From Myxococcus dinghuensis (GTDB taxonomy: Bacteria > Myxococcota > Myxococcia > Myxococcales > Myxococcaceae), in assembly GCF_024198235.1 (NCBI RefSeq), contig NZ_JAKCFB010000006.1:62001-126000 (forward strand): DNA of 64,000 bases, read 5' to 3'. Each line of letters begins with the position of its first letter. The first letter of the stretch is position 1. The notes beneath the pieces were generated by a model. That model saw nothing but the letters and a program-made list of their open reading frames with translations. It had not been told where the DNA came from and made no database searches. A program made the position numbers and the translations under genes. Below, piece after piece: positions 1 to 64,000 of this stretch.

Positions 1-526
1 ACGCCGGCACGCCGGTCTGCGCGTGGATCTCCAACGCGCGCACCACGCGCACCAGGTCCTGGGGTGGGAGCTTCGCGGCCGTCTCCGGGTCCACGAGCGC
101 CAGCCGGCGATGCACGGCCTCGCGGCCCTCCGTCATGGCCACGGCCTCCAGCTCCGCCCGCAGCGCCGGCAGCGCGCCCGGGGCCTCCACGACGCCATGC
201 AGGAGGACCCGGAGGTACAGCCCCGTGCCGCCCACCACGAACACGGGCTTGCCGCGCCGGGTGATGTCCGCGATGGCCGCGTCGGCGCGGCGCTGGTACT
301 CGGCCGCGGAGAACGCCTCGAGCGGGTCCACCTCCGAGATGAGGTGGTGCGGCACCGCGGCCAGCTCTCGCGCGGACGGCTTCGCGGTCCCGATGTCGAA
401 GTGCCGGTACACCTGCTGGGAATCCGCGCTGACGATCTCCCCACCCGCCCGGAGCGCCAGCTCGATGGCGAGCGCCGTCTTGCCCGAGGCCGTCGGGCCC
501 GCGATGACCGTGAGCCGGGGCCGCAT
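1..526 (-). CDS. miaA: tRNA dimethylallyltransferase (MiaA), 3'-truncated by window edge
   Basis: MiaA transfers a dimethylallyl group to N6 of A37 in tRNAs that read UNN codons. The reverse strand from an ATG at 526 reads MRPRLTVIAGPTASGKTAL, which is the P-loop (GPTASGKT) at the expected N-terminus. It is followed by the DSxQVYR substrate motif (SADSQQVYRHFDIGTAKP) and the H-H-L-I segment of MiaA. About 175 N-terminal residues are present; the C-terminal part lies beyond position 1. Its start is 11 bp after the stop of the HprK-like gene on the same strand, so it may be read through from that operon, although its job is unrelated housekeeping. Identification is firm from motifs; only the length is unknown. 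Confidence 0.93.
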   Translation of the reverse strand, partial: MRPRLTVIAGPTASGKTALAIELALRAGGEIVSADSQQVYRHFDIGTAKPSARELAAVPHHLISEVDPLEAFSAAEYQRRADAAIADITRRGKPVFVVGGTGLYLRVLLHGVVEAPGALPALRAELEAVAMTEGREAVHRRLALVDPETAAKLPPQDLVRVVRALEIHAQTGVPA

Positions 527-536
527 CACCTGTCCT

Positions 537-1454
537 TCACCCACGCCACATGCCTCCGAGGACCTCACGTATCACCCGCGCCGCCGAGGCATCCCTCGCG
601 AACACCAACCGCGAGGGCGGGACCTCCGACAGCAGCCGGCCCGCCGACGCCATCATCGCCGACCGCCCGCTCGCCGTGGCCTCCGGCAACAACGCATTGA
701 GCAGGAGCATCCGTCCCACCTCCCCCGCGGCCTGGGGCTCCACGCGCGACGTCGCATCCCACCCCAGCGTCCCCACCGTCGTCAGCTCCGCCTCGCGCGG
801 ATACCCGATGTTCCACGGGGTCCCCGCCGCCCACCAGCGCGCGGCGCGCGGCGCCTCGTGCGGCTCGGGCCAGAGCGCCACCAGCTCGTCGGACAACAGC
901 GCCCCGCCCGCCTCCGCCCAGAGCCCACCGAGGGTGCTCTTCCCCGCCCCGGAGTGTCCCGTGAAGAGCGCGGCGCGCGCTTCGTGCAGCACCCCCACGC
1001 CATGGACGAGCAACCCGCCTCGGCGCGCCAGGGCCTCCGCGAGCATCACCCGCAGCACCACCTCCACGGGGAACCGCCCCACCCCCGTGACGATCGCCCT
1101 CGTGCCGTCCGCGTCGAGCCGCGCCGAATAGTCCTCGCCCTCCAGACACAGGGCGCCCTCCGGCGAGCGCCAGGGGCTCGGGAGTCGTCGGGTGAGGACG
1201 GGCTCGGCGACCCGCGTCTCGGGAGCGACCAGCTCCAGTCGGGCACAGGTCGCGTCGGGGGGCGGCGTGGGGATGACGAAGCGCGAGAACGCGCCGAGGA
1301 GCCCTTCGCGGACGCGCTGGTCGGGGACGTGCAGCCGCACCGTCCAGCGGGCGATGGAGAGCCAGGGGCCCGTCGCGTCCGACGGGAGGCCCCCCGGGCC
1401 CGAGACCTCCTGGGGACCGGACGAGCCGGCTCCCAATGAACTCAGGGCGAGCAC
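537..1454 (-). CDS. HprK-like P-loop kinase of a PqqD-associated system
   Basis: 305 residues. The central block has Walker A GHSGAGKST (about residue 168), followed by an LLSDE segment matching the acidic site after the P-loop in HPr kinase/phosphorylase and PEP-carboxykinase folds. The N-terminal 150 residues are not HprK-like. Stand-alone HprK relatives of this type occur beside PqqD-like proteins (TIGRFAM authors used the term HPr-rel systems), and HprK homologues in some lasso peptide clusters phosphorylate a Ser of the precursor. The GTG start overlaps the end of the 57-residue peptide gene by 13 bp, implying coupling. I infer that it modifies the peptide or another envelope partner. 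A role as true HPr kinase is unlikely because no HPr/PTS genes are nearby. The start is a little uncertain: the first 25 residues look linker-like. Confidence 0.8.
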   Translation of the reverse strand: MLALSSLGAGSSGPQEVSGPGGLPSDATGPWLSIARWTVRLHVPDQRVREGLLGAFSRFVIPTPPPDATCARLELVAPETRVAEPVLTRRLPSPWRSPEGALCLEGEDYSARLDADGTRAIVTGVGRFPVEVVLRVMLAEALARRGGLLVHGVGVLHEARAALFTGHSGAGKSTLGGLWAEAGGALLSDELVALWPEPHEAPRAARWWAAGTPWNIGYPREAELTTVGTLGWDATSRVEPQAAGEVGRMLLLNALLPEATASGRSAMMASAGRLLSEVPPSRLVFARDASAARVIREVLGGMWRG

Positions 1455-1615
1455 TCCGACTCACCGGGGATGTTGCACTGGGACATCGCCGCGAGCGCGA
1501 CGAAGGGCTGCTCCCACAGGATGGCGGGCGCCTCGTAGCGAGGCGTCGCCACCGGGGAGGGCGCCGGCGCGGAGGCCTCCGCCAGCGGGGGCTCGGATGG
1601 GATGGATGGGGACAT
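1442..1615 (-). CDS. 57-residue Cys-containing peptide, candidate modified-peptide precursor
   Basis: ATG at 1615, TGA at 1442; 57 residues. It starts 5 bp after the stop of the propeller gene, and its end overlaps the HprK-like start by 13 bp, so it sits tightly inside the operon. The first 25 residues are Pro/Ala/Ser-rich. Then comes a motif YEAPAILWEQPF (residues 27-38), a small hydrophobic stretch, and a tail with two cysteines (Cys47 and Cys55, CX7C) that ends ECSP. The Y-x-x-P-x-I/L pattern resembles the leader motif bound by PqqD-like recognition elements in lasso peptide systems, which is suggestive given the PqqD-like protein encoded upstream. No function is established. It could instead be a small structural or secreted peptide. 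Its short length and overlap mean it could easily be missed in annotation. Confidence 0.68.
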   Translation of the reverse strand: MSPSIPSEPPLAEASAPAPSPVATPRYEAPAILWEQPFVALAAMSQCNIPGESECSP

Positions 1616-1620
1616 GGTGT

Positions 1621-4600
1621 TCACGGGAAGGGTACCGGGAAGGCGCAGATACGACCATCCTGCGAGCCCACGTGCAGTCGGGAGACGGTGGTGTCGATGG
1701 TGGGGGTGCCGACGAGCTGCGCCGAGCCCAGGGTGATCTGCTGGAGGTCGGCGCCGTTCAGGAAGTCGAGCACGTGGACCTTGCCGTCCGCGCCACCCGC
1801 GTAGAGGCGGACCACGCCACCCCGGTTGAGGCTGAACGTGCCCGAGGGGTTCGCGATGACCGTGCTCCACTTCCTCACAGGAGGCGTGGTCGCCGAGCCG
1901 GCGTTGTCCCAGAACTCCACCCTGCCGCTCGCCAGGCTCGCCATGAACCCACCGCCCTGGGGCCTCGAGAAGCTGGTGAACGCCGGAGGGGCGGACGACG
2001 AGGCACGCGAGGACACGGTGACGTTCCAGGCGGGCTGCATCGTCGCCAGGTCGATGGCATGGACCACGCCATCGCTGTTGCTGACCAGCACCTGGTTCGT
2101 CACCGCGTTGCGCACGAGGCTCAGCTCGATGTCCCCGAGCGAGAGCCGCCCCACCTCGGCGCCGGTGAGCGTGTTCAGGATGCGCAGCGACGACTGGGAG
2201 CCCGCATGCGTCTTCGCGCCGACGTAGAGGCGGTTGTTGGCGTAGTCGACCAGCATGCCGCCGCTGACCATGCCCAGGTCTCCGGGCCGGTAGGTGAAGA
2301 CCAGGGCGCCGGTGGCGGCGTTGAGGGCGACCACGCGGTTCTGCGACGCGTTCGAGAGGCGCGTGGCGAAGAAGACCAGGTCCGTGTTGGGTCGCGCGGC
2401 CTGGTAGGCGGCGTTCGCGTAGTCGTACAACTGGCTGACCGGGAACGACTGGATGGTGCCGATGGGGGCGCCGTTGTTGTCCCAGCGCCACAGGGGCACG
2501 CCGGTCGCGGTGTTGATGGCGTAGCCGACGCCCGACTGGTCCCCGACGAGGATGTACTGCCCCGGCAGCCCGCGCAGCGGCACCACCGGGAAGCGGCTGC
2601 CGATGAGGCCGGACAGCGGCAGCGGGCGCCACCGCTCGGCGCCGTCCAGCGCGGGGTTCGTCACCTGGGTGACGTTGGCGACCACGGAGTCGTTGAACGC
2701 GCTGAAGACGCCCACGCCCAGCTCGGTGATGGGCTGCTGGCGCGCGTCGAGGCCCACCGAGTAGCACCACAGCGGCCCTCCGGCGCGGGCCCTCGGCGTC
2801 GCCACCAGCGCGGCGGAGGTGGGGCGGTTGCCGGCCGAATACCACTTCACGTCGTCCGCGTTGAACACGCGGTAGTAGTACGTCGTGCCGTTGGTGACGC
2901 TCGTGTCCTCGAAGCTCGAGACCGCGCTGTACGCGTCCGCGTAGACGACCGTCGCGTTGCCCAGCGTGGCGCCCGCGGCATACGTCCGTCCCGCCACGGG
3001 CACGGTGTTCGGCGCGGCGTTGGCGGCGCGCAACACCACCACGCCGTTGTGCATCGACGGGTTGTCCCAGTTCAGCGTGACGCTGCCCTCGCGCGCCACC
3101 GCGGTGAAACGCTCGACCTCCGGCGCGGTGCCGGAGACCACCGTCATAGGGGTCTCGATGCGGTCATCCGAGCCGCTGTTGTAGGCCGTGGCCAGGTGGA
3201 CGCGGTGGCGGAACGGCGTGTTCGCGGTGACGGCGGTCACGGCGGTATACGTGACGGTGAAGGCGCGCTCCCCGCCCACGGGGATGCGGTTCGCGTCGTT
3301 GTTCGACTCCCACGTGATGCCCGCCGTGCTGTTGTTCACGCTCCAGCCCGCCACGGCGGGAATCGTGTTGGACACGGTGAAGTAGTTGGCGGCGGGCTTG
3401 ATGAGACGGACCTCGCCGAGCGGCACCTGCCCCCGGTTCTGGACCGTGTAGACCACGGTCTGCGCCGTGGTCCCCGACACGAGCGCGCTCGGGTTGGCCC
3501 GGACGCGGTGCGACACGATGTGCCCCTGCGAGGTGCTCACCAGGGACGTCGTCACCGCGCTCCCGTTGAGGGTGGCGTCGGCCTGGGCGTCGAAGATGTA
3601 GTCGGAGAACTCGGCGCCCGTGAGCTGATAGGTCCAGATGAAGTGCGCGGAGGTGCCCGGGGACAGGCGCGCGGCGCTCGCGGGCGTCGGCCCGGAGACG
3701 AGCGTCGCCCCCGACGTCCCCCGGAGCACCGGCGCGCGCGGCGTCACGTTCAGGTACGTGTTCGTCGTGGACGGGTTGGTGATGGTCATGCGCACCCTCA
3801 CCGTCTCGCCGGCGAAGGCGTCCAGCGCGTCCACGTCCAGCGCGGCCGGCAGCGCCCCCACGTTGACCATGGGCGTCGCGGCCACCTGGGAGGCGATGGT
3901 GTTGCCGGAGTTGCGTCCCCGGACGTACGCCACCAGCTCACCACCGCTCAGCGTCGTCACGCGGGCGCTGAGGATGCCCGCGCCGCGCGCGGGGAGGCTC
4001 ACCGTGAAGTTCGCCGGCTGGAGCTCGACGATCTCGAACGACACCAGCCCCACGTTCGAGGTGGGGCCCTCCCCCGTGATGTTCTGGATCGTGGTGTTCG
4101 AACTCGAGCGGTTCTCCAGGATGATGCGCGCGGTGATGTCGTCCTCGATCGGCAGCACGCGGGGCAGCGCGGTGACCTGGGCATAGAGGGTCGAGCGCAC
4201 CCACTGGGACGCGGCGTTGGTCAGGTTGCTCGCGGTGAAGTTCCCGCCCAGGCAGGTGTCCCGGCCGACCGTCCCGGCCGCGAACCGCTGGGCGGTCTGG
4301 TCCGCCGTGTTCTGGCTCGCGATCGTCCGGAGGGTGAACCGGACCGTCTCGTTCATCCGGAGCCCATAATTGCCCGACCCGCATGTGACGCCTGCTCGCG
4401 CGAAGGCGATGGTGCGGGAGGGGGCGTCGAAGTAGCTCACCATCCAGCCCGTGGGCGTCGGGCTCTCCAGCAACGCGTGGGTGTTCGGCAGGACGATGTA
4501 GATCTCGTTGAGGAGCTGGGTGTTGTTGTTCGACGTGTTGCGCACGTCGAAGGTCAGCTCGGAGACTTCATCCATGACGACGCGCGCGGTCGTCTCGCCC

Positions 4601-4719
4601 GGGTTTCGGACCTGGGTGAGGGTGATCGATCGCTGGGCGAAGGCCACGGAAGGCAGGACGAGACATACCAGCAGGGTCGCGAGGCGCGGAGTCGAGGAGG
4701 TCTTCACGAGGGCCCTCAC
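1621..4719 (-). CDS. Large secreted protein with Ig/FnIII-like domains and a C-terminal PQQ-type beta-propeller
   Basis: 1032 residues with a Sec signal peptide (residues 1-28, cleavage near VAFAQ). Residues 30-560 are Thr/Asn/Val-rich beta-sandwich repeats with phrases such as TFDVRNTSNNNTQ and TVQNRGQVPLGEV, typical of CARDB/DUF11-like adhesive domains. A fibronectin-III-like segment follows (EVERFTAVAREGSVTLNWDN to TYYYRVF, about 565-660). The last 330 residues contain blades of a PQQ-like propeller (VVALNAATGALVFTY, VVHAIDLATMQPAWNV, KVHVLDFLNGADLQQI). The GTG start is separated by one base from the TGA of the upstream lipoprotein, so translation is probably coupled. The protein is likely on the cell surface or in the periplasm. 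No quinoprotein dehydrogenase catalytic residues were recognised, so the propeller is probably a scaffold. Its role in the peptide/kinase operon is unknown. Confidence 0.88.
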   Translation of the reverse strand: MRALVKTSSTPRLATLLVCLVLPSVAFAQRSITLTQVRNPGETTARVVMDEVSELTFDVRNTSNNNTQLLNEIYIVLPNTHALLESPTPTGWMVSYFDAPSRTIAFARAGVTCGSGNYGLRMNETVRFTLRTIASQNTADQTAQRFAAGTVGRDTCLGGNFTASNLTNAASQWVRSTLYAQVTALPRVLPIEDDITARIILENRSSSNTTIQNITGEGPTSNVGLVSFEIVELQPANFTVSLPARGAGILSARVTTLSGGELVAYVRGRNSGNTIASQVAATPMVNVGALPAALDVDALDAFAGETVRVRMTITNPSTTNTYLNVTPRAPVLRGTSGATLVSGPTPASAARLSPGTSAHFIWTYQLTGAEFSDYIFDAQADATLNGSAVTTSLVSTSQGHIVSHRVRANPSALVSGTTAQTVVYTVQNRGQVPLGEVRLIKPAANYFTVSNTIPAVAGWSVNNSTAGITWESNNDANRIPVGGERAFTVTYTAVTAVTANTPFRHRVHLATAYNSGSDDRIETPMTVVSGTAPEVERFTAVAREGSVTLNWDNPSMHNGVVVLRAANAAPNTVPVAGRTYAAGATLGNATVVYADAYSAVSSFEDTSVTNGTTYYYRVFNADDVKWYSAGNRPTSAALVATPRARAGGPLWCYSVGLDARQQPITELGVGVFSAFNDSVVANVTQVTNPALDGAERWRPLPLSGLIGSRFPVVPLRGLPGQYILVGDQSGVGYAINTATGVPLWRWDNNGAPIGTIQSFPVSQLYDYANAAYQAARPNTDLVFFATRLSNASQNRVVALNAATGALVFTYRPGDLGMVSGGMLVDYANNRLYVGAKTHAGSQSSLRILNTLTGAEVGRLSLGDIELSLVRNAVTNQVLVSNSDGVVHAIDLATMQPAWNVTVSSRASSSAPPAFTSFSRPQGGGFMASLASGRVEFWDNAGSATTPPVRKWSTVIANPSGTFSLNRGGVVRLYAGGADGKVHVLDFLNGADLQQITLGSAQLVGTPTIDTTVSRLHVGSQDGRICAFPVPFP

Positions 4720-4720
4720 G

Positions 4721-5257
4721 TCATTGTTCCAGGGTGAAGGAGGCCGTGGTCAGCGGCGCCCCGTCGAAGAAGAAGCGGACCTGCCAGGTGCCGCTCATCG
4801 CGGACGTCGCCACGGTCGTCCCCGCCACCGGCAGGGAGAAGCGCACCGTCTTCGCGACGTCCGGGGCCACCGCCTGGATGACCGCCGAGCGCCGCTCGTA
4901 CGGGTGTCCCGCGGGCGAGATGAACTCCACCTCCACCGTGCCCTTGTCGTGCACGCCCCGCACCGTCAGGTCCACGTCCACCTGCTCGACGTCGGACACG
5001 CCGGAGCCCGTCCCCTGGGCCGCCACCTCCGCGGAGCCGGACAGCGGGACCACCGCCGGAGGCTCGCCCTCCACGGGGATCTCCGCCGCAGGGGGCTGGG
5101 CCGACTCGGACTCGTCCACCGGGTCCGTGGGCGCCACGGGGCCGACCGGCGTCTCCACCGGCGTGTCCGTCCATCCGCCCGGGCGAGGCGCGACACCTTG
5201 CTCCGTGCATGCGCCCAGCAGCAGCACCGCCGCGAAGCCCGAAATGCGTGCTCGCAT
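4721..5257 (-). CDS. Lipoprotein with Pro/Glu-rich linker and Ig-like C-terminal domain
   Basis: 178 residues from the ATG at 5257, which shares one base with the PqqD-like TGA (TGATG) and follows an AGGAGG seven bases upstream. A GTG immediately before (5260) is the alternative. Lipobox LLGAC sits near residue 17, so this should be a lipidated envelope protein. It is followed by a Pro/Glu/Thr linker to about residue 85 and then a beta-rich domain of about 90 residues that ends in GTWQVRFFFDG..L..ASFTLEQ, resembling Ig-like or macroglobulin-type sandwich modules. It lies directly upstream of the large propeller protein, and the two may form an envelope complex. No enzymatic motif is seen. Confidence 0.85.
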   Translation of the reverse strand: MRARISGFAAVLLLGACTEQGVAPRPGGWTDTPVETPVGPVAPTDPVDESESAQPPAAEIPVEGEPPAVVPLSGSAEVAAQGTGSGVSDVEQVDVDLTVRGVHDKGTVEVEFISPAGHPYERRSAVIQAVAPDVAKTVRFSLPVAGTTVATSAMSGTWQVRFFFDGAPLTTASFTLEQ

Positions 5258-5553
5258 CACCGTACCTCCTGAAGCTCGTCGATGAGGCCCAGCCGGGCCA
5301 GATCCGACAGGAATCGAAGCGTGTCCGAGAGGACCTGCTTCACGTCCATGGAGAACTCGCGGGCCACCACCTCGGCCACCGCGCGCGCCGTCCGCGTCCC
5401 GTCGCTGAGTTCCCAGATTCTCACCGCGGTCGCGTTGAGGCCGCGCAACGTCCGCCCCTCCGCGTCCAGCAGCAGGTAGTCCGCGCCGAAGCGCTGTCCA
5501 TCCGCCCCGGCCCGCCGCCGGGGATGGCTCTCCGGCTCGAAGACGCCGCTCAC
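5257..5553 (-). CDS. PqqD-family peptide-binding protein
   Basis: 98 residues from a GTG at 5553 that overlaps the peptidase stop by 4 bp (GTGA); the open frame extends further upstream but lacks family character. It contains the PqqD/RRE pattern: a D-Y-L-L-L-D strand, G-R-T-L-R-G-L-N-A-T-A, an R-I-W-E-L helix (about 40-57), then winged-helix helices ending DLARLGLIDE. PqqD-like proteins bind leader peptides and present them to modifying enzymes; in HPr-rel systems they travel with HprK-like kinases. No PqqA, PqqC or PqqE is encoded here, so this is not pyrroloquinoline quinone synthesis. I infer that it presents the 57-residue peptide, or another client, to the kinase or peptidase of this operon. 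Confidence 0.85.
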   Translation of the reverse strand: MSGVFEPESHPRRRAGADGQRFGADYLLLDAEGRTLRGLNATAVRIWELSDGTRTARAVAEVVAREFSMDVKQVLSDTLRFLSDLARLGLIDELQEVR

Positions 5554-5978
5554 GGCCGCGCCCCCTTCCCCAGCCAGCGCGCCACCCGGCGCTTCACCAG
5601 CGCCCGGACGCGCCCCAGCCGCGACGGGCCCCAATCCCACCCCTCCAGCTCCACCCCCGCGCGGCGCACCCGGCGCACGCGCCCGAGCACGTGTGACAGG
5701 GGCAAGGGAGGATCCACCCGCGCGGCGTTGTCACCCCGCAGGGACAACATGCCCTGCCCCGTGGCCCGGACCCGGTGGAGCACGAGCGCCTCGGCGAAGC
5801 GCGCCAGCACCACCTCGCCTGGACGGGGCGCTGCTTCCAGCGGCTCCACGCCCGCGAGGTCTCCCGCGCGCAACGAGGGCCACATGCTGTCTCCCTGGAC
5901 GGGAATCCAGCGCAGCCCCGAAGGCATGGCGGACGTGGACGACTCGCGCGACATGGCACGAAACAATACCGCAGCCAT
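5550..5978 (-). CDS. S26-type signal peptidase-like Ser protease (Ser/His dyad form)
   Basis: About 142 residues. The motif QGDSMWPSLRAGD (box B, catalytic Ser) is followed by GEVVLARF...LVLHRV and by SLRGDNAARVD (box E, GDN). In bacterial LepB the general base is Lys; here the equivalent position reads LHRV, as in archaeal/ER-type S26B and S24-like peptidases, suggesting a Ser/His dyad. No strong N-terminal membrane anchor is visible. It is the first gene of the operon and overlaps the PqqD-like gene by 4 bp. Candidate starts are GTG 5987, ATG 5978 and ATG 5954; none has a clear ribosome site. The likely role is leader or signal cleavage of an operon product, by inference from context. Confidence 0.8.
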   Translation of the reverse strand: MAAVLFRAMSRESSTSAMPSGLRWIPVQGDSMWPSLRAGDLAGVEPLEAAPRPGEVVLARFAEALVLHRVRATGQGMLSLRGDNAARVDPPLPLSHVLGRVRRVRRAGVELEGWDWGPSRLGRVRALVKRRVARWLGKGARP

Positions 5979-6021
5979 GAACGTCACGCGAATGAGTCCC
6001 GGTGGAATCCCCTAGAATTTC

Positions 6022-6045
6022 CCGGAGGTTACAAGGCTCCTCCGG
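6022..6045. repeat. Perfect 7-bp inverted repeat upstream of the PqqD/HprK operon
   Basis: CCGGAGG (6022-6028) and CCTCCGG (6039-6045) flank a 10-base AT-richer loop. It lies between the end of hisS and the first gene of the peptidase-PqqD-HprK operon, 44 bp before the putative ATG. It could be an operator, or a hairpin separating hisS transcription from the operon. There is no U-tract on the minus strand, so a classical terminator is unlikely. Confidence 0.4.
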
Positions 6046-6106
6046 TTTCTAACGGTTCACTGGGACTCCGGGACTCACGCGTTCGGTCCCAGGCTCCGCC
6101 CGCTCC

Positions 6107-7411
6107 TCAGCCCTGCGAGCTGGCGCCGGAGGCGGACTCGGCCTTCCGGGTCCGGACGGTGGCGATCAGCGCGGCCGGCTCGAGCGACGTCTCCCACTGT
6201 TGTCCATTGGACATCTGCTTGAGCTTGGCCTGCCCGCTGGTGCGCTCCAGCTCGCCCAGCACCAGGGTGAAGTGGGCGCCGCTCTTGTCGGCGCGCTTCA
6301 TCTGGCTCTTGAGGCTGCCGCCGCGGGTATCGAAGTCGACCCGGAGGCCCTGGTGACGCAGCCGCCCCGCCAGGGCGAAGGCCGCGTCGTGCGAGCCGGG
6401 GTCCGCCGCCGCGATGAAGAGGTCCGGCACCTGGGCGAAGGACTTCCCGCTCTCCTTCAGCAGGAGCACGAGCCGGTCCAACCCGCAGGCGAACCCAACC
6501 GCGGGGGTGTCCGGGCCGCCCAGGCTCTTCACCAGCTTGTCGTAGCGCCCGCCGGCGCTCACCGTGCTGGCGGTGCTCAGCGCCGGGTGCGAGGCGACGA
6601 ACTCGAAGACGGTGCGCGTGTAGTAGTCCAGGCCGCGCACCATGCGCGGGTTGACCACGAAGCGGATCTCCAGCGCGGTCAGCTTGCGCTGCACGTCGTC
6701 GAAGTGCGCCTTGCAGGGCTCGCAGAGGAAGTCGAGCACGCTGGGGCCCTGGGCCGCCACCGCCTGGCACTTCGGGTTCTTGCAGTCGAGCACGCGCAGG
6801 GGGTTCGTCTCGAGGCGCCGGTGACAGTCCTCGCACAGCTCCGGCTTGTGTGCCTGGAGGTACTCGACCAGCTTCGCGTGGTACTGGGGACGGCACACCT
6901 CGTCGCCGAGCGAGTTGAGGTTGAGCGTGATGTCCTGGAGGCCCAGCGCCTGGAGGAAGCGCGCCACCATGTCCATCACCTCGACGTCCTGGGCCGCGTC
7001 CTTGGAGCCGTACGCCTCCGCGCCGATCTGCGAGAACTGCCGGTAGCGGCCCGTCTGCATCCGCTCGTAGCGGAACATGGGCCCCATGTAGAACCACCGC
7101 GTCAGCGGCTCCTGGGTGGCGACGGAGTGCTCGATGTACGCCCGCGCCGCGGGGGCCGTGCCCTCCGGGCGCATGGACAGGCTGCGGCCCGCCTTGTCGT
7201 CGAAGGTGTACATCTCCTTGCCGACGATGTCCGTCTCCTCGCCCACGCTGCGCACGAACAGCGCGGTGTCCTCCACCATGGGCGTGCGGAGCTCCCCGTA
7301 GCCGTAGCGGCCGAACAGCTCACGGGCCAGGCCCTCGACGTGCTGCCAGAGCTCGATCTCCCCGGGGAGGAGATCCCTCATGCCCTTGACGCTGACGATC
7401 TTCTGGCTCAC
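6107..7411 (-). CDS. hisS: Histidyl-tRNA synthetase
   Basis: 434 residues from GTG 7411, which overlaps the psd stop by 4 bp (GTGA). It opens VSQKIVSVKGMRDLLPGE, the usual HisRS N-terminus. Class II motif 2 (MGPMFRYERMQTGRYRQFSQIG) and the HisRS-specific LDYYTRTVFE and CGLDRL motifs are intact, followed by an anticodon-binding domain (LFIAAADPGSHDAAFALAGRLRHQ). A CxxC/CxxC insert sits in the middle (LCEDCHRR...CKNPKC plus LCEPCKAHF), a pattern seen in many HisRS of this size class. It charges tRNA-His in the cytoplasm. The same open frame runs further upstream over psd, but that part is shadow. Confidence 0.97.
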   Translation of the reverse strand: MSQKIVSVKGMRDLLPGEIELWQHVEGLARELFGRYGYGELRTPMVEDTALFVRSVGEETDIVGKEMYTFDDKAGRSLSMRPEGTAPAARAYIEHSVATQEPLTRWFYMGPMFRYERMQTGRYRQFSQIGAEAYGSKDAAQDVEVMDMVARFLQALGLQDITLNLNSLGDEVCRPQYHAKLVEYLQAHKPELCEDCHRRLETNPLRVLDCKNPKCQAVAAQGPSVLDFLCEPCKAHFDDVQRKLTALEIRFVVNPRMVRGLDYYTRTVFEFVASHPALSTASTVSAGGRYDKLVKSLGGPDTPAVGFACGLDRLVLLLKESGKSFAQVPDLFIAAADPGSHDAAFALAGRLRHQGLRVDFDTRGGSLKSQMKRADKSGAHFTLVLGELERTSGQAKLKQMSNGQQWETSLEPAALIATVRTRKAESASGASSQG

Positions 7412-8250
7412 CGCACGACTCCGATCCGCTGTCCCAGGCGGAGCACCGCCTCCTCCTGGAGGCTGGCGTCCCACGTGACGCGCCCGGGCTCGAACAGCAG
7501 GATGATGGTGGAGCCCATCTCGAAGCGGCCCAGCTCGCCGCCCTTCTCCACCTTGTAGCCGTCCTGGTAGCGGTGCACCTTGCCGGGCTGGCCCGTGTGC
7601 GTGGTGATGTCGTCGTACGACGCCTTGATGCGCGACACACACGTGGCGCCCACCTTCACCACCGCGCACTTGCCGGCCGCCGTGTCCAGGTACGTCACCA
7701 GCCGCTCGTTGACGCAGAACAGGGACTGCTTGTTCTTCACCGACGCGGGGTTCACCGGCCAGAACTCGCCGGGGATGTACGCGTAGCCGGTGATGGTGCC
7801 CCCCAGCGGGGCGTGGATGCGGTGGTAGTCGCGCGGCGACAGGTACACCGTCGTCCAGGCGCCGCCGTGGAAGGGCTTCGCGGCCTCCGCGTCGCCCAGC
7901 AGCTCGTCCACCGTGTACTCGATGCCCTTGGCCTGCAGGCACCGCCCGTTGTCCGAGTAGCCCACCTGGGACACGCGGCCGTCCACCGGGGACACCACCG
8001 CCTTCTCGTCCGGGTCGATGGGCCGCAGGCCGTCCTTGAGCCCGCGCGTGAAGAACTGCGCGAACGTCGGGTAGAACTCGATGGGGTGCTCGGCCTCCGC
8101 CAGGTCCACGTCGTACGCCTTGGCGAACGCACGCATGGCCGCCTGGTGGAGGGGCGCGGGGATGGGGACGCGGGTGGCCATGCCCACCGCCGACGACAGG
8201 GCGGACTTGGGCAACACGCGCATCAACTTCATGAAGGTCTGGTCGTTCAT
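7408..8250 (-). CDS. psd: Phosphatidylserine decarboxylase
   Basis: 280 residues from ATG 8250 (MNDQTFMKLMRVLPK). It converts phosphatidylserine to phosphatidylethanolamine at the inner membrane. The Asp-His-Ser processing triad is visible in VVSPVDGRVS, YHRIHAPLGG and FEMGSTIILLFEP. The self-cleavage site that makes the pyruvoyl group is usually LGST; here it reads MGST, with Gly-Ser retained, so autoprocessing should still occur. It overlaps hisS by 4 bp, so the two are probably cotranscribed. No phosphatidylserine synthase is seen nearby. Confidence 0.95.
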   Translation of the reverse strand: MNDQTFMKLMRVLPKSALSSAVGMATRVPIPAPLHQAAMRAFAKAYDVDLAEAEHPIEFYPTFAQFFTRGLKDGLRPIDPDEKAVVSPVDGRVSQVGYSDNGRCLQAKGIEYTVDELLGDAEAAKPFHGGAWTTVYLSPRDYHRIHAPLGGTITGYAYIPGEFWPVNPASVKNKQSLFCVNERLVTYLDTAAGKCAVVKVGATCVSRIKASYDDITTHTGQPGKVHRYQDGYKVEKGGELGRFEMGSTIILLFEPGRVTWDASLQEEAVLRLGQRIGVVR

Positions 8251-8263
8251 GGGGCGATTCCTA

Positions 8264-8977
8264 CTAACGGCCGGCGTCCGGAGCCGTGCCTCCATCGAGG
8301 GTCCGGGGCACCGTGCGCACGGAGCTCTTCGGTAACACCATCAGCACCCGTCCCTCTTCGATGAGCAGCACCGAATCGACGTGGGTCGGGTACTCCAGGG
8401 TGCAGGACGTGCGCGGGTTCAGCTCCCAGGTCTCGCGCAGGCCACGCCCCTCCACGTTGATGGGGGCGCCCCGCTGGAAGCAGCCCCGGAAGCCCGCCAC
8501 GAGCTCGCTCGCCGGCGTGCCCATCTGGGGGCCGGGAATCGGACCAGCGTCGGGCGCTCCCGCGTCCGCGGGCGCCACCTCGACGGGGGGCGGAGGCAGC
8601 GCGACCGGCAGCGCGCTGGGGCTGGAGGCCGTGGGCGGCACCTCGCGGGCGCTGGCGACGGCCTTGTGGCGCGCGTCGACCTCGCCCTGCATCCGCGCCC
8701 GCTCACGGGCGATGCGCTGGAGCAGCTCCTGGGCCGCCGGGGCGTCCAGGCTGGCCTGGGGGACGCGCTGGAGCTGGGCCTCGATCTCCCCCATCTGCGG
8801 GTCGAGGTACGCCTCGTCCAGCTTCTGCGCGTACAGGGTGCGGAACTGGCGGGAGGCCTGCTCGTACTCGGCGGAGGGCGGGGGCGGCTCCCTGCGGCAC
8901 GCGGAGAGTGCCAACACGAGGGAGCCGAGAAGGGCCGCGAAGGGCCGGAGGGACGCTCGAAGGACCTGGGGGCTCAC
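8264..8977 (-). CDS. Hypothetical lipoprotein with coiled-coil segment
   Basis: 237 residues from GTG 8977. A signal peptide with lipobox LALSAC (Cys27) indicates a lipid-anchored envelope protein. Residues 35-105 are Glu/Arg/Gln-rich and likely helical. A Pro/Ala-rich stretch with DAGAPDAGP follows, then a beta-rich C-terminal domain of about 80 residues containing two Cys (GCFQRG, TSCTLEYP) that ends in an Asp/Gly tail. No enzymatic motif is recognised. It is 13 bp upstream of psd on the same strand, which suggests cotranscription and possibly an envelope-related role. Confidence 0.8.
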   Translation of the reverse strand: MSPQVLRASLRPFAALLGSLVLALSACRREPPPPSAEYEQASRQFRTLYAQKLDEAYLDPQMGEIEAQLQRVPQASLDAPAAQELLQRIARERARMQGEVDARHKAVASAREVPPTASSPSALPVALPPPPVEVAPADAGAPDAGPIPGPQMGTPASELVAGFRGCFQRGAPINVEGRGLRETWELNPRTSCTLEYPTHVDSVLLIEEGRVLMVLPKSSVRTVPRTLDGGTAPDAGR

Positions 8978-9032
8978 AAGCTGGGTTTATTTCATTTCCC
9001 CGGCCCTGTGCCCACTTTTCGAGCGCGCCGCG

Positions 9033-9764
9033 TCAGACGCCCAGGAACAGGCGCTTGCCGAAGTTGAGCGCCAGGTCCGCGTCGAAGATCTTCTGCGCGG
9101 ACGTCTCGATGTCGTACTCCACGCGCAGGTACTCCACCGTGCGCGCGTCCGTGTCGCAGATGACGAAGCACGCCCGGTTGTCGTAGTCCCGGGGCTGGCC
9201 CACGCTGCCCACGGAGATGATGTACTTGTAGCCCCGGCGGATGCCGAACTTCTGGGCCACCACGTCGTTCACCTCGCCATTGCCGATGGCGAACGCCCGG
9301 CACAGGTGGCTGTGCCCGATGAACGTCACCTCCGGCAGCTCCTCCACGTAGGGCGTCAGCTCCCGGGCCTGCTCCAGCGCGAAGATGTACTCGTAGGCCT
9401 TCGGGTCGATGGGCGAGCCGTGGCAGAAGCCCACGTCGCCGATGCGGTACGTGTACGGGAGGCTGCGCAGCCACGCCATGTTCTCGTCCGTGAGGACGTT
9501 GGCGGACCAGTCCAGCGCGTGCCGGGCGGCGTCGTAGTAGTACGAGTAGTCCATCCGCCCCGCCACCGCCGCGTCGTGGTTGCCCAGCAGCGTCACCTCC
9601 GTCACCGAACGCACCAGCTCGCAGCATGGGTTCGGGGAGGCGCCGTATCCGACGATGTCCCCCAGGGACACGATGCGATCGACCTTCTGGTGCTCGCAGA
9701 CCCGCAGCACCTCCGTGAGCGCCTCGATGTTGGAGTGGATGTCGGAAATGACCGCGATACGCAT
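9033..9764 (-). CDS. Calcineurin-like metallophosphoesterase (YfcE/DR1281-type)
   Basis: 243 residues. The five metal-binding blocks are all present: DIHSN at residues 8-12, LGDIVGYG near 35, LLGNHD near 61, CHGSP near 115 and GHSH near 150. This is the small cytosolic phosphoesterase fold seen in YfcE and the bacterial Apaf-like phosphatases, acting on phosphomono- or diesters with Mn/Ni. The LGDIVGYG...P-C-C-E-L block is common in the DR1281/diadenosine tetraphosphatase-like subgroup. The substrate is unknown. It precedes the psd-hisS run on the same strand with a 55 bp gap. Confidence 0.9.
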   Translation of the reverse strand: MRIAVISDIHSNIEALTEVLRVCEHQKVDRIVSLGDIVGYGASPNPCCELVRSVTEVTLLGNHDAAVAGRMDYSYYYDAARHALDWSANVLTDENMAWLRSLPYTYRIGDVGFCHGSPIDPKAYEYIFALEQARELTPYVEELPEVTFIGHSHLCRAFAIGNGEVNDVVAQKFGIRRGYKYIISVGSVGQPRDYDNRACFVICDTDARTVEYLRVEYDIETSAQKIFDADLALNFGKRLFLGV

Positions 9765-9796
9765 GGGGGCCTCGGTCGACCTGGGACTTCCGGCGT

Positions 9797-10147
9797 TCAG
9801 CCGGCCCAGGACGCCTTCACGGGGTTCTGCTGCTGCGAAATAATCCGCCGGAGACGTCCCAGGGTTTCCGCGTCGATATTTTCAAAGCGAAGGCCCATCC
9901 CCGGGGGATTGGCGCGATCCTCGTCCTCCCGGAGCCATACGACGGTGGCGGAGGCCTGCACCTCGGGGTCCTCCGCCGGCCCCAGCCGGACCAGCGCCCG
10001 CGCGCCGGGGGACAGGGGCGTGCTCGTGCGGAGGAACAGCCCTCCCTCGCTCAAGTTGGTGATGCGGGCATACAGGGTGACGTTGTCTCCCTCGCACCAA
10101 CACCGCAACTGCGTGGGAACCCGCGTGGACTTTCGGTTATCGCTCAA
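9797..10147 (-). CDS. PilZ-domain protein (putative c-di-GMP receptor)
   Basis: About 116 residues if translation begins at the TTG at 10147 (LSDNRKSTR), which sits 6 bases after AGGA; an earlier TTG at 10171 would add 8 residues. The PilZ signatures are RKSTRVP (RxxxR) near the N-terminus and NLSEGGLFL (D/NxSxxG) near residue 37, followed by a beta-barrel with V-V-W. Single-domain PilZ proteins of this length form a large paralogous family in myxobacteria. It may bind cyclic di-GMP and affect motility or envelope functions. The window also encodes a diguanylate cyclase at 30466-32637, but no direct link is shown. Confidence 0.88.
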   Translation of the reverse strand: MSDNRKSTRVPTQLRCWCEGDNVTLYARITNLSEGGLFLRTSTPLSPGARALVRLGPAEDPEVQASATVVWLREDEDRANPPGMGLRFENIDAETLGRLRRIISQQQNPVKASWAG

Positions 10148-10214
10148 CCCTCTTCCTTCCCCGGGCACCAAGGGGCGAAGCGTAGAGACGCCCTGAACAC
10201 ACCGTCAAGTTCAC

Positions 10215-10229
10215 GGGTCCCCAGGACCC
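10215..10229. repeat. Short hairpin downstream of the PfkB kinase gene
   Basis: GGGTCC and GGACCC form a 6-bp stem with a 3-base loop, 19 bp past the stop codon of the minus-strand PfkB gene. No U-tract follows. It may be a weak transcription pause or end site. Confidence 0.3.
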
Positions 10230-10247
10230 CACCTGCCTGCTCGGCGA

Positions 10248-11171
10248 TCAGCGCTCCAGCGGCCCCAGGTCGTCGAAGTGCGTGAGCTTCCGGAATTCCG
10301 CGAAGCGCGCGTGGATCTCCGGCCGGGTCACCTCGCGCAGGCGCTCGAGGCTGAACTTCTCCACGGTGAAGGAGGCCATGACGCTGCCCATGACCATGGC
10401 GCGGCGGAGCACCTGGCCGTCCACGCCGGGCGAGGTGGCGAGCGCGCCCATGAAGCCGCCGGCGAAGGTGTCTCCCGCGCCGGTGGGGTCGAAGACCTCC
10501 GCCAGGGGGAAGGCCGGGCAGGCGAAGATGTGGTCCTTCTCGAAGAGGAGCGCGCCGTACTCACCGCGCTTGATGACCACGCGCTCGGGCCCCATGGAGA
10601 GGATGGCGCGCGCGGCCTTCACGACGTTGTGCTCGCCGGCGAGCTGGCGCGCCTCCGCGTCGTTGACGAAGAGCAGGTTGACGCGGCGGAGCGTCTTGAG
10701 CAGCGCGTCCCGGCAGCCCTGGATCCAGTAGTTCATCGTGTCGGCGGCGACCAGGCGGGGGTTGCGCACCTGATCCACGACGCGGGACTGGAGCTCCGGG
10801 TGGATGTTGCCCAGGAAGACGTAGGGCGAGTCGCAATAGCCGGCCGGCAGCACCGGGGAGAAGGACTGGAAGACGTTGAGCTGGGTGTCGAGCGTCTTCG
10901 CCTCGTTCAGCTCGTAGCCGTAGCGGCCCTTCCAGCGGAACGTGCGGCCGGGCTCGCGGGTGAGCCCCTCCAGGTCGATGCCCCGGCCCCGCAGGAAGGT
11001 GACGTGGGCCTCGGGGAAGTCCTCCCCCACCACCGCCACCACCCGCACGGGGCTGAAGAACGACGCCGACGTCGAGAAGTACGTGGCGGAACCGCCGAGG
11101 ACGTCCTCCTTCTGACCGAAGGGGGTTTCGACCGAGTCCAGAGCGACGGAGCCGACGACGAGGAGGGACAT
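10248..11171 (-). CDS. PfkB/ribokinase-family sugar kinase
   Basis: 307 residues. The N-terminal block LLVVGSVALDSVETPFG with GGSATYFS is the PfkB substrate lid region. The C-terminal signature DPTGAGDTFAGGFMGAL (about 236-252) contains the catalytic Asp and anion hole. The likely reaction is ATP-dependent phosphorylation of a sugar or nucleoside; the exact substrate cannot be read from the sequence. The closest style is the bacterial sugar kinases annotated as ribokinase-like or adenosine kinase-like. It stands alone, 114 bp downstream of mlaD, with a strong hairpin over its ribosome site. Confidence 0.9.
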   Translation of the reverse strand: MSLLVVGSVALDSVETPFGQKEDVLGGSATYFSTSASFFSPVRVVAVVGEDFPEAHVTFLRGRGIDLEGLTREPGRTFRWKGRYGYELNEAKTLDTQLNVFQSFSPVLPAGYCDSPYVFLGNIHPELQSRVVDQVRNPRLVAADTMNYWIQGCRDALLKTLRRVNLLFVNDAEARQLAGEHNVVKAARAILSMGPERVVIKRGEYGALLFEKDHIFACPAFPLAEVFDPTGAGDTFAGGFMGALATSPGVDGQVLRRAMVMGSVMASFTVEKFSLERLREVTRPEIHARFAEFRKLTHFDDLGPLER

Positions 11172-11177
11172 GCGAGC

Positions 11178-11216
11178 TTCCTGGGAATGCCGTGAGGCAC
11201 GGCGCTCATCCAGGAA
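11178..11216 (-). promoter_or_regulatory. Hairpin enclosing the ribosome binding site of the PfkB gene
   Basis: On the minus strand TTCCTGG pairs with CCAGGAA (7 bp), and an inner GCCGTG/CACGGC stem (6 bp) closes a 3-base loop. The 3' arm contains AGGA, the only Shine-Dalgarno-like sequence, 7 bases before the ATG at 11171. The structure could limit translation initiation. Whether it switches is unknown; no recognised riboswitch consensus is present. Confidence 0.45.
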
Positions 11217-11285
11217 CCCCGTGCCGGTGCCGGTTACGCGGTTTCCCGGCGCGCGTCAAGCTCGCAGCCCCGTGAAATCCGGGGA

Positions 11286-12815
11286 TCAGAGGGACGGGAT
11301 GCCCGTGGCCGTGAGGATGGCCTTCAGGTCGTCGTCGGTGAAGTAGAGGCCACCGCCCACGAAGAAGTCGCGCCCGGCGATGAGCCGCTGCGTGGAGACC
11401 TCGCGCTGCTGGGCGTTGAGGATGTCGTCCATGCCCGCGACCACGAAGAGGTGGTCGAACGCCGTCGCCTGCAGCGTCGCGCGCAGACGGGGGTAGCGCA
11501 GCTCGTCCGCGGCGAAGTTGAACGCGTCCATCTTCAGCGTCACCGCGTCGTCGAACAGGTGCAGGTCCGCGCCCACGCCACCCGTGGACTCGATGAGGCC
11601 CACGCGCAGGGTGGTGAAGTACCAGCGCTTGGCGAACTGGGCGCTGATCTTCAGGCTCTCCTTGGTCACCTTCTGCGTCTGGACGACCGGGTCGCCCTCC
11701 GAGGGCGGGTTGGTCTGCACCACCTGCGTGGTCACCGTGCCGCGCGGATCATCCACCAGCTCCAGCAGGTAGTACTTGTCCGGCTTCGGGATGAGCTTCA
11801 CGGAGAACACGTTCTTGGAGCGGCCCTGCGCCGCCAGGTACGTGCTCTGGATGCCCACCTCCGTCTGGAGGTCGGTGAGCTTGGCGGCGAAGCGGGCCAC
11901 GTCCTGGACCGTCTCGCGCACCTCGCGGCCCACGCTCTCGTCGGCCAGGAGCACACCGGCGGCGCCCTCGCCGTCCTTCACCTTGCGGGTGATCTCCTCC
12001 AGGTTGCCCAGGGTGTGGTCCAGCTTGTTGAGCGTCTGCTTGAGGCTGGCGACGCTCTCCTTGAAGTCCCCTTCCCCGCTGCCGACGATGTTCTTGACGC
12101 TGGCGAGCACCTCGCGGACGTCGCGGGTGATGAACTCGATGTTGTCGACGATGCGACCGACGTCGGCCTGGTTGCTCTGGGTGATCGTCCGCACGTCCGA
12201 GGACACGCCCTCGAAGTTGGCCAGGATGACGTCCAGGCGGTCCGCGTTGCGGCGCACCGTGGCGTCCACCGAGTCCGACAGGCGCACCAGGTTCTCCACG
12301 ATGCGCTGGAGCGACCCCGCACCCCGCTCGCCGCCGAGCACCTCGCGCAGCGCCCCCGTCACCTGCTGGATGTCGGAGGTGATCTGCGACAGGGACTCGA
12401 AGATGGCCTCCATGCCCTGGGTGTCGATGACGCGGCGGATCTGCCCGCCGTTCTCCAGGCGCGGCGCGTTCTCCGTCCCGGGGTTCAGGTCCAGCAGGTA
12501 GTCGCCCAGCAGCGACTCGGAGCGCTTGGTGAGGACCGCGTCCTCCCGCAGGTCCACGTCGTTGCGGATCTTCAACATGACCCGCGCGCGCGTCCCCTCC
12601 AGGACGATGTCGTCGATCTCCCCCACCCGGATGCCGGCGATCTGCACCCGTCCCCGGATGGCCAGACCCGACGCGTCCCGGAAGTACGCCCACACACGGG
12701 TGGCGTCCCGGTCGCTCAGGCCTCCCTCGCGCGCGAACAGGACGAAGGTGACGAAAAAGGCCCCCGCGGCGATGACCAGCAGGCCAACACGGAAGGGCGT
12801 AACGAGCTTCTTCAC
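11286..12815 (-). CDS. mlaD: MlaD-type MCE protein with long C-terminal, barrel-like extension
   Basis: 509 residues. An N-terminal membrane anchor (about 7-27, VGLLVIAAGAFFVTFVLF) is followed by one MCE domain (about 38-115) with SGLAIRGRVQIAGIRVGEI and SLLGDYLLDLNPG. Residues about 130-330 are a long helical region of coiled-coil character (repeats such as RIVENL, RNADRLD, VDNIEFI). The last 170 residues are beta-rich with alternating aromatics (KYYLLELVDD, WYFTTLRVGLIEST, ADLHLFDDAVTLKMDAFNF) and resemble an outer-membrane barrel or barrel-like domain. MCE proteins carry lipids between membranes. Canonical MlaD is about 180 residues, so this form may span the periplasm. It follows mlaF with a 99 bp gap holding a hairpin. 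Confidence 0.9.
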   Translation of the reverse strand: MKKLVTPFRVGLLVIAAGAFFVTFVLFAREGGLSDRDATRVWAYFRDASGLAIRGRVQIAGIRVGEIDDIVLEGTRARVMLKIRNDVDLREDAVLTKRSESLLGDYLLDLNPGTENAPRLENGGQIRRVIDTQGMEAIFESLSQITSDIQQVTGALREVLGGERGAGSLQRIVENLVRLSDSVDATVRRNADRLDVILANFEGVSSDVRTITQSNQADVGRIVDNIEFITRDVREVLASVKNIVGSGEGDFKESVASLKQTLNKLDHTLGNLEEITRKVKDGEGAAGVLLADESVGREVRETVQDVARFAAKLTDLQTEVGIQSTYLAAQGRSKNVFSVKLIPKPDKYYLLELVDDPRGTVTTQVVQTNPPSEGDPVVQTQKVTKESLKISAQFAKRWYFTTLRVGLIESTGGVGADLHLFDDAVTLKMDAFNFAADELRYPRLRATLQATAFDHLFVVAGMDDILNAQQREVSTQRLIAGRDFFVGGGLYFTDDDLKAILTATGIPSL

Positions 12816-12884
12816 CTGATGTGACTCCGAGGGCTACCGGCCGGGCGCGACTCTAGCGTTTTGCATCCGGAGTGCCACAAATTC

Positions 12885-12918
12885 CTGACCCTGCCCCACC
12901 CCGGGGGGCAGGGGTCAG
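12885..12918 (-). repeat. Strong hairpin between mlaF and mlaD, overlapping the mlaF stop
   Basis: TGACCCTGCCCC (12886-12897) pairs with GGGGCAGGGGTCA (12905-12917) with one bulged base, and an extra C/G pair extends it. The mlaF TGA lies inside the arm. On the minus-strand transcript it would sit between mlaF and mlaD, followed by AATTTG rather than a U-run. It could therefore attenuate transcription or stabilise the mlaEF part of the mRNA rather than terminate fully. Confidence 0.5.
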
Positions 12919-13700
12919 TTCTTTCCGAACCATGTCTCCAGGAAGACCTTCACCGCGGGCTGCTGGGACTCGCGCAGCTGCTCCGGGGGGCCGTTCTCCA
13001 CGATGACGCCCTTGGACAGGAAGGCGATCTGATCCGCCACGTTGAAGGCGGACGAGATGTCGTGGCTGATGACCACGCTGGTGACCCCCAGACCCTTTTG
13101 AGCCGCGAGGATCATCTCGTCCACGTAGTCGGTGGTGATGGGGTCCAGGCCGGTGGTGGGCTCGTCGTAGAGGACGATCTTCGGATCCAGCACGACGGCG
13201 CGCGCCAGGCCCACGCGCTTGCGCATGCCGCCGGACAGGTCGGACGGGAACTTCGACTCCACCTCCCGCTTCAGGCCCATCAGGTCCAGCTTGGCGCGGA
13301 CCTTCGCGTACAGCTCGTCCTCGGACAGCTTCGTGTGTTGGCGCAGCGGGAAGGCCACGTTCTCGAACACCGTCATGGAGTCGAAGAGCGCGGCGGCCTG
13401 GAACACCATGCCGAACTTGGCGCGCACCCGCTGCAGGTGCTCCACGCTGAGCGGGACGATGTCCTCCCCGTCGATGACGACCTTGCCGCTGTCCGGCTTG
13501 AGCAGGCCGATCATGTGCTTCATCAGCACCGTCTTGCCGGAGCCGGAGCCCCCGAGGATGACGCAGGTGCTGCCCACCGGCACCTTCAGGTTGATGCCGG
13601 TGAGGACCTTGTTCTCCCCGAAGGTCTTCTGCAGGTCGACGATCTCGATCATCGGCCGGGAGGCCGCGTCGGCGTCGCGAGGAGGAGCGTTGGCAGCCAT
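12915..13700 (-). CDS. mlaF: MlaF-type ABC transporter ATPase
   Basis: 261 residues from ATG 13700, which shares one base with the MlaE stop (TGATG). The ABC motifs are intact: Walker A GGSGSGKT (about 53-60), Q-loop FQAAALFDSMTV (the Mla-typical AALFDSMTVFENV), signature LSGGMRKRVGLARA, Walker B IVLYDEPTTGLDP and switch His SHD. It drives retrograde or anterograde phospholipid transport together with MlaE and MlaD. An N-terminal extension of about 17 residues precedes IEIVDLQKTF. The SGGM variant of the signature is usual for MlaF/Mkl. Confidence 0.96.
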   Translation of the reverse strand: MAANAPPRDADAASRPMIEIVDLQKTFGENKVLTGINLKVPVGSTCVILGGSGSGKTVLMKHMIGLLKPDSGKVVIDGEDIVPLSVEHLQRVRAKFGMVFQAAALFDSMTVFENVAFPLRQHTKLSEDELYAKVRAKLDLMGLKREVESKFPSDLSGGMRKRVGLARAVVLDPKIVLYDEPTTGLDPITTDYVDEMILAAQKGLGVTSVVISHDISSAFNVADQIAFLSKGVIVENGPPEQLRESQQPAVKVFLETWFGKN

Positions 13701-14515
13701 CAGTGCATGACGAGGCCGACGAGGAAGTCGAGGATGAAGATGGACAGGGCGCTGGCCACCATCGCCTCCGTCGTCGCCTGGCCCACGCCCTTCGCGCCAC
13801 CGGAGGCGTTGAAGCCCTTGTAGCAACAGATGAGGGCCACGGAGAGGCCGAACACGGCGCCCTTGATGACGCCCTCGTAGATGTCCACCGGCTCCAGCCA
13901 CTGCTGGGTGCGGGTGAGGAACGTGCCGGGGGAGATGCCCAGGCCGGACACGGCCACGAAGTACGCGCCGGACATGCCCGCCGTGCTGAAGAGGATGGTG
14001 AGCATGGGCACCATGAACAGCCCCGCCAGCACCCGGGGCACCAGCAGGTACTGCACCGGGTTGACGGCCATGGTCTCCAGCGCGTCCACCTGTTCCGTGA
14101 CGCGCATGGTGCCCAGCTCCGTGCACATGGCGGACCCGGCGCGCATGGTGACCATCAGCGCGGAGAACACGGCGGCCAGCTCGCGGGTGAGCGTCAGCGC
14201 CACGGTGGGGCCCACCAGGCTCTCCGCGTCGAACAGGCGGAACGCCTCCGACGTCTGGAGGGCGAACACCATGCCCGTGAACAGCCCCGTCAGCCCGACG
14301 ATGAAGATGGAGCCCACGCCCACGAAGTCCAGCTGGGCGAACAGGTTCTGGAGCCGGTAGGGGCGGCGGACGCTCCAGCGCGCCACGTCCAGGCCGAGCG
14401 TGACGACTCCGCCGATGGTGCTGACGACGTCGATGAGGCCCTTGCCGAAGCCCGCTACCGCCTGGGTGAACATCCCCGGCTCGCTGGCCGGCTTGCTGGG
14501 GGTCTGCGTCGTCAT
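13700..14515 (-). CDS. mlaE: MlaE-type ABC transporter permease
   Basis: 271 residues with about five to six hydrophobic segments. Family hallmarks are FTGMVFALQ, LTRELAAVFSALMVTMRAGSAMCTELGTMRVTEQVDALETMAVNPVQYLLVPRV, and a C-terminal cytoplasm-facing CYKGFNASGGAKGVG. It forms the inner-membrane channel of the lipid transporter with MlaF and MlaD. It is first in the minus-strand operon mlaE-mlaF-mlaD. Canonical mlaB and mlaC are not adjacent. It is transcribed divergently from the zinc-ribbon/CarD-like gene, with a 199 bp shared upstream region. Confidence 0.96.
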   Translation of the reverse strand: MTTQTPSKPASEPGMFTQAVAGFGKGLIDVVSTIGGVVTLGLDVARWSVRRPYRLQNLFAQLDFVGVGSIFIVGLTGLFTGMVFALQTSEAFRLFDAESLVGPTVALTLTRELAAVFSALMVTMRAGSAMCTELGTMRVTEQVDALETMAVNPVQYLLVPRVLAGLFMVPMLTILFSTAGMSGAYFVAVSGLGISPGTFLTRTQQWLEPVDIYEGVIKGAVFGLSVALICCYKGFNASGGAKGVGQATTEAMVASALSIFILDFLVGLVMH

Positions 14516-14670
14516 GCGTTCGGGCGCCTACTCTTACGTGCCACGGCGGGGGGCACAAGCGAAGTGTTCCCTCTTCTCCCTGGCCCCGACGTCCGGCGAG
14601 CGGGCACCCGTCGAAGGGACTACCTCCTCATGGAGTGTTGCGTTTATCTTCCGCGCCCCTTTCCTTCCAT

Positions 14671-14697
14671 GCCCGGTGGTCCCCGCGGTCACCGGGC
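14671..14697 (+). promoter_or_regulatory. Inverted repeat in the leader of the zinc-ribbon gene
   Basis: GCCCGGTG and CACCGGGC (8 bp) flank an 11-base loop, ending 17 bases before the ATG at 14715. No clear Shine-Dalgarno sequence lies between. It might be an operator in the divergent mlaE/zinc-ribbon control region or an mRNA leader hairpin. Confidence 0.3.
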
Positions 14698-14714
14698 CGA
14701 GAACTCAGACGAAC

Positions 14715-15287
14715 ATGGCAACTCACAAGGTCGGCGGCGAGGTGGATGCGTACTGCACCCGCTGCAAGCTCACCCTCGCGCACACCATCCTGGCGATGGT
14801 GGGAACGAAGATTGCTCGGGTGCGCTGCAACACGTGCAACGGGGACCACGCCTACCGCGGGGCCCCGGGCACGACGGATCGCCCCACGCCCAGCAGCACC
14901 CCGCGCGCGAGCCGCGCCTCCTCCTCCGGGTCGTCCTCCGCGAAGGCGGAGAAGGTCATCATCTCCTTCGAGGAGCAGCTGGCCGGCAAGGACATCGCCA
15001 ACGCGCCGAAGTACAGCCCCAAGGACACCTATCAGGTGGATCAGGTCGTCTCCCATCCGACCTTCGGCATCGGCCTGGTGACGGCGGTGCGGGGCGACAA
15101 GGTGGACCTCACCTTCCGCACCGACACCAAGACGCTGGTGCACGGCCGCGGCGGCCCGCCGGCGGAGAAGCCCGCCTTCAGCCCGCCCACGCGCGGCGCC
15201 ACCGGCCCGGCCGACAAGCCCATGGCCGCCGAGCCTCCGCCCGCTGACGCCGAGGCTTCCGGGGAATCCGCCACCAACGGGGATTGA
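14715..15287 (+). CDS. Zinc-ribbon protein with CarD/Tudor-like domain
   Basis: 190 residues from ATG 14715. CxxC pairs at Cys14/17 and Cys38/41 (YCTRC, VRCNTC) form a likely zinc ribbon. A Ser-rich linker (about 55-75) leads to a 50-residue segment DQVVSHPTFGIGLVTAVRGDKVDLTF ending KTLVHG. This has the H-x-x-FG-x-G-x-V pattern of CarD_TRCF/Tudor-like SH3 barrels that bind RNA polymerase or partner proteins. The C-terminus is Pro/Ala/Glu-rich and disordered. I infer a nucleic acid or RNA polymerase-associated regulator; the exact role is unknown. Myxobacteria use several CarD-like regulators (CarD, CdnL), but this one lacks their characteristic AT-hook or CdnL domain. Confidence 0.85.
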   Translation: MATHKVGGEVDAYCTRCKLTLAHTILAMVGTKIARVRCNTCNGDHAYRGAPGTTDRPTPSSTPRASRASSSGSSSAKAEKVIISFEEQLAGKDIANAPKYSPKDTYQVDQVVSHPTFGIGLVTAVRGDKVDLTFRTDTKTLVHGRGGPPAEKPAFSPPTRGATGPADKPMAAEPPPADAEASGESATNGD

Positions 15288-15311
15288 CCCGGCGCGGGGA
15301 GGGGGCGAAGT

Positions 15312-16709
15312 TTGGCGGAACCGCACGTGAGCCTCCGCCGCCCCCTCCTGTCGCTGCTCGTGTTGCTGGCCGCATCGTCGGTTGCCCAGGCGGCGCCGGA
15401 TGCGAGCCCGGGGCTGGTGGTGTCCGCCGCCCCCGCCCAGGTCGTCCTGGGCCGTGACGGCCTCGTCCAGTTGGAGGTCCGCGGCGCACCGGCCGCGGGA
15501 CGGTTGAGGGCCGCGGCCTCGACGGGCTCGTTCGCGGAGGATGTGCTCGACGGCGGCCCCACGCGCACGTTCACCTGGCGGCCACCGCCGGTGCGCCATC
15601 CCCAGGTCGCCCTCTTCCTGTTCTGGGTGGAGACCGCGGGGGGGGCGTCCGACGTGACGACCTTCCAGCTCCCCCTGCTGGGCCAGACGACGCTCGACGT
15701 GGTCACCGCCCCGGGCGCGAGCGTGGTGGTCGTCGTCGGGGACGACCGCTTCGGCCCCGTGATGGCGAACGCCCAGGGCAAGGCCCGCGTCCCCCTGGAG
15801 GTGCCTCCCAACGCGGTGTCCGCGCGGGTCCTCGCGACACGCGGCGCGCTGCGCACGGACGCGGCCACGCCGCTGGACGTGCCCCGCGAACGGCCGCTCG
15901 TGGCGGCCCTCTCCCCTTCCCCGCTCGTCGAGGGCGCCGACGGGCTCCTGCTCGTCGCGGGCGAGGACGCGCTCACGGCGGCCGGACTCGACGTCGTCAC
16001 CGAGGAGGCGGTCCTCACGGTGGAGCGGGAGGGCGCCGTGGTGGGCTACCGCGTCCGCGCGCGTCCGGAGGTCGAGCAGGTCGTGGTGGACGTGCGCCCG
16101 CGCGACGCGGCGACACGCGACGTGGCGCAGGCCCGGGCGGACGTGCTCCGACGCGTCGCCCCGCCACCGCCCGCTCCGCCCGTGCGCCCCGCCCCCCCGC
16201 CGAGCGCGTGGCGGCCCTCGGCGTTCCTCCTCGCGGGAGGCGCGTTCGCCAACGGCTCCAACACGGGGCCGCTCGGCGCGGTGGGCGTGTCGGTGGGCAC
16301 GCCCTGGTGGCACGGACGGCTCGCGGCGGAGCTGGAGGTGGGCCTGCGCGGCGCGACCTTCGACGGGACGGTGGACTCCCTCGGCGCGGTCCGCTCGAGC
16401 GTGCTCGCGGTGCCCATCCTCGTGTCGGTGCGGGCGGAGCTGCTGCGGGGCGCGGGCATCGTCCTGTACGGCCGAGCAGGCGGTGGAGTGGCGCCTTTCC
16501 GGCATCACCTGGGGAGCGACTTCCAGGAGGACATCAGAGAGAGCAGACTTTCAGGCATGGGGTTCCTCGCCATCCAGGGTGCATACCGGCTGGGGCACTG
16601 GAGCGCGCTCGGCGAGCTCCGGGGCTCGTGGGCCCCCGCGAGCACGCCCTGGTTGGACGCGCAGCTCGGCGGCGTCGCCGCGCTGGTGGGCGCGAGGTTC
16701 GAGCCATGA
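15312..16709 (+). CDS. Exported protein with beta-sandwich N-terminus and putative outer-membrane barrel C-terminus
   Basis: 465 residues from TTG 15312, which has AGGGGG eight bases upstream; GTG 15327 is the alternative. The signal peptide ends near VAQAAP. Residues 35-270 are Val-rich strands resembling Ig-like repeats. A Pro stretch (APPPPAPPVRPAPPPS, about 280-295) connects to a C-terminal beta-barrel-like region of 165 residues (SAFLLAGGAF, LAAELEVGLRGATF, GIVLYGRAGGGVA, WSALGELRGSWAP) that ends in a strand with ALVGARFEP. It is probably in the outer membrane. It overlaps the next lipoprotein gene by 4 bp (ATGA), so the pair is likely translated together. No family name is recognised. 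Confidence 0.82.
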   Translation: MAEPHVSLRRPLLSLLVLLAASSVAQAAPDASPGLVVSAAPAQVVLGRDGLVQLEVRGAPAAGRLRAAASTGSFAEDVLDGGPTRTFTWRPPPVRHPQVALFLFWVETAGGASDVTTFQLPLLGQTTLDVVTAPGASVVVVVGDDRFGPVMANAQGKARVPLEVPPNAVSARVLATRGALRTDAATPLDVPRERPLVAALSPSPLVEGADGLLLVAGEDALTAAGLDVVTEEAVLTVEREGAVVGYRVRARPEVEQVVVDVRPRDAATRDVAQARADVLRRVAPPPPAPPVRPAPPPSAWRPSAFLLAGGAFANGSNTGPLGAVGVSVGTPWWHGRLAAELEVGLRGATFDGTVDSLGAVRSSVLAVPILVSVRAELLRGAGIVLYGRAGGGVAPFRHHLGSDFQEDIRESRLSGMGFLAIQGAYRLGHWSALGELRGSWAPASTPWLDAQLGGVAALVGARFEP

Positions 16710-17500
16710 GGGGCGCCACCGTGCTCCTCGCCGTGCTGCTGGCCTGCGGCGCGAACACGGTGCTCCCCACGCCCCATATCCTCTCCGTGAGTCCCCGGCA
16801 GGCGAAGGTGGGCTACACGGGCCTCATCCGCGTGTCGCTCGACGCGGTCGTCCCCGTCCGGGTGGACTACGGGCAGCAGGAGGCCCGCGCGGAGACGACG
16901 GTGTGCGTGATGTTCGGCGACGTGGAGGCCCGCCTCCAGACGTTGGATCCCGACGGGACGCTCGAGGTGAGCGTGCCCGACGCGCTCACGCCGGGCGACC
17001 ACGACGTGCGCGTCATCCTCGCCGACGGGCGCGAGGCGCGCCGCGAGGCGGGCTTCCTGCTCTACGCGGAGGACCAGCCCCAGGTGGAGACCGACTCGGG
17101 CACGTTCATCGACGACGGCGGTACCGCTGACGCGGGGGCACCGGAGGACGGAGGTGTCGGAGAGGGTGACGGCGGCACCCCGCAGCCCGAGCCGGGCTCG
17201 CCCATGCGCGAGGGCGACATCACCGCGTACGAGTTCGACGCCATCCCGGACCAGGCGCAGGGGCAGTCCTTCGTCGTCACGGTGCGCGCCATCGGTCCCC
17301 GGGCGTTCGAGTTCGAGGAGAAGGTGGACCTCTCCGTCAGCCCCGCCTCCGGGGTCATCAGCCCCGAGTCCCTGGACCAGTTCGTCGCCGGGGTCTGCAC
17401 CCAGAGCGTCACCGTGGCCGCCCAGGGGAACAACGTGAAGCTGACGGTGACGGACCGCTTCGGGGTCCAGGCCACCTCCAACGGCTTCCGGGTGAAGTAG
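16706..17500 (+). CDS. Lipoprotein with IPT-like domain and Asp/Gly linker
   Basis: 264 residues from ATG 16706, coupled by ATGA to the preceding exported protein. Lipobox LLAC places the mature N-terminal Cys near residue 14. Residues 20-110 have the pattern ILSVSPRQAKVGYTGLIRVS...VPDALTPGDHDVRVILADG, typical of IPT/TIG-like immunoglobulin folds. An acidic linker (DDGGTADAGAPEDGG, about 135-165) joins a second beta domain of 100 residues. It probably works at the outer membrane with its neighbour. The function is unknown. Confidence 0.82.
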   Translation: MRGATVLLAVLLACGANTVLPTPHILSVSPRQAKVGYTGLIRVSLDAVVPVRVDYGQQEARAETTVCVMFGDVEARLQTLDPDGTLEVSVPDALTPGDHDVRVILADGREARREAGFLLYAEDQPQVETDSGTFIDDGGTADAGAPEDGGVGEGDGGTPQPEPGSPMREGDITAYEFDAIPDQAQGQSFVVTVRAIGPRAFEFEEKVDLSVSPASGVISPESLDQFVAGVCTQSVTVAAQGNNVKLTVTDRFGVQATSNGFRVK

Positions 17501-17527
17501 CCCGCGGCCGTCGGGCGCGCTCCGGAG

Positions 17528-18226
17528 TCAGCGGACGGTCAGCCGCAGCAGCGCTCGGGCCCGCGTCATGTCCGCCGGCAGCGGTGCATCCACCCCGCGG
17601 GGGGCCACCCCCGGCAGCGCGGGCCACTCCACGCGCGCGGCATGCAGCGGCGTGCGCGCGAGGACGACGGCCTCCCCTTCCCCGCCCAGCGCCTTCTCGG
17701 TGAGGGGCGTGTCGCGGCCGTACTGGTGGTCCACCAGCAGCGGGTGCCCGAGCGACAGCAGGTGCACGCGGATCTGGTGCGTGCGCCCCGTCAGCGGCTC
17801 CGCCTCCACCAGGGAGGCGCTCGCGAACGTCTCCACCGGACGGATGCGCGTGCGGGACGGCTTGGCGTCCACCTCGCCCGGGCGGGCCACGCGCATGCGG
17901 CCCTTGCGCCCGGCCACGAGCGGCGCGTCCACCGACTGGGGGGCCTCGACGCGGCCCTCCACCAGCGCGACGTAGCGCTTGCGGACCGTGCCCTTCTCGA
18001 AGGCCACGGACAGCGAGCGGTGGACGGCCGCGTCCAGCGCGAACACGAGCGCCCCGGAGGTGTCGCGATCCAACCGGTGGACCACGAACACCTTCTGGCC
18101 CCGCTGGGCCTCCAGGGCGTCGCGCAGCGAGGCGCCGCCGTCGCGCCCGGGGATGACCGGCACCCCGGGCGGCTTGTCGACCACGAGCACGCCGCCGCCC
18201 TCGAAGAGGATGCGGGGCTCGGTCAC
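17528..18226 (-). CDS. RluA-family RNA pseudouridine synthase
   Basis: 232 residues. The catalytic motif is VVHRLDRDTSGALVFA (active Asp in HRLD, about residue 52), preceded by VLVVDKPPGVPV and followed by KRYVALVEG and PLTGRTHQIRVHLLSLGHPLLVDHQYG, all diagnostic of RluA/RluC/TruC-type synthases. No S4 domain is present at the N-terminus, so this is the short form acting on rRNA or tRNA. The target nucleotide cannot be told. It overlaps the upstream M16-like gene by 4 bp and is the last gene of the minus-strand run 24098-17528. Confidence 0.92.
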   Translation of the reverse strand: MTEPRILFEGGGVLVVDKPPGVPVIPGRDGGASLRDALEAQRGQKVFVVHRLDRDTSGALVFALDAAVHRSLSVAFEKGTVRKRYVALVEGRVEAPQSVDAPLVAGRKGRMRVARPGEVDAKPSRTRIRPVETFASASLVEAEPLTGRTHQIRVHLLSLGHPLLVDHQYGRDTPLTEKALGGEGEAVVLARTPLHAARVEWPALPGVAPRGVDAPLPADMTRARALLRLTVR

Positions 18227-19707
18227 TCGTACTCCGACGCCGGCACCACGGTGATGGGGCCCAGCCCCTTGAGCTGCTTCTTCACCGCGTCCGCCTTGCC
18301 CAGGACGACCACGGCGGGCGCCTCGGCGAAGCAGTACTTGCGGGCCACCGCCGCGACCTGCTTCGGCGTCACCGCGTTGAGCCGGTCGCGGAACTGGAGC
18401 ACCCAGTCGTCGCCGAGCCCGTTGAGGCGCATGTCCGCGATGCTGCTGGCGATGGACTCGTTGGTCTCCGTGCGCAGCGGGTAGAGGCCGCCCATGTACG
18501 CCTGCGCGTCCCGCAGCTCTCCGGGCTTGATGCCCCCGTCACGCATCTTGGAGATCTCCCCCAGGGACACGTCGATGATCTCCCGGGTGGACTCCGTCTT
18601 GGTGAACGTGGACACGGCGTAGACGCCGTCGGCGCTCATCGCGTCGAACCAGGAGCCGATGCCGTACGTCAACCCGCGGTTGACGCGCACCTCGCTCATC
18701 AGCCGCGACGTGAAGCCGCCGCCGAGCGCCACGTTCATCGCGGTGCAGGGGAAGTAGTCCTCGTGGCCCAGCCGGAAGCCCGGGCCGCCCAGGCGGACCT
18801 GGGACTGCGTCTGGTCCGGCTTGTCCACCAGCACCACGCGCCCGGCCTGGGGGACGCGCTTCAGCGGCGGGATGATGCGTCGCTCCTCGGGGCCGCCGGT
18901 CCAGCCACCGAAGGCCTCCTCGGCGGCCTCGGCCACGCGCTTCGGGTCCACCGCGCCCACGACCACCAGCTGGGCCACCTTGGGGCCGATGCGCTCGCGG
19001 TGGTAGGCCACCACGTCGTCGCGGGTGAAGGTCCGCACGGTGCGCGCGGAGCCGCCCACGTCGTGGCCGTAGGGATGGTCGCCCCACAGGGCGCGCACCA
19101 TCGCCCGGTCTGCGATGACGGAGGGCTCGTCCAGGTCGTTGGCGAACTGCGCCATCGCGCGCTCCCGGGCGTCGTCCACCTCGGACTCCGGGAAGGTGGG
19201 CTCGCGCACCAACTGCCCGATGATGCCGAGCATCTGCGCGAAGTGCTCCGCGGGGGTCGTGATCGCGACGGAGAGGTTGTCCTCGCCCACGCCCACGCCC
19301 AGGCTCGCGCCCACGAACTCGACGGCCTCGTCGATGGCGCGCGCGTCCATGAGGCGCGTGCCCCGCCGCAGCAGCCGCGCGGTGAAGTCCGCCAGGCCGT
19401 GCTTGCCTGCGGGGTCGTTGGCGCTGCCGGCGCGCAGCACCAGCCGCATGGACACCATGGGCAGCGGGCCCCGCTCGGCGGCGACGACCTTCAGGCCGCT
19501 GGAGGTGACGCTGTCGTGGAGCGTGGGGAACGTGAGGGCGCGGGACGCGGCGCTCGCGCGGGGCGCGGAGGCCGGCTTGCGGGAGGCGCTCTTCTTGCGC
19601 GCGGAGGCCGGGGCCTTGGCGGCGCGGCGGGGAGCGGCGGACTTCTGGGGACGGCTCTTTCGGGAGGCCATGGAAGCGGATCTTTCGGAAGGTCGGTCCG
19701 GGCTCAC
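18223..19707 (-). CDS. M16-family peptidase-like protein lacking the zinc-binding motif
   Basis: 494 residues from GTG 19707, overlapping the upstream M16 gene by 4 bp; ATG 19671 is a possible later start. The first 60 residues are Lys/Ala/Arg/Ser-rich. The body has the M16 fold (GLKVVAAERGPLPMVSMRLVLRAGS, then KHGLADFTARLLRRGT). The active HxxEH motif is replaced by sequence around HGLADF, so catalysis is not expected. An R...Y pair (VNRGLTYGIGSWFD) typical of the non-catalytic partner is retained. Such proteins usually pair with an active M16 subunit like mitochondrial processing peptidase. Its partner is the adjacent upstream gene. Confidence 0.92.
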   Translation of the reverse strand: MSPDRPSERSASMASRKSRPQKSAAPRRAAKAPASARKKSASRKPASAPRASAASRALTFPTLHDSVTSSGLKVVAAERGPLPMVSMRLVLRAGSANDPAGKHGLADFTARLLRRGTRLMDARAIDEAVEFVGASLGVGVGEDNLSVAITTPAEHFAQMLGIIGQLVREPTFPESEVDDARERAMAQFANDLDEPSVIADRAMVRALWGDHPYGHDVGGSARTVRTFTRDDVVAYHRERIGPKVAQLVVVGAVDPKRVAEAAEEAFGGWTGGPEERRIIPPLKRVPQAGRVVLVDKPDQTQSQVRLGGPGFRLGHEDYFPCTAMNVALGGGFTSRLMSEVRVNRGLTYGIGSWFDAMSADGVYAVSTFTKTESTREIIDVSLGEISKMRDGGIKPGELRDAQAYMGGLYPLRTETNESIASSIADMRLNGLGDDWVLQFRDRLNAVTPKQVAAVARKYCFAEAPAVVVLGKADAVKKQLKGLGPITVVPASEYE

Positions 19708-21017
19708 GCCTCGGTGGGCGCGGGCAGCAGCGTCACGACGGAGCGGCGCTCGGGGATGAGGTACTTCGCGGCGGCGGCCTTCACCTGGTCGCTGGTGACG
19801 GCGGCGTACGCGGAGGGAAGCGTCAGGACGTGGCGCCAGTCGCCCAGCAGCGCCTCGTAGTTGCCCAGGGCATGGGCGCGGCCGTTGTTGGTCCCCAGCT
19901 CCCGCAGGTGGTCCGAGCGCAGGTTGTTGAGGGCCTTCTGGAGCTCGCGCTCGGTGATGCCGTCGCGCGCCAGCTTCTCCAGCTCCGCGTACAGCGCAGC
20001 CTCCGCCTTCTGCGGGTCCGAGTCCGGCTTGAGCTCCAGGAAGAACATCACCATGCCCGGGTCGATGCGCCAGGCCCAGTCCAGGCCCACGCTCACGACG
20101 ATCTTCTGGTCGTAGACGAGCGAGCGCGTCAGCCGGCTCCCCTCGCCCTTGGTGAGCACGTACTGCGCGACGTCCAGGGCCAGCGTGTCCTCGTCGCGCG
20201 CGGCCGGCCCCTGGTAGCCGATCATCACCGCGGGGGACTGGGCGGGGTGACGCACGAAGGAGCGGCGCTCACCGCGCTGCGGGGGCTCCGCGTTGACGAC
20301 GCCCGCGGGCACGGGGCCCCGGGGGATGTCGCCGTAGTACTTGCGCACCAGGGCCAGCGTCTTCTTCGGGTCGATGTCGCCCGCGATGTAGAGCACCGCG
20401 TTGTTGGGCGCGTAGTAGGTGCGGAAGTACTGCTGGCAGTCCTCGCGGGTGATCGCGTCGATGTCCGCCATCCAGCCGATGATGGGCCAGCGGTAGGCGT
20501 GGGCCTTGTAGACGAGCGTGCCCAGCTCCTCGTCCATCAACCCGCCGATGTCGTTGTCCGTGCGGACGCGGCGCTCCTCCTTCACCACCTCGCGCTCGGA
20601 GGCGAGCATGGCGTCGGAGATGCGCAGCGAGCGCATCCGGTCCGACTCCAGGTCCAGCACCGTCTCCAGCGCGTCGGACGCGAAGTCGTCGTAGTACACC
20701 GTCATGTCGTGCGACGTGTACGCGTTGGAGCTGCCGCCGCTGGACTCGAGCGTCTTGTCGAACATCTTGGGGCCGTACTTCTTGGCCCCGTTGAACATCA
20801 TGTGCTCGAAGAGGTGGCTGATGCCGGTGATGCCGGGCCGCTCGTTGCGGCTGCCCACCTTGAAGAACGTGTAGAGGCTGACCACGGGCGCCAGGTGGTT
20901 CTCCAGCAGGCGCACCTGGAGGCCGTTGGGCAGCGTGGCCTCGTGGACGTCGAACAGGGACTGGAGGGCGGGATCCGCGGCGCGGGCGGGAGCCTTCTTC
21001 GGGGAAGCCTTGCGCAT
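19704..21017 (-). CDS. M16-family zinc metalloprotease, catalytic subunit
   Basis: 437 residues. The inverted zinc motif HLFEH (His68-His72) is intact, with a downstream acidic cluster LDLESDRMRSL that supplies the third ligand. The C-terminal half carries the R..Y-type M16 domain. The N-terminal 20 residues are Lys/Ala/Pro-rich and no Sec signal is obvious, so the location is uncertain. It degrades or processes peptides. It lies 26 bp downstream of a NarL-type regulator and overlaps the degenerate M16 gene by 4 bp, so the two are probably made together as a heterodimer. Confidence 0.94.
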   Translation of the reverse strand: MRKASPKKAPARAADPALQSLFDVHEATLPNGLQVRLLENHLAPVVSLYTFFKVGSRNERPGITGISHLFEHMMFNGAKKYGPKMFDKTLESSGGSSNAYTSHDMTVYYDDFASDALETVLDLESDRMRSLRISDAMLASEREVVKEERRVRTDNDIGGLMDEELGTLVYKAHAYRWPIIGWMADIDAITREDCQQYFRTYYAPNNAVLYIAGDIDPKKTLALVRKYYGDIPRGPVPAGVVNAEPPQRGERRSFVRHPAQSPAVMIGYQGPAARDEDTLALDVAQYVLTKGEGSRLTRSLVYDQKIVVSVGLDWAWRIDPGMVMFFLELKPDSDPQKAEAALYAELEKLARDGITERELQKALNNLRSDHLRELGTNNGRAHALGNYEALLGDWRHVLTLPSAYAAVTSDQVKAAAAKYLIPERRSVVTLLPAPTEA

Positions 21018-21043
21018 AGGGCCCCACCGTATACACGGCGCGG

Positions 21044-21709
21044 CTACAGGTCCACGACCCCCTCACGCAGGGCCAGCACCACCGCCTCCACATGGGAGTT
21101 GACGCCCATCTTCCGGTAGATATGCGACAGGTGCGTGCGCACCGTGCGCCGCTCCAGCGTCATCACCTGCCCCACCTCCGCGTTGGACAGGCCCTTGGCC
21201 ACGTAGCGCAGGACATCGAACTCCGTGGGCGACAGGCTCCACGGGTTGTTCTCCTTCTTCTCCGGGGAGGCCGGCTGGGCCTTGACGGACTGGAAGTAGT
21301 TCCAGAAGCGCCGCGCGATGAGGGGCTCCAGCACGGTGCCGCCCTCCATCACCTCCTGGATGCCGGAGCGGATCTTCTCCGGCCCCACCCGCTTCACCAG
21401 GTAGCCGGAGGCCCCGGCCTGGATGGCCTCGTAGACCTTCTGCTCGTCGTCGAACGACGTGAGGATGAGGATCTCCACCTCGGGTGCGCGCCGCTTCACC
21501 CGCTGGGTCACCTGGATGCCGTTGATGCCCGGCAGCTCCAGGTCCAGCAGGACCAGTTGGGGACGGAGGCGGACGATGTCCTCCACCGCGGCCTCGCCCT
21601 CCTGGCTGCTTCCGATGACCTGCAGCTCCTCGAAGGTGCTCAGCACCTTGAGCAGGTTCTTGAGCAACTGGGGTTGATCCTCGACGACGAAGATGCGGGT
21701 CGGGTCCAT
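21044..21709 (-). CDS. NarL/FixJ-type response regulator
   Basis: 221 residues. The receiver domain (1-120) has an acidic pocket VVEDQ, phosphoacceptor Asp in VLLDLELPG (about residue 56), the T/S switch in LILTSFDD and Lys in YLVKR. A linker leads to a LuxR-type HTH (LSPTEFDVLRYVAKGLSNAEVGQVM through RTVRTHLSHIYRKMGV, about 155-210). It starts 2 bp after the pseudokinase stop. No histidine kinase is adjacent, so the phosphodonor is unclear; the upstream kinase-like gene is a Ser/Thr-type protein lacking the catalytic Asp. It likely regulates genes in response to that protein or to a distant histidine kinase. Confidence 0.93.
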   Translation of the reverse strand: MDPTRIFVVEDQPQLLKNLLKVLSTFEELQVIGSSQEGEAAVEDIVRLRPQLVLLDLELPGINGIQVTQRVKRRAPEVEILILTSFDDEQKVYEAIQAGASGYLVKRVGPEKIRSGIQEVMEGGTVLEPLIARRFWNYFQSVKAQPASPEKKENNPWSLSPTEFDVLRYVAKGLSNAEVGQVMTLERRTVRTHLSHIYRKMGVNSHVEAVVLALREGVVDL

Positions 21710-21711
21710 GG

Positions 21712-23784
21712 TCACTTCCGACGGAAGCCAGGCACGTTGACCTGGCGGAGCTTGCCCTTCTCGATGCGCAGCTCCAACTGCTCGCGCTCCCCCGTCGAGA
21801 TGGCCACCAGCATGATGAGCCGGACCCCCGGGCGAACGGGGAGGCGCGTCACGGGGGTGCTGCGCGCGACCAGCTCCCCGTCGACGTACACGCGGGCGGG
21901 CACGTTGGCCTCGACGGTGAGGTAGCCGCGCTGGGACTTGGGGGGCGGCCGGTACGACGGGGCCGGTGACGAGTCCTCGTCGGCCGGCGCGGACTCCTCG
22001 TGCGCCGCGCCCCCTCGGGCCGGCGCGGGCGTCGCCGGACGGGCAATGGGCAGGGGCGGCGGGGGTGGAACGGGGAGCACGTCGGGGAGGGGCTCGTCCT
22101 CGAGCTCCGCGACGCCCTCCTCCGGTCCGCCCAGGCGCCACGCCGCGATGGCGAAGGACAGCAGGCCCACCAGGGCGATCGCCCCGGCGATGGCGACCAT
22201 GCGCCCGCGCCGCCCCTGGATGCGCTGGACCTCGCGCTCCATGGTGGGCATCCGCGGCGGCGTGGCGGGCAGCGAGGGCGCGGAGGGCGGCGGCATCGCG
22301 ATGTCGTCGCGGGGTCGGCTCGCCGCGGGAATCACGGCGGGCATCGGGTCCGGCAGCGTGCGGGAGCGATCCACGGGGGCCGCGGCGCGCTTGGCGGCCC
22401 GGGCGGCGGCGCGGCGTCCCACGACGGAGAACTCCTCGTCGTCGTCCGGGAGCGGCTCCGGCGAGGAGAAGTCCTCCACCACGCGCAGCCGGGGGTTGCG
22501 CCCCGCGGGCTTCGCCGAGCCCTGCCCGGCCGCGCCCGATGACTGCCCCATCTGCCGGCGGGGCTTCGGCGGCGCTGCGCCCGGAGGCGCGTCCCAGCCC
22601 TGCTCCAGGCCCGAGGTGCCCATCTGGGTCCCCTCGTTCTCCGGCGGGGGCGTGGGCTGGGGGGCGCGCGTGCGGGTCTGCGAGGGCGCGATGTCCGGCT
22701 CGTAGTCCTCCGGGCGGTACTCCGCGAAGGCGGGGCCGGCGGCCTCCTGGGTCTCCGCGCTGGCCTCCTCCTCCGTCAGGGCGCGGCTGTACGGCGCGCG
22801 CTGGACGATGGAGGCCTCGGGCTCCTCCGCGCCCAGGTCGACCATCTCCGCGCCGGAGATGGGCTCCAGGGTGAAGGGCTCCTTGAACACCGGGGCCGCG
22901 AGGCTGGCGACGCTCACCTCGTTGGGGAACAGCTCCCCCACGAACCGGCGCACGTCGTCCGCGGTGGGCATGCCGCCGCTGGCGGAGAGGAAGTTGCGCA
23001 GCGCGCTCGCGAACTCCGCGCACGAGCGGAAGCGCCGCCCCGCGCTCGGATCCAACGCGCGGAGGACGAGCGGATCCAACCGCGCGTTGATGCGGCGATC
23101 CAACCGGCTGGGAGGAGGCAGGGACTCGCTGCGGCGGGTGGACACGCCGCCACTGCCGGGGACCACCGGCTCGCGCTGGGTGAGCAGCTCGTAGGCGATG
23201 GCGCCCAGCGAATACACGTCGGACTGTTCGGAGGTCGGCTCGCCGCGCGACACCTCCGGCGCGCGATACGTCCCACGGCCGCGCCCCGCGAAGGTCTTGC
23301 GAAGCTGCGGGACGGCGACGAGGGCGCGCATCGCGCCGAAGTCGCAGACGGCGGGCTGCCCCGAGCGCCCCAGCACCACGTTGCCGGGCGTGAGCGCGCC
23401 GTGGATCACCCCCGCGTCGTGCGCGTGCTGCACGGCGTCCAGCAGCTGGATGATGATGTAGAGCGCGACGGCCGGGGGCAGCAGCACCTCCTTCGTGTGG
23501 AGCCGCTGGAGGGCGGTGCCGAGCAGGTACCCGTCGAGGTCCTCGCGCACCACCGCGAGCCGCTGACGCACCACGCCCATGTCCACGACGTGGAGGATGC
23601 CGGGGTGGCGCACGGGCTGGAGCAGCCGCGTCGTCTCGGCCAGGTCCAGGGCGTAGGCGGGGTCGGACGTCTTGGGGTGGAAGAGCTTCACCACCACCTC
23701 GCCGGACGGCGCCTGGACGGCCTCGTACAGCTCCGCGAGCTCTCCGGTCTCGATTCGGCCCGTCAGTCGGTAGGTGGCGCTCAT
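21712..23784 (-). CDS. Membrane Ser/Thr pseudokinase with PEGA domain
   Basis: 690 residues from ATG 23784. The N-terminal 280 residues have a Hanks-kinase fold with Lys33 (VVVKLF) and DFG at 148-150. The catalytic loop reads IHGALTPGN, so the HRD Asp is Ala, and the Gly-rich loop is degenerate (GRIETGELAELYEA). It is therefore probably inactive or atypical. Residues 300-540 are Pro/Glu/Arg-rich linker, a single membrane segment (MVAIAGAIALVGLLSFAIAAW, about 545-565) follows, and the C-terminus is a PEGA domain (YLTVEANVPARVYVDGELVARSTP). It overlaps the zinc-ribbon gene by ATGA and is 2 bp from the NarL regulator, suggesting a signalling unit. Confidence 0.9.
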   Translation of the reverse strand: MSATYRLTGRIETGELAELYEAVQAPSGEVVVKLFHPKTSDPAYALDLAETTRLLQPVRHPGILHVVDMGVVRQRLAVVREDLDGYLLGTALQRLHTKEVLLPPAVALYIIIQLLDAVQHAHDAGVIHGALTPGNVVLGRSGQPAVCDFGAMRALVAVPQLRKTFAGRGRGTYRAPEVSRGEPTSEQSDVYSLGAIAYELLTQREPVVPGSGGVSTRRSESLPPPSRLDRRINARLDPLVLRALDPSAGRRFRSCAEFASALRNFLSASGGMPTADDVRRFVGELFPNEVSVASLAAPVFKEPFTLEPISGAEMVDLGAEEPEASIVQRAPYSRALTEEEASAETQEAAGPAFAEYRPEDYEPDIAPSQTRTRAPQPTPPPENEGTQMGTSGLEQGWDAPPGAAPPKPRRQMGQSSGAAGQGSAKPAGRNPRLRVVEDFSSPEPLPDDDEEFSVVGRRAAARAAKRAAAPVDRSRTLPDPMPAVIPAASRPRDDIAMPPPSAPSLPATPPRMPTMEREVQRIQGRRGRMVAIAGAIALVGLLSFAIAAWRLGGPEEGVAELEDEPLPDVLPVPPPPPLPIARPATPAPARGGAAHEESAPADEDSSPAPSYRPPPKSQRGYLTVEANVPARVYVDGELVARSTPVTRLPVRPGVRLIMLVAISTGEREQLELRIEKGKLRQVNVPGFRRK

Positions 23785-24098
23785 CGCTTCTTTCGCGCCG
23801 GACGGCGCCGGGTCAGGGCGGAAAAGACGAAGCCGCACCACACGCAGGACTCCCCCCGTCGGCCAGGGGGCAGCTCCAGGGTACACCCGGGACACCGGGG
23901 GCGCGCTCGCGCGGAGGCGGTGGGCGCCAGGGGCCTGGTCGCCTGCCCGGGGGCGGCCCGACGCGACGCGACGGAGACGACGCGCAGCCGGGCCTCCAGC
24001 CGACGCACCCGGTCCTCCAGCGCGGCGATCCGCTGGGTCAGTCGGGCATGAGCGGCCTCGGGGGGTTCCGGGGCCTGACGTCGGGCGGGCGAGCGCAT
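23781..24098 (-). CDS. Small zinc-ribbon protein with coiled coil
   Basis: 105 residues from ATG 24098 (GTG 24119 is an alternative). Residues about 15-40 form a short coiled coil (RLTQRIAALEDRVRRLEARLRVV). The C-terminal half has paired cysteines in CPGCTLELPPG and SCVWCGF, a zinc-ribbon pattern, and ends in a basic tail RRRPARKKR. It overlaps the pseudokinase start by 4 bp, so it is the first gene of the signalling run. It is possibly a regulatory or scaffolding partner of the kinase-like protein. No known family was recognised. Confidence 0.68.
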   Translation of the reverse strand: MRSPARRQAPEPPEAAHARLTQRIAALEDRVRRLEARLRVVSVASRRAAPGQATRPLAPTASARARPRCPGCTLELPPGRRGESCVWCGFVFSALTRRRPARKKR

Positions 24099-24167
24099 CG
24101 CGAACCGCGAGCGTGCCACGCCGCGCCAGTGCCCTCAAGGACCGAGCCGCGAGAGAGCGTGCGTGTT

Positions 24168-25877
24168 ATGTGTGGACGTCCCGTGGCTCCGACCCTCTCC
24201 CCCTTCCGACCCATCCCGGGCGGGCCCTCGCCGGACCCGCTTCACGGGAGCTTTCGTTCCCCTCTCAATCGCGCCCGCGCCGCGGCCGCGGAAGCGCAGG
24301 CCCAGACGTTGCTGGAAGACGATGCGCTGGCGCGACTGCTCGCCCTGCCTCGCGAGCCGCGCAACGTCGTCCCCCGCGCCCGGGAGATCTTCGTCAACCG
24401 CAACCTGCGGATGTCGGGCGTCGAGCTGGTCGGCTTCGACATGGACTACACGCTGGCCATCTACCACATGCGCCGGCTGGAGCAGCTCTCGTTCGACATG
24501 ACGCTGGCCAAGCTCATCAGCGAGTACCGGTATCCACCGCTGGTGGGCCACCTGCTCTACGACCACCACTTCGTGATGCGTGGCCTGGCGGTGGACCGGG
24601 TGAACGGGAACATCCTGAAGATGGACCGCTTCGGGCACGTGGGGCGCGCGTGGCACGGCCTGCGTCCGCTCCCACCCGACGTGTCGCGGGAGCTGTACCG
24701 CAACAAGCGCGTGCGGCTGCGCAACCCCCAGTTCGCCTGGAACGACACGCTGTTCGCGCTGCCGGAGACGTGCCTCTTCGCGGGCATCATCGAGCTGCTC
24801 GAGTCGCTCGGGCAGAAGGTCGACTACGGCAAGCTCTACGACGACATCCGCGAGGCCATCGACACGGTGCACCGGGACAACTCGCTCAAGCGCGAGGTGC
24901 GCAAGGACCTGGGCCGCTACGTGTTCCTGGACCCGGAGCTGGGCCCCGCGCTGCACAAGCTGCGCTCGGGCGGCAAGCGGCTGTTCCTGCTCACCAACTC
25001 CGCCTGGGACTACACCGACGCGGTGATGAAGTACCTGCTCGACGGGCAGTTGCCCGAGTACCCGAGCTGGAGGAACTACTTCGACGTGGTGGTGACGGCG
25101 GCGGGCAAGCCGGGCTTCTTCACGGACGGGCGCCCCTTCCTGGAGCTGGACGCCTCCACGGAGGAGGGACGCCCCGTGGGCGAGGCCACCTCGTTGGATC
25201 GCGGCAAGGTGTACTCGGGGGGAAACCTGGCGCGCTTCGAGGAGCTGACCGGCTACCGGGGCGAGAACATCCTCTACGTGGGCGACCACATCTACGGCGA
25301 CATCCTCAAGTCCAAGAAGTCGTCGCTGTGGCGCACGTGCATGGTGGTGCAGGAGATCGAGGATGAGATCGCCTACACGGCCACGCGGCAGGAGGAGATC
25401 GGCACGCTCACCCAGATGGAGATCCTCCGCGAGCGCCTGGACGACGAGGTCAACCACCACAAGACGCTGCTCAACGTGCTGGAGCGCCGGCTGGAGCGCG
25501 AGCCGCTGACGCCCGACGAGCGCACCGAGGCGGAGGAGCAGCGGCGCCAGCTCAAGGCGGAGCTGGACCGGATGCGCCGGGCCTTGAAGGAGGCCACGGA
25601 CATCGCGGACACGCTCGAGGAGGACGTCGAGGAAGGCTTCAATCCGTACTGGGGGCTGCTGTTCAAGGAAGGCACGGAGAACAGCCGCTTCGGCTACCAG
25701 GTGGAGCAGTACGCGTGCCTCTACACGAGCCGCGTCTCGAACTTCCTGCACCACTCGCCCATGCAGTACTACCGCTCGCCGCGCGACCTGATGCCACACG
25801 AGCAGGCCGGCGCGCTGTCGGCACGGCTGTCCCCGCTGGGTGGCGAGGGGCCACCGAAGGGCGCGGGCAAGGACTGA
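24168..25877 (+). CDS. HAD-superfamily 5'-nucleotidase (NT5C2/HAD-IG type)
   Basis: 569 residues from ATG 24168 ([10 protein letters not shown]); the frame continues upstream but without family character. HAD motif I is [11 protein letters not shown] (about 87-97), motif II LLTNSAW (about 275), the motif III-equivalent Lys lies near KPGF, and motif IV is [15 protein letters not shown] (about 366). Enzymes of this class hydrolyse purine 5'-nucleotides (IMP/GMP) in the cytosol. Residues 420-510 are a charged helical insertion ([22 protein letters not shown]) typical of the family. It is followed after 20 bp by the GDPD lipoprotein gene. The first 40 residues are variable. Confidence 0.93.
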
Positions 25878-25897
25878 CGAAACCCGGGGGGCCGCAC

Positions 25898-27136
25898 ATG
25901 GATGCCAGGACGTGGTGGATGCTCGGCGCGGTGGTGTTGTCGGCGTGTACCTCGTCGGGCGGTGTCACGCAGGGCATCCAGGTCGGTCCCCGCCCCTCCT
26001 TCCTCGTGGACCAGTTGGAGGCCGGGCCGCTGAAGCGCAAGCTCCAGGGCTGCGCGGAGGGCCCCTTCCGGCGGACGACCTTCTCCATCGGCCACCGGGG
26101 CGCGCCGCTCCAGTTCCCCGAGCACACCCAGGAGTCCTACGAGGCCGCCGCGCGCATGGGCGCGGGCGTGTTGGAGTGCGACGTCACGTTCACGAAGGAC
26201 CGCCAGCTCGTGTGTCGCCATTCCCAATGCGACCTGCACGCGACCACCAACATCCTCGAGATTCCCGCGCTGGCGGCGAAGTGCACGAAGCCCTTCGAGC
26301 CGGCGGACCCGGCGACGGGGCGGCCCGCGTCGGCGCGCTGCTGCACCAGCGACGTGACGCTCGCCGAGTTCAAGCAGTTGTGCGGGAAGATGGACGGCGT
26401 GGACCCCACGGCCACCACCGTGGCGCGGTACCTGCGGGGCACGCCGGACTTCCGCACCGACCTCTACTCGACCTGCGGCACCCTCCTCTCCCACCAGGAG
26501 AGCATCACCCTCTTCCGGCGACTGGGGACGAAGTTCACGCCGGAGCTGAAGGCCCCCAGCGTGCCCATGCCCTACGAGGGCGACTACACGCAGGCCGCGT
26601 ACGCCCAGCAGCTCATCGACGAGTACACCCGGGCCGGCGTCCCCCCCGAGGACGTGTGGCCCCAGTCGTTCCAACTGGAGGACGTGAAGTACTGGCTGAA
26701 GCGCGCGCCGGACTTCGGCCGTCAGGCCGTCTTCCTGGACGAGCGGGACGACCTGCCCGGCTCGCGCTTCGACCCCAACGATCCGTCCACGTGGGAGCCG
26801 AGCATGGCGGCGCTCGCGGAGTCGGGCGTGCGCATCCTCGCGCCGCCCATCTACGTGCTCCTCACGTTGGATACCCAGGGCCGCATCATCCCCTCCGCCT
26901 ATGCGCGCGAGGCCCGCGCCGCGGGCCTGGACCTCATCACCTGGTCCTTCGAGCGCGAGGGCCCGCTGCGCCCCGACGGCGGCTACTACTTCCAGTCCAT
27001 CGCCCCGGCGCTGAAGCGCGACGGGGACATGCTGGTGGCGCTGGACGTGCTCGCCCGGGACGTGGGCGTGCTCGGCGTCTTCAGCGACTGGCCGGGGACG
27101 GTCAGCTACTACGCCAGTTGCATGGGGCGGGATTGA
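25898..27136 (+). CDS. Glycerophosphodiester phosphodiesterase lipoprotein
   Basis: 412 residues from ATG 25898. Lipobox VVLSAC (Cys17) makes it a lipoprotein. The GDPD catalytic elements are clear: [16 protein letters not shown] (His-Arg near 66, Pro-Glu-His-Thr) and [20 protein letters not shown] (acidic metal site plus His), then TPELKAP and a C-terminal GVFSDWPGT. It hydrolyses glycerophosphodiesters to glycerol-3-phosphate, probably in the periplasm, scavenging lipid head groups. Eight or more Cys residues in the first half suggest disulfides, compatible with export. It is just downstream of the 5'-nucleotidase gene, so both may serve phosphate salvage. Confidence 0.92.
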
Positions 27137-27148
27137 GGGCGGCAGGGC

Positions 27149-27937
27149 TCACGGCGCCACGGGCAGCGGGGCCACCCGGCCCCAGACGACATCCGCGAAG
27201 CGCGACAGCGGCTCCTCGGTGAGCCCCAGCTTGCGCAGGTCGTCCGTGTACTTGGCGCCCTTCACCACCACCCAGCGACGCGCCACGCGCCGGCCCTCGG
27301 CGAGCGTCTCGGGTGTCAACGGGGCGTGCTCGGCGAAGCGGCGCAACACCTCGAAGGCCGGCTGGGCCTTGCGCGGCTTCGCGAACATCGGATCGAAGAA
27401 CACCACGTCGAAGGACGCGGACGGCAACGCCCTGAGGTACTCCCGCGCGTCCGCGTGCACCACCTCGACGGCGCACGAGTCCGGCCCGCGCTCGTAGCGA
27501 CGAAGCCCCTCGCCGGCGACGGCGCACAGGGGCAGGCTCCGCTCCACCCCCACCACGCGCCCCGAGGGCCCCACCGCGAGCGACGCCACCAGCGCGTCCT
27601 GCCCCAACCCCAGGGTGCAGTCGAGCACCGCGTCGCCGGGACGAAGCTCCGCGACCCGAACAAAGGTGTCCGGCTCCCCTTCCCGCAGGCGCATGCGACG
27701 CAGGTGCGCCATGCCCGCGTGAAACCCGAATGAGCCTCCAGGCTCCCACAATGTCACACCGTCTCCCCCCACCACGAGGAGCGCCTCGACGCGCGTTCCC
27801 AGCCAGGGCGCGACCGACTCCTTCGCCCGCCGGGGGAAGTACGGCAGCCCCCAGCGCTCGGCGACCGCGCGCGCCTCTCGCGTCTGGAGTTCATCCACCT
27901 TCGTGCTGGTCGTCACCGCCAGGGGCACGGGAGCCAT
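27149..27937 (-). CDS. RsmJ-like SAM-dependent methyltransferase
   Basis: 262 residues from ATG 27937 (MAPVPLAVTTSTKVDE). The SAM-binding motif is AVLDCTLGLGQDALVASLAVG (motif I) with VVGVERS (motif II acidic end), HADAREYL and the FFDPMF motif (an NPPY-like DPMF as in RsmJ). RsmJ methylates G1516 of 16S rRNA at N2. The N-terminal 100 residues contain TSTKVDELQTREARAVAERWGLPYFPR, a pattern seen in the RsmJ/YhiQ-related family with an extended front. Assignment to RsmJ rather than a relative is moderate. It is convergent with the GDPD gene, 12 bp apart. Confidence 0.8.
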   Translation of the reverse strand: MAPVPLAVTTSTKVDELQTREARAVAERWGLPYFPRRAKESVAPWLGTRVEALLVVGGDGVTLWEPGGSFGFHAGMAHLRRMRLREGEPDTFVRVAELRPGDAVLDCTLGLGQDALVASLAVGPSGRVVGVERSLPLCAVAGEGLRRYERGPDSCAVEVVHADAREYLRALPSASFDVVFFDPMFAKPRKAQPAFEVLRRFAEHAPLTPETLAEGRRVARRWVVVKGAKYTDDLRKLGLTEEPLSRFADVVWGRVAPLPVAP

Positions 27938-28145
27938 GGGAGCCGCGCATCCTGCCCGAGCGCATGCGTTACGCAACGCATCAACACACAAGCCCGAAGT
28001 ATCTCGAATGTCTGAAAATCAACCGTAGTAGCCAAAATTTCCGAACTTCATAGGAATTCTTAGCTGCGCGGCCTAAACCTCTACTTCCTTCGGATGGTGG
28101 AGAAAGCCGGAGCCACCATGCGGAGGGTCCCCCTGGAGAAAACGC

Positions 28146-30398
<2,253 letters not shown>

Positions 30399-30426
30399 GC
30401 GAGGACCCGAAGGACTGAGTCACCCC

Positions 30427-30458
30427 GCTCGGGGAGCCACCACGAGGGCTCCCCGGGC
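30427..30458. terminator. Hairpin between convergent genes, possible bidirectional terminator
   Basis: GGGGAGCC and GGCTCCCC pair over an 8-base loop (30439-30446). Extension gives about 12 pairs including one G-U. It lies in the 67 bp between the di-haem gene (+) and the diguanylate cyclase (-), where both transcripts must end. No U-run follows on either strand, so termination efficiency is uncertain. Confidence 0.5.
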
Positions 30459-30465
30459 TCGGGGC

Positions 30466-32637
30466 TCAGGAGGCGGACGCGTCGACCGCCTGGAGCTTGC
30501 GGCCGCCCTGCATGATGGCCACGGTGACGGACTGGTTCCGGCCGTTGCGCTTGGAGTGGTAGAGGCACTGGTCGGCCAGGTCGATGAGCTGCTGCTTCTC
30601 CATCCCGTTGTCCGGGAAGGTGGCGATGCCCAGCGACATGGTGATCTTCAGCGGCCCCATCTCCGTCTGGAAGGTCTCCGCCTTCACGGCCTCGCGGATG
30701 CGCTCGGAGATGGTGAAGGCGCCCTTGGCGTCCGTCTCCGGCATGATGATGACGAACTCCTCGCCGCCGTAGCGCGCCACCACGTCCGTGTCTCGGGCCA
30801 GCGACTTGATGATGCGCGCCACGCCCTTGAGCACCTGGTCGCCCGTGGGGTGACCATAGGTGTCGTTGACGCTCTTGAAGTGGTCCACGTCCGTGAGGAC
30901 CACGGAGCACTTGCGCTGGTAGCGCCGCGCCTGGGCGAGGATCTCGTCCGCCCTGGCCTGGAAGGTGCGGTGGTTGAACAGGCCGGTGAGTCCGTCCGTG
31001 GTCGCCATCCGCTCCATCTGCTCGTAGAGCTGCGCGCGCAGCACCGCCTGGGCGGCCTGGATGGCGATGACCTCGATCATCCGCAGCACGTCCTGCTCGA
31101 AGTTCGCCTTCTTGCGCGACCCCGCCACCAGCGTGCCCAGGATGCGGTCGCCCGCGACCAGCGGGAAGATCTTCAGCGCGCCGAGCCCGCGGATCTGCGT
31201 CTCGTCGTCGAAGATGATCTGCCGGTCCATCGCCTTCAGGTCACGCCCCGGCAGCGGCGCGCCGTAGCGCACCACGTTGGCGACCAGCCCGTTGTTGTCC
31301 GGGAACGAGCGACCCTCCAGCGCCTTGCCCTGCGCCGTCACGCCCGTCATCCGCACCACGCGGTGCATGCGCTTGCCGTCCACCTCGGACACCAGCGTCA
31401 CCGCGCAGAAGTCCAGGCCCGCGAGCTGGCGCGTGCTCTCCAGCACCGCCACGAACACCTGCTCCGGGCTGCCCGCGCGGTTGAGCTCCTCGATGGCGCG
31501 GAAGAACCGGTCCTTCTCGTCGCGCGTCTTGCGGATGTAGTTCATCACCCGCTCGACCTCGATGGAGCGCAGCACCTCGCCCGCGATGGTCGTCAGCAGC
31601 TTCTCGTCCTGGTCGCTGAACGGCTCGTTCGCCACCTTGTCCGCCACGAGCACGCCGCGCACCAGGCCGCTGCCCTCGAGGATGGGCACCGCCAGGAGCG
31701 CCTGCACCGTGGGGCCGCCGCTCTCGTAGTAGGTGACGCCCTTGAGGCCCTGGACCGAGTTCATCCGCACCGGCGCGCGGCGCTTGAGCACCCCGCCGAT
31801 GATGCCCTCCCCTGCCCCGAAGCGATCCCGCTGGACGCGGTCGGAGGTGGAGCGGCAGTCGTAGAGCTTGAGGCTGCGGTCGTCGGAGGCGAGCAGGAAG
31901 GCCGCGCAGGTGTGCGTGCGCAGCCCCGTCTCGGCGATCTCCAGGGCCGCCTGCACCGCGCCCTCGATCTCCTTCACCGACGCCACCAGCCACTTCTCGT
32001 CCGAGCTCATCCCGCTGAAGCTGTCCTGCGTGCCGGAGCTCACCAGGCGGAAGGTGCGCGCGCGCTCCTCCACCTCGCGGATGCGCTTCTGCACCGCGTC
32101 GTTCTCCGCGCGGCGGGCCACCGCGATGCGCGAGGCCAGCACCAGGTGGTACGCCCCCGCGAACAGCACGAGGAAGGTCGAGTGCGTGGCGAAGCTCGCC
32201 GCGTTCGGCACCGGACCGCCCAGCGTCACCAGCGCGTCGAACACCAGCGCCACGCCCAGCAGCGTCAGGCCCGCGTTGCGCGGCAGGAAGGCGACGAGGA
32301 ACGCCATCAGCAGGTAGACGATGGGGAACAGCTCCCCCCCGCCGATGGCCACGACGATGAAGGACGCGGCGATGAGGCCGCCCCCCAGCTCCAGGTCGTC
32401 GCGCAGGTCGATGACCGCGCCCACCGAGCCGCGCATGGCCCGGCGCCACCCCGCCACGGCGATACCCACCAGCAGGAGCAGGACGAGCGAGGCCTCCGTC
32501 CACCCGAGCGTGTGCAGGCCGCGGAAGCCGCCCCGCGCCAGGTGGATGAACGTGGCCAGCGCGGCCGCCGGCGGGATGAGCCTCAGGGCGTGACGCAGCA
32601 ACCTTCCGGGCGACGGAATCGAGGTCAGCGACGTCAT
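30466..32637 (-). CDS. Membrane diguanylate cyclase with two GAF-like domains
   Basis: 723 residues. About six hydrophobic segments occupy residues 1-175 (a 5-7TM sensor-like region). Two GAF-like domains follow (about 210-365 with GIIGGVLKRRAPVRMNSVQ and about 390-550 with SFPDNNGLVANVVRYGAPLPG), then a GGDEF domain. The active motif GGEEF lies at 624-628. An RxxD inhibitory site (RDTD) is present five residues before it, so product inhibition is expected. It makes cyclic di-GMP from GTP. It overlaps the FtsB-like gene by 4 bp (ATGA). Candidate effectors in this window include the PilZ protein at 9797-10147. Confidence 0.94.
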   Translation of the reverse strand: MTSLTSIPSPGRLLRHALRLIPPAAALATFIHLARGGFRGLHTLGWTEASLVLLLLVGIAVAGWRRAMRGSVGAVIDLRDDLELGGGLIAASFIVVAIGGGELFPIVYLLMAFLVAFLPRNAGLTLLGVALVFDALVTLGGPVPNAASFATHSTFLVLFAGAYHLVLASRIAVARRAENDAVQKRIREVEERARTFRLVSSGTQDSFSGMSSDEKWLVASVKEIEGAVQAALEIAETGLRTHTCAAFLLASDDRSLKLYDCRSTSDRVQRDRFGAGEGIIGGVLKRRAPVRMNSVQGLKGVTYYESGGPTVQALLAVPILEGSGLVRGVLVADKVANEPFSDQDEKLLTTIAGEVLRSIEVERVMNYIRKTRDEKDRFFRAIEELNRAGSPEQVFVAVLESTRQLAGLDFCAVTLVSEVDGKRMHRVVRMTGVTAQGKALEGRSFPDNNGLVANVVRYGAPLPGRDLKAMDRQIIFDDETQIRGLGALKIFPLVAGDRILGTLVAGSRKKANFEQDVLRMIEVIAIQAAQAVLRAQLYEQMERMATTDGLTGLFNHRTFQARADEILAQARRYQRKCSVVLTDVDHFKSVNDTYGHPTGDQVLKGVARIIKSLARDTDVVARYGGEEFVIIMPETDAKGAFTISERIREAVKAETFQTEMGPLKITMSLGIATFPDNGMEKQQLIDLADQCLYHSKRNGRNQSVTVAIMQGGRKLQAVDASAS

Positions 32638-32915
32638 GGAGACTCCAGATGGAAGACGAGCTCACCCGGCTTCACGTAGCCGAGCTCCTCCCGGACGGCC
32701 CGCTCCAAGGCCGCCGGGTCCTTGCGCAGGGCGTTGATCTCCTGGCGCAGCGCTTCGTTCTGCTGGGCCAGCGACTGGTTGCGCACCTGGAGCGCATCCA
32801 CGTCCTGCCGCAACGCGAGATACCGGCGGAAGCCCTTGGCGTCCGCCACCGACAGCAGGCTCAAGGCCCCCGCCACACCCACCGACACCATCAGGAGCTT
32901 TCGCCTCGCCGTCAT
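32634..32915 (-). CDS. FtsB/DivIC-like septum protein
   Basis: 93 residues from ATG 32915 (MTARRKLLMVSVGVAG). One membrane segment (about 7-25) is followed by a coiled coil (DVDALQVRNQSLAQQNEALRQEINALRKDP) and the conserved C-terminal patch ALERAVREELGYVKPGELVFHL, all hallmarks of FtsB/DivIC. It takes part in the FtsQLB division complex. It overlaps the diguanylate cyclase by 4 bp, an odd pairing that would coexpress a division protein with a c-di-GMP synthase. A longer upstream start is possible but has no family support. Confidence 0.9.
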   Translation of the reverse strand: MTARRKLLMVSVGVAGALSLLSVADAKGFRRYLALRQDVDALQVRNQSLAQQNEALRQEINALRKDPAALERAVREELGYVKPGELVFHLESP

Positions 32916-33011
32916 GAACGCCGCCGACGGTACCAGCGACCCTCGACGCCGCAAGAAATCCGCTCCAGACCTGTAGCACACCTCGCCGCACGCGAGGCGC
33001 GCCGGACCGAC

Positions 33012-33533
33012 TCAGTCCTGGCCGAGCAGCTTCTCGATGGCCTTCGCCACGTCGTCGTGCCCCTCCACGCCCTGCCACCCCGCCACCGCGCGGCCGTGGC
33101 GGTCCAACAGGACGGTGGTGGGCAGCGCCTTGATGTGGCCGAACGCGCTGCGCCCGTCGCGGACCCAGTCGTTCGCCACCAGCATGGGATAGTTGGGGGC
33201 GTAGTGCGCCGCGAACGGGGCCAGCACCTTCGCGCCCTCCAGGTCCATCCCCACCGACACCACCTGGAACCCGCGCGCGCCGTACTCCTTCTGGAGGGCC
33301 TCCAGCGTCGGCATCTCCGCCAGGCACGGGAAGCACCACGTCGCGAAGAAGGAGACGAGCACCACCTTGCCGGACAGCGCCCGGACGTCGTGTGGCGTCG
33401 GCCCCACGGACGGCAGGGCCAGGGACTGGAGGAAGGCCGGCCCCAGGTCCACCGGCCGCGTGCCGCGGCAGCCGGCGGCCACCAGGAGCAGCAGGACGGC
33501 CCCGCGGACCAGGCGTCGGGCCGCGGCGCTCAT
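33012..33533 (-). CDS. TlpA/ResA-like thioredoxin lipoprotein
   Basis: 173 residues. Lipobox LLVAAGC (Cys22) anchors it in the envelope. The thioredoxin-like fold has the redox motif FFATWCFPCLAEMPTL (WCFPC, about residues 66-70) and the cis-Pro in KALPTTVLLD. Proteins of this kind reduce disulfides in cytochrome c maturation or in oxidised envelope proteins. The start overlaps fur by 4 bp (ATGA), so it is coexpressed with the regulator. The partner of this redox protein is not evident in the window. Confidence 0.92.
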   Translation of the reverse strand: MSAAARRLVRGAVLLLLVAAGCRGTRPVDLGPAFLQSLALPSVGPTPHDVRALSGKVVLVSFFATWCFPCLAEMPTLEALQKEYGARGFQVVSVGMDLEGAKVLAPFAAHYAPNYPMLVANDWVRDGRSAFGHIKALPTTVLLDRHGRAVAGWQGVEGHDDVAKAIEKLLGQD

Positions 33534-33997
33534 GCTTCGGGGGGAGGCCGGTGATCTCCGCGCTGACATTCCCGACACAAGCCGTACAGCTCCATCTTGT
33601 GGGACGTCACCGTGAAGCCGTGCTTGCGCGCCACCGCGTCCTGCATGGCCTCGATGCGGTCGTTCTCGAACTCGACGATGGTGCCGCACCGGGTGCAGAT
33701 GAGGTGGTCGTGGTGCTCGCGGCCGGCCGCCGCCTCGTAGCGCGTCTGGCCGTCCCCGAAGTTGCGCGCGTGCGCCAGGCCACACTCGTTGAGGAGCTTC
33801 ATGGTGCGGTACACCGTGGCGACGGACACCTTCGCGTCCTGCTCGCGCACCTTGTTCCACAGCTCCTCCACCGACAGGTGGCCGCCCACGGAGAAGAACG
33901 TATCGATGATGAGACTGCGCTGGCGCGTGCTCTTCAGCCCGTGTTGGGCCATGTAACGCGCGAGCACCTCGTCCTTGGATTCTTCGTGGCCCTGCAT
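33530..33997 (-). CDS. Fur-family metalloregulator
   Basis: 155 residues from ATG 33997 preceded by GAGGGA seven bases upstream. The N-terminal winged helix (LKSTRQRSLIIDTFFSVGGHLSVEELWNKV...VSVATVYRTMKLLNECGLA) is followed by the HHDHLICTRCG metal and CxxC motif, then GLCRECQ. The pattern is Fur rather than Zur/PerR by length, but the metal specificity (Fe, Zn, Mn) cannot be fixed. The upstream 352 bp region, shared with a divergent gene, is the likely site of autoregulation. Confidence 0.92.
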   Translation of the reverse strand: MQGHEESKDEVLARYMAQHGLKSTRQRSLIIDTFFSVGGHLSVEELWNKVREQDAKVSVATVYRTMKLLNECGLAHARNFGDGQTRYEAAAGREHHDHLICTRCGTIVEFENDRIEAMQDAVARKHGFTVTSHKMELYGLCRECQRGDHRPPPEA

Positions 33998-34349
33998 GGA
34001 AATCCCTCGGTAGGGGGCCGACCTGCCCTGGCCCGCCGCTCCTGTTTGTAACCCGCGACCCGGACGCGCGCGCTCCCTGCCGCCCCCCTGGCGCCCGTCA
34101 TCCTCGAAGTAAAGTCTCAGCGACGACTGTTGGACCCCGGACGCGGGGTCTCTGATACCCCCGACGGTCCCGGCCCGCAACGTCCGGCAGCCTGCTCCAG
34201 CGGGGGGACCCTCCCCCGCCCGCCTCGCTTCTCGACTTGCAACCGCCGCTGGCTGTTTAGATTGGGGGCGGACTGGCTCATTGACACCTGTCTGGCCGCG
34301 AAGATAGAGGCATCCGCCCTCGTAAACGAGCATTTTTCGGCAACTTTCC
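33998..34349. other. 352-bp intergenic region between fur and a hypothetical gene
   Basis: Divergent control region. On the plus strand a TTGACA hexamer (34281-34286) is followed after 16 bases by GATAGA (34303-34308), a weak sigma70-type pair about 40 bp before the ATG at 34350. Elsewhere the sequence is GC-rich with several short repeats but no convincing coding frame. A clear Fur box was not recognised. Confidence 0.5.
34281..34308 (+). promoter_or_regulatory. Possible sigma70-type promoter of the 34350 gene
   Basis: A perfect -35 TTGACA with a poor -10 (GATAGA), spacer 16, lies upstream of the hypothetical gene. In such a GC-rich genome a TTGACA match is notable but the -10 is weak. Confidence 0.35.
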
Positions 34350-35558
34350 ATGACCAGCTCCTGGCAGAGAAGACGACAGCCCGACGACGTTCCAACTCCC
34401 GTGGCGGTTGCCGTCTCGGACTACTGCCGGCGCGCCAAGGCGCCGGCGCCCGCACCGGAGGTTCGCGAGGCCCTGGCCCTGGTGGCCGAGGCCGAGGACT
34501 TCCGGGTGCGCGCGCTGACCGACGCGGAGCCGGAGACCTCCCCCCTGGGGCCCTTCGCGGTGGTGGACATCCTCCAGGGGACGGCCCCCGCGCTCGCCGC
34601 CCAGCGGCAGGCCTGCGGCTACTATGACGTGGTGCGCGAGCTGGCCCACGTGCGCGAGCTGAAGACGCCGCCGCCCGCTCCGGCCCCGGACCCGTCCATC
34701 CCCACCTTCGCGGCGCCCGCCGCCTCGAAGCCCGCCGCCAAGGCCGGGAAGAAGGCGGACAAGGACGAGGCCTCCGTCATGGAGCGCATCGCGCCCAAGA
34801 AGCGTCAGGCAGTGGACGAAGAGACCACGGCCCCCCCCGAGGGCGACGAGCCCAGCCAGTTCCTGCGTCGCGATCTGCCCCGCCCCCGGGGCCGCTTCAC
34901 CCGCGTGGAGGCCCCGCGCACCCCGTTCGTGGAGCTGACGCGCCCGAGCGGCAAGGAGACGCTGGAGGCCACGCTGGCCGGCTCCGAGCACCGCTTCGCC
35001 CTGCTGCGAAACCTGTCCCACCGCTTCAACGGCTCGCGCGGCGACCTGTCCCTGGTCGACCTGGAGACGGTGCTGCGCGACCACGGCCTGCTCGACGCGC
35101 TCACGGAGAAGGAGAAGCTCCAGGTCATCGACGCCTACTCCTCCCAGCGCGGCGCGACCGGCCGGGTGGCCTGGGCCCTGGGCGTGAGCCCGCCGGAGCT
35201 GCAGCGGCTCGTCTCCGCGGTGGGGATCACCGTGGAAGTGGAGGCCCTGCGCGAGCGGTTCCGTCGCGAGGCCCTGGCCACGCCGCACCTGACGCACCGG
35301 CTGGATCTGCTGGGGCGCGACAAGTACCTGGCGGATCTGGGCATCCAGCGGAAGTTCGCGGATGGCCTGCGCAAGGAGCTCGAGCGCCTGCTGCGCGACG
35401 AGCTGCCCGGCGCCACCGACGTGCACGGCCTGGCCGACGCGGTGGGCCGCAAGCACGGCGCCCCCAGCGAGCTGGTCTTCCGCGCCATCGAGCGCCTGGG
35501 GCTGGCCGAGAGCCTGCGCAAGCAGCTCCGCGACTCCGTCCCGTCATCAACACCCTGA
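34350..35558 (+). CDS. Hypothetical protein with helical C-terminal half
   Basis: 402 residues, no signal peptide or membrane segment. Residues 1-100 contain a compact mixed region (ALALVAEAEDFRVRALTDAEPET), 100-165 are Pro/Ala/Lys-rich linker (KPAAKAGKKADKDEASVMERI), and 195-400 are strongly helical with repeated Leu/Arg/Glu patterns (LLRNLSHRFNGSRGDLSLVDLETVL, LTEKEKLQVIDAYSSQRGATGRVAWALGVSPPELQRLV). The ATGRVAWALGVSPPELQRLVSAVG stretch could be a helix-turn-helix of Fis-like type. I do not recognise the family; a DNA-binding regulator is one possibility. It is followed 15 bp later by the FmdB-like gene. Confidence 0.8.
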   Translation: MTSSWQRRRQPDDVPTPVAVAVSDYCRRAKAPAPAPEVREALALVAEAEDFRVRALTDAEPETSPLGPFAVVDILQGTAPALAAQRQACGYYDVVRELAHVRELKTPPPAPAPDPSIPTFAAPAASKPAAKAGKKADKDEASVMERIAPKKRQAVDEETTAPPEGDEPSQFLRRDLPRPRGRFTRVEAPRTPFVELTRPSGKETLEATLAGSEHRFALLRNLSHRFNGSRGDLSLVDLETVLRDHGLLDALTEKEKLQVIDAYSSQRGATGRVAWALGVSPPELQRLVSAVGITVEVEALRERFRREALATPHLTHRLDLLGRDKYLADLGIQRKFADGLRKELERLLRDELPGATDVHGLADAVGRKHGAPSELVFRAIERLGLAESLRKQLRDSVPSSTP

Positions 35559-35573
35559 AGAGGCACCGCAACC

Positions 35574-35915
35574 ATGCCCATCTACGAGTACGCCTGCCAG
35601 AGCTGTGGAAAGACGATCGACGTCCTCCAGAAGATCTCCGACCCCACCCCCGCCGCCTGCACCGCCTGCGGCGCAGAGGGCACGCTGACCAAGGTCGTCA
35701 GCCGCTCCAGCTTCGTCCTCAAGGGCGGCGGCTGGTACTCCGACCTGTACAGCTCCACGAAGAAGGACGGCGGCTCCTCGTCGTCCAGCTCGAGCTCCAG
35801 CAGCAGCTCCTCGAGCACCTCCGCCTCTTCGTCCTCGTCGAGCAGCACGCCGGCCAGCACGTCGTCCTCGAGCAGCACCTCGTCGACGTCCAGCGCGTCC
35901 GGCGACAAGTCGTAG
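35574..35915 (+). CDS. FmdB-type zinc-ribbon protein with poly-serine tail
   Basis: 113 residues. The N-terminal 60 residues are a classic FmdB/CxxC_CxxC_SSSS regulator-type ribbon: MPIYEYACQSCG, then CTACGAEGTLTKVVS and the FVLKGGGWYSDLY end. Cys8, 11, 29 and 32 should bind zinc. Residues 65-110 are almost pure Ser with a few Thr, Ala and Pro. Ser codons alternate between TCN and AGC, so the tail is kept at the protein level rather than by slippage. Related proteins may act as regulators or assembly factors; their function is poorly known. Confidence 0.9.
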   Translation: MPIYEYACQSCGKTIDVLQKISDPTPAACTACGAEGTLTKVVSRSSFVLKGGGWYSDLYSSTKKDGGSSSSSSSSSSSSSSTSASSSSSSSTPASTSSSSSTSSTSSASGDKS

Positions 35916-35983
35916 GATGTAGTCAGGCGCGGAGGGCGCCGAAAATTCGCGCGGGGTCCGGGAGCGACGCACACTCGACTCCC

Positions 35984-36190
35984 GTGCCCTTCCCGCCCTC
36001 CAAGCGACCTCCCCGCCACTGCGCCCTGTGCGGTCATCCGGAGCTGACGGACGCGCGCGGCCAGGGACGGTTCCTGCTCGTGCCGGACCCCCACGGGCGC
36101 GGCCCCGTCTGTCCTCCCCAGCGCGGCTGCCAGGGTGGCAAGCGCGAGTCGGTGGCCACACCCTCCCCGCTGACGCAGGCCTCCCGCTGA
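35984..36190 (+). CDS. Small protein with CxxC-type metal site, possible gene
   Basis: 68 residues from GTG 35984. It contains CALCGHPE (residues 13-20) and CPPQRGCQGG, a plausible four-Cys zinc site, in a Pro/Arg-rich small protein. No strong ribosome binding sequence precedes it. It lies between the FmdB-like gene and a lipoprotein gene on the same strand. It may be real because the paired cysteines are unlike random reading, but the evidence is modest. Confidence 0.45.
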   Translation: MPFPPSKRPPRHCALCGHPELTDARGQGRFLLVPDPHGRGPVCPPQRGCQGGKRESVATPSPLTQASR

Positions 36191-36231
36191 GCTAAGCAGG
36201 CCCGACCGCGCGCACTGTCGCGGGAGGTGCC

Positions 36232-36981
36232 ATGACGCTCGCCCCACGCCCCCTCTTCTGCCTGACCTTCGTGCTGCTGGCCGCGCTCGCCGCCGGCTGC
36301 GCCAACTACACCCAGATGGCGCCGGAGTCCCGCGCGTCGCTCCAGCGGACGCTGACCGGGCCGGACGCCGAGCAGTACCTGCGCGTCTCCGCCAACATCA
36401 CGCCCTTCTTCGGGGATCGCTCCAAGCGCCTGCTCACGCCCTACGCGCCGGAGGACCTGCGCCTGCTCGACGACAGCGGCGGCAAGCCCATCAACCCCGG
36501 CGAGGTGGAGACCACGCTGCCCGCGGGCACGAAGCTGCGCATCACCAAGGTGGAGTTCCCCACCGCGTGGGTGGTGGCCGAGCGCGTGCTCTACACGCCG
36601 CGCACCTGGCCCTGGGTGTACCTGGCCCGCGAGGACGCGCCGGACGGCCCGCCCCTCATCCTGGTGCTGCCGCCCAACCTGGATCAGCCGGACAACTTCC
36701 GCGCGGAGCTGGAGAAGTACCTGTCCCCCCAGAGCCTGAGGGCGCAGCTCGACGCGCTGGCCGCGCCCGTGCGCGACGCCGTCCTCGCGAAGAAGCTGGT
36801 GAACAACATGCCCGCGGACGCGGTGCGCATGGCGTGGGGGCCCCCGGAGGTGGTGCGCCGCTCGCTGGAGGGCACCGCCAAGAACGAGGAGTGGACGTAC
36901 CCGGGTGGCCGCCGCAAGGCGTTCCTCACCGACGGGCGGCTGGCGCGCGCGGAGGAGGCCGGCGCGTCCGTGCTGCCGTAG
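36232..36981 (+). CDS. Hypothetical lipoprotein
   Basis: 249 residues from ATG 36232, GGGAGG upstream. Lipobox LAAGC (Cys23). The mature protein has TPFFGDRSKRLLTPYAPEDLRLLDDSGGKPI and a beta-rich middle, then a helical tail with AVRMAWGPPEVVRRSLEGTAKNEEWTYPGGRRKAF. That tail resembles the small OmlA/BamE-type fold pattern of A-x-x-x-W-G-x-P seen in envelope lipoproteins (inference). The role is unknown. It is convergent with the PHP gene, 6 bp apart. Confidence 0.83.
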   Translation: MTLAPRPLFCLTFVLLAALAAGCANYTQMAPESRASLQRTLTGPDAEQYLRVSANITPFFGDRSKRLLTPYAPEDLRLLDDSGGKPINPGEVETTLPAGTKLRITKVEFPTAWVVAERVLYTPRTWPWVYLAREDAPDGPPLILVLPPNLDQPDNFRAELEKYLSPQSLRAQLDALAAPVRDAVLAKKLVNNMPADAVRMAWGPPEVVRRSLEGTAKNEEWTYPGGRRKAFLTDGRLARAEEAGASVLP

Positions 36982-36987
36982 CGGGGG

Positions 36988-37710
36988 CTACCGCTGGCGG
37001 CGGCGACGCTTGCCGCCGCCCCCGCCCTGCTTGCGCGCCGCCTGGGCCTCGCCCGGGCGCGTCAGCCGGGGCAGCTCGCCGGCCATCACCGGCCAGAACT
37101 CCCCCTTGAGCAGCTCCGCCACCAACTGCGCCTGCGTCTCCACCGGGCGCTTGAAGAACGTGGCGCCCCGGCCCACCTCGTCCAGCGAACCGCGCGCGTC
37201 GCTGCCCCCGGTGCACGGCAGCTTCAGCGCCTCCGCGGCCTCCACGGCCAGGTCGTTGGCGGTCTGCTTCACGCGGGCGTTGTAGCCCTCCACCGCGCTC
37301 AGCACGTTGAGCGAGCGGACATAGTCCATGGCGGGGTTGGGGAAGTCCCGGTCGAAGGGCCGGGCCGCGACGATGGCGGCGCCCAGCGCCTTCACCTTGG
37401 GCAGACACTCCGCGGCGCTCCAGGGCTTCTCGCGGTTGCTGCCCCACATCTGCACGGGCTCCGGGGCCAGCTCCGGCTTCGGGAAGAAGCACAGGTACTG
37501 GCCCCGGTCCGTCACCAGCTCCAGCCCGACGAAGACCTTGAGCTTCGCCTTCGCGCCGATCTCGAACAGCTCGTCGCACCCGTCCTGGGTGTTCGTCTCG
37601 GTGAAGGCCACTCCGTCCAGGCCGAACAGCGCGGCCCGCTCCAGGACGGCGCGAGGGTCCAGCTCGCACCCCTTGGAGAGGTGGGAATGGGCGTGCAGGT
37701 CGATGAGCAT
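36988..37710 (-). CDS. PHP-domain metal-dependent phosphoesterase
   Basis: 240 residues. The PHP motif order is visible: LIDLHAHSHLSKGCE (motif I, His-x-His), GVAFTETNTQDG (motif II), VGLELVTDRGQ (Glu in motif III region) and GGSDARGS (motif IV). This fold occurs in trinuclear-metal phosphoesterases and histidinol phosphatases; the substrate is unknown. The C-terminus is a basic Gly/Arg/Lys tail (GGGGGKRRRRQR). It is a stand-alone gene on the minus strand. Confidence 0.88.
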   Translation of the reverse strand: MLIDLHAHSHLSKGCELDPRAVLERAALFGLDGVAFTETNTQDGCDELFEIGAKAKLKVFVGLELVTDRGQYLCFFPKPELAPEPVQMWGSNREKPWSAAECLPKVKALGAAIVAARPFDRDFPNPAMDYVRSLNVLSAVEGYNARVKQTANDLAVEAAEALKLPCTGGSDARGSLDEVGRGATFFKRPVETQAQLVAELLKGEFWPVMAGELPRLTRPGEAQAARKQGGGGGKRRRRQR

Positions 37711-37775
37711 GGGCGTCGCTCCCTAACAGGCTCCCCCAGGAGCTGTCGAGCCCGCGATGCCCCCGCTCCCGTCGC

Positions 37776-38051
37776 TCAAGCGAACGCGTAGGACTGGAAG
37801 GTCCCCTGCTTGGCCTGCGTGTTCTTCTCCTCGTAGGTGCGGATGAGGTAGCCCATCAGCATCAGCGAGGACGTGTTCTCCAGCACCCGGGAGGGATCCT
37901 TCGAGATGAGGTTGGCGCTGTAGTTCAAGAAGAACTGCGCCAGCTCCTCCCCCGCCTCCTTGACGATGAGCGCGTTGAGCGCGGTGGGCTCCATCGTCCG
38001 GATGGTGTTGATGAAATCGACCGCGAGGTCCTTCTTGGTCTTCACGTCCAC
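37776..38051 (-). CDS. Small helical conserved-type hypothetical protein
   Basis: 91 residues from GTG 38051, with GGGGGAGG four bases upstream; GTG 38045 is also possible. It begins VDVKTKKDLAVDFINTIRTME and continues with helices (ALNALIVKEAGEELAQFFLNYSANLI, SSLMLMGYLIRTYEEKN). No signal peptide or membrane segment is present. I do not recognise the family. Its good ribosome site, amino-acid composition and divergent position opposite the gene at 38286 support it as real. Confidence 0.72.
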   Translation of the reverse strand: MDVKTKKDLAVDFINTIRTMEPTALNALIVKEAGEELAQFFLNYSANLISKDPSRVLENTSSLMLMGYLIRTYEEKNTQAKQGTFQSYAFA

Positions 38052-38212
38052 GAGCCTCCCCCTTCCCCTTCCCCAGCACACGCCGCCACTCGTGGCCCCT
38101 GCCGCGAGCGCCCCCAGTTTCAGGTGCGACCCGACCAATCTAGGCACGCCGCCGCCAGTGCAAACCCCCGTCATGAGGCCATCAACGCCCTACCCCACGG
38201 GAAGCCGTGTTT

Positions 38213-38242
38213 TTGACACCTCTGATCACCCCGTGCGATAAC
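38213..38242 (+). promoter_or_regulatory. Sigma70-type promoter of the 38286 gene
   Basis: Perfect -35 TTGACA (38213-38218) and -10 GATAAC (38237-38242) with an 18-base spacer. The predicted transcript start near 38249 gives a leader of about 37 bases. This is the best promoter match I saw in the window. Confidence 0.6.
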
Positions 38243-38246
38243 ACCC

Positions 38247-38276
38247 CCTTGTCCTGTGTCGGGACCGCACAAGGAG
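38247..38276 (+). promoter_or_regulatory. Leader hairpin over the ribosome site of the 38286 gene
   Basis: CCTTGT (38247-38252) can pair with ACAAGG (38269-38274), covering much of the AAGGAG Shine-Dalgarno sequence (38271-38276), nine bases before ATG 38286. It would form at the very 5' end of the predicted mRNA. Only 6 pairs, so the effect may be small. Confidence 0.35.
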
Positions 38277-38285
38277 TGGCAGGCG

Positions 38286-38492
38286 ATGTTCACGGGCGTG
38301 AAGGTCTTCTCCGCCACCAAGGCGAAGGAGCGCGAGGAGTTGGGTGAGAACGTCACCCGTTGGATGAAGAGCAACGCGGATCTGGAGATCGTCGATCGCG
38401 TGATCTGCCAGTCGTCCGACAACGAATTCCACTGCTACACGCTCGTGCTCTTCTACCGGCACGGGAAGGCGCAGCAGCCGCAGCAGCCGTAG
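38286..38492 (+). CDS. 68-residue soluble protein of unknown function
   Basis: ATG 38286 with AAGGAG nine bases upstream; an ATG-like start 30 bases earlier is unlikely because it lies before the ribosome site. The sequence MFTGVKVFSATKAKEREELGENVTRWM is followed by a beta-strand pair (LEIVDRVICQSSDNEFHCYTLVLFY) and a Gln/Pro tail. It looks like a compact alpha-beta fold with two Cys. The family is not recognised. It has its own consensus-like promoter, so it may be expressed strongly. Confidence 0.78.
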   Translation: MFTGVKVFSATKAKEREELGENVTRWMKSNADLEIVDRVICQSSDNEFHCYTLVLFYRHGKAQQPQQP

Positions 38493-38553
38493 CCCTCCGG
38501 GGCAGCGGAAGAAGAAGGGGGCGGCCCCTCCCCTTCCACCATCCCCTGGGTGG

Positions 38554-40710
38554 CTACTCCGTGCGGGGCACGTAGACAGCGACGCTGCGGGGAGCGACGA
38601 CCATCACCGTCTCCGTCCCGGCGAGCTGGAGCGTCCGCTCACTGAAGACGTCCTCGTACGTCGCGGTGCTGGCCGCCAGGCCCCCCAGCAGCTCCACCAC
38701 CAGCGGGCGCTCCACGTCGCCACGGTTGATGGCCACGATGGCGCCCTGCCCGTCCGGCAGTGAGCGCTGGAAGATGTACAGGTCCTTCTCGATGCGCAGC
38801 GTGTGACGCGCCCCTGATTGCAGTGCGGGGTGCGCCAGCCGCGTCCGCCCCAGGGTCTGCACGTGCGCCAGGAGCTGGCGCTCCAGGTCCGTCAGCTCGC
38901 CCCCGAACCGCATCAGCCGGCGGTTGTCCGGATCGCCCGCACCCGGCAGCCCCACCTCGTCCCCGTAGTAGACCAGCGGCACACCCGGCTGGGTGAGGAG
39001 GAAGGTGAAGGCGTACTTCGCCTTCTCGAAGGCCGCCGCGTCCGTCACCGTCGACGGGGGACGTCCAGCGCCGAACGGATCGCTCCCCTCGCCCTGCAAC
39101 TGTCCGGACGCCTGGGACATGAAGCGCGCCACGTCGTGGTTGCCGAGGAACGGCGAGTTGAGCGTGCCCGGCGCGTAGAACACCTCGTTCTCCCGCACCG
39201 CCTGGTCCACGCGCTCCAGCCCCTGGCCGTCCGCGAACGCCTCGCGCACCGGCCAGTACAGCGGGAAGTCGAACTGGCCGTCCAGCTCGCGGGGCCCGAT
39301 GTAGCGGGCGATCTGCGAACGTCCGTCCGTCCCCACGAACGTCTCACCCACCAGGTAGAACTGCGTGCCCGTCATCGCGGTGATGTCGCGCAGGCGCCCG
39401 CGCAGCGTGCGGCCCGCCACCTGCTCCATGTGCTTCACCGCGTCCATGCGGAAGCCGTCGAAGTCCGCGGCCTCCAGCCACCAGAGCGTGTCCGCGATGA
39501 ACTGGTCGACCATCCCGGACGAGCGCCAGTCGTAGTCCGGCAGGTAGTCCGTGAACTTGCAGGTGAGGCGCTTCACCTCCCAGTCGCAATCCGCGGTGCC
39601 GCACACGCAGCTCGCCGCGGTGTTGAACCAGCCGTCCTCGCGGTGGTTGACCCAGTACGGGTGCTCCTGGTGGACGTGGTTGAGCACCAGGTCGGCGATG
39701 ACGCGGATGCCGTGCTGATGGGCCGCATGGGTGAGGGCGCGCAGCTCGTCGATCGAACCGAACCGGTGCTGCGTCTCGCGGGGCTTCGACGGCCAGTAGC
39801 CGTGGTAGCCGGCGTAGTACTTGCCGCCCGTGCCGACGAAGCGCCCCTCCGGGTTCTGGTCCACGGGGGAGATCCACAGCGTCTTGACGCCCAGGGCGTC
39901 GAAGTAGCCGTCCTCGATCTTCTCCGTGATGCCGGCGAAGTCGCCGCCCATGTAGTTGGCGATGGGGTCCACGTCCGCCACCGGGCCGTCATTGTCCGCG
40001 CGGGCGTTGCGGAAGCGGTCCGTGAAGGCGAAGTACATGAGGCCCGCCTCCCACCGGAAGGGCTCGGCCTCCACCCAGAACGGCAGGTAGAGGGGCTCCG
40101 CGGCGCGCCCGGCCGCGTCCATGGCCACCACCTTCACGTGGTGCTTGCCCAGCGCCAGGCCCTCCACGCGGAGCTGGAGGCGCCCGGAGCTGGCGTCGAA
40201 CGCGTCCGGCCGGGGCTCGCCATCCAGCGTCAGGGACACCTTGCCCTGGTCCGGCCCCTCCTCGTCGACGCCGTCGACGTAGTCGACCGCGACGTCCAGC
40301 CTGCCCTCGGGCGTCACGGAGAAGGCGCGCAGCGCCAGCAGGGGCTGGCGGCAGTCCGGCACCGTCAGCCGCGAGTACTCCTCCGCGCGCACCCAGCGGG
40401 AGTACGGGTTCTGCGGATCCAGCATCTCCTCCTTCCCCACCACGAAGCGGTAGCCGTAGTCGCGCGGCTCCAGCCCCTCGAGGCGCAGGGTGAACACGCC
40501 GTCGCCCCGGTCCTCCATCTTCAGCCTTTCGGAGGCGAAGCCATTCCACTCGCCAGTCACGTAGACCGGAGCGACCAGCGACTGCTGGGGCGCGTACGTC
40601 AGCGCCACCTCGCAGGTCCGGACGGCGATGGTGTCCTCGGAGTCTCCACAGGCGGAGGCCAGCAGCAGCGCGGAGAGCGCGACGGTTCGAGAGATGCGGA
40701 TGTGCGCCAT
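38554..40710 (-). CDS. GH13 alpha-amylase-family lipoprotein with N-terminal E-set domains
   Basis: 718 residues. Lipobox LLASAC (Cys21). Residues 30-125 are a CBM48-like module (VAPVYVTGEWNGFASERLKMEDRGDGVFTLRLEG). After a second beta module (130-225), the GH13 barrel follows. Catalytic residues are Asp423 (GFRMDAVKH), Glu456 (LVGETFVG) and Asp526 (LGNHDVARF). It hydrolyses alpha-1,4-glucans or maltodextrin at the cell surface. A Cys-rich insert (ASCVCGTADCDWEVKRLTC) lies in the B-domain region. It is divergently transcribed from the DUF4331 gene. Substrates may include prey glycogen (inference). Confidence 0.94.
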   Translation of the reverse strand: MAHIRISRTVALSALLLASACGDSEDTIAVRTCEVALTYAPQQSLVAPVYVTGEWNGFASERLKMEDRGDGVFTLRLEGLEPRDYGYRFVVGKEEMLDPQNPYSRWVRAEEYSRLTVPDCRQPLLALRAFSVTPEGRLDVAVDYVDGVDEEGPDQGKVSLTLDGEPRPDAFDASSGRLQLRVEGLALGKHHVKVVAMDAAGRAAEPLYLPFWVEAEPFRWEAGLMYFAFTDRFRNARADNDGPVADVDPIANYMGGDFAGITEKIEDGYFDALGVKTLWISPVDQNPEGRFVGTGGKYYAGYHGYWPSKPRETQHRFGSIDELRALTHAAHQHGIRVIADLVLNHVHQEHPYWVNHREDGWFNTAASCVCGTADCDWEVKRLTCKFTDYLPDYDWRSSGMVDQFIADTLWWLEAADFDGFRMDAVKHMEQVAGRTLRGRLRDITAMTGTQFYLVGETFVGTDGRSQIARYIGPRELDGQFDFPLYWPVREAFADGQGLERVDQAVRENEVFYAPGTLNSPFLGNHDVARFMSQASGQLQGEGSDPFGAGRPPSTVTDAAAFEKAKYAFTFLLTQPGVPLVYYGDEVGLPGAGDPDNRRLMRFGGELTDLERQLLAHVQTLGRTRLAHPALQSGARHTLRIEKDLYIFQRSLPDGQGAIVAINRGDVERPLVVELLGGLAASTATYEDVFSERTLQLAGTETVMVVAPRSVAVYVPRTE

Positions 40711-40828
40711 GCGGTTGCCTTTCTACGGGAGGCGCCCGGGCTTTTCCAAGCCCCCGGGAGGGGTGGCGGTGACTCGACGCGTTCCGGGAGGCTCTGGACA
40801 CTGGCCAACATCCCCTGGCGGGCTCGTA

Positions 40829-40848
40829 CCGGGGGGCATGTCCCCCGG
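40829..40848. repeat. Perfect inverted repeat between the amylase and DUF4331 genes
   Basis: CCGGGGG and CCCCCGG flank a 6-base loop (40836-40841) in the middle of the 235-bp divergent region. A second imperfect repeat (CCCGGGCTT / AAGCCCCCGGG, about 40734-40762) lies near the amylase start. Either could be an operator. Confidence 0.35.
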
Positions 40849-40945
40849 AAAGCCCGATGCATTAGGTAGGGATCCCCGGCGAACCGCCCGCACGACTGGG
40901 TCCCACGTCCCGCCCCGTTGTCCCCCATCTGTCCAAGGAGGTTCC

Positions 40946-42322
40946 ATGGGTACGTCCCGCCTGGCGCGGCGTCTTCTCGCGGTCTGTCTGTCCCTGTTGG
41001 CCGGCGGTGCTGGCGCATCCAGCCACCGCGAGGCCCCCCTCATCAGCAACGACCCCGCGGCCGACGGCACCGACATGTATGCCTGGAAGCAGGGCGGCAA
41101 CCTGGTGCTGGTCGCCAACTACTACCCCATCGGGATTCCGTACGGCGGGCCGAACTACTACCTGTTCGACGACAACGTCCTCTACGAGATCCAGATCGAT
41201 CAGACGGGCGACGGCGCGCCGGACATCCGCTACCAGTTCCGCTTCCGCACCCAACTGCGGCAGAGCGCGCTGCCCACCGTGAGCAACACCGCCGGGTACA
41301 ACGCCTACAAGGACTCGTTCCTCTACGCGTTCGCGGGCGTCAAGAGCGCCACCTCGCCGGAGATCCTCCGCTCCCAGACGTACACGCTCACGCGCGTCTC
41401 CGGTGGTGGCGGGCAGCAGCAGGTCATCGTGCGTGACGCCCCGGTGGCCCCCAACAACGTCGGGCGACTGACGACGCCGGCCTATCCCCAGACCGACGGG
41501 ACCACCGCGCTGGACCCCATCACCCAGAGCGCCATCCAGAACGGCTCGGGCTCGGCCTCCGCCTACAAGGTCTTCGTCGGCCCCCGGGACGACCCCTTCT
41601 TCGTCAACCTCTCGAAGACGTTCGACTTCCTCAACTACAACGGACAGCCGAACCGGGACGACCTGGCGGGCCTCAACATCCTGTCGCTCGTCATCGAGGT
41701 GCCGCTCACCGAGTTCAACTCGCCGCACCTGGGCATCTGGACCACCTCGAGCCGGCCCAAGGTGACCACCCGCCGCGCGGACGGGAACGTGGACGCCTCG
41801 GGGGCGTGGGTCCAGGTGTCGCGCCTGGGCAACCCCCTCATCAACGAGGTCATCGTCCCGACGAAGTTCAAGGACTTCTTCAACGCGTCCAAGCCCCAGA
41901 ACGACCTGAAGACGCCGGCCATCGTCGCCATCGTCACCAACCCGGAGCTGCCGCAACTGCTCCAGGCCAAGGGCTTCATCCCGCTCGCCCCGCCCCCGCC
42001 CCGGACGGACCTCGTCAACATCTTCACGCGCAACACCAACGGCGCGTCCACGGGTGAGATGCTCCACATCGATACCAGCAAGGCCACCGCCTTCCCCAAC
42101 GGGCGGCAGCTCACCGACGACGTGACGGACATCGCGCTCCAGGCCGCGGGCGGCGCGTTCTTCACCACCTTCGCGGACGGAGGTCCGGCCACGCTGCCCG
42201 ACGGCGGCACCTTCGCCGCCGCGGCCGCCAACCTCAGCGACGGCGTCGCCGCCAACGACGTGCCCTTCCTCACCGTCTTCCCCTACCTGGCTCCGCCCCA
42301 CTCCGGCGACCCCACGCCCTGA
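40946..42322 (+). CDS. Secreted DUF4331 protein
   Basis: 458 residues from ATG 40946, with AAGGAGG five bases upstream. The signal peptide ends before SSHREAPLISNDPAADGTDMYAW, the hallmark start of DUF4331 proteins. Remaining blocks include YYLFDDNVLYEIQIDQTGDGAPDIRYQFRFRT, FFVNLSKTFDFLNY and DDVTDIALQA. These are exported proteins of unknown function, often paired with a TPR protein, as here (8 bp gap). No enzymatic residues were recognised. Regulation is probably from the divergent region with the amylase gene. Confidence 0.93.
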   Translation: MGTSRLARRLLAVCLSLLAGGAGASSHREAPLISNDPAADGTDMYAWKQGGNLVLVANYYPIGIPYGGPNYYLFDDNVLYEIQIDQTGDGAPDIRYQFRFRTQLRQSALPTVSNTAGYNAYKDSFLYAFAGVKSATSPEILRSQTYTLTRVSGGGGQQQVIVRDAPVAPNNVGRLTTPAYPQTDGTTALDPITQSAIQNGSGSASAYKVFVGPRDDPFFVNLSKTFDFLNYNGQPNRDDLAGLNILSLVIEVPLTEFNSPHLGIWTTSSRPKVTTRRADGNVDASGAWVQVSRLGNPLINEVIVPTKFKDFFNASKPQNDLKTPAIVAIVTNPELPQLLQAKGFIPLAPPPPRTDLVNIFTRNTNGASTGEMLHIDTSKATAFPNGRQLTDDVTDIALQAAGGAFFTTFADGGPATLPDGGTFAAAAANLSDGVAANDVPFLTVFPYLAPPHSGDPTP

Positions 42323-42330
42323 GGCTCCCC

Positions 42331-43611
42331 ATGGCCGCTCCGCGAATCCTGGCCGTGGGTGTCGCCGTGGCGGCGGTCGCCGCGGGAGGGCTCGTGCGCT
42401 GGCTGACCCTGTCCGCGCACGAGCCGGCCCCCCTCGACGGCCCCGAGGCCCTCGTCCAGATGGCGAGGGCCTCCCGGGAAGACGACCCCGCCGCCCAGGC
42501 CCGGCTCGCCCAGGCCTGGATGCGCGAGGCCCATCGCACCGGCGAGGCCCGGTACGTCGAGCGCGCCCGGCTCGCCGCACGCCGGGCCCTGCTGGCGGAC
42601 CCCGAGCAGGTGGACGCGCTGAAGGTGGAGCTGCTCGTGCTCCACCAGGGGCACCAGTTCCAGGCGCTGCGGGACGCGGCGCTCGAGCTGACGCGACAGT
42701 ACCCGCATGACGCCTTCTTCCAGGGGCTGCTCGGCGATGCGTGGCTGGAGCTCGGGAGCTACGACGAGGCGGCGGCGGCCTACACGCGGATGATGGACCT
42801 GAAGCCCTCGCACGCCACCTATACGCGCGTGGGCTATCTGCGGCTGATGGAGGGAGACGTGGAGGGCGCCATCTCCGTCCTCAAGCTCGCGGCGTCGTCC
42901 GCGGACGCCATGGACGACGACATGGTGGCCCGGGCCCTGTGTGAGCTGGGCGACGCGTTCCTCGCCCAGGGCTCCCCCGACATCGCGTTCGACTACTTCT
43001 CCGTCGCCCTGTCCCGCCGCCCGGGCCTGGACCGCGCCCATGTCGGCCGGGGACACGTGCTGCGCGCGCGGGGCGACGATGCCGCCGCGGCGGAGGAGTT
43101 CCGGGCCGCCGTGGCCGCGCGCCCGCTGGCCGGCTACCACGCCCTGCTCGCGGAGACACTCGAGGCCCAGGGGTTGGCGGCCCAGGCGCAGGCGGAATAC
43201 ACCCGGGCCCTCGAGAGCGCCGCACGCGAGGATGCGCGGGAGCAGGCCCGCCTCCTGCTGGACCTGGGGCGGGACGCGCCGCGCGCGGAGCGTCTCGCGC
43301 GCGAGGAGCATGAACGCCGCCAGGACGTCTTCACCCAGGGCATCCTGGCCCAGGCGCTCCTCGCCGTCGGCAAGTTGAACGAGGCCCGAGTCATGGCACG
43401 CAACGCCACCCGCCTGGGCACCCGCAGCACGCGGCTCGACTACGTCGCGGGCCTCGTGGACGCGGCCAGCGGGGATGTCCCCGCCGCGCGGCGACACCTC
43501 ACCGCCGCGCTCCAGGGCATTCCGCGCCTGCCTCCGAGACAAGCGCGGCACGCCCGCGACGTGCTCGGGTCGCTGGACCCGAAACCCCACACCAGCGAGC
43601 GGCTGCGCTAG
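42331..43611 (+). CDS. TPR-repeat protein, partner of DUF4331
   Basis: 426 residues. A single N-terminal hydrophobic segment (about 5-25) may be a signal anchor. At least six TPR-like helices pairs follow (for example RYVERARLAARRALLADPEQV, DAFFQGLLGDAWLELGSYDEAAAAYTRMMDLKP, MVARALCELGDAFLAQGSPDIAFDYF, GRGHVLRARGDDAAAAEEFRAAVA). TPRs provide protein-binding surfaces. It starts 8 bp after the DUF4331 stop, so the two are an operon and likely work together in the envelope. A strong inverted repeat lies just past its end. Confidence 0.9.
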   Translation: MAAPRILAVGVAVAAVAAGGLVRWLTLSAHEPAPLDGPEALVQMARASREDDPAAQARLAQAWMREAHRTGEARYVERARLAARRALLADPEQVDALKVELLVLHQGHQFQALRDAALELTRQYPHDAFFQGLLGDAWLELGSYDEAAAAYTRMMDLKPSHATYTRVGYLRLMEGDVEGAISVLKLAASSADAMDDDMVARALCELGDAFLAQGSPDIAFDYFSVALSRRPGLDRAHVGRGHVLRARGDDAAAAEEFRAAVAARPLAGYHALLAETLEAQGLAAQAQAEYTRALESAAREDAREQARLLLDLGRDAPRAERLAREEHERRQDVFTQGILAQALLAVGKLNEARVMARNATRLGTRSTRLDYVAGLVDAASGDVPAARRHLTAALQGIPRLPPRQARHARDVLGSLDPKPHTSERLR

Positions 43612-43667
43612 GCCCCCCCGAGCACGCGGTGGCTCACGGGGGAGACCCCCCACTGTGCTCGGGGGCC
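43611..43667. terminator. Large inverted repeat between convergent TPR and kinase genes
   Basis: CCCCCGAGCAC (43615-43625) and GTGCTCGGGGG (43655-43665) form a perfect 11-bp stem, extendable with a bulge, and an inner GGGGG-AGA-CCCCC hairpin sits in the loop. It spans the stop of the TPR gene (+) and the 3' end of the kinase gene (-), so it could end both transcripts. No U-run is present. Confidence 0.55.
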
Positions 43668-46195
43668 TCCCCTCCACCGCTCTGCAGATCGGCCTCGTAC
43701 TTCTCCAGCATCCGAAGCACCCGACTCCCTTCGGGGTGGCCCTTGGGCGCCGTTTGGAGGAAGAGCCCGTAATAGAAGGCGGCCTCCTTCACCAGGTTGA
43801 GCTTGGCCGACGCGTCCCCCGCCACCAACAGGCACTCGTCATGCTCGCTCGCCACGGCGAGACACTCCCGGGCACGACTTCGCGCGAGCGAATACTTGCC
43901 CGCGGCGTAGGCGCTCCGGGCCTCCGCGTACTTGTCGTCGCCAGGCTGGGCCGGCTTCGGAGGCGCCTCCGGGACAGGCTCGGGAGGTGGCGTCTTCCTC
44001 GAGGGCGTACGCGCCCCCTCCTCTGCCTGTGGCGTCGAGGACTTTCCAGCCGCGAGACTCCGCTCCGCGAGAGCACGGGCCGACTCGATGCGCAGCCGCA
44101 CGGCGCCCTCGTTGTCCGACACCTCGTCGTCGACGAAGCCACAGCGCAGCGCCTGGATGTTGGTGACCTTGACGGGGCCTTGTCCCCGAGACACGAGGAA
44201 GCGCTGCGCCGTCCCGGGCCTCACGGAGATGCCGTCGCGATTGACGGGCACCTCCTGGACGCACGCCACCGTGTTCACGGGGCCCCGGGCGCGACCTCGC
44301 GTGAAGGCGCCATCCCCCACGGGCTCCACGGACAGGAAGTAGGTCTCCGAGGCATCCATTCCCTTGATGAGGAGAGCCCGGTCCACGTCCGTCGCCATCT
44401 GCTCGGGATGGACGGGGACGAGCTGACTCTTGTTCGTGACCATGTTCGTCAGTGTCACGCCGCGCTGGGGGAGGTTCTCGTGGGTCGAGGGAGCCCCGAC
44501 CGTGAAGAAGAACACCGTCGATGCACCCTGGAAGGACTCGGAGCGATTCCGGGTGACCACCCCAAGCGCGACATCCGCGGAGAAGTCTCCCGTGAAGAGA
44601 TAGAAGAGCTGAGGAAAGGGTTTGGCCCGCTCCGCCGCGTGCAGCACCGTCGTCTCCTGGATGCGATAGCTCGCCTGGGCGTCCAGCCGCACCTGGGCGG
44701 AATAGCCCGACGACACCCGGAAGACATCGCGTCGCGCCTCGAGTTGGACGAACTCCACCGGCAGCTCGACGGGCGTGGAGATTCCCGGGAGCGCCGCGGA
44801 TGACTTCGGCGTGCCGGGCGACGACGCCTCCACCTTCCGAGCCGTGGAGCCAGGAGGTTCGCCGGGAACCGCCTTGGGCGGGAGGTTGCGAGCCCTGTCC
44901 TTGGCCTCTTGTTCCGGAGGGACCCAATCCGGCTTGAGCTTGCTGAAGGACGACCAGAGCAGCCCGCCCACCACCACCAACGCCCCGACGACCACCAGGT
45001 GATGTGAGGAGACGCGGAGCCCGCCTCGCTCGAGGAAGCTGCCCCGATCCGGGGAGTTGCCGCCCCCCTCCTCTTCCTCGAGCTCCGCGGCCTCCGCCTC
45101 CGCCGAGCGCGCGGTCTCCTCCTTGCGCGTCCGAGGCTCCTCGCTGAGCTGGGGCACCTCGATGTCCGTGGGCTTGGGCAGGTTCGCGGTGGCGCGCCAG
45201 ACGGACAGCTCCTCGACGAAGGAGTTCGGGACCTTCGTCTCCTTGCCCAGCGCCCGCAGGTCCTCGCGGAACAACTCATTGAGCAGGTGCGCCACGGACA
45301 TCGAGGAGAACCGTGGCGCGGCCTTGAACAGGAACCCCGCGAGCGCGTCGCCGAAGGCGTGGGCGGACTCGAAGCGGTCCTTCTTGTCCACCGCGAGCGC
45401 CTTCTGGAGGATGGCGTCCAGCTTGGTGGGGAGGTCGGGCTTGAGGTCGCGGGCCCGAGGCATGGGGGCGCGGCTGTGCAGCTTGTGCATCACCACGTAC
45501 TCGGGGCCCTCCAATGGCAACCGGCCACAGACCATCTCGAAGAGCACCACCGCCGCCGCCCAGACATCCGTGCGGGCATCCACCTCCTCGCCCCGGGCCT
45601 GCTCCGGAGAGAAGAAGAGGTATTTGCCCTTCACCACGCCCGGGGCGGTGTCGAAGCTGCGCAGCGAGCGGGCCTTCGCGATGCCGAAGTCGACGATCTT
45701 GACCTGCCCCTCGTAGCTGAGGAGCACGTTGTCCGGGGAGATGTCCCGATGGACGATCCCCAGCGGCTGCCCGCTCTCATCCACCCGTGTGTGCGCGTAG
45801 TGCAGCCCCCGGCACATCTCCAAGGCGATGTATGTGGCGATGGGGACCGGCAGGCTGGTGAAGCCCGAGCGCAGGACGCGCTTCATCACCCGGTGGAGCG
45901 GCTGCCCGTCCACGAACTCCATGGCGAGGAAGTACTCGCCGTCCACCTCTCCGAAATCGAAGACCTGCGCGATGGAGCCGTGGGAGAGCGTGGCGGAGAT
46001 ACGCGCCTCGCTGATGAACATCGAGGTGAAGGCCTCGTCGTTGGCGTACTCCGGCAGGACCTTCTTGATGAGCACCGGCTTGGTGACGCCCGCGGCGCCC
46101 TTGAGCTGGGCCCGCCACGTCTCCGCCATTCCCCCCCGGCCGATACGGGACACGAGCCTGTACCGTCCGAACTGTTCATGCTGCTCATTGGCCAT
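43634..46195 (-). CDS. Membrane Ser/Thr kinase, first of three tandem paralogues (C-terminal large sensor domain)
   Basis: 853 residues from ATG 46195. The kinase domain (15-290) has IGRGGMAETW, VLIKKVLPEY, the active loop VHRDISPDN (about 149-157) and DFGIAKARS, all intact. Unlike its neighbours it has an acidic linker with Glu runs, a membrane segment near 400, then about 290 residues of beta-rich external region (VFRVSSGYSAQVRL, QLFYLFTGDFSADVALGV) and a TPR-like tail (KYAEARSAYAAGKYSLARSRARECL). The external domain probably senses something in the periplasm. It shares near-identical kinase segments with the two following genes. The stop is inside an inverted repeat. Confidence 0.93.
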   Translation of the reverse strand: MANEQHEQFGRYRLVSRIGRGGMAETWRAQLKGAAGVTKPVLIKKVLPEYANDEAFTSMFISEARISATLSHGSIAQVFDFGEVDGEYFLAMEFVDGQPLHRVMKRVLRSGFTSLPVPIATYIALEMCRGLHYAHTRVDESGQPLGIVHRDISPDNVLLSYEGQVKIVDFGIAKARSLRSFDTAPGVVKGKYLFFSPEQARGEEVDARTDVWAAAVVLFEMVCGRLPLEGPEYVVMHKLHSRAPMPRARDLKPDLPTKLDAILQKALAVDKKDRFESAHAFGDALAGFLFKAAPRFSSMSVAHLLNELFREDLRALGKETKVPNSFVEELSVWRATANLPKPTDIEVPQLSEEPRTRKEETARSAEAEAAELEEEEGGGNSPDRGSFLERGGLRVSSHHLVVVGALVVVGGLLWSSFSKLKPDWVPPEQEAKDRARNLPPKAVPGEPPGSTARKVEASSPGTPKSSAALPGISTPVELPVEFVQLEARRDVFRVSSGYSAQVRLDAQASYRIQETTVLHAAERAKPFPQLFYLFTGDFSADVALGVVTRNRSESFQGASTVFFFTVGAPSTHENLPQRGVTLTNMVTNKSQLVPVHPEQMATDVDRALLIKGMDASETYFLSVEPVGDGAFTRGRARGPVNTVACVQEVPVNRDGISVRPGTAQRFLVSRGQGPVKVTNIQALRCGFVDDEVSDNEGAVRLRIESARALAERSLAAGKSSTPQAEEGARTPSRKTPPPEPVPEAPPKPAQPGDDKYAEARSAYAAGKYSLARSRARECLAVASEHDECLLVAGDASAKLNLVKEAAFYYGLFLQTAPKGHPEGSRVLRMLEKYEADLQSGGGEAPEHSGGSPP

Positions 46196-46238
46196 TGGTG
46201 GCCAATGTAACACGGTCGCACGGAGCCTTGCGCCCGAC

Positions 46239-48050
46239 TCAGCGGGACCGGGGGGCAGCCCGGTCGTATTCCTCGAGTATCTGCTTCACCCTGGGCGCAC
46301 GCTCGTGGTCGGGGTGATGTCTGACAAAGGCGCGGTAGCGCTCGATGGAGTCCTCGCTGGACCCCAGACGGTTCAGCATCGCGCCGGAGACCAGCAGGCA
46401 TTCCGCATGGTTGGGGACGTTGGACAGACAGTCTTCCGCCAGCAGGAAGGCGTCTTTGAACTCCTCTTTCCGCGCGGCTCGACGGGCCATCAGGGACAGC
46501 CGCTCGGCTTCCTTGCGCTGGGCCTCGGTCGAGCCAGGGACGGCGGCGACCTTCCTGTTGTCCCTGCGGTTCTTCGAACCCGCTGGGACAGGCTTGGGCG
46601 TGACGCGCGGAGCCATCACTCCAGCGCCCTTGTCGCCCGGGGCGGGAACGGGTGCTTTCGTGGCCTGCCCCGGGGTCGGCACGGGCTCGGATGGGGCCAT
46701 GGGAGGCGCGACGCCCCACTGGGGCTCGCCCCCTGGCGCCTCCGAGGAAGGCGGCGCGTCGTCGGAGGAGAACACGCCGGTGGACCAGGGGATGGCGACC
46801 AGCGCGCCGAGGACCAACAACCCTCCGCCCAGGACGATGCCCTTCCAGGGGCCCCCGCGCTCAACGCGGGGCAGCAGCTCCGTCCGGGACGAGGGACCGA
46901 AGAGGCCGGGGACGATGACCGTGGGGGCCATGTTGGGATCACCCCTCGGCGGCAGGGGGGCCGTCTCGAAGAGCGATGGGGACGGCCCGGCGGGCGGTGC
47001 GGGCGGGCGGCGCCGTGGGGGTTGGGGTGGCGGGGTGGCGATCTTCCGCGCCTGCCATCGGGCCAGCATGCTCGTGAAGTCGGGCGGGACGGTGAGTTCC
47101 CGCCCCTCGGAATGGAGGTCCTCGCGGAACAGGACGCGGACCAGGTGTGCCAGGCTCATCGACGAGAAGCGGGGGTCGACGGAGAACAGGAAGCCGGCGA
47201 GTGCGTCGCCGAACGCATGGGCCGACTCGAAGCGGTCCTGGAGGTCGACCGCGAGTGCCTTCATGACGATGGCATCGAGCTCGGCCGGAACATCCCTGGA
47301 GATACCGCGTGGCGAGGTGAACTCACCATGCGCCATGCGCATCATCACCGTGGCCTGGGTCCCGGCGACGGGCGTCTGCCCACAGAGCATTTCGTAGAGG
47401 ACGAGCCCCGTGGCCCAGACGTCCGTGCGGCCATCCACTTCCCTGCCCCGCGCCTGCTCCGGCGAGAAGTAGAGGTACTTCCCACGGACGATGCCAGGCG
47501 CGGTGTCGAAGGTGCGCTGCATGCGCGCCTTGGCGATCCCGAAGTCGACGATCTTGACCTGCCCCTCGTAGCTGACGAGCACATTGTCCGGGGAGATGTC
47601 CCGGTGGACGATGCCCAGCGGCATCCCCTTCTCGTCCGTCCGCGTGTGCGCGTAGTGCAGCCCCCGGCACATCTCCAGGGCAATGAAGACCGCCAGAGGG
47701 ACCGGCAGGGTCCGCAACCCCATCTTCGACACACGCTTGAGGATGCGGTGCAACGGCTGTCCGTCGACCAGCTCCATCGCGAGGAAGTGCTGGCCATCCA
47801 GCTCGCCGAAGTCGAAGACCTGGGCGATGTTCCCGTGAGAGAGCGTCGTGGAGATGCTCGCCTCCCGGATGAACATGGAGGTGAAGGCCTCGTCGTTGGC
47901 GAACTCCGGGAGGACCTTCTTGATGAGCACGGGCTTGGTGACCCCCGCCGCCCCCACGAGCCGCGCACGCCACGTCTCCGCCATGCCGCCCCGACCGAGC
48001 TCGGCCAGCAGTTCGTAGCGTCCGAAGGGGATGGCGGGAGGGGTGCTCAT
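46239..48050 (-). CDS. Membrane Ser/Thr kinase, second tandem paralogue
   Basis: 603 residues. The kinase domain (8-285) has LGRGGMAETW, LIKKVLPEF, VHRDISPDN and DFGIAKARM intact. A Pro-rich cytoplasmic linker (PPPQPPRRRPPAPPAGPSPS) precedes a membrane segment near residue 402, a short Pro/Ala stretch (about 430-490) and a C-terminal helical/TPR-like region (FKDAFLLAEDCLSNVPNHAECLLVSGAMLNRLGSSEDSIERYRAFVRHHPDHERAPRVKQILEEYDR). Between the three paralogues the kinase part is much better conserved than the tail, so each may respond to a different signal. Gaps to its neighbours are 43 and 36 bp. Confidence 0.94.
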   Translation of the reverse strand: MSTPPAIPFGRYELLAELGRGGMAETWRARLVGAAGVTKPVLIKKVLPEFANDEAFTSMFIREASISTTLSHGNIAQVFDFGELDGQHFLAMELVDGQPLHRILKRVSKMGLRTLPVPLAVFIALEMCRGLHYAHTRTDEKGMPLGIVHRDISPDNVLVSYEGQVKIVDFGIAKARMQRTFDTAPGIVRGKYLYFSPEQARGREVDGRTDVWATGLVLYEMLCGQTPVAGTQATVMMRMAHGEFTSPRGISRDVPAELDAIVMKALAVDLQDRFESAHAFGDALAGFLFSVDPRFSSMSLAHLVRVLFREDLHSEGRELTVPPDFTSMLARWQARKIATPPPQPPRRRPPAPPAGPSPSLFETAPLPPRGDPNMAPTVIVPGLFGPSSRTELLPRVERGGPWKGIVLGGGLLVLGALVAIPWSTGVFSSDDAPPSSEAPGGEPQWGVAPPMAPSEPVPTPGQATKAPVPAPGDKGAGVMAPRVTPKPVPAGSKNRRDNRKVAAVPGSTEAQRKEAERLSLMARRAARKEEFKDAFLLAEDCLSNVPNHAECLLVSGAMLNRLGSSEDSIERYRAFVRHHPDHERAPRVKQILEEYDRAAPRSR

Positions 48051-48086
48051 CGAACCATCAATGCCATTCCAAGCCCGTGTCCGACA

Positions 48087-50129
48087 TCATCGAGTATGGA
48101 ACTTGGTGTAGTCATCCACGAGCTTCCTGACCCTGTCTGCGGCGGGGTGACTAGGAGCAAGCTTCAAGAATTGCTGGTAGTGGATCACTGCCTGAGAGAT
48201 CTGATCCGACCTGGCCAACGCGGAGCCCAGATACATGTGACACTCCGCGACCGTCGGGTCGAGTTCAATGCATTGCCGTCCGAATTGCACGGCATGGGCG
48301 TATCGATTCTCCCGGAGCGCAAGCTTGAGCCCATTCAACCGGTCCTGGACGGGCAGAGACAAATTGCTGGCGGTAGCCGGCCCTATGACGCTCTCTCTCG
48401 ACGGGGACTCCTTGCCAACCGTGCGCTCGGGCGGAGTCTCGACGTTCATGTTCCGGAGCTTCGCGCTGGCGGCCCGCCGATAGTCGTCAATCAGCAACAC
48501 AGTCAGGTCCTCGTGTGCAGGATTGCGAGGGACGGCCAGGAAGCGACTGAAGCGCCCCGAGCCATCATCCGCGCGTCCCATCCGGACCAGGCTCACCGAG
48601 GAGAGGAGCAGGCACGTGGAGTTATCCGGCTCGATGTCGAGGCAGCGTTCCGCGCTGGCATGGGCTGCTTGATAATCACGCTCGACATACTGGACACGGG
48701 CCTGTCGCAACCGCTCCTCTGCCTTGGCCCCCCGCTCATCCAAGGAGAGTGGCCGAGGATCGACAGGAGGCGGCACGTCCTGCTTGGCCACGGTTCCAGT
48801 CGCTCCCCCGAGGGGCTTCTCGACATAGCGGTTCAGCGGCACTTCGGGCTCCGGCCCCCAGCTCGCGAAGGCCACGGCCAACAAGGCCACGCCCCCCAGG
48901 CCCGCCCCCAGGAGCCACCGGGTCTTCCCGCCGGCGCTCTCGCCCTGCTCAGCGGACTCCAGGGCCACTTCCGATATCGCGGACTCGCGCGCGGTCGATA
49001 CACGGGGCTTCGCCCGCTGCACGGGGATCGGCGTCGTCGGTGCCCCGTCTTCGGTCTCAGACTCCGTGTTCGAAGGAAGGAGCTTCCGTGGCGCGGGAGA
49101 CTTCAGCGCCTGCACCACGCCTGTTCCCGTCCGCCACGCACTCAGCTCCTCGAGGAATGACGGAGGAACGGCCAGCTCCCGCCCATCCACCGCCATGTCC
49201 CCTCGGAACAGCACCCGGACCAGGTACGCCAGGTTCATCGGAGAGAACCGGGGCGCGAACGAATACAGGAACGCCGCGAGCGCATCCCCGAAGGCATTCG
49301 CCGACTCGAACCGCCCCGCGAGGTCCACCGACAGGGCCCTCATCACGATCTCATTCAGCGACGAGGGAATCTCCCGGCGGACCTCCCGGGGCGACGGGAA
49401 CTCGCCATGCGCCAGGCGCATCATCACCGCCGCCTGGGAGCCCTCCACCGGCCGTTGCCCGCACAGGAGTTCATAGAGCACCAGCCCCGTGGCCCAGACA
49501 TCCGTGCGCCCATCCACCTCCTTGCCGCGCGCCTGCTCCGGCGAGAAGTACAGGAACTTGCCCTTCACCACGCCGGGCTCGGTGCTGAAGCTGCGCAGCA
49601 TGCGTGCCTTGGCGATGCCGAAGTCGACGATCTTGACCTGCCCCTCGTAGCTGATGAGCACGTTGTCCGGGGAGATGTCCCGGTGGACGATGCTCAGCGG
49701 CATCCCCTTGTCGTCTGTCTTCGCATGCGCGTAGTGCAGCCCCCGGCACATCTCCAGGACGATGTAGACCGCCAGGGGAATGGGCAGCGTCGTCAGCCCC
49801 GTCGTCTGTGCCCGCTTCAAGACCCGGTGCAGCGGCTGCCCGTCCACCAGCTCCATCGCCAGGTAGTACTGGCCGTCCACGCGCCCGAAATCGAAGACCT
49901 GGGCGATGTTCCCGTGAGACAGCGTCGCGGAGATGCGCGCCTCGCTGATGAACATGGAGATGAAGGCGTCATCGTCCGCGAACTCGGGGAGGACCTTCTT
50001 GATGAGGACGGACTTGGTGACGCCAGCGTCGCCCACCCACCGGGCGCGCCACGTCTCCGCCATTCCCCCCCGACCAAGCCAGGACACCAGCTCGTATCGG
50101 CCGAACCTGTCACCGGGTTGCAAGGCCAT
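48087..50129 (-). CDS. Membrane Ser/Thr kinase, third tandem paralogue (promoter-proximal)
   Basis: 680 residues. The kinase domain (11-290) has LGRGGMAETW, LIKKVLPEF, VHRDISPDN and DFGIAKARM intact. A membrane segment lies near 402-420 (WLLGAGLGGVALLAVAFASW). The outside region has two TPR-like groups (YVERDYQAAHASAERCLDIEPDNSTCLLLSSVSLVRMG and YAHAVQFGRQCIELDPTVAECHMYLGSALARSDQISQAVIHYQQFLKLAP). It is the first gene on the minus strand, facing the divergent FHA-sigma54 activator at 50213 with an 83 bp gap. That neighbour's FHA domain is a plausible reader of its Thr phosphorylation. Confidence 0.94.
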   Translation of the reverse strand: MALQPGDRFGRYELVSWLGRGGMAETWRARWVGDAGVTKSVLIKKVLPEFADDDAFISMFISEARISATLSHGNIAQVFDFGRVDGQYYLAMELVDGQPLHRVLKRAQTTGLTTLPIPLAVYIVLEMCRGLHYAHAKTDDKGMPLSIVHRDISPDNVLISYEGQVKIVDFGIAKARMLRSFSTEPGVVKGKFLYFSPEQARGKEVDGRTDVWATGLVLYELLCGQRPVEGSQAAVMMRLAHGEFPSPREVRREIPSSLNEIVMRALSVDLAGRFESANAFGDALAAFLYSFAPRFSPMNLAYLVRVLFRGDMAVDGRELAVPPSFLEELSAWRTGTGVVQALKSPAPRKLLPSNTESETEDGAPTTPIPVQRAKPRVSTARESAISEVALESAEQGESAGGKTRWLLGAGLGGVALLAVAFASWGPEPEVPLNRYVEKPLGGATGTVAKQDVPPPVDPRPLSLDERGAKAEERLRQARVQYVERDYQAAHASAERCLDIEPDNSTCLLLSSVSLVRMGRADDGSGRFSRFLAVPRNPAHEDLTVLLIDDYRRAASAKLRNMNVETPPERTVGKESPSRESVIGPATASNLSLPVQDRLNGLKLALRENRYAHAVQFGRQCIELDPTVAECHMYLGSALARSDQISQAVIHYQQFLKLAPSHPAADRVRKLVDDYTKFHTR

Positions 50130-50212
50130 AGCAATCCACGACCCTACCGCATTATCCAGAAGGTCCGAACTTCCTGGGTCTCCCGCGTGCTATGTTGCGA
50201 ACCGTGGCACGT

Positions 50213-51583
<1,371 letters not shown>

Positions 51584-51813
51584 CACCCGACCTGTGCGCC
51601 AGGCTGCCGCGAGCACCCAGCCCTCCCGACATGGGCGCGGCAGCTCCTTCACGCACGCACCTGACGCCTGACGCAGGGCCTGGGACCTCGGCGGAATTCC
51701 GCGGGGCGCTCGTGGCCGGGCGCGTGGAGGCGGGGTCTTGCACGCGCGAGCGGCCGCGAAGGCTTGGGGCCCTCGCGATCACGCTGGGGTTGGCGCGGGG
51801 CCAGCTCCACAGG
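51584..51813 (+). other. 230-bp noncoding stretch before a strong terminator
   Basis: Between the FHA-sigma54 activator and the hairpin at 51814-51852 no coding frame with family character was seen. It could be a long 3' untranslated region or hold a small RNA that uses the terminator. No clear sigma54 or sigma70 promoter was found inside. Confidence 0.4.
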
Positions 51814-51852
51814 CGAGGCGTCGGGACGTCGTTTCCCGGCGCCTCGTTTTTT
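51814..51852 (+). terminator. Rho-independent terminator
   Basis: A 13-bp stem (51814-51826 with 51834-51846, one G-U pair) with a 7-base loop is followed by six T (51847-51852). This is the only classical intrinsic terminator seen in the window, pointing downstream on the plus strand. It is 230 bp past the FHA-sigma54 activator stop and just before the convergent lipoprotein gene. Confidence 0.85.
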
Positions 51853-51874
51853 GTCGGTGGGGTCGCGCGGCGGC

Positions 51875-52834
51875 TCAGTAGACGACGAGCGGCTGCGGCG
51901 CGTGGTAGCTGACGATGGTCAGCACCGGGATGCGCGGCGCCTCCGCGTCATCATCCGCGCCGCCCGACGTGAGCCGCACGCCGTCGAACCGCGCCAGGAA
52001 GACGTAGTCCCTGCGCGTCTCGAGGAACGGGTCCGCCTTCGCCAGGCGCCCCAGGGCCTCCCGGCCCGTCTCGTCGGAGATGTTGTCGAAGTGCCGCTGG
52101 GTCACGGAGGAGTCGCTGCGCTCGCGCGTCACGAAGCTCCCGCCCACGCGCCCCGGCCCCGTCAACTGCGTCTGACCGCCCAGGTCCCCCGAGGACGACG
52201 TGAGGGTGTCCACCCGCTCGCCGTACCCCACGGGCGCGCTCGTCTCCACCGACGAGAGCGTCTGCTCCACGAGCCACACGGTGGGGCGCTCCCCTTCCGT
52301 GCGTTGATCCGCCACCTGCGCGCGCACCAGGACGTAGCGCCCCTTGTACGTGTCCGGCCGGTCCACCGCCGACGCCAGCGAGAAGATGGGGATCTTCTTC
52401 TCCTGGAGGTACTGGAGCTCGCCGTTCACGCTGCCGCCGCGCTGGGCCACCACGCGCGCGATGAGCGAGGCGGCCTCGGGCCGCGTGCGCAGGTCCTCCG
52501 TCCACGCCGGGCCGAGCAGCGCCCGCAGTTGGGTGAACGGCGTCAGCTCGATGCACGCCTTGAGCGCCGTCCAGGCCTCCTCGCGTGACTCGGGCTGGAT
52601 GCGGCGCGCGGCGGCCTCGCAGAGCGCCGGATTCGGATAGCGGGCGACGAAGGACCTCGGGTCCTCCGCGACGCGCGGCGCGGGGGGCGGCGGCGCGGCG
52701 ACCTCGGGCGGAGGCATGTCGTCGCGCGCGGATTTCTCGGTCCACGTCACATGGGAGTGGGACGCGCCACAGCCAGCGGCGACGAGCGAGCCGAGGACGG
52801 TCCAGGCGGGGAGCGACCAGGAAGAGCGGAGCAT
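51875..52834 (-). CDS. Hypothetical lipoprotein
   Basis: 319 residues from ATG 52834, AGGAG nine bases upstream. Lipobox LVAAGC (Cys22). A Pro/Ala linker (VAAPPPPAPRVAE) follows, then a helical region with two Cys (ALCEAAARRI, ALKACIELTPF), a middle beta domain (DTYKGRYVLVRAQVADQRTEGERPTVWLVEQTL, an OB-fold-like pattern) and a C-terminal ARFDGVRL end. The function is unknown. It lies 12 bp after the Cys-rich secreted protein, probably coexpressed. Confidence 0.83.
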   Translation of the reverse strand: MLRSSWSLPAWTVLGSLVAAGCGASHSHVTWTEKSARDDMPPPEVAAPPPPAPRVAEDPRSFVARYPNPALCEAAARRIQPESREEAWTALKACIELTPFTQLRALLGPAWTEDLRTRPEAASLIARVVAQRGGSVNGELQYLQEKKIPIFSLASAVDRPDTYKGRYVLVRAQVADQRTEGERPTVWLVEQTLSSVETSAPVGYGERVDTLTSSSGDLGGQTQLTGPGRVGGSFVTRERSDSSVTQRHFDNISDETGREALGRLAKADPFLETRRDYVFLARFDGVRLTSGGADDDAEAPRIPVLTIVSYHAPQPLVVY

Positions 52835-52846
52835 GGGTGGGGACTC

Positions 52847-53551
52847 CTAGAGCGAAGCGGAACCGGCGCGGGACGCGCGCTCGCGCGGGGGGGACGAGGA
52901 CGACGTGCGGGCGCCGCTCGTCTCGGTCGAGGGCAGCACCATGGAGCACGCGGACTCGCAGCGCTCGTTGAGGCACGCGAGCGTCGCGGGCGCGGCGCTC
53001 TGGCGGGAGAGGTCCGCGAAGCAGCGGTCTCCCGTGCCCGGGCAACCGTTGCGCGCGGCGCATTCGCAGCACGGCGCGGCCACGGAGGCCATCAACTGGA
53101 CCTCCTGGAGCACGGTGGAGAGCGCGCGGTAGCAGGTGCGTGCCTGGGCCACGAAGCGCCCCTTCGCGTCCACGACGGGCGCGGCGCCACGCAGGCCGCA
53201 CTGCTCGACCGCGGCGACATAGCGGCGCTCGCACAGGGACGTGAGGGCCGCGTCGGCCCGTCCCTCGCGCGCGTTGCTCACCGCCTCCGAGCACAGGATG
53301 TTGGAGATGTCCTTGAGCAGCTTCCGGTTGGCGGAGTCCTGGTCAGGGCTCGGCGTCGTCGACGGCGCCGCGTCGGATTCGAAGACACACTCCTTGCCTT
53401 CGCGAAGCGTGTCGATGGTGCACGCCCACGCAGTGGGGGATTCATCCGCCAGCGGTGGGGCCGCGAGCGAATCGGGGGAAAGAGCGGGCGTCGAGCCATC
53501 GGGAGCCGCGCCCAGGAGGAGGAGGGAGACGAGGATCGCCTTCATGGACAT
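52847..53551 (-). CDS. Cys-rich secreted protein
   Basis: 234 residues from ATG 53551 (a second ATG at 53545). A signal peptide ends near LLGAAPDGS. It contains about 14 Cys, including APCCECAARNGC, GDRCFADL and LACLNERCESACS, so a disulfide-rich, probably extracytoplasmic protein. A Ser/Thr/Pro-rich tail ends the chain. No known family was recognised. It is the upstream gene of a two-gene unit with the lipoprotein at 51875-52834. Confidence 0.78.
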   Translation of the reverse strand: MSMKAILVSLLLLGAAPDGSTPALSPDSLAAPPLADESPTAWACTIDTLREGKECVFESDAAPSTTPSPDQDSANRKLLKDISNILCSEAVSNAREGRADAALTSLCERRYVAAVEQCGLRGAAPVVDAKGRFVAQARTCYRALSTVLQEVQLMASVAAPCCECAARNGCPGTGDRCFADLSRQSAAPATLACLNERCESACSMVLPSTETSGARTSSSSPPRERASRAGSASL

Positions 53552-53867
53552 GACAGGTTAGGACGTTGGCTCTCGCCACACAAACACGCCCTCGACGCAG
53601 TGTTTCACGGCCATCGCACGTGCTCGCGGATGTCATGTCACCGGCATCCAGCGCCGAAGCGCATCACCCTCCAGGTCCTGAATGTCCGACGCCGGGCGTC
53701 CGCGCCTCGCCCGTGGGACGCAGGGGGCTGTCAGGTCGTCACCCGTCCGCCCGGCCCCCGTCGCGCACGCGAGCCTCGCGGCCCCCCTCGCGCTCACGTC
53801 CCCCTTGCACGCGCGCTTCGGCGTTCGTCGCACCTTCGCGCACCCACGCGCGTCCTGGAGGCGCGCG
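53552..53867. other. 316-bp intergenic region
   Basis: Upstream of the Cys-rich secreted protein (-) and downstream of the small membrane protein (-). It is GC-rich with an AT-richer patch at 53552-53600 that may carry the promoter of the Cys-rich gene. No coding frame or strong repeat was recognised. Confidence 0.5.
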
Positions 53868-54173
53868 TCACCGAGGCGTGACGGGAGGGGGCCTCCTGCC
53901 GGACCTCGCCCGGGGTTCGCGATGGCTCGGGCCCACGTCGGTGAGCACCTGATAGCCGAACAGCAACGCGCCGAGCACGGCGCAGACGAGCGCGATGATG
54001 AGCAGGAGGTGGGAGAGGTGTCCTTGTCTCGCCCCGAGCGTGAGCACCACCGCGATGGTGATCAAGAGCGCCGAGCAGAGCCCGAGGGCGCGACGCGACG
54101 AGGGCCGCGCCCGTCGAGGAGGCTTGGGCGCGCGCGCCTCGGACGCGGGGAGGTTGAACGGTTCGGCTGGCAT
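53868..54173 (-). CDS. Small two-helix membrane protein
   Basis: 101 residues from ATG 54173 (MPAEPFNLPASEAR). Two adjacent hydrophobic segments (ALGLCSALLITIAVVLTLGA and HLLLIIALVCAVLGALLFGYQVL, about 28-75) are preceded by a basic Pro/Arg stretch and followed by an Arg/Pro tail. It probably sits in the inner membrane. The family is not recognised. It stands apart from its neighbours by more than 270 bp on both sides. Confidence 0.65.
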   Translation of the reverse strand: MPAEPFNLPASEARAPKPPRRARPSSRRALGLCSALLITIAVVLTLGARQGHLSHLLLIIALVCAVLGALLFGYQVLTDVGPSHREPRARSGRRPPPVTPR

Positions 54174-54448
54174 GACGCGGGCCTCCTCGTCTCGATTCGA
54201 CCGGGCACATCGCGCTCGCGACCTGCTGGGCACGATGCCCGCCCCCTCCAGCGGCGCTGCGTCAGCCAGGGGAACCTCTCACGAACGTCGGGCCGCGGAC
54301 GTCCGCGTGCAACGGGCACCAGGGAGATGGGGCGATGAGCCCCCTTGCACGCCTGTCGTGGAGACTGGAATGGTGACGCCTCCCTCCATGAACGCGCCCC
54401 CACGCCCAGGGGGCCTGGGCCGCATGGCCTCCTGAAAGGCAGCGCACC

Positions 54449-55099
54449 ATGCGCCTCGTCGCGGTCGCGGACACGCATCTCTTCCACGAGGACCTCCACC
54501 TTCCCCCCGGAGATGTCTTCGTCCACGCGGGCGACATGTGCCGGCGGGGAGACCTGGAGGAGCTCGAACGCGCGGTGGCCTGGATTCGCGGCCTGCCCTA
54601 CCGACACAAGGTCATCGTCGCGGGCAACCACGACTGGGCCTTCGCTCGGATGCCGGGTCGGGCACGCGCGATGCTGGAGGACGTCCTCTACCTGGAGGAC
54701 TCCGAGGTCACCCTCGACGGGGTGCGCTTCTGGGGGAGCCCGTGGCAGCCAGCCTTCGGGGGCTGGGCCTTCAACCTCCCGCGCGGTGGGCCGCTCGCGG
54801 ATCGCTGGGCGCTCATCCCGGAAGGAATCGACGTGCTCATCACGCATGGCCCGCCGGCAGGGATGGGCGACAGGGCGTCCATGCCCGGGCGCCTGGGCTG
54901 TGAGGACCTGCGCAATCGCGTGCGCGCCGCCCGTCCTCGGATGCATCTGTTCGGGCATATCCACGAGGACGGCGGCGCGTGGCGTGAGGACGGCACCTGC
55001 TTCGCCAACGTGACGACGTGGGAGTGCGAGCGCGCGGCCACCGTCATCGACATCGACGAGCATGGCATCACCGAGGTCCACATCCCGCCGGCGCGCTGA
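54449..55099 (+). CDS. Metallophosphoesterase (calcineurin-like)
   Basis: 216 residues. The metal-binding motifs are VADTHLFH (8-14, D-x-H), FVHAGDMCRRGD (about 25-35), VIVAGNHDWAF (about 56-65), LITHGPPAG (near 130) and HLFGHIHED (about 168-175). The order and length fit small calcineurin-like phosphoesterases of the Ser/Thr phosphatase-like group. The substrate is unknown. It is followed after 24 bp by a small hypothetical gene on the same strand, so they may form an operon. Confidence 0.93.
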   Translation: MRLVAVADTHLFHEDLHLPPGDVFVHAGDMCRRGDLEELERAVAWIRGLPYRHKVIVAGNHDWAFARMPGRARAMLEDVLYLEDSEVTLDGVRFWGSPWQPAFGGWAFNLPRGGPLADRWALIPEGIDVLITHGPPAGMGDRASMPGRLGCEDLRNRVRAARPRMHLFGHIHEDGGAWREDGTCFANVTTWECERAATVIDIDEHGITEVHIPPAR

Positions 55100-55123
55100 C
55101 CCGCGACACGGCATGGAGACACC

Positions 55124-55474
55124 ATGGAGCAGCAGCCGTACGGCTGGAGGCCCTTCAACGACGGAGGCTCGGTGGGATGGATGGGCTCCCAGGGAGGCAC
55201 CATCGTCCGCGACGAGGACTTCGCGGACCAGCTCCGTCTCACGTACGAAGCCGATGAGTCCCGCTCCTTCCACGCCGTCACCTGCACCGTCACGGGCTGG
55301 CTCATGCACCACCGGTTCTTCGACGACGCCGAGGACGCCCACGCGGCCTTCGACGCGATGAAGCCCGCCCTCGAGTCCTTGCGAGGACAGCTTCGCGAAG
55401 GCGGCCCCCGGTCCCCGGTGGAGGCCCGTTCGGGAGGTCCCCTCCTCGCGGAGTTCATCTCCCGGTTCCCCTGA
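55124..55474 (+). CDS. Small hypothetical protein
   Basis: 116 residues. The start MEQQPYGWRPFNDGGSVGWMGSQGG is followed by alternating strands (GTIVRDEDFADQLRLTYEADESRSFHAVTCTVTGWLMHHRFF) and a helix (DAHAAFDAMKPALESLRGQL). It looks like a compact alpha-beta protein. No motif was recognised. It lies 24 bp downstream of the phosphoesterase and is probably cotranscribed. Confidence 0.72.
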   Translation: MEQQPYGWRPFNDGGSVGWMGSQGGTIVRDEDFADQLRLTYEADESRSFHAVTCTVTGWLMHHRFFDDAEDAHAAFDAMKPALESLRGQLREGGPRSPVEARSGGPLLAEFISRFP

Positions 55475-55529
55475 GGCCCGCCCATCGCGACTTTTCGAGG
55501 CGGCGGTCGGTGGGAGAGCCTGGGAGAAC

Positions 55530-55661
55530 CATGGCGGCCCGAGCCACCCCAAGGCCTCATCCCTGGATGAGTCCCTCGCGCGGTACCTGGAGCTCCTGGA
55601 GAGCGGCGACGCGCACTTCGATGAGGGAACGCTGGTCCGCGACGGCAGTTGGGTGTGGTGA
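55530..55661 (+). pseudogene. Possible coding remnant without a start codon
   Basis: A frame ending in TGA at 55659-55661 reads ENHGGPSHPKASSLDESL then ARYLELLESGDAHF and DEGTLVRDGSWVW, with protein-like composition. No ATG, GTG or TTG lies upstream in the frame before it merges with the preceding gene's shadow. It may be the decayed end of a gene or chance. Low certainty. Confidence 0.25.
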
Positions 55662-55690
55662 GTCCACCGTGCGGCTGAAGCGCGAAGGGC

Positions 55691-57493
55691 TCAGCCTGGG
55701 GGCAACACCTCCCCCGTGAAGCACACCTCGAGCCCGCCGTACTCCGACGGGTTCAGGCTCAGCGTCCAGCCGTGGACCTGGGCCACGTCGTGGGCGATGT
55801 GGAGCCCCAGCCCCTGTCCCTCCGGCGCGCGCGTCCGGGCCACGTTGGTGCGGAAGCCCCGCTCCAGCAGGCGGGTCCGCTCCTCCTCGGAGATGCCCGG
55901 CCCGTCATCGAGGACGCGCAACTGGAAGCGCCCCTGGCGCGAGGTCTCCAGCACCACGGCCACGTGGCCACCCTCCTTGCCGTAACGGACGCCGTTCCCC
56001 ACGACGTTGCTCACCGCCTGTTCGATGAGGGTGACGTCGCCCATCACCATGACGGGAGTCCCAGGCACGCCGCGCTCCAGGGCGATGTGCTGCTGCCGGG
56101 CGATGGGCTGATGTCGCGAGAGCACCCGCGCCACCACCTCGTTCAAGTCCACGGGAGCGTGCTGCACGTGTGGGGCGCCTGCCTCCAGTCGTGTCGCCGC
56201 CGCCAGGTTGTGGACGAGCGAGGCCATGTAGTGCGCTTCGTTCATCGCCGAGGCCACGGAGGCGGGGTCCACCGGTTCGCCCTGCGCCACGCGCTGCTGC
56301 ATCGAGGAGAGGTTGCCCTGCAACACGGTGAGAGGGGTCATCACGTCATGCGTCGTGTTGGCCAGGAAGTCGCGCAGGGCCTGCTCGCGGGCCTCTTGTC
56401 GCGCCATCTGCCCTTGAATCTCGCCGCGCGCCTCCTGGAACGCACGGGCCAGGTCGGCGATCTCGTCCCGGCCTCGGACCGACACGGGCTGCGCGTAGCG
56501 ACTGCGCGCCGAGGCACGGACCTCGTCCGTGAGCACGCGGATGCGCCGCACCACCGGACCGAGCGCGAGGACTACCGCCGCGACGACGATGGACACCAAC
56601 AGCGACCAGTCCTTGAGGGGTGGGAAGAAGGGAATCGTCGCGCTCGGGGATTCGATCCGTCGGGCCAGGACGAAGACACAGGGTCCCTCGTCCCAGGGCA
56701 TGCGCAGCAGCACGTCCAGCACGCGAGCGCCGTCCATCCTCGAATGGCGGATGACGGTCGAGGCTCCAGACAGCGCCTCTTCTCGGACATCCTCCGCGAG
56801 CTCCGGCGCCCGCGTGTTGCGGGACGTGAGCACGCGATCGAACGGGAAGTACTGCACCCGCGCGGGAGGCCGCCCCTCCGGCCCCGGCGCCTCCCGAGGA
56901 GGTGGCATCAGGCCGGGCGTAGGCGAGCCCTCGCCACGTCGAGGAGGAGGCGGCAGGTCCTCATCGTCGGCACGATGTTCGCCAGGCCGCGAGGCCCCCG
57001 CCCCTCGTCGTGGCGGGGGCGACACAACCTCGTCGGCGCCATGATCGCCAGGCCGCGAGGCCCCCGCCCCTCGTCGTGGCGGGGGCGACACAACCTCGTC
57101 GTCGGCCCCATGCGCACCAGGCCGCGAGGCCCCCTCCCCTCGTCGTGGCGGGGGCGGCCGCCCGTCATCGAACTCCGTGCCCGCCCCTCCTCGCGGCGGT
57201 GGCATGCCCTCGCCGCGCGGGAACCCTCCTGGGCGCGGAGGTGGCCCATCGAACGGCCCCGCAGCCCCCGGCCCCATGTCCAACGGAGGCCGCCGTTCCG
57301 ACGGACGAGGCCGCCACGTCTCCGGCGCCGCCTCGCACCGCGAGCGCTCCGACAACATCTGCGCCGTCGCGGACGCCTCGAGGATCTCCTCCTGCGAGCG
57401 CTCGCGCAGGGACTGCTGGAAGTACGCCATGGCCGCGACGACGGGCAGCGCCGCCACCACCGCCGTGAGCGCCAACCTCAGCCGGAGCCTCAC
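55691..57493 (-). CDS. Sensor histidine kinase with repetitive Pro/Arg/Gly periplasmic domain
   Basis: 600 residues from GTG 57493, overlapping the response regulator stop (GTGA). Two membrane segments (about 5-25 and 285-305) border a 260-residue domain with direct repeats of PPPRRGAGASRPG. A HAMP-like region follows, then the DHp box FLANTTHDVMTPLTVLQGN (His near 378), N-box EQAVSNVVGNGVRYG, G1 LDDGPGIS and G2 GQGLGLHIA, all intact. It should phosphorylate the adjacent OmpR-type regulator. The repeats make the sensor domain unusual and probably disordered. The input signal is unknown. Confidence 0.94.
   Translation of the reverse strand: MRLRLRLALTAVVAALPVVAAMAYFQQSLRERSQEEILEASATAQMLSERSRCEAAPETWRPRPSERRPPLDMGPGAAGPFDGPPPRPGGFPRGEGMPPPRGGAGTEFDDGRPPPPRRGEGASRPGAHGADDEVVSPPPRRGAGASRPGDHGADEVVSPPPRRGAGASRPGEHRADDEDLPPPPRRGEGSPTPGLMPPPREAPGPEGRPPARVQYFPFDRVLTSRNTRAPELAEDVREEALSGASTVIRHSRMDGARVLDVLLRMPWDEGPCVFVLARRIESPSATIPFFPPLKDWSLLVSIVVAAVVLALGPVVRRIRVLTDEVRASARSRYAQPVSVRGRDEIADLARAFQEARGEIQGQMARQEAREQALRDFLANTTHDVMTPLTVLQGNLSSMQQRVAQGEPVDPASVASAMNEAHYMASLVHNLAAATRLEAGAPHVQHAPVDLNEVVARVLSRHQPIARQQHIALERGVPGTPVMVMGDVTLIEQAVSNVVGNGVRYGKEGGHVAVVLETSRQGRFQLRVLDDGPGISEEERTRLLERGFRTNVARTRAPEGQGLGLHIAHDVAQVHGWTLSLNPSEYGGLEVCFTGEVLPPG
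56984..57180 (-). repeat. Tandem repeats of 66-69 bp inside the histidine kinase sensor domain
   Basis: A unit encoding 22-23 residues, RPG.HGADDEVVSPPPRRGAGAS, is present about three times with very similar DNA (starts near 56984, 57050 and 57119) and a looser fourth. They are in frame with the sensor coding region. Such repeats may change in number by slippage. Confidence 0.75.
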
Positions 57494-58164
57494 GCCCCGT
57501 TCCCCGCGACGAGGCGATAGCCCACGCCCCACACCGTCTCCACGCACTGCGCTGGCGCCAGCTTGCGCCGCAGCCGCGACACGTGCACGTCCAGCGTGCG
57601 TTCGGTGCCCTCGCGCTCCGGATCCAACACGTGCTCCGCCAGCCACTGCCGCGTCAGCGCCTCACCCGGCCTGCGCCCCAGCGCCGCGAGCAGCTCGAAC
57701 TCCACCCGCGTCAACTCCACCACCCGCCCGTCGACGCGAACCTCCCGCCCCTGGAAGTCCAGCCGCAACGAGCCCAGCTCCAGCACCGTCTCGCTCTTCT
57801 GGAGCGCCGGACGGCGCAGCCGCGCCCGGACCCGCTCGATGAGCTCCTCGGGCCAGAAGGGCTTCGTCATGTAGTCGTCCGCGCCCAGCTTCAACGCGCG
57901 CACCTTGTCCAACGTGTCGTTGCGCGCGCTCAGGATGAGCACGGGGACCTCCGAGAAGGCCCGCAACGCCTTGAGCATGTCCAGGCCGTACGTCCCCGGC
58001 AGCATCAGGTCGAGCACCACGAGCCGCACGTCCGGAAGCTCCCCGGGCAGCAGCGTCCGGCCCTCCGTCCACCACACCGGCTCGAAGCCCGCGCCCCGCA
58101 GGTGCTCGACAATCTGCGCGCCGAGCCGAGCGTCGTCCTCCACCAGCAGGATTCGCTCTCCCAT
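57490..58164 (-). CDS. OmpR/PhoB-type response regulator
   Basis: 224 residues. Receiver domain (1-118) with VEDD acidic pocket, phosphoacceptor Asp in VVLDLMLPG (about residue 52), LILSARN and YMTKPFWPEEL (Lys). The C-terminal winged helix (about 128-220) has the ELTRVEFELLAAL and TLDVHVSRLRRKL recognition pattern and the GYRLV end. It is coupled by GTGA to the histidine kinase gene. It lies 110 bp after the ECF sigma gene, so both could share a transcript or the regulator may have its own promoter. Confidence 0.95.
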   Translation of the reverse strand: MGERILLVEDDARLGAQIVEHLRGAGFEPVWWTEGRTLLPGELPDVRLVVLDLMLPGTYGLDMLKALRAFSEVPVLILSARNDTLDKVRALKLGADDYMTKPFWPEELIERVRARLRRPALQKSETVLELGSLRLDFQGREVRVDGRVVELTRVEFELLAALGRRPGEALTRQWLAEHVLDPEREGTERTLDVHVSRLRRKLAPAQCVETVWGVGYRLVAGNGA

Positions 58165-58274
58165 GTGCCACTCCGTCCCGCATGCATGAATGAAGGCCCA
58201 CGGTACCGCTGAATCCTTAAGAGTCTCTGAACCCCGCCGCCCGTTCCGCAAGCGGCCCGGCGCCGAAGGGAACC

Positions 58275-58880
58275 TCAGTCCCCCGTGAGGTCGAAGCCCT
58301 CGCCCAGCAGGTCGGCCAGCTTCTCCAGGGCGAGGCGCGCCCGGGTCTTCACCGTGCCCAGCGGGTCTCCCGTCCGCTCGGCGATCTCCCGCTGGGACAG
58401 GCCCTCGAAGTACGCCAGCTCCACCACCTCGCGCTGCTCCGCCGGCAACCGCCGCAGCGCCACGCGGACCCGCGCGCGGTCCTGGCCGAGCGAGGCCGCC
58501 TCGTCCGGCGCCGTGGGCGTGGCGCTCACCGGCGGCGGTTGACGCGCGGCGCCCTCCACCAGCCGCGACACGGTGCCCAGCGAGCGCAGCCGGTCGATGG
58601 CGCGCGTCCGGGCGATGGTCGTCACCCACGTCTCCAGCCCCCCACGCGCCGGGTCGAAGTCGCGCGCGCGGCGCCACACCTCCAGGAAGGCCTCCTGGAG
58701 CACCTCCTCCGCGTCCGCGCGCGACGGCAGCAGCCGCAGCGTCACCGCGAAGGCCCGGGCACCACAGCGCGCATACACCTCCCGCATGGCCGCGCCGCTG
58801 CCCAGCGCCACCTGCTGGAGCAGCGCCTTGTCGGCCGCCGGGTCGCTCGCCCGGGGGGCGGAGGATGAGGGAGGCACCAT
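58275..58880 (-). CDS. ECF-type RNA polymerase sigma factor
   Basis: 201 residues from ATG 58880. Region 2 (MREVYARCGARAFAVTLRLL, then AEEVLQEAFLEVWRRARDFDPARGGLETWVTTIARTRAIDRLRS) and region 4 (LPAEQREVVELAYFEGLSQREIAERTGDPLGTVKTRARLALEKL) are separated by a short Pro-rich linker. No anti-sigma gene is adjacent, although this SigK-like type is often followed by one. It may be controlled by the neighbouring two-component pair or by a distant anti-sigma. Its -10/-35 recognition cannot be predicted here. Confidence 0.93.
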   Translation of the reverse strand: MVPPSSSAPRASDPAADKALLQQVALGSGAAMREVYARCGARAFAVTLRLLPSRADAEEVLQEAFLEVWRRARDFDPARGGLETWVTTIARTRAIDRLRSLGTVSRLVEGAARQPPPVSATPTAPDEAASLGQDRARVRVALRRLPAEQREVVELAYFEGLSQREIAERTGDPLGTVKTRARLALEKLADLLGEGFDLTGD

Positions 58881-59100
58881 GGAATCCCCGGATACCGCAA
58901 TCCGAGGGGCGGATCCCAGCTTCAAGTAGGGGCAACCGGGCATCCAGCCCGTTCCAGACCCTCCGGTGGGCGCCCTGCTCCCCCGTCCCTAACGTTGACG
59001 AGCCAACGCGGCCGCCGCGACCGCCGTCCTTCAGCGACACACCCCGCGACACGCCGCCCGGCTTCACCCAACCTCACCCCTGAAAGAGCCGCGAGCCGCC

Positions 59101-61095
59101 ATGAACGACAGAATCGGGAGCGTGTTCATCGAGGGAGTCCAGCCCGGATTGGACGCCGGCCGCCATGCCGTCAAGCGGGTCGTCGGGGACCGGCTCACCG
59201 TCCGCGCCGACATCTTCAAGGAAGGCCACGACCTCCTCGTCGCCGTCGTGCGCTGGCGCCAGGTCGCTCCCCAGGAGCAACAGACCGACTGGAGCGAGGT
59301 CCCCATGCGCGCCCTCGGCAACGACGCCTGGGAGGCCGACTTCCCGCTCGAGCGCAATGGGCGCTACCAGTACACGATTGAAGCCTGGCCGGACCTGTTC
59401 CGGACGTGGACGTCCGAGCTGAAGCGCAAGGTGGACGCGGGACGCGACGTGCGCAGCGAGCTGTTGGAGGGCGCCGCGCTGCTGGAGTCCGCGACCACCC
59501 GGGCCAAGCGCGTGGACGCGGAGGACGCGCGGCTGCTCGGCGAGGCGGCGTCACGACTGCGTCAACCCGCCGGTCCCGAACTGGTCGCGGTGGCGTTGGC
59601 GCCGGAGCTCGCGGCCGTGGCCTCCGCGTATCCGGACCGGAGCCTGGCGCGGCGGCACGAGACGGTGTTCGAGGTCTTCGCGGACCGGGAGAAGGCGCGC
59701 TTCGGCGCGTGGTACGAGTTCTTCCCGCGCTCGGCGAAGCGCGACGGGCGCACGCACGGCACCTTCAAGGACGCGGAGGCGTGGCTGCCGTACATCCAGG
59801 GCATGGGCTTCGACGTCGTCTACCTCCCGCCCATCCACCCCATCGGCCGTACGGCGCGCAAGGGCAGGAACAACAGCCTCACGGCGGGCCCGGACGACGT
59901 GGGCAGCCCCTGGGCCATCGGCGCGGCGGAGGGCGGCCACAAGGCCGTGCACCCGCAGCTGGGGACGCTCGCGGACTTCCGCCAGTTCGTGCAGGCCGCG
60001 CAGTCGCGAGGCATCGAAGTGGCGCTGGACCTGGCGTTCCAATGCTCGCCGGACCACCCCTACGTGAAGGAGCACCCGGAGTGGTTCCAGCGCCGCCCGG
60101 ACGGCACCATCAAGACGGCGGAGAACCCACCCAAGCGCTACGAGGACATCGTCAACTTCGACTGGATGGGCCCGGCGCGCGAGGCGCTGTGGACGGAGCT
60201 GGAGTCGGTGGTGCTGCACTGGGTCCAGCAGGGCGTGCGCACCTTCCGCGTGGACAACCCCCACACCAAGCCCATCCAGTTCTGGGAGCGGCTCATCCGC
60301 CGCGTGCAGGACCGCCACCCGGACGTGCTCTTCCTGTCGGAGGCCTTCACGCGCCCCAAGGTGATGAAGGCCCTGGCCAAGGTGGGCTTCACCCAGTCGT
60401 ACACGTACTTCACCTGGCGCAACTTCAAGGGCGAGTTGCAGGAGTACCTGGAGGAGCTCACCCGGCCCCCCGTGTCCGACTACTTCCGCGGCAACCTCTG
60501 GCCCAACACGCCGGACATCCTCCCGGAGCTGCTCCAGAACGCGGGGCCCGGCGCGTTCCGCCTGCGCGCGGCGCTTGCGGCGACGCTCTCCTCCGTCTAC
60601 GGGATGTATTGCGGCTTCGAGCTGTGCGAAGGCCGCCCGCTGCCCGGCAAGGAGGAGTACCTGGACTCGGAGAAGTACCAACTGGTGGCGTGGGACTGGG
60701 ACCGGGCCGGCAACATCCGGGACTGGATCTCCCGCCTCAACGCCGCCCGGCGCACCCTGCCCGCGCTGCACGCGTACGACTCGCTGCGCTTCTTCGAGTC
60801 CGACAACGAGCGCGTGTTGTTCTATGGCAAACGCTCGGCGGACGGGGCCAGCACCGCGCTGGTGGCGGTGAGCCTGGACCCGTACACCCCCCAGGACGCG
60901 CTCCTGCGCCTGCCGCTGGACTGGCTGGGCGCCACCCCCGACGAGACCTATCAGGTCCATGAGCAGATGACGGACCAGCGCTCGCTCTGGCAGGGGTCGG
61001 ACCTCCAGGTGCGCTTGACACCCGGCCAGCCCGCGACCATCTGGGCCGTCTACCGCTTCCGCCGTACCGAGCACGCGTTCGACTACTACGAGTGA
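59101..61095 (+). CDS. glgE: Alpha-1,4-glucan:maltose-1-phosphate maltosyltransferase (GlgE)
   Basis: 664 residues. GlgE adds maltosyl units from maltose-1-phosphate to alpha-1,4-glucan. N-terminal domain (1-195), then RFGAWYEFFPRSAKRDGRTHGTFKDAE and YLPPIHPIGRTARKGRNNSL, the GlgE signature. The catalytic Asp is in TFRVDNPHTK (Asp385) and the general acid in FLSEAFTRP (Glu414). The GH13_3 pattern VAWDWDRAGNIRDWI near the C-terminus also fits. It leads the glgE-treS-mak operon; 15 bp separate it from treS. Confidence 0.97.
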   Translation: MNDRIGSVFIEGVQPGLDAGRHAVKRVVGDRLTVRADIFKEGHDLLVAVVRWRQVAPQEQQTDWSEVPMRALGNDAWEADFPLERNGRYQYTIEAWPDLFRTWTSELKRKVDAGRDVRSELLEGAALLESATTRAKRVDAEDARLLGEAASRLRQPAGPELVAVALAPELAAVASAYPDRSLARRHETVFEVFADREKARFGAWYEFFPRSAKRDGRTHGTFKDAEAWLPYIQGMGFDVVYLPPIHPIGRTARKGRNNSLTAGPDDVGSPWAIGAAEGGHKAVHPQLGTLADFRQFVQAAQSRGIEVALDLAFQCSPDHPYVKEHPEWFQRRPDGTIKTAENPPKRYEDIVNFDWMGPAREALWTELESVVLHWVQQGVRTFRVDNPHTKPIQFWERLIRRVQDRHPDVLFLSEAFTRPKVMKALAKVGFTQSYTYFTWRNFKGELQEYLEELTRPPVSDYFRGNLWPNTPDILPELLQNAGPGAFRLRAALAATLSSVYGMYCGFELCEGRPLPGKEEYLDSEKYQLVAWDWDRAGNIRDWISRLNAARRTLPALHAYDSLRFFESDNERVLFYGKRSADGASTALVAVSLDPYTPQDALLRLPLDWLGATPDETYQVHEQMTDQRSLWQGSDLQVRLTPGQPATIWAVYRFRRTEHAFDYYE

Positions 61096-61110
61096 CAACC
61101 CGAGAGGCGT

Positions 61111-62762
<1,652 letters not shown>

Positions 62763-62766
<4 letters not shown>

Positions 62767-64000
62767 CGACCCTCGACCTCACGAAGCTGCCCGAGTACCT
62801 CAAGCACCAGCGCTGGTTCGCCGGCAAGGCCTGGCCCATCAAGCACGTCACCGTGGTGGACCACGCCACGCTGGAGAGCACCCCCTGCAGCATGTCGCTC
62901 GCGGTGGTGGAGGTCGCCTACGAGCTGGGCCAACCCGAGCGCTACCTCCTGCCCGTCAAACCCTCGACGGACGGCGTGCGAGACGCGCTGGAGGACGACG
63001 ACTGCCTGCGGGCCCTCTACGGGCTCATCCGCGACGCGGGCCAGCTCCCCTCCGCGTCGGGGCGCGTGGTGGGCGAGTGGATTGGCCGAGACGAGGGGCT
63101 GGCCGCTGGCCCCCAGACGCCCGTGCGCCGGCTGATGGTCGAGCAGAGCAACACCTCCGTCGTCCTGGGCGAGCAGGTCATCATCAAGGTCATCCGCAAG
63201 CTGGAGGCCGGGGTGAACCCGGAGCACGAGGTGGGGCGCTTCCTCGCCACGCGGACCACCTTCCGGGCGACGCCCACGCTCGTGGGGGCGCTGAGGCTGG
63301 AGGGCACCGCCGGCGCGACGCTCGCGCTGGCCCACCGGTTCATCCCCGACGCGACGGATGGCTGGAAGTACACGCTGGACCGGCTGCGCCAGGAGCGGCC
63401 GCTCGGGGAGCGATTCCTGTCGGAGATGGAGGACCTGGGCGCGCGCCTGGGCGACCTGCACCAGGCCTTCGGGTCCGCGCCGCCGGATGACCCGGCCTTC
63501 GCGCCGGAGCCGCTGCTCCAGGAGGACGTCCAGCGCTGGAGCGCCTCCCTCGTCGGGGAGCTGGGCGTGACGCTGGCGGCGGCCGGCAAGCTGCACACGG
63601 ACCTGGAGGGCCGGAGGGATCGGCTCATCGAATACGCGCGGCGCCTGGCCCAGGTGCCGCCGTCCGGGCAGAAGATCCGCATCCACGGCGACCTGCACCT
63701 GGGGCAGGTGTTGCGAGCCAATGACCAGTGGCTCATCTTCGACTTCGAGGGCGAGCCGGCGCGGAGCTTCACGGCGCGGCGGGAGAAGTACAGCCCCCTG
63801 CGGGACGTGGCGGGGATGCTCCGCTCGTTCGACTACGCGGAGGCGACGGTGGCGCTGGAGGGCGGAACCCCGCGCGGACGCGTGGGGCCCAGCCGCGCGG
63901 CGTTCCTCGAGGGCTACCGCAAGACGACCCGGGGCGCGCCCTTCCTGCCCACGGACGAGGCCACCTTCGAGACGATGTTGCGCGCGTTCGAGTTGGAGAA
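62763..64000 (+). CDS. mak: Maltokinase, 3'-truncated by window end
   Basis: GTG 62763 overlapping treS stop by GTGA, with GGGAGGGAG upstream. Mak phosphorylates maltose to maltose-1-phosphate, the GlgE substrate. The N-terminal cap begins [18 protein letters not shown]. The kinase fold has [32 protein letters not shown] (Lys), [10 protein letters not shown] (catalytic Asp310) and IFDFEGEP (metal Asp327). About 412 residues are present; the last 40-100 lie outside. Together with treS and glgE it forms the TreS-Mak-GlgE route from trehalose to alpha-glucan. Confidence 0.94.

Follow-up and report, generated by a model that had tools for sequence, protein, structure and literature searches.

A conserved six-gene operon of myxobacteria predicted to make a small peptide by a route resembling that of linear polyphosphorylated peptides

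The window, a 64,000-nucleotide stretch of the genome of the soil bacterium Myxococcus dinghuensis, carries a six-gene operon on the minus strand (537..5987) in which all frames were confirmed in place (Table 1). Between hisS on one side and miaA on the other lie genes for a SipW-like peptidase, a PqqD-like RiPP recognition element (RRE) protein, a lipoprotein, a protein with Ig-like domains and a BamB-like propeller, a small peptide and an HprK-like kinase. The junctions were read directly: the peptidase stop and the GTG start of the RRE gene share a GTGA overlap, the RRE and lipoprotein genes overlap in GTGATG, 1 bp separates the lipoprotein and propeller genes, and the peptide and kinase frames overlap by 13 bp. 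The propeller/peptide junction is a 5-bp gap if the peptide starts at ATG 1615, or a GTGA overlap if it starts at GTG 1624. All six genes were found together in 37 of 40 genomic regions, which were chosen among the stronger kinase matches and from which several split over contig ends, among others, were left out; the underlying kinase survey scored at most 16 first-look candidates per genome, and its counts are lower bounds. An earlier note on this DNA had proposed that the six adjoining genes form one operon, and both the junctions and the neighbourhood comparison bear this out: the gene set is not scattered among relatives, save in three outlying genomes (G092, G091 and G128) where it is split or partial. 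A promoter and terminator scan of positions 1-6400 returned none, and is uninformative because shuffled sequences gave just 0.2 and 1.2. The six proteins had no PADLOC match at E<=0.01, and a role in anti-phage defence was rejected on this basis.

Table 1. Features of the operon, in order of transcription
Feature	Length	Coordinates	Strand	Basis
SipW/archaeal-type signal-peptidase-like Ser protease (S26/S24), predicted leader peptidase	145 aa	5550..5987	-	PF00717, TIGR02228, LppS alignment
PqqD-like discrete RiPP recognition element (RRE), GTG start	98 aa	5257..5553	-	PF05402
Lipoprotein	179 aa	4721..5260	-	Lipobox Cys18, AlphaFold2 model
Secreted Ig/propeller protein	1032 aa	1621..4719	-	PQQ_2, AlphaFold2 model
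Precursor peptide	60 aa (GTG 1624) or 57 aa (ATG 1615)	1442..1624	-	YxxP motif, conservation
HprK-like P-loop kinase, predicted LppK/PadeK-like role	305 aa	537..1454	-	TIGR04352 below cut-off, LppK profile match

The small peptide contains a YxxP motif, a predicted cleavage site between ALA and AMS, a Ser at +3 and two Cys residues. Its frame, YxxP motif and Cys pair are as first described for a 57-residue product, but a length of 60 residues is more likely, since the first usable start lay at -4 in 24 of 39 relatives, counting in each the first start codon around the end of the propeller gene. The frame is unbroken in close relatives, all 27 genomes of the genus having a profile match and an intact conserved part. 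Across the phylum, profile matches at E<=1.1e-10 and without stops were found in at least 53 of 195 genomes, a lower bound in that at most 41 candidates were scored per genome. The residues Y, P-13, W-9, Q-7, F-5, V-4, L-2 and A-1 were each present in 40 of 40 peptides and S3 in 39; the exception, L070, has no Ser at +3, and the more distant peptide L105 has Thr there. All 39 relatives have exactly two Cys downstream of the predicted cut. Nonsynonymous divergence was the lowest in the operon (pN 0.095 vs 0.196-0.265 for the other five genes); the measurement covered the 33 of 39 peptides that have 31 residues from Y onwards and, for the remaining genes, one pair in three. No NCBIfam family was found with 14 peptide rows, and a PDB search with the peptide profile gave a single chance match (E 0.81).

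Linear polyphosphorylated peptides (LPPs), a system studied by experiment, were described in Bacillota in May 2026 by Popov et al. (PMC13381572). Their core consists of an RRE, an HprK-like kinase, a SipW-like peptidase and a YxxP precursor, without a cyclase, and the cluster of Paenibacillus alginolyticus reads lppA-K-B-S-D-N (PMC13381572). When the myxobacterial proteins were compared with their LPP counterparts, the leader-binding and catalytic positions corresponded. The second gene product, assigned from the outset as a PqqD-like peptide binder, matched PF05402 in HMM searches (E 1.2e-13, above the cut-off); it is the sole PF05402 match in its own genome, as in 6 of 8 genomes searched (its own included). 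Counting from the Ser after the start codon, N39, D76 and F80 are invariant (40/40) and are equivalent to N33, D70 and F74 of LppB, positions that hold N in 17 of 17, D in 16 of 17 and F in 17 of 17 LppB sequences; the RRE-LppB profile match had an E-value of 2.3e-8. In contrast, the second RREs encoded at those Paenibacillus loci, which lie beside a lasso-type kinase, have Gly (17/17) where the myxobacterial RRE has Asn, and H, E or Q, never D, where it has Asp. At one locus, L104, a precursor W in place of Y is paired with an RRE E in place of D (one case).

The peptidase matched PF00717 (Peptidase_S24) at E 7.2e-9, above the cut-off, and TIGR02228 at E 2.1e-6, under its cut-off; an alternative start is ATG 5978. 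Residues S34, H71, D86 and D92 are invariant in 38 of 38 sequences, and the catalytic S34/H71/D92 aligned with S29/H68/D93 of LppS (profile match E 1.1e-8), in keeping with the original Ser/His-type assignment. At loci L070 and L071, of which the latter begins at a contig end, no S26 gene was found by tblastn or profile.

In the kinase, H151, S168, G169, G171, K172, S173, T174, D189 and E190 are invariant (41/41). The earlier note described it as a P-loop, HprK-like kinase; the kinship to HprK is weak, with TIGR04352 matched at E 4.9e-5 (22.6 bits; cut-off 200). The NCBIfam HPr-rel-A system (TIGR04352 kinase with TIGR04353 PqqD_rel_X) has the same pairing of a kinase with a PqqD-family protein; membership in it was rejected on the TIGR04352 score and on TIGR04353 (20.4 vs 35). 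An LppK profile was matched near full-length (E 6.8e-12, 241 columns); it held 13 of 17 rows, L126, L131, L133 and L134 being excluded because these loci returned the neighbouring lasso-type kinase. At equal settings, with the cleaned LppK set, that lasso-type kinase was matched at E 2.2e-13 over 62 columns. The kinase is thus as near to the lasso-type enzyme as to LppK, and its ancestry does not favour LPP above lasso.

The two remaining genes encode predicted envelope proteins, as the earlier note had recognized in naming a lipoprotein and a large secreted propeller protein. The lipoprotein has a lipobox Cys18 (invariant in 17 of 17 rows), a disordered linker and a C-terminal beta-sandwich (74-178); its AlphaFold2 model has a mean pLDDT of 74.8, higher in the sandwich, and a fold search of the PDB gave generic low-TM matches only. 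The propeller protein comprises a signal peptide (identified by eye), a stack of Ig-like beta domains and a C-terminal BamB-like beta-propeller, with a PQQ_2 match at E 6.1e-12, above the cut-off. Its model has a mean pLDDT of 79.7, falling below 50 in parts of 644-701, and BamB chains aligned with it over ~360-430 columns at TM(target) 0.52-0.78, while the better E-values belonged to chains with TM ~0.1. Four cysteines (C113, C156, C652 and C1025) are conserved.

Most of the operon codes for the two secreted proteins, and exported proteins are the usual substrates of S26 enzymes. Both points would suit an arrangement in which the propeller protein and lipoprotein depend on the peptidase and kinase for export, processing or regulation, with the peptide acting unmatured as an inhibitor, chaperone or regulator. 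We consider this unlikely: the leader-binding residues of the RRE are invariant, and two loci keep an RRE and a peptide where no propeller or lipoprotein match was found, namely L104 (with a peptidase; 9.0 kb) and L105 (with a kinase; 9.7 kb, ending at a contig end). Among 15 other Myxococcota HprK-like kinase loci (L107-L121, divergent and hand-picked for range), 10 have a small [Y/W]xxP frame at the kinase start, against 0.78 expected, in a search reaching from 350 bp upstream of the kinase frame to 60 bp within it; for some of these kinases the start taken was that of a stop-to-stop frame. Such frames support the LPP-like route set out below, and the large proteins at these loci belong to other families, which also argues against the arrangement just described.

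The gene set, the register of the peptide, the catalytic and leader-binding residues and their conservation are read directly from the DNA. On this basis it is probable that the operon makes a small RiPP by an LPP-like route, with the lipoprotein and propeller protein as envelope-side partners. The RRE would grip the leader via Y-16 and P-13 and present the peptide to the kinase, which would phosphorylate Ser+3, and to the Ser/His/Asp peptidase, which would cut after ALA at -1. The peptides L070, which lacks Ser at +3, and L105, which has Thr there, speak against this, as LppK did not accept Thr (PMC13381572). The predicted product is a linear 15-residue peptide bearing a phosphorylated Ser and two Cys, probably as a disulphide once exported, and the lipoprotein and Ig/propeller protein may be its receptor, carrier or substrate. 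A kinase-modified peptide, as proposed earlier, remains the best reading of the gene set and residues, although we infer the modification itself.

Alternatively, the phosphoserine could be an intermediate, with the activated Ser (or a Cys) subsequently joined to another group, for example as a lanthionine or by attachment to the lipoprotein or propeller protein, yielding a modified surface protein instead of a free peptide. One Cys does lie close to Ser+3 (at +5 in 34 of 40 peptides), the frames of the propeller protein and lipoprotein adjoin or overlap those of neighbouring genes, and LppK adds several phosphates, LPPs having been reported without a known final product (PMC13381572). However, no lyase, cyclase or transferase was recognised among the six proteins, and the four propeller cysteines could pair mutually; we assign this alternative only a small probability.

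A lasso or PQQ connection was also considered. The earlier analogy to lasso clusters pointed in the right direction, as phosphorylated lasso peptides (paeninodin type, PadeK kinase) have in common with the operon an HprK-like kinase, a discrete RRE and a [Y/W]xxP leader. Lasso clusters also encode a macrolactam cyclase and a B2 peptidase; the six operon proteins matched neither family, and lasso membership was rejected. Identity with the PqqD of PQQ biosynthesis was likewise rejected (TIGR03859, 26.5 vs a cut-off of 46 bits). It is highly improbable that the operon is a degenerate lasso-peptide or PQQ-type pathway finished by enzymes elsewhere in the genome. YxxP leaders, PqqD-type RREs and the equal nearness of the kinase to the lasso-type enzyme would fit, as would a partial PF13471 (lasso-B2) match elsewhere in the genome (positions 57-97 of 117, 27.7 bits vs a cut-off of 26). 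Against it stand the lack of any cyclase family among the six proteins, the PqqD score and the peptide itself: a lasso ring requires Asp or Glu at core positions 7-9, and the common form of the myxobacterial core has neither there.

The product may be a housekeeping phospho-RiPP, given that its core hardly varies, occurs in single copy and keeps its place between hisS and miaA. We tentatively suggest that the two-Cys phosphopeptide could serve the secreted Ig/propeller protein as signal, ligand or cofactor-like component and not act as an antibiotic, and that in a wider Myxococcota class, HprK-like kinases, [Y/W]xxP peptides and large secreted propellers (BamB-like or FG-GAP) might form one envelope module. 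Development and motility of Myxococcus-type bacteria are widely studied. The fixed place and constant 15-residue core would offer a clean setting in which to learn the purpose of RRE/HprK/SipW peptides, which the operon ties to specific secreted proteins, and a search rule for further such clusters in Myxococcota follows.

The earlier note could not name the system; its RRE/kinase/peptidase/YxxP core now has a close named relative, and LPP is the closest known system to the operon (PMC13381572). Both have a discrete RRE with the same Asn and Asp equivalents, a SipW-like Ser/His/Asp peptidase, a YxxP precursor, no cyclase of their own and an HprK-like kinase, which here is a prediction not specific to LppK. 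Both precursors place a Ser three residues past a T/A cleavage position, and the LPP scan motif Px9Fx[T/A] permits A at -1 (PMC13381572). The spacing is identical between P. alginolyticus LppA, YARPMVLSQQPVRFET followed after the cut by AQS, and the myxobacterial peptide, YEAPAILWEQPFVALA followed by xxS, and in this single register Y-16, P-13, L-10, Q-7, P-6 and S3 are common to both. Relative to the LPP motif YxxPxVLxHQxIxFETxxS, the residues Y, P, [VI], L, Q and S are retained and H, I, F, E and T are replaced by E, F, A, L and A. The likeness beyond the Y/P anchor is modest, as 382 of 20000 column permutations did as well, and the precursor profiles matched only weakly, with a probability of 1.4% or 7.5% and E 0.036 or 0.0046 depending on the setting. 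Lipoprotein-like and secreted-protein-like frames lie directly upstream of the precursor at 17 of 17 Paenibacillus LPP loci, as in myxobacteria; homology of the propeller protein and lipoprotein to these frames was unsupported (E 0.6 and 0.13).

The operon was not assigned to the published LPP clade because the myxobacterial and LPP RREs form separate clades (in a tree with few columns and long branches that included 13 of 39 relatives), the kinase lies no closer to LppK than to the lasso-type enzyme, and the NTP-transferase (LppN) and MsbA-like exporter (LppD) of the LPP core are not among the six proteins; NTP_transf_5 occurs at 4 places in the genome, all outside the operon. The leader ends in FET in LPPs and in VALA here, and the LPP C-terminus is variable, whereas the myxobacterial core is short and near-invariant. 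LPPs have been reported as patchy, restricted to Bacillota and of unknown function (PMC13381572), while the myxobacterial operon is fixed in place and belongs to Myxococcota, and a literature search, judged from listings, returned no paper on a myxobacterial version of an LPP-like system. Thus, what is new here relative to LPPs is the occurrence in a phylum said to be free of them, the near-invariant inherited core and the secreted BamB-like propeller partner.

Six frames lie in series on the minus strand of the window, starting 119 bp after hisS, in a source genome of 10.4 Mb in 124 contigs. Frames and junctions read from the sequence agree with the six genes and junctions that the earlier note had described. 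The peptide and the PqqD-like protein probably start within GTGA overlaps, and miaA directly follows the kinase in gene order, its start ATG likely placed 10 bp after the kinase stop.

Coordinates and strand of the six operon genes in the window
Gene	Position	Strand
peptidase	5550-5987	-
PqqD-like protein	5257-5553	-
lipoprotein	4721-5260	-
propeller protein	1621-4719	-
peptide	1442-1624	-
kinase	537-1454	-

Some kinase match was found in at least 95 of 145 genomes of the order, a count that takes in distant kinases from other loci. Across the phylum (195 genomes), the peptide profile matched at E<=1.1e-10 in at least 53, every one within the window's family and including all 27 genomes of its genus. 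Seven further genomes gave weak matches and at least 115 gave none; the weak match in G091 is probably real, as it adjoins a kinase. Among 40 regions fetched round the stronger kinase matches, all six genes occurred together in 37, and with hisS and miaA within the fetched stretch in 33 (tblastn, E<=0.01). The peptidase of two regions (L070 and L071) was detected neither by tblastn at this threshold nor by profile. A third, L069, held the kinase alone of the six, and its genome (G092) carried peptidase, RRE and peptide on a separate contig (L104). Genome G128 had lipoprotein, propeller and peptide genes in two copies (L102 and L103), an RRE on the opposite strand beside one of them, and a weak kinase match. 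In another family, one locus of G015 (L106) combined peptidase, RRE, peptide and kinase with a large propeller-type protein.

From its tyrosine onward the peptide reads YEAPAILWEQPFVALAAMSQCNIPGESECSP. Numbered from the predicted cut after A-1, Y-16, P-13, W-9, Q-7, F-5, V-4, L-2 and A-1 were invariant in 40 peptide sequences and Ser+3 was kept in 39. Exactly two Cys lay downstream of the cut in 39/39 relatives, at shifting positions, and the Pro/Ser-rich segment ahead of the tyrosine was variable. Over 31 codons of 33 peptides, pN was 0.095 and pS 0.323, compared with pN of 0.196-0.265 for the other five genes. Because synonymous divergence of the peptide is lower too, pN/pS is the fairer figure (0.295 vs. 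0.46-0.64); by either measure, the other genes of the operon are less constrained than the peptide. In one case (L104:1882-2814), a WxxP rather than YxxP precursor was paired with an RRE having Glu for the Tyr-binding Asp, a single instance of possible leader/RRE covariation.

Linear polyphosphorylated peptides (LPPs) were described in Bacillota, to which, the authors state, they are confined (Popov et al., Nat Commun, 20 May 2026; PMC13381572). There, the discrete RRE LppB grips Y-16 and P-13 of the precursor LppA through D70 and N33, the HprK-like kinase LppK places several phosphates onto core Ser3, and the SipW-like peptidase LppS (S29/H68/D93) cuts off the leader after T-1, with LppB required. 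The terms myxoc, proteobacteria, pseudomonadota and deltaproteo do not occur in the main text of that paper, nor do the words lipoprotein and secreted. Against PDB, the window RRE profile found the lasso RRE TbiB1 first (E 1.1e-7) and the LPP structure 9x8z second (E 1.4e-6).

One scan of the genome collection with an LppB stretch gave 17 Paenibacillus loci, including L122 from P. alginolyticus DSM 5050, whose LppA reads YARPMVLSQQPVRFETAQS. Aligned without gaps, LppA and the myxobacterial peptide share Y-16, P-13, L-10, Q-7, P-6 and S3. With the Y and P anchors removed, this likeness was equalled in 382 of 20,000 column permutations, so that the register match beyond the anchors is suggestive, not strong; comparing profiles of the whole precursors likewise gave a weak match (probability <8%; E 0.036 or 0.0046, depending on the setting). 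The RRE residues are firmer evidence. N39, D76 and F80 of the window RRE stand at the positions of LppB N33, D70 and F74 and were kept in 40/40, and the LppB rows had N in 17/17, D in 16/17 and F in 17/17. Second RREs in the same Paenibacillus loci, beside a lasso-type kinase and taken for lasso RREs, had G in 17/17, with H, E or Q replacing D. The peptidase residues S34, H71 and D92, invariant in 38/38, align with LppS S29, H68 and D93; kinase H151, the P-loop residues and D189/E190 were invariant in 41/41.

Of the two secreted partners, the lipoprotein combines an invariant lipobox Cys with a beta-sandwich, and the propeller protein is modeled as a stack of Ig-like domains with a BamB-like propeller, whose start is of low confidence. 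Each of the 17 Paenibacillus loci carries, directly upstream of lppA, lipoprotein-like 427-aa and secreted-like 573-aa frames (L122:3870-6896 and the corresponding stretch of L123-L138), ordered as in the operon and not homologous to its proteins; they may belong instead to surrounding polysaccharide genes.

Fifteen more distant Myxococcota kinase loci, picked by hand, were searched on the kinase strand, from 350 bp before to 60 bp inside the kinase frame, for small frames with the motif [Y/W]xxPx[ILVFA]. Such frames were found at 10 of the 15, vs. 0.78 expected from the same loci. Several loci had PqqD or S26 profile matches, in L112 an S26-profile match and a GNAT domain in one frame, and the four large neighbors tested (L107, L117, L118 and L120; 1481-1957 aa) matched FG-GAP and bacterial Ig-type profiles. 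A second cluster type (L107:5218-13359, L111:213-8372, L112:5402-12996, L113:6032-12975 and L118:803-7181) comprises a giant protein, a Cys-bearing YxxP peptide, an HprK-like kinase and an S26-profile match; in L107 and L118, the two tested, Pfam shows the giant protein to be of Ig/FG-GAP type, and L107, L111 and L118 have PqqD-profile matches. At L117:5900-8554 and L121:2291-6700, a radical-SAM-like frame (CxxxCxxC by eye) adjoins or is fused to an HprK-like kinase, with an S26-profile match.

In the literature searched, we found no description of the myxobacterial system, and in the available text of an RRE survey (PMC12710340) Myxococcus appeared in the reference list only. Because the peptide core, a short and almost unvarying sequence, is single-copy within the genus and keeps to one chromosomal place, general RiPP experience leads us to infer a role as signal, ligand or cofactor-like molecule rather than antibiotic.

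Several features separate the operon from LPP systems. An RRE tree, built on few columns and with long branches, placed window-type RREs and LPP proteins in two separate clades. At equal settings with cleaned rows, the kinase profile scored E 6.8e-12 over 241 columns against LppK and E 2.2e-13 over 62 columns against the neighboring lasso-type kinase; the kinase is thus not specially LppK-like, which slightly lowers confidence in the favored reading. In 6 of the 8 genomes searched, the source genome among them, PF05402 matched nothing but the PqqD-like protein. Outside the operon, the lasso-B2 family PF13471 gave one partial match in the source genome, just above cut-off (L141; G000:C39:116940-117065), and each of the remaining seven genomes gave one comparable match. 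NTP-transferase and exporter are absent from the operon, and NTP_transf_5 occurs at four places in the source genome, all outside it. Two of these adjoin sugar-polymer-type genes by eye (L147:6710-9452; G000:C74), and the L147 genes are possible partners in trans. The most likely reading is therefore of an operon that acts in the manner of an LPP system and stands outside the published LPP clade.
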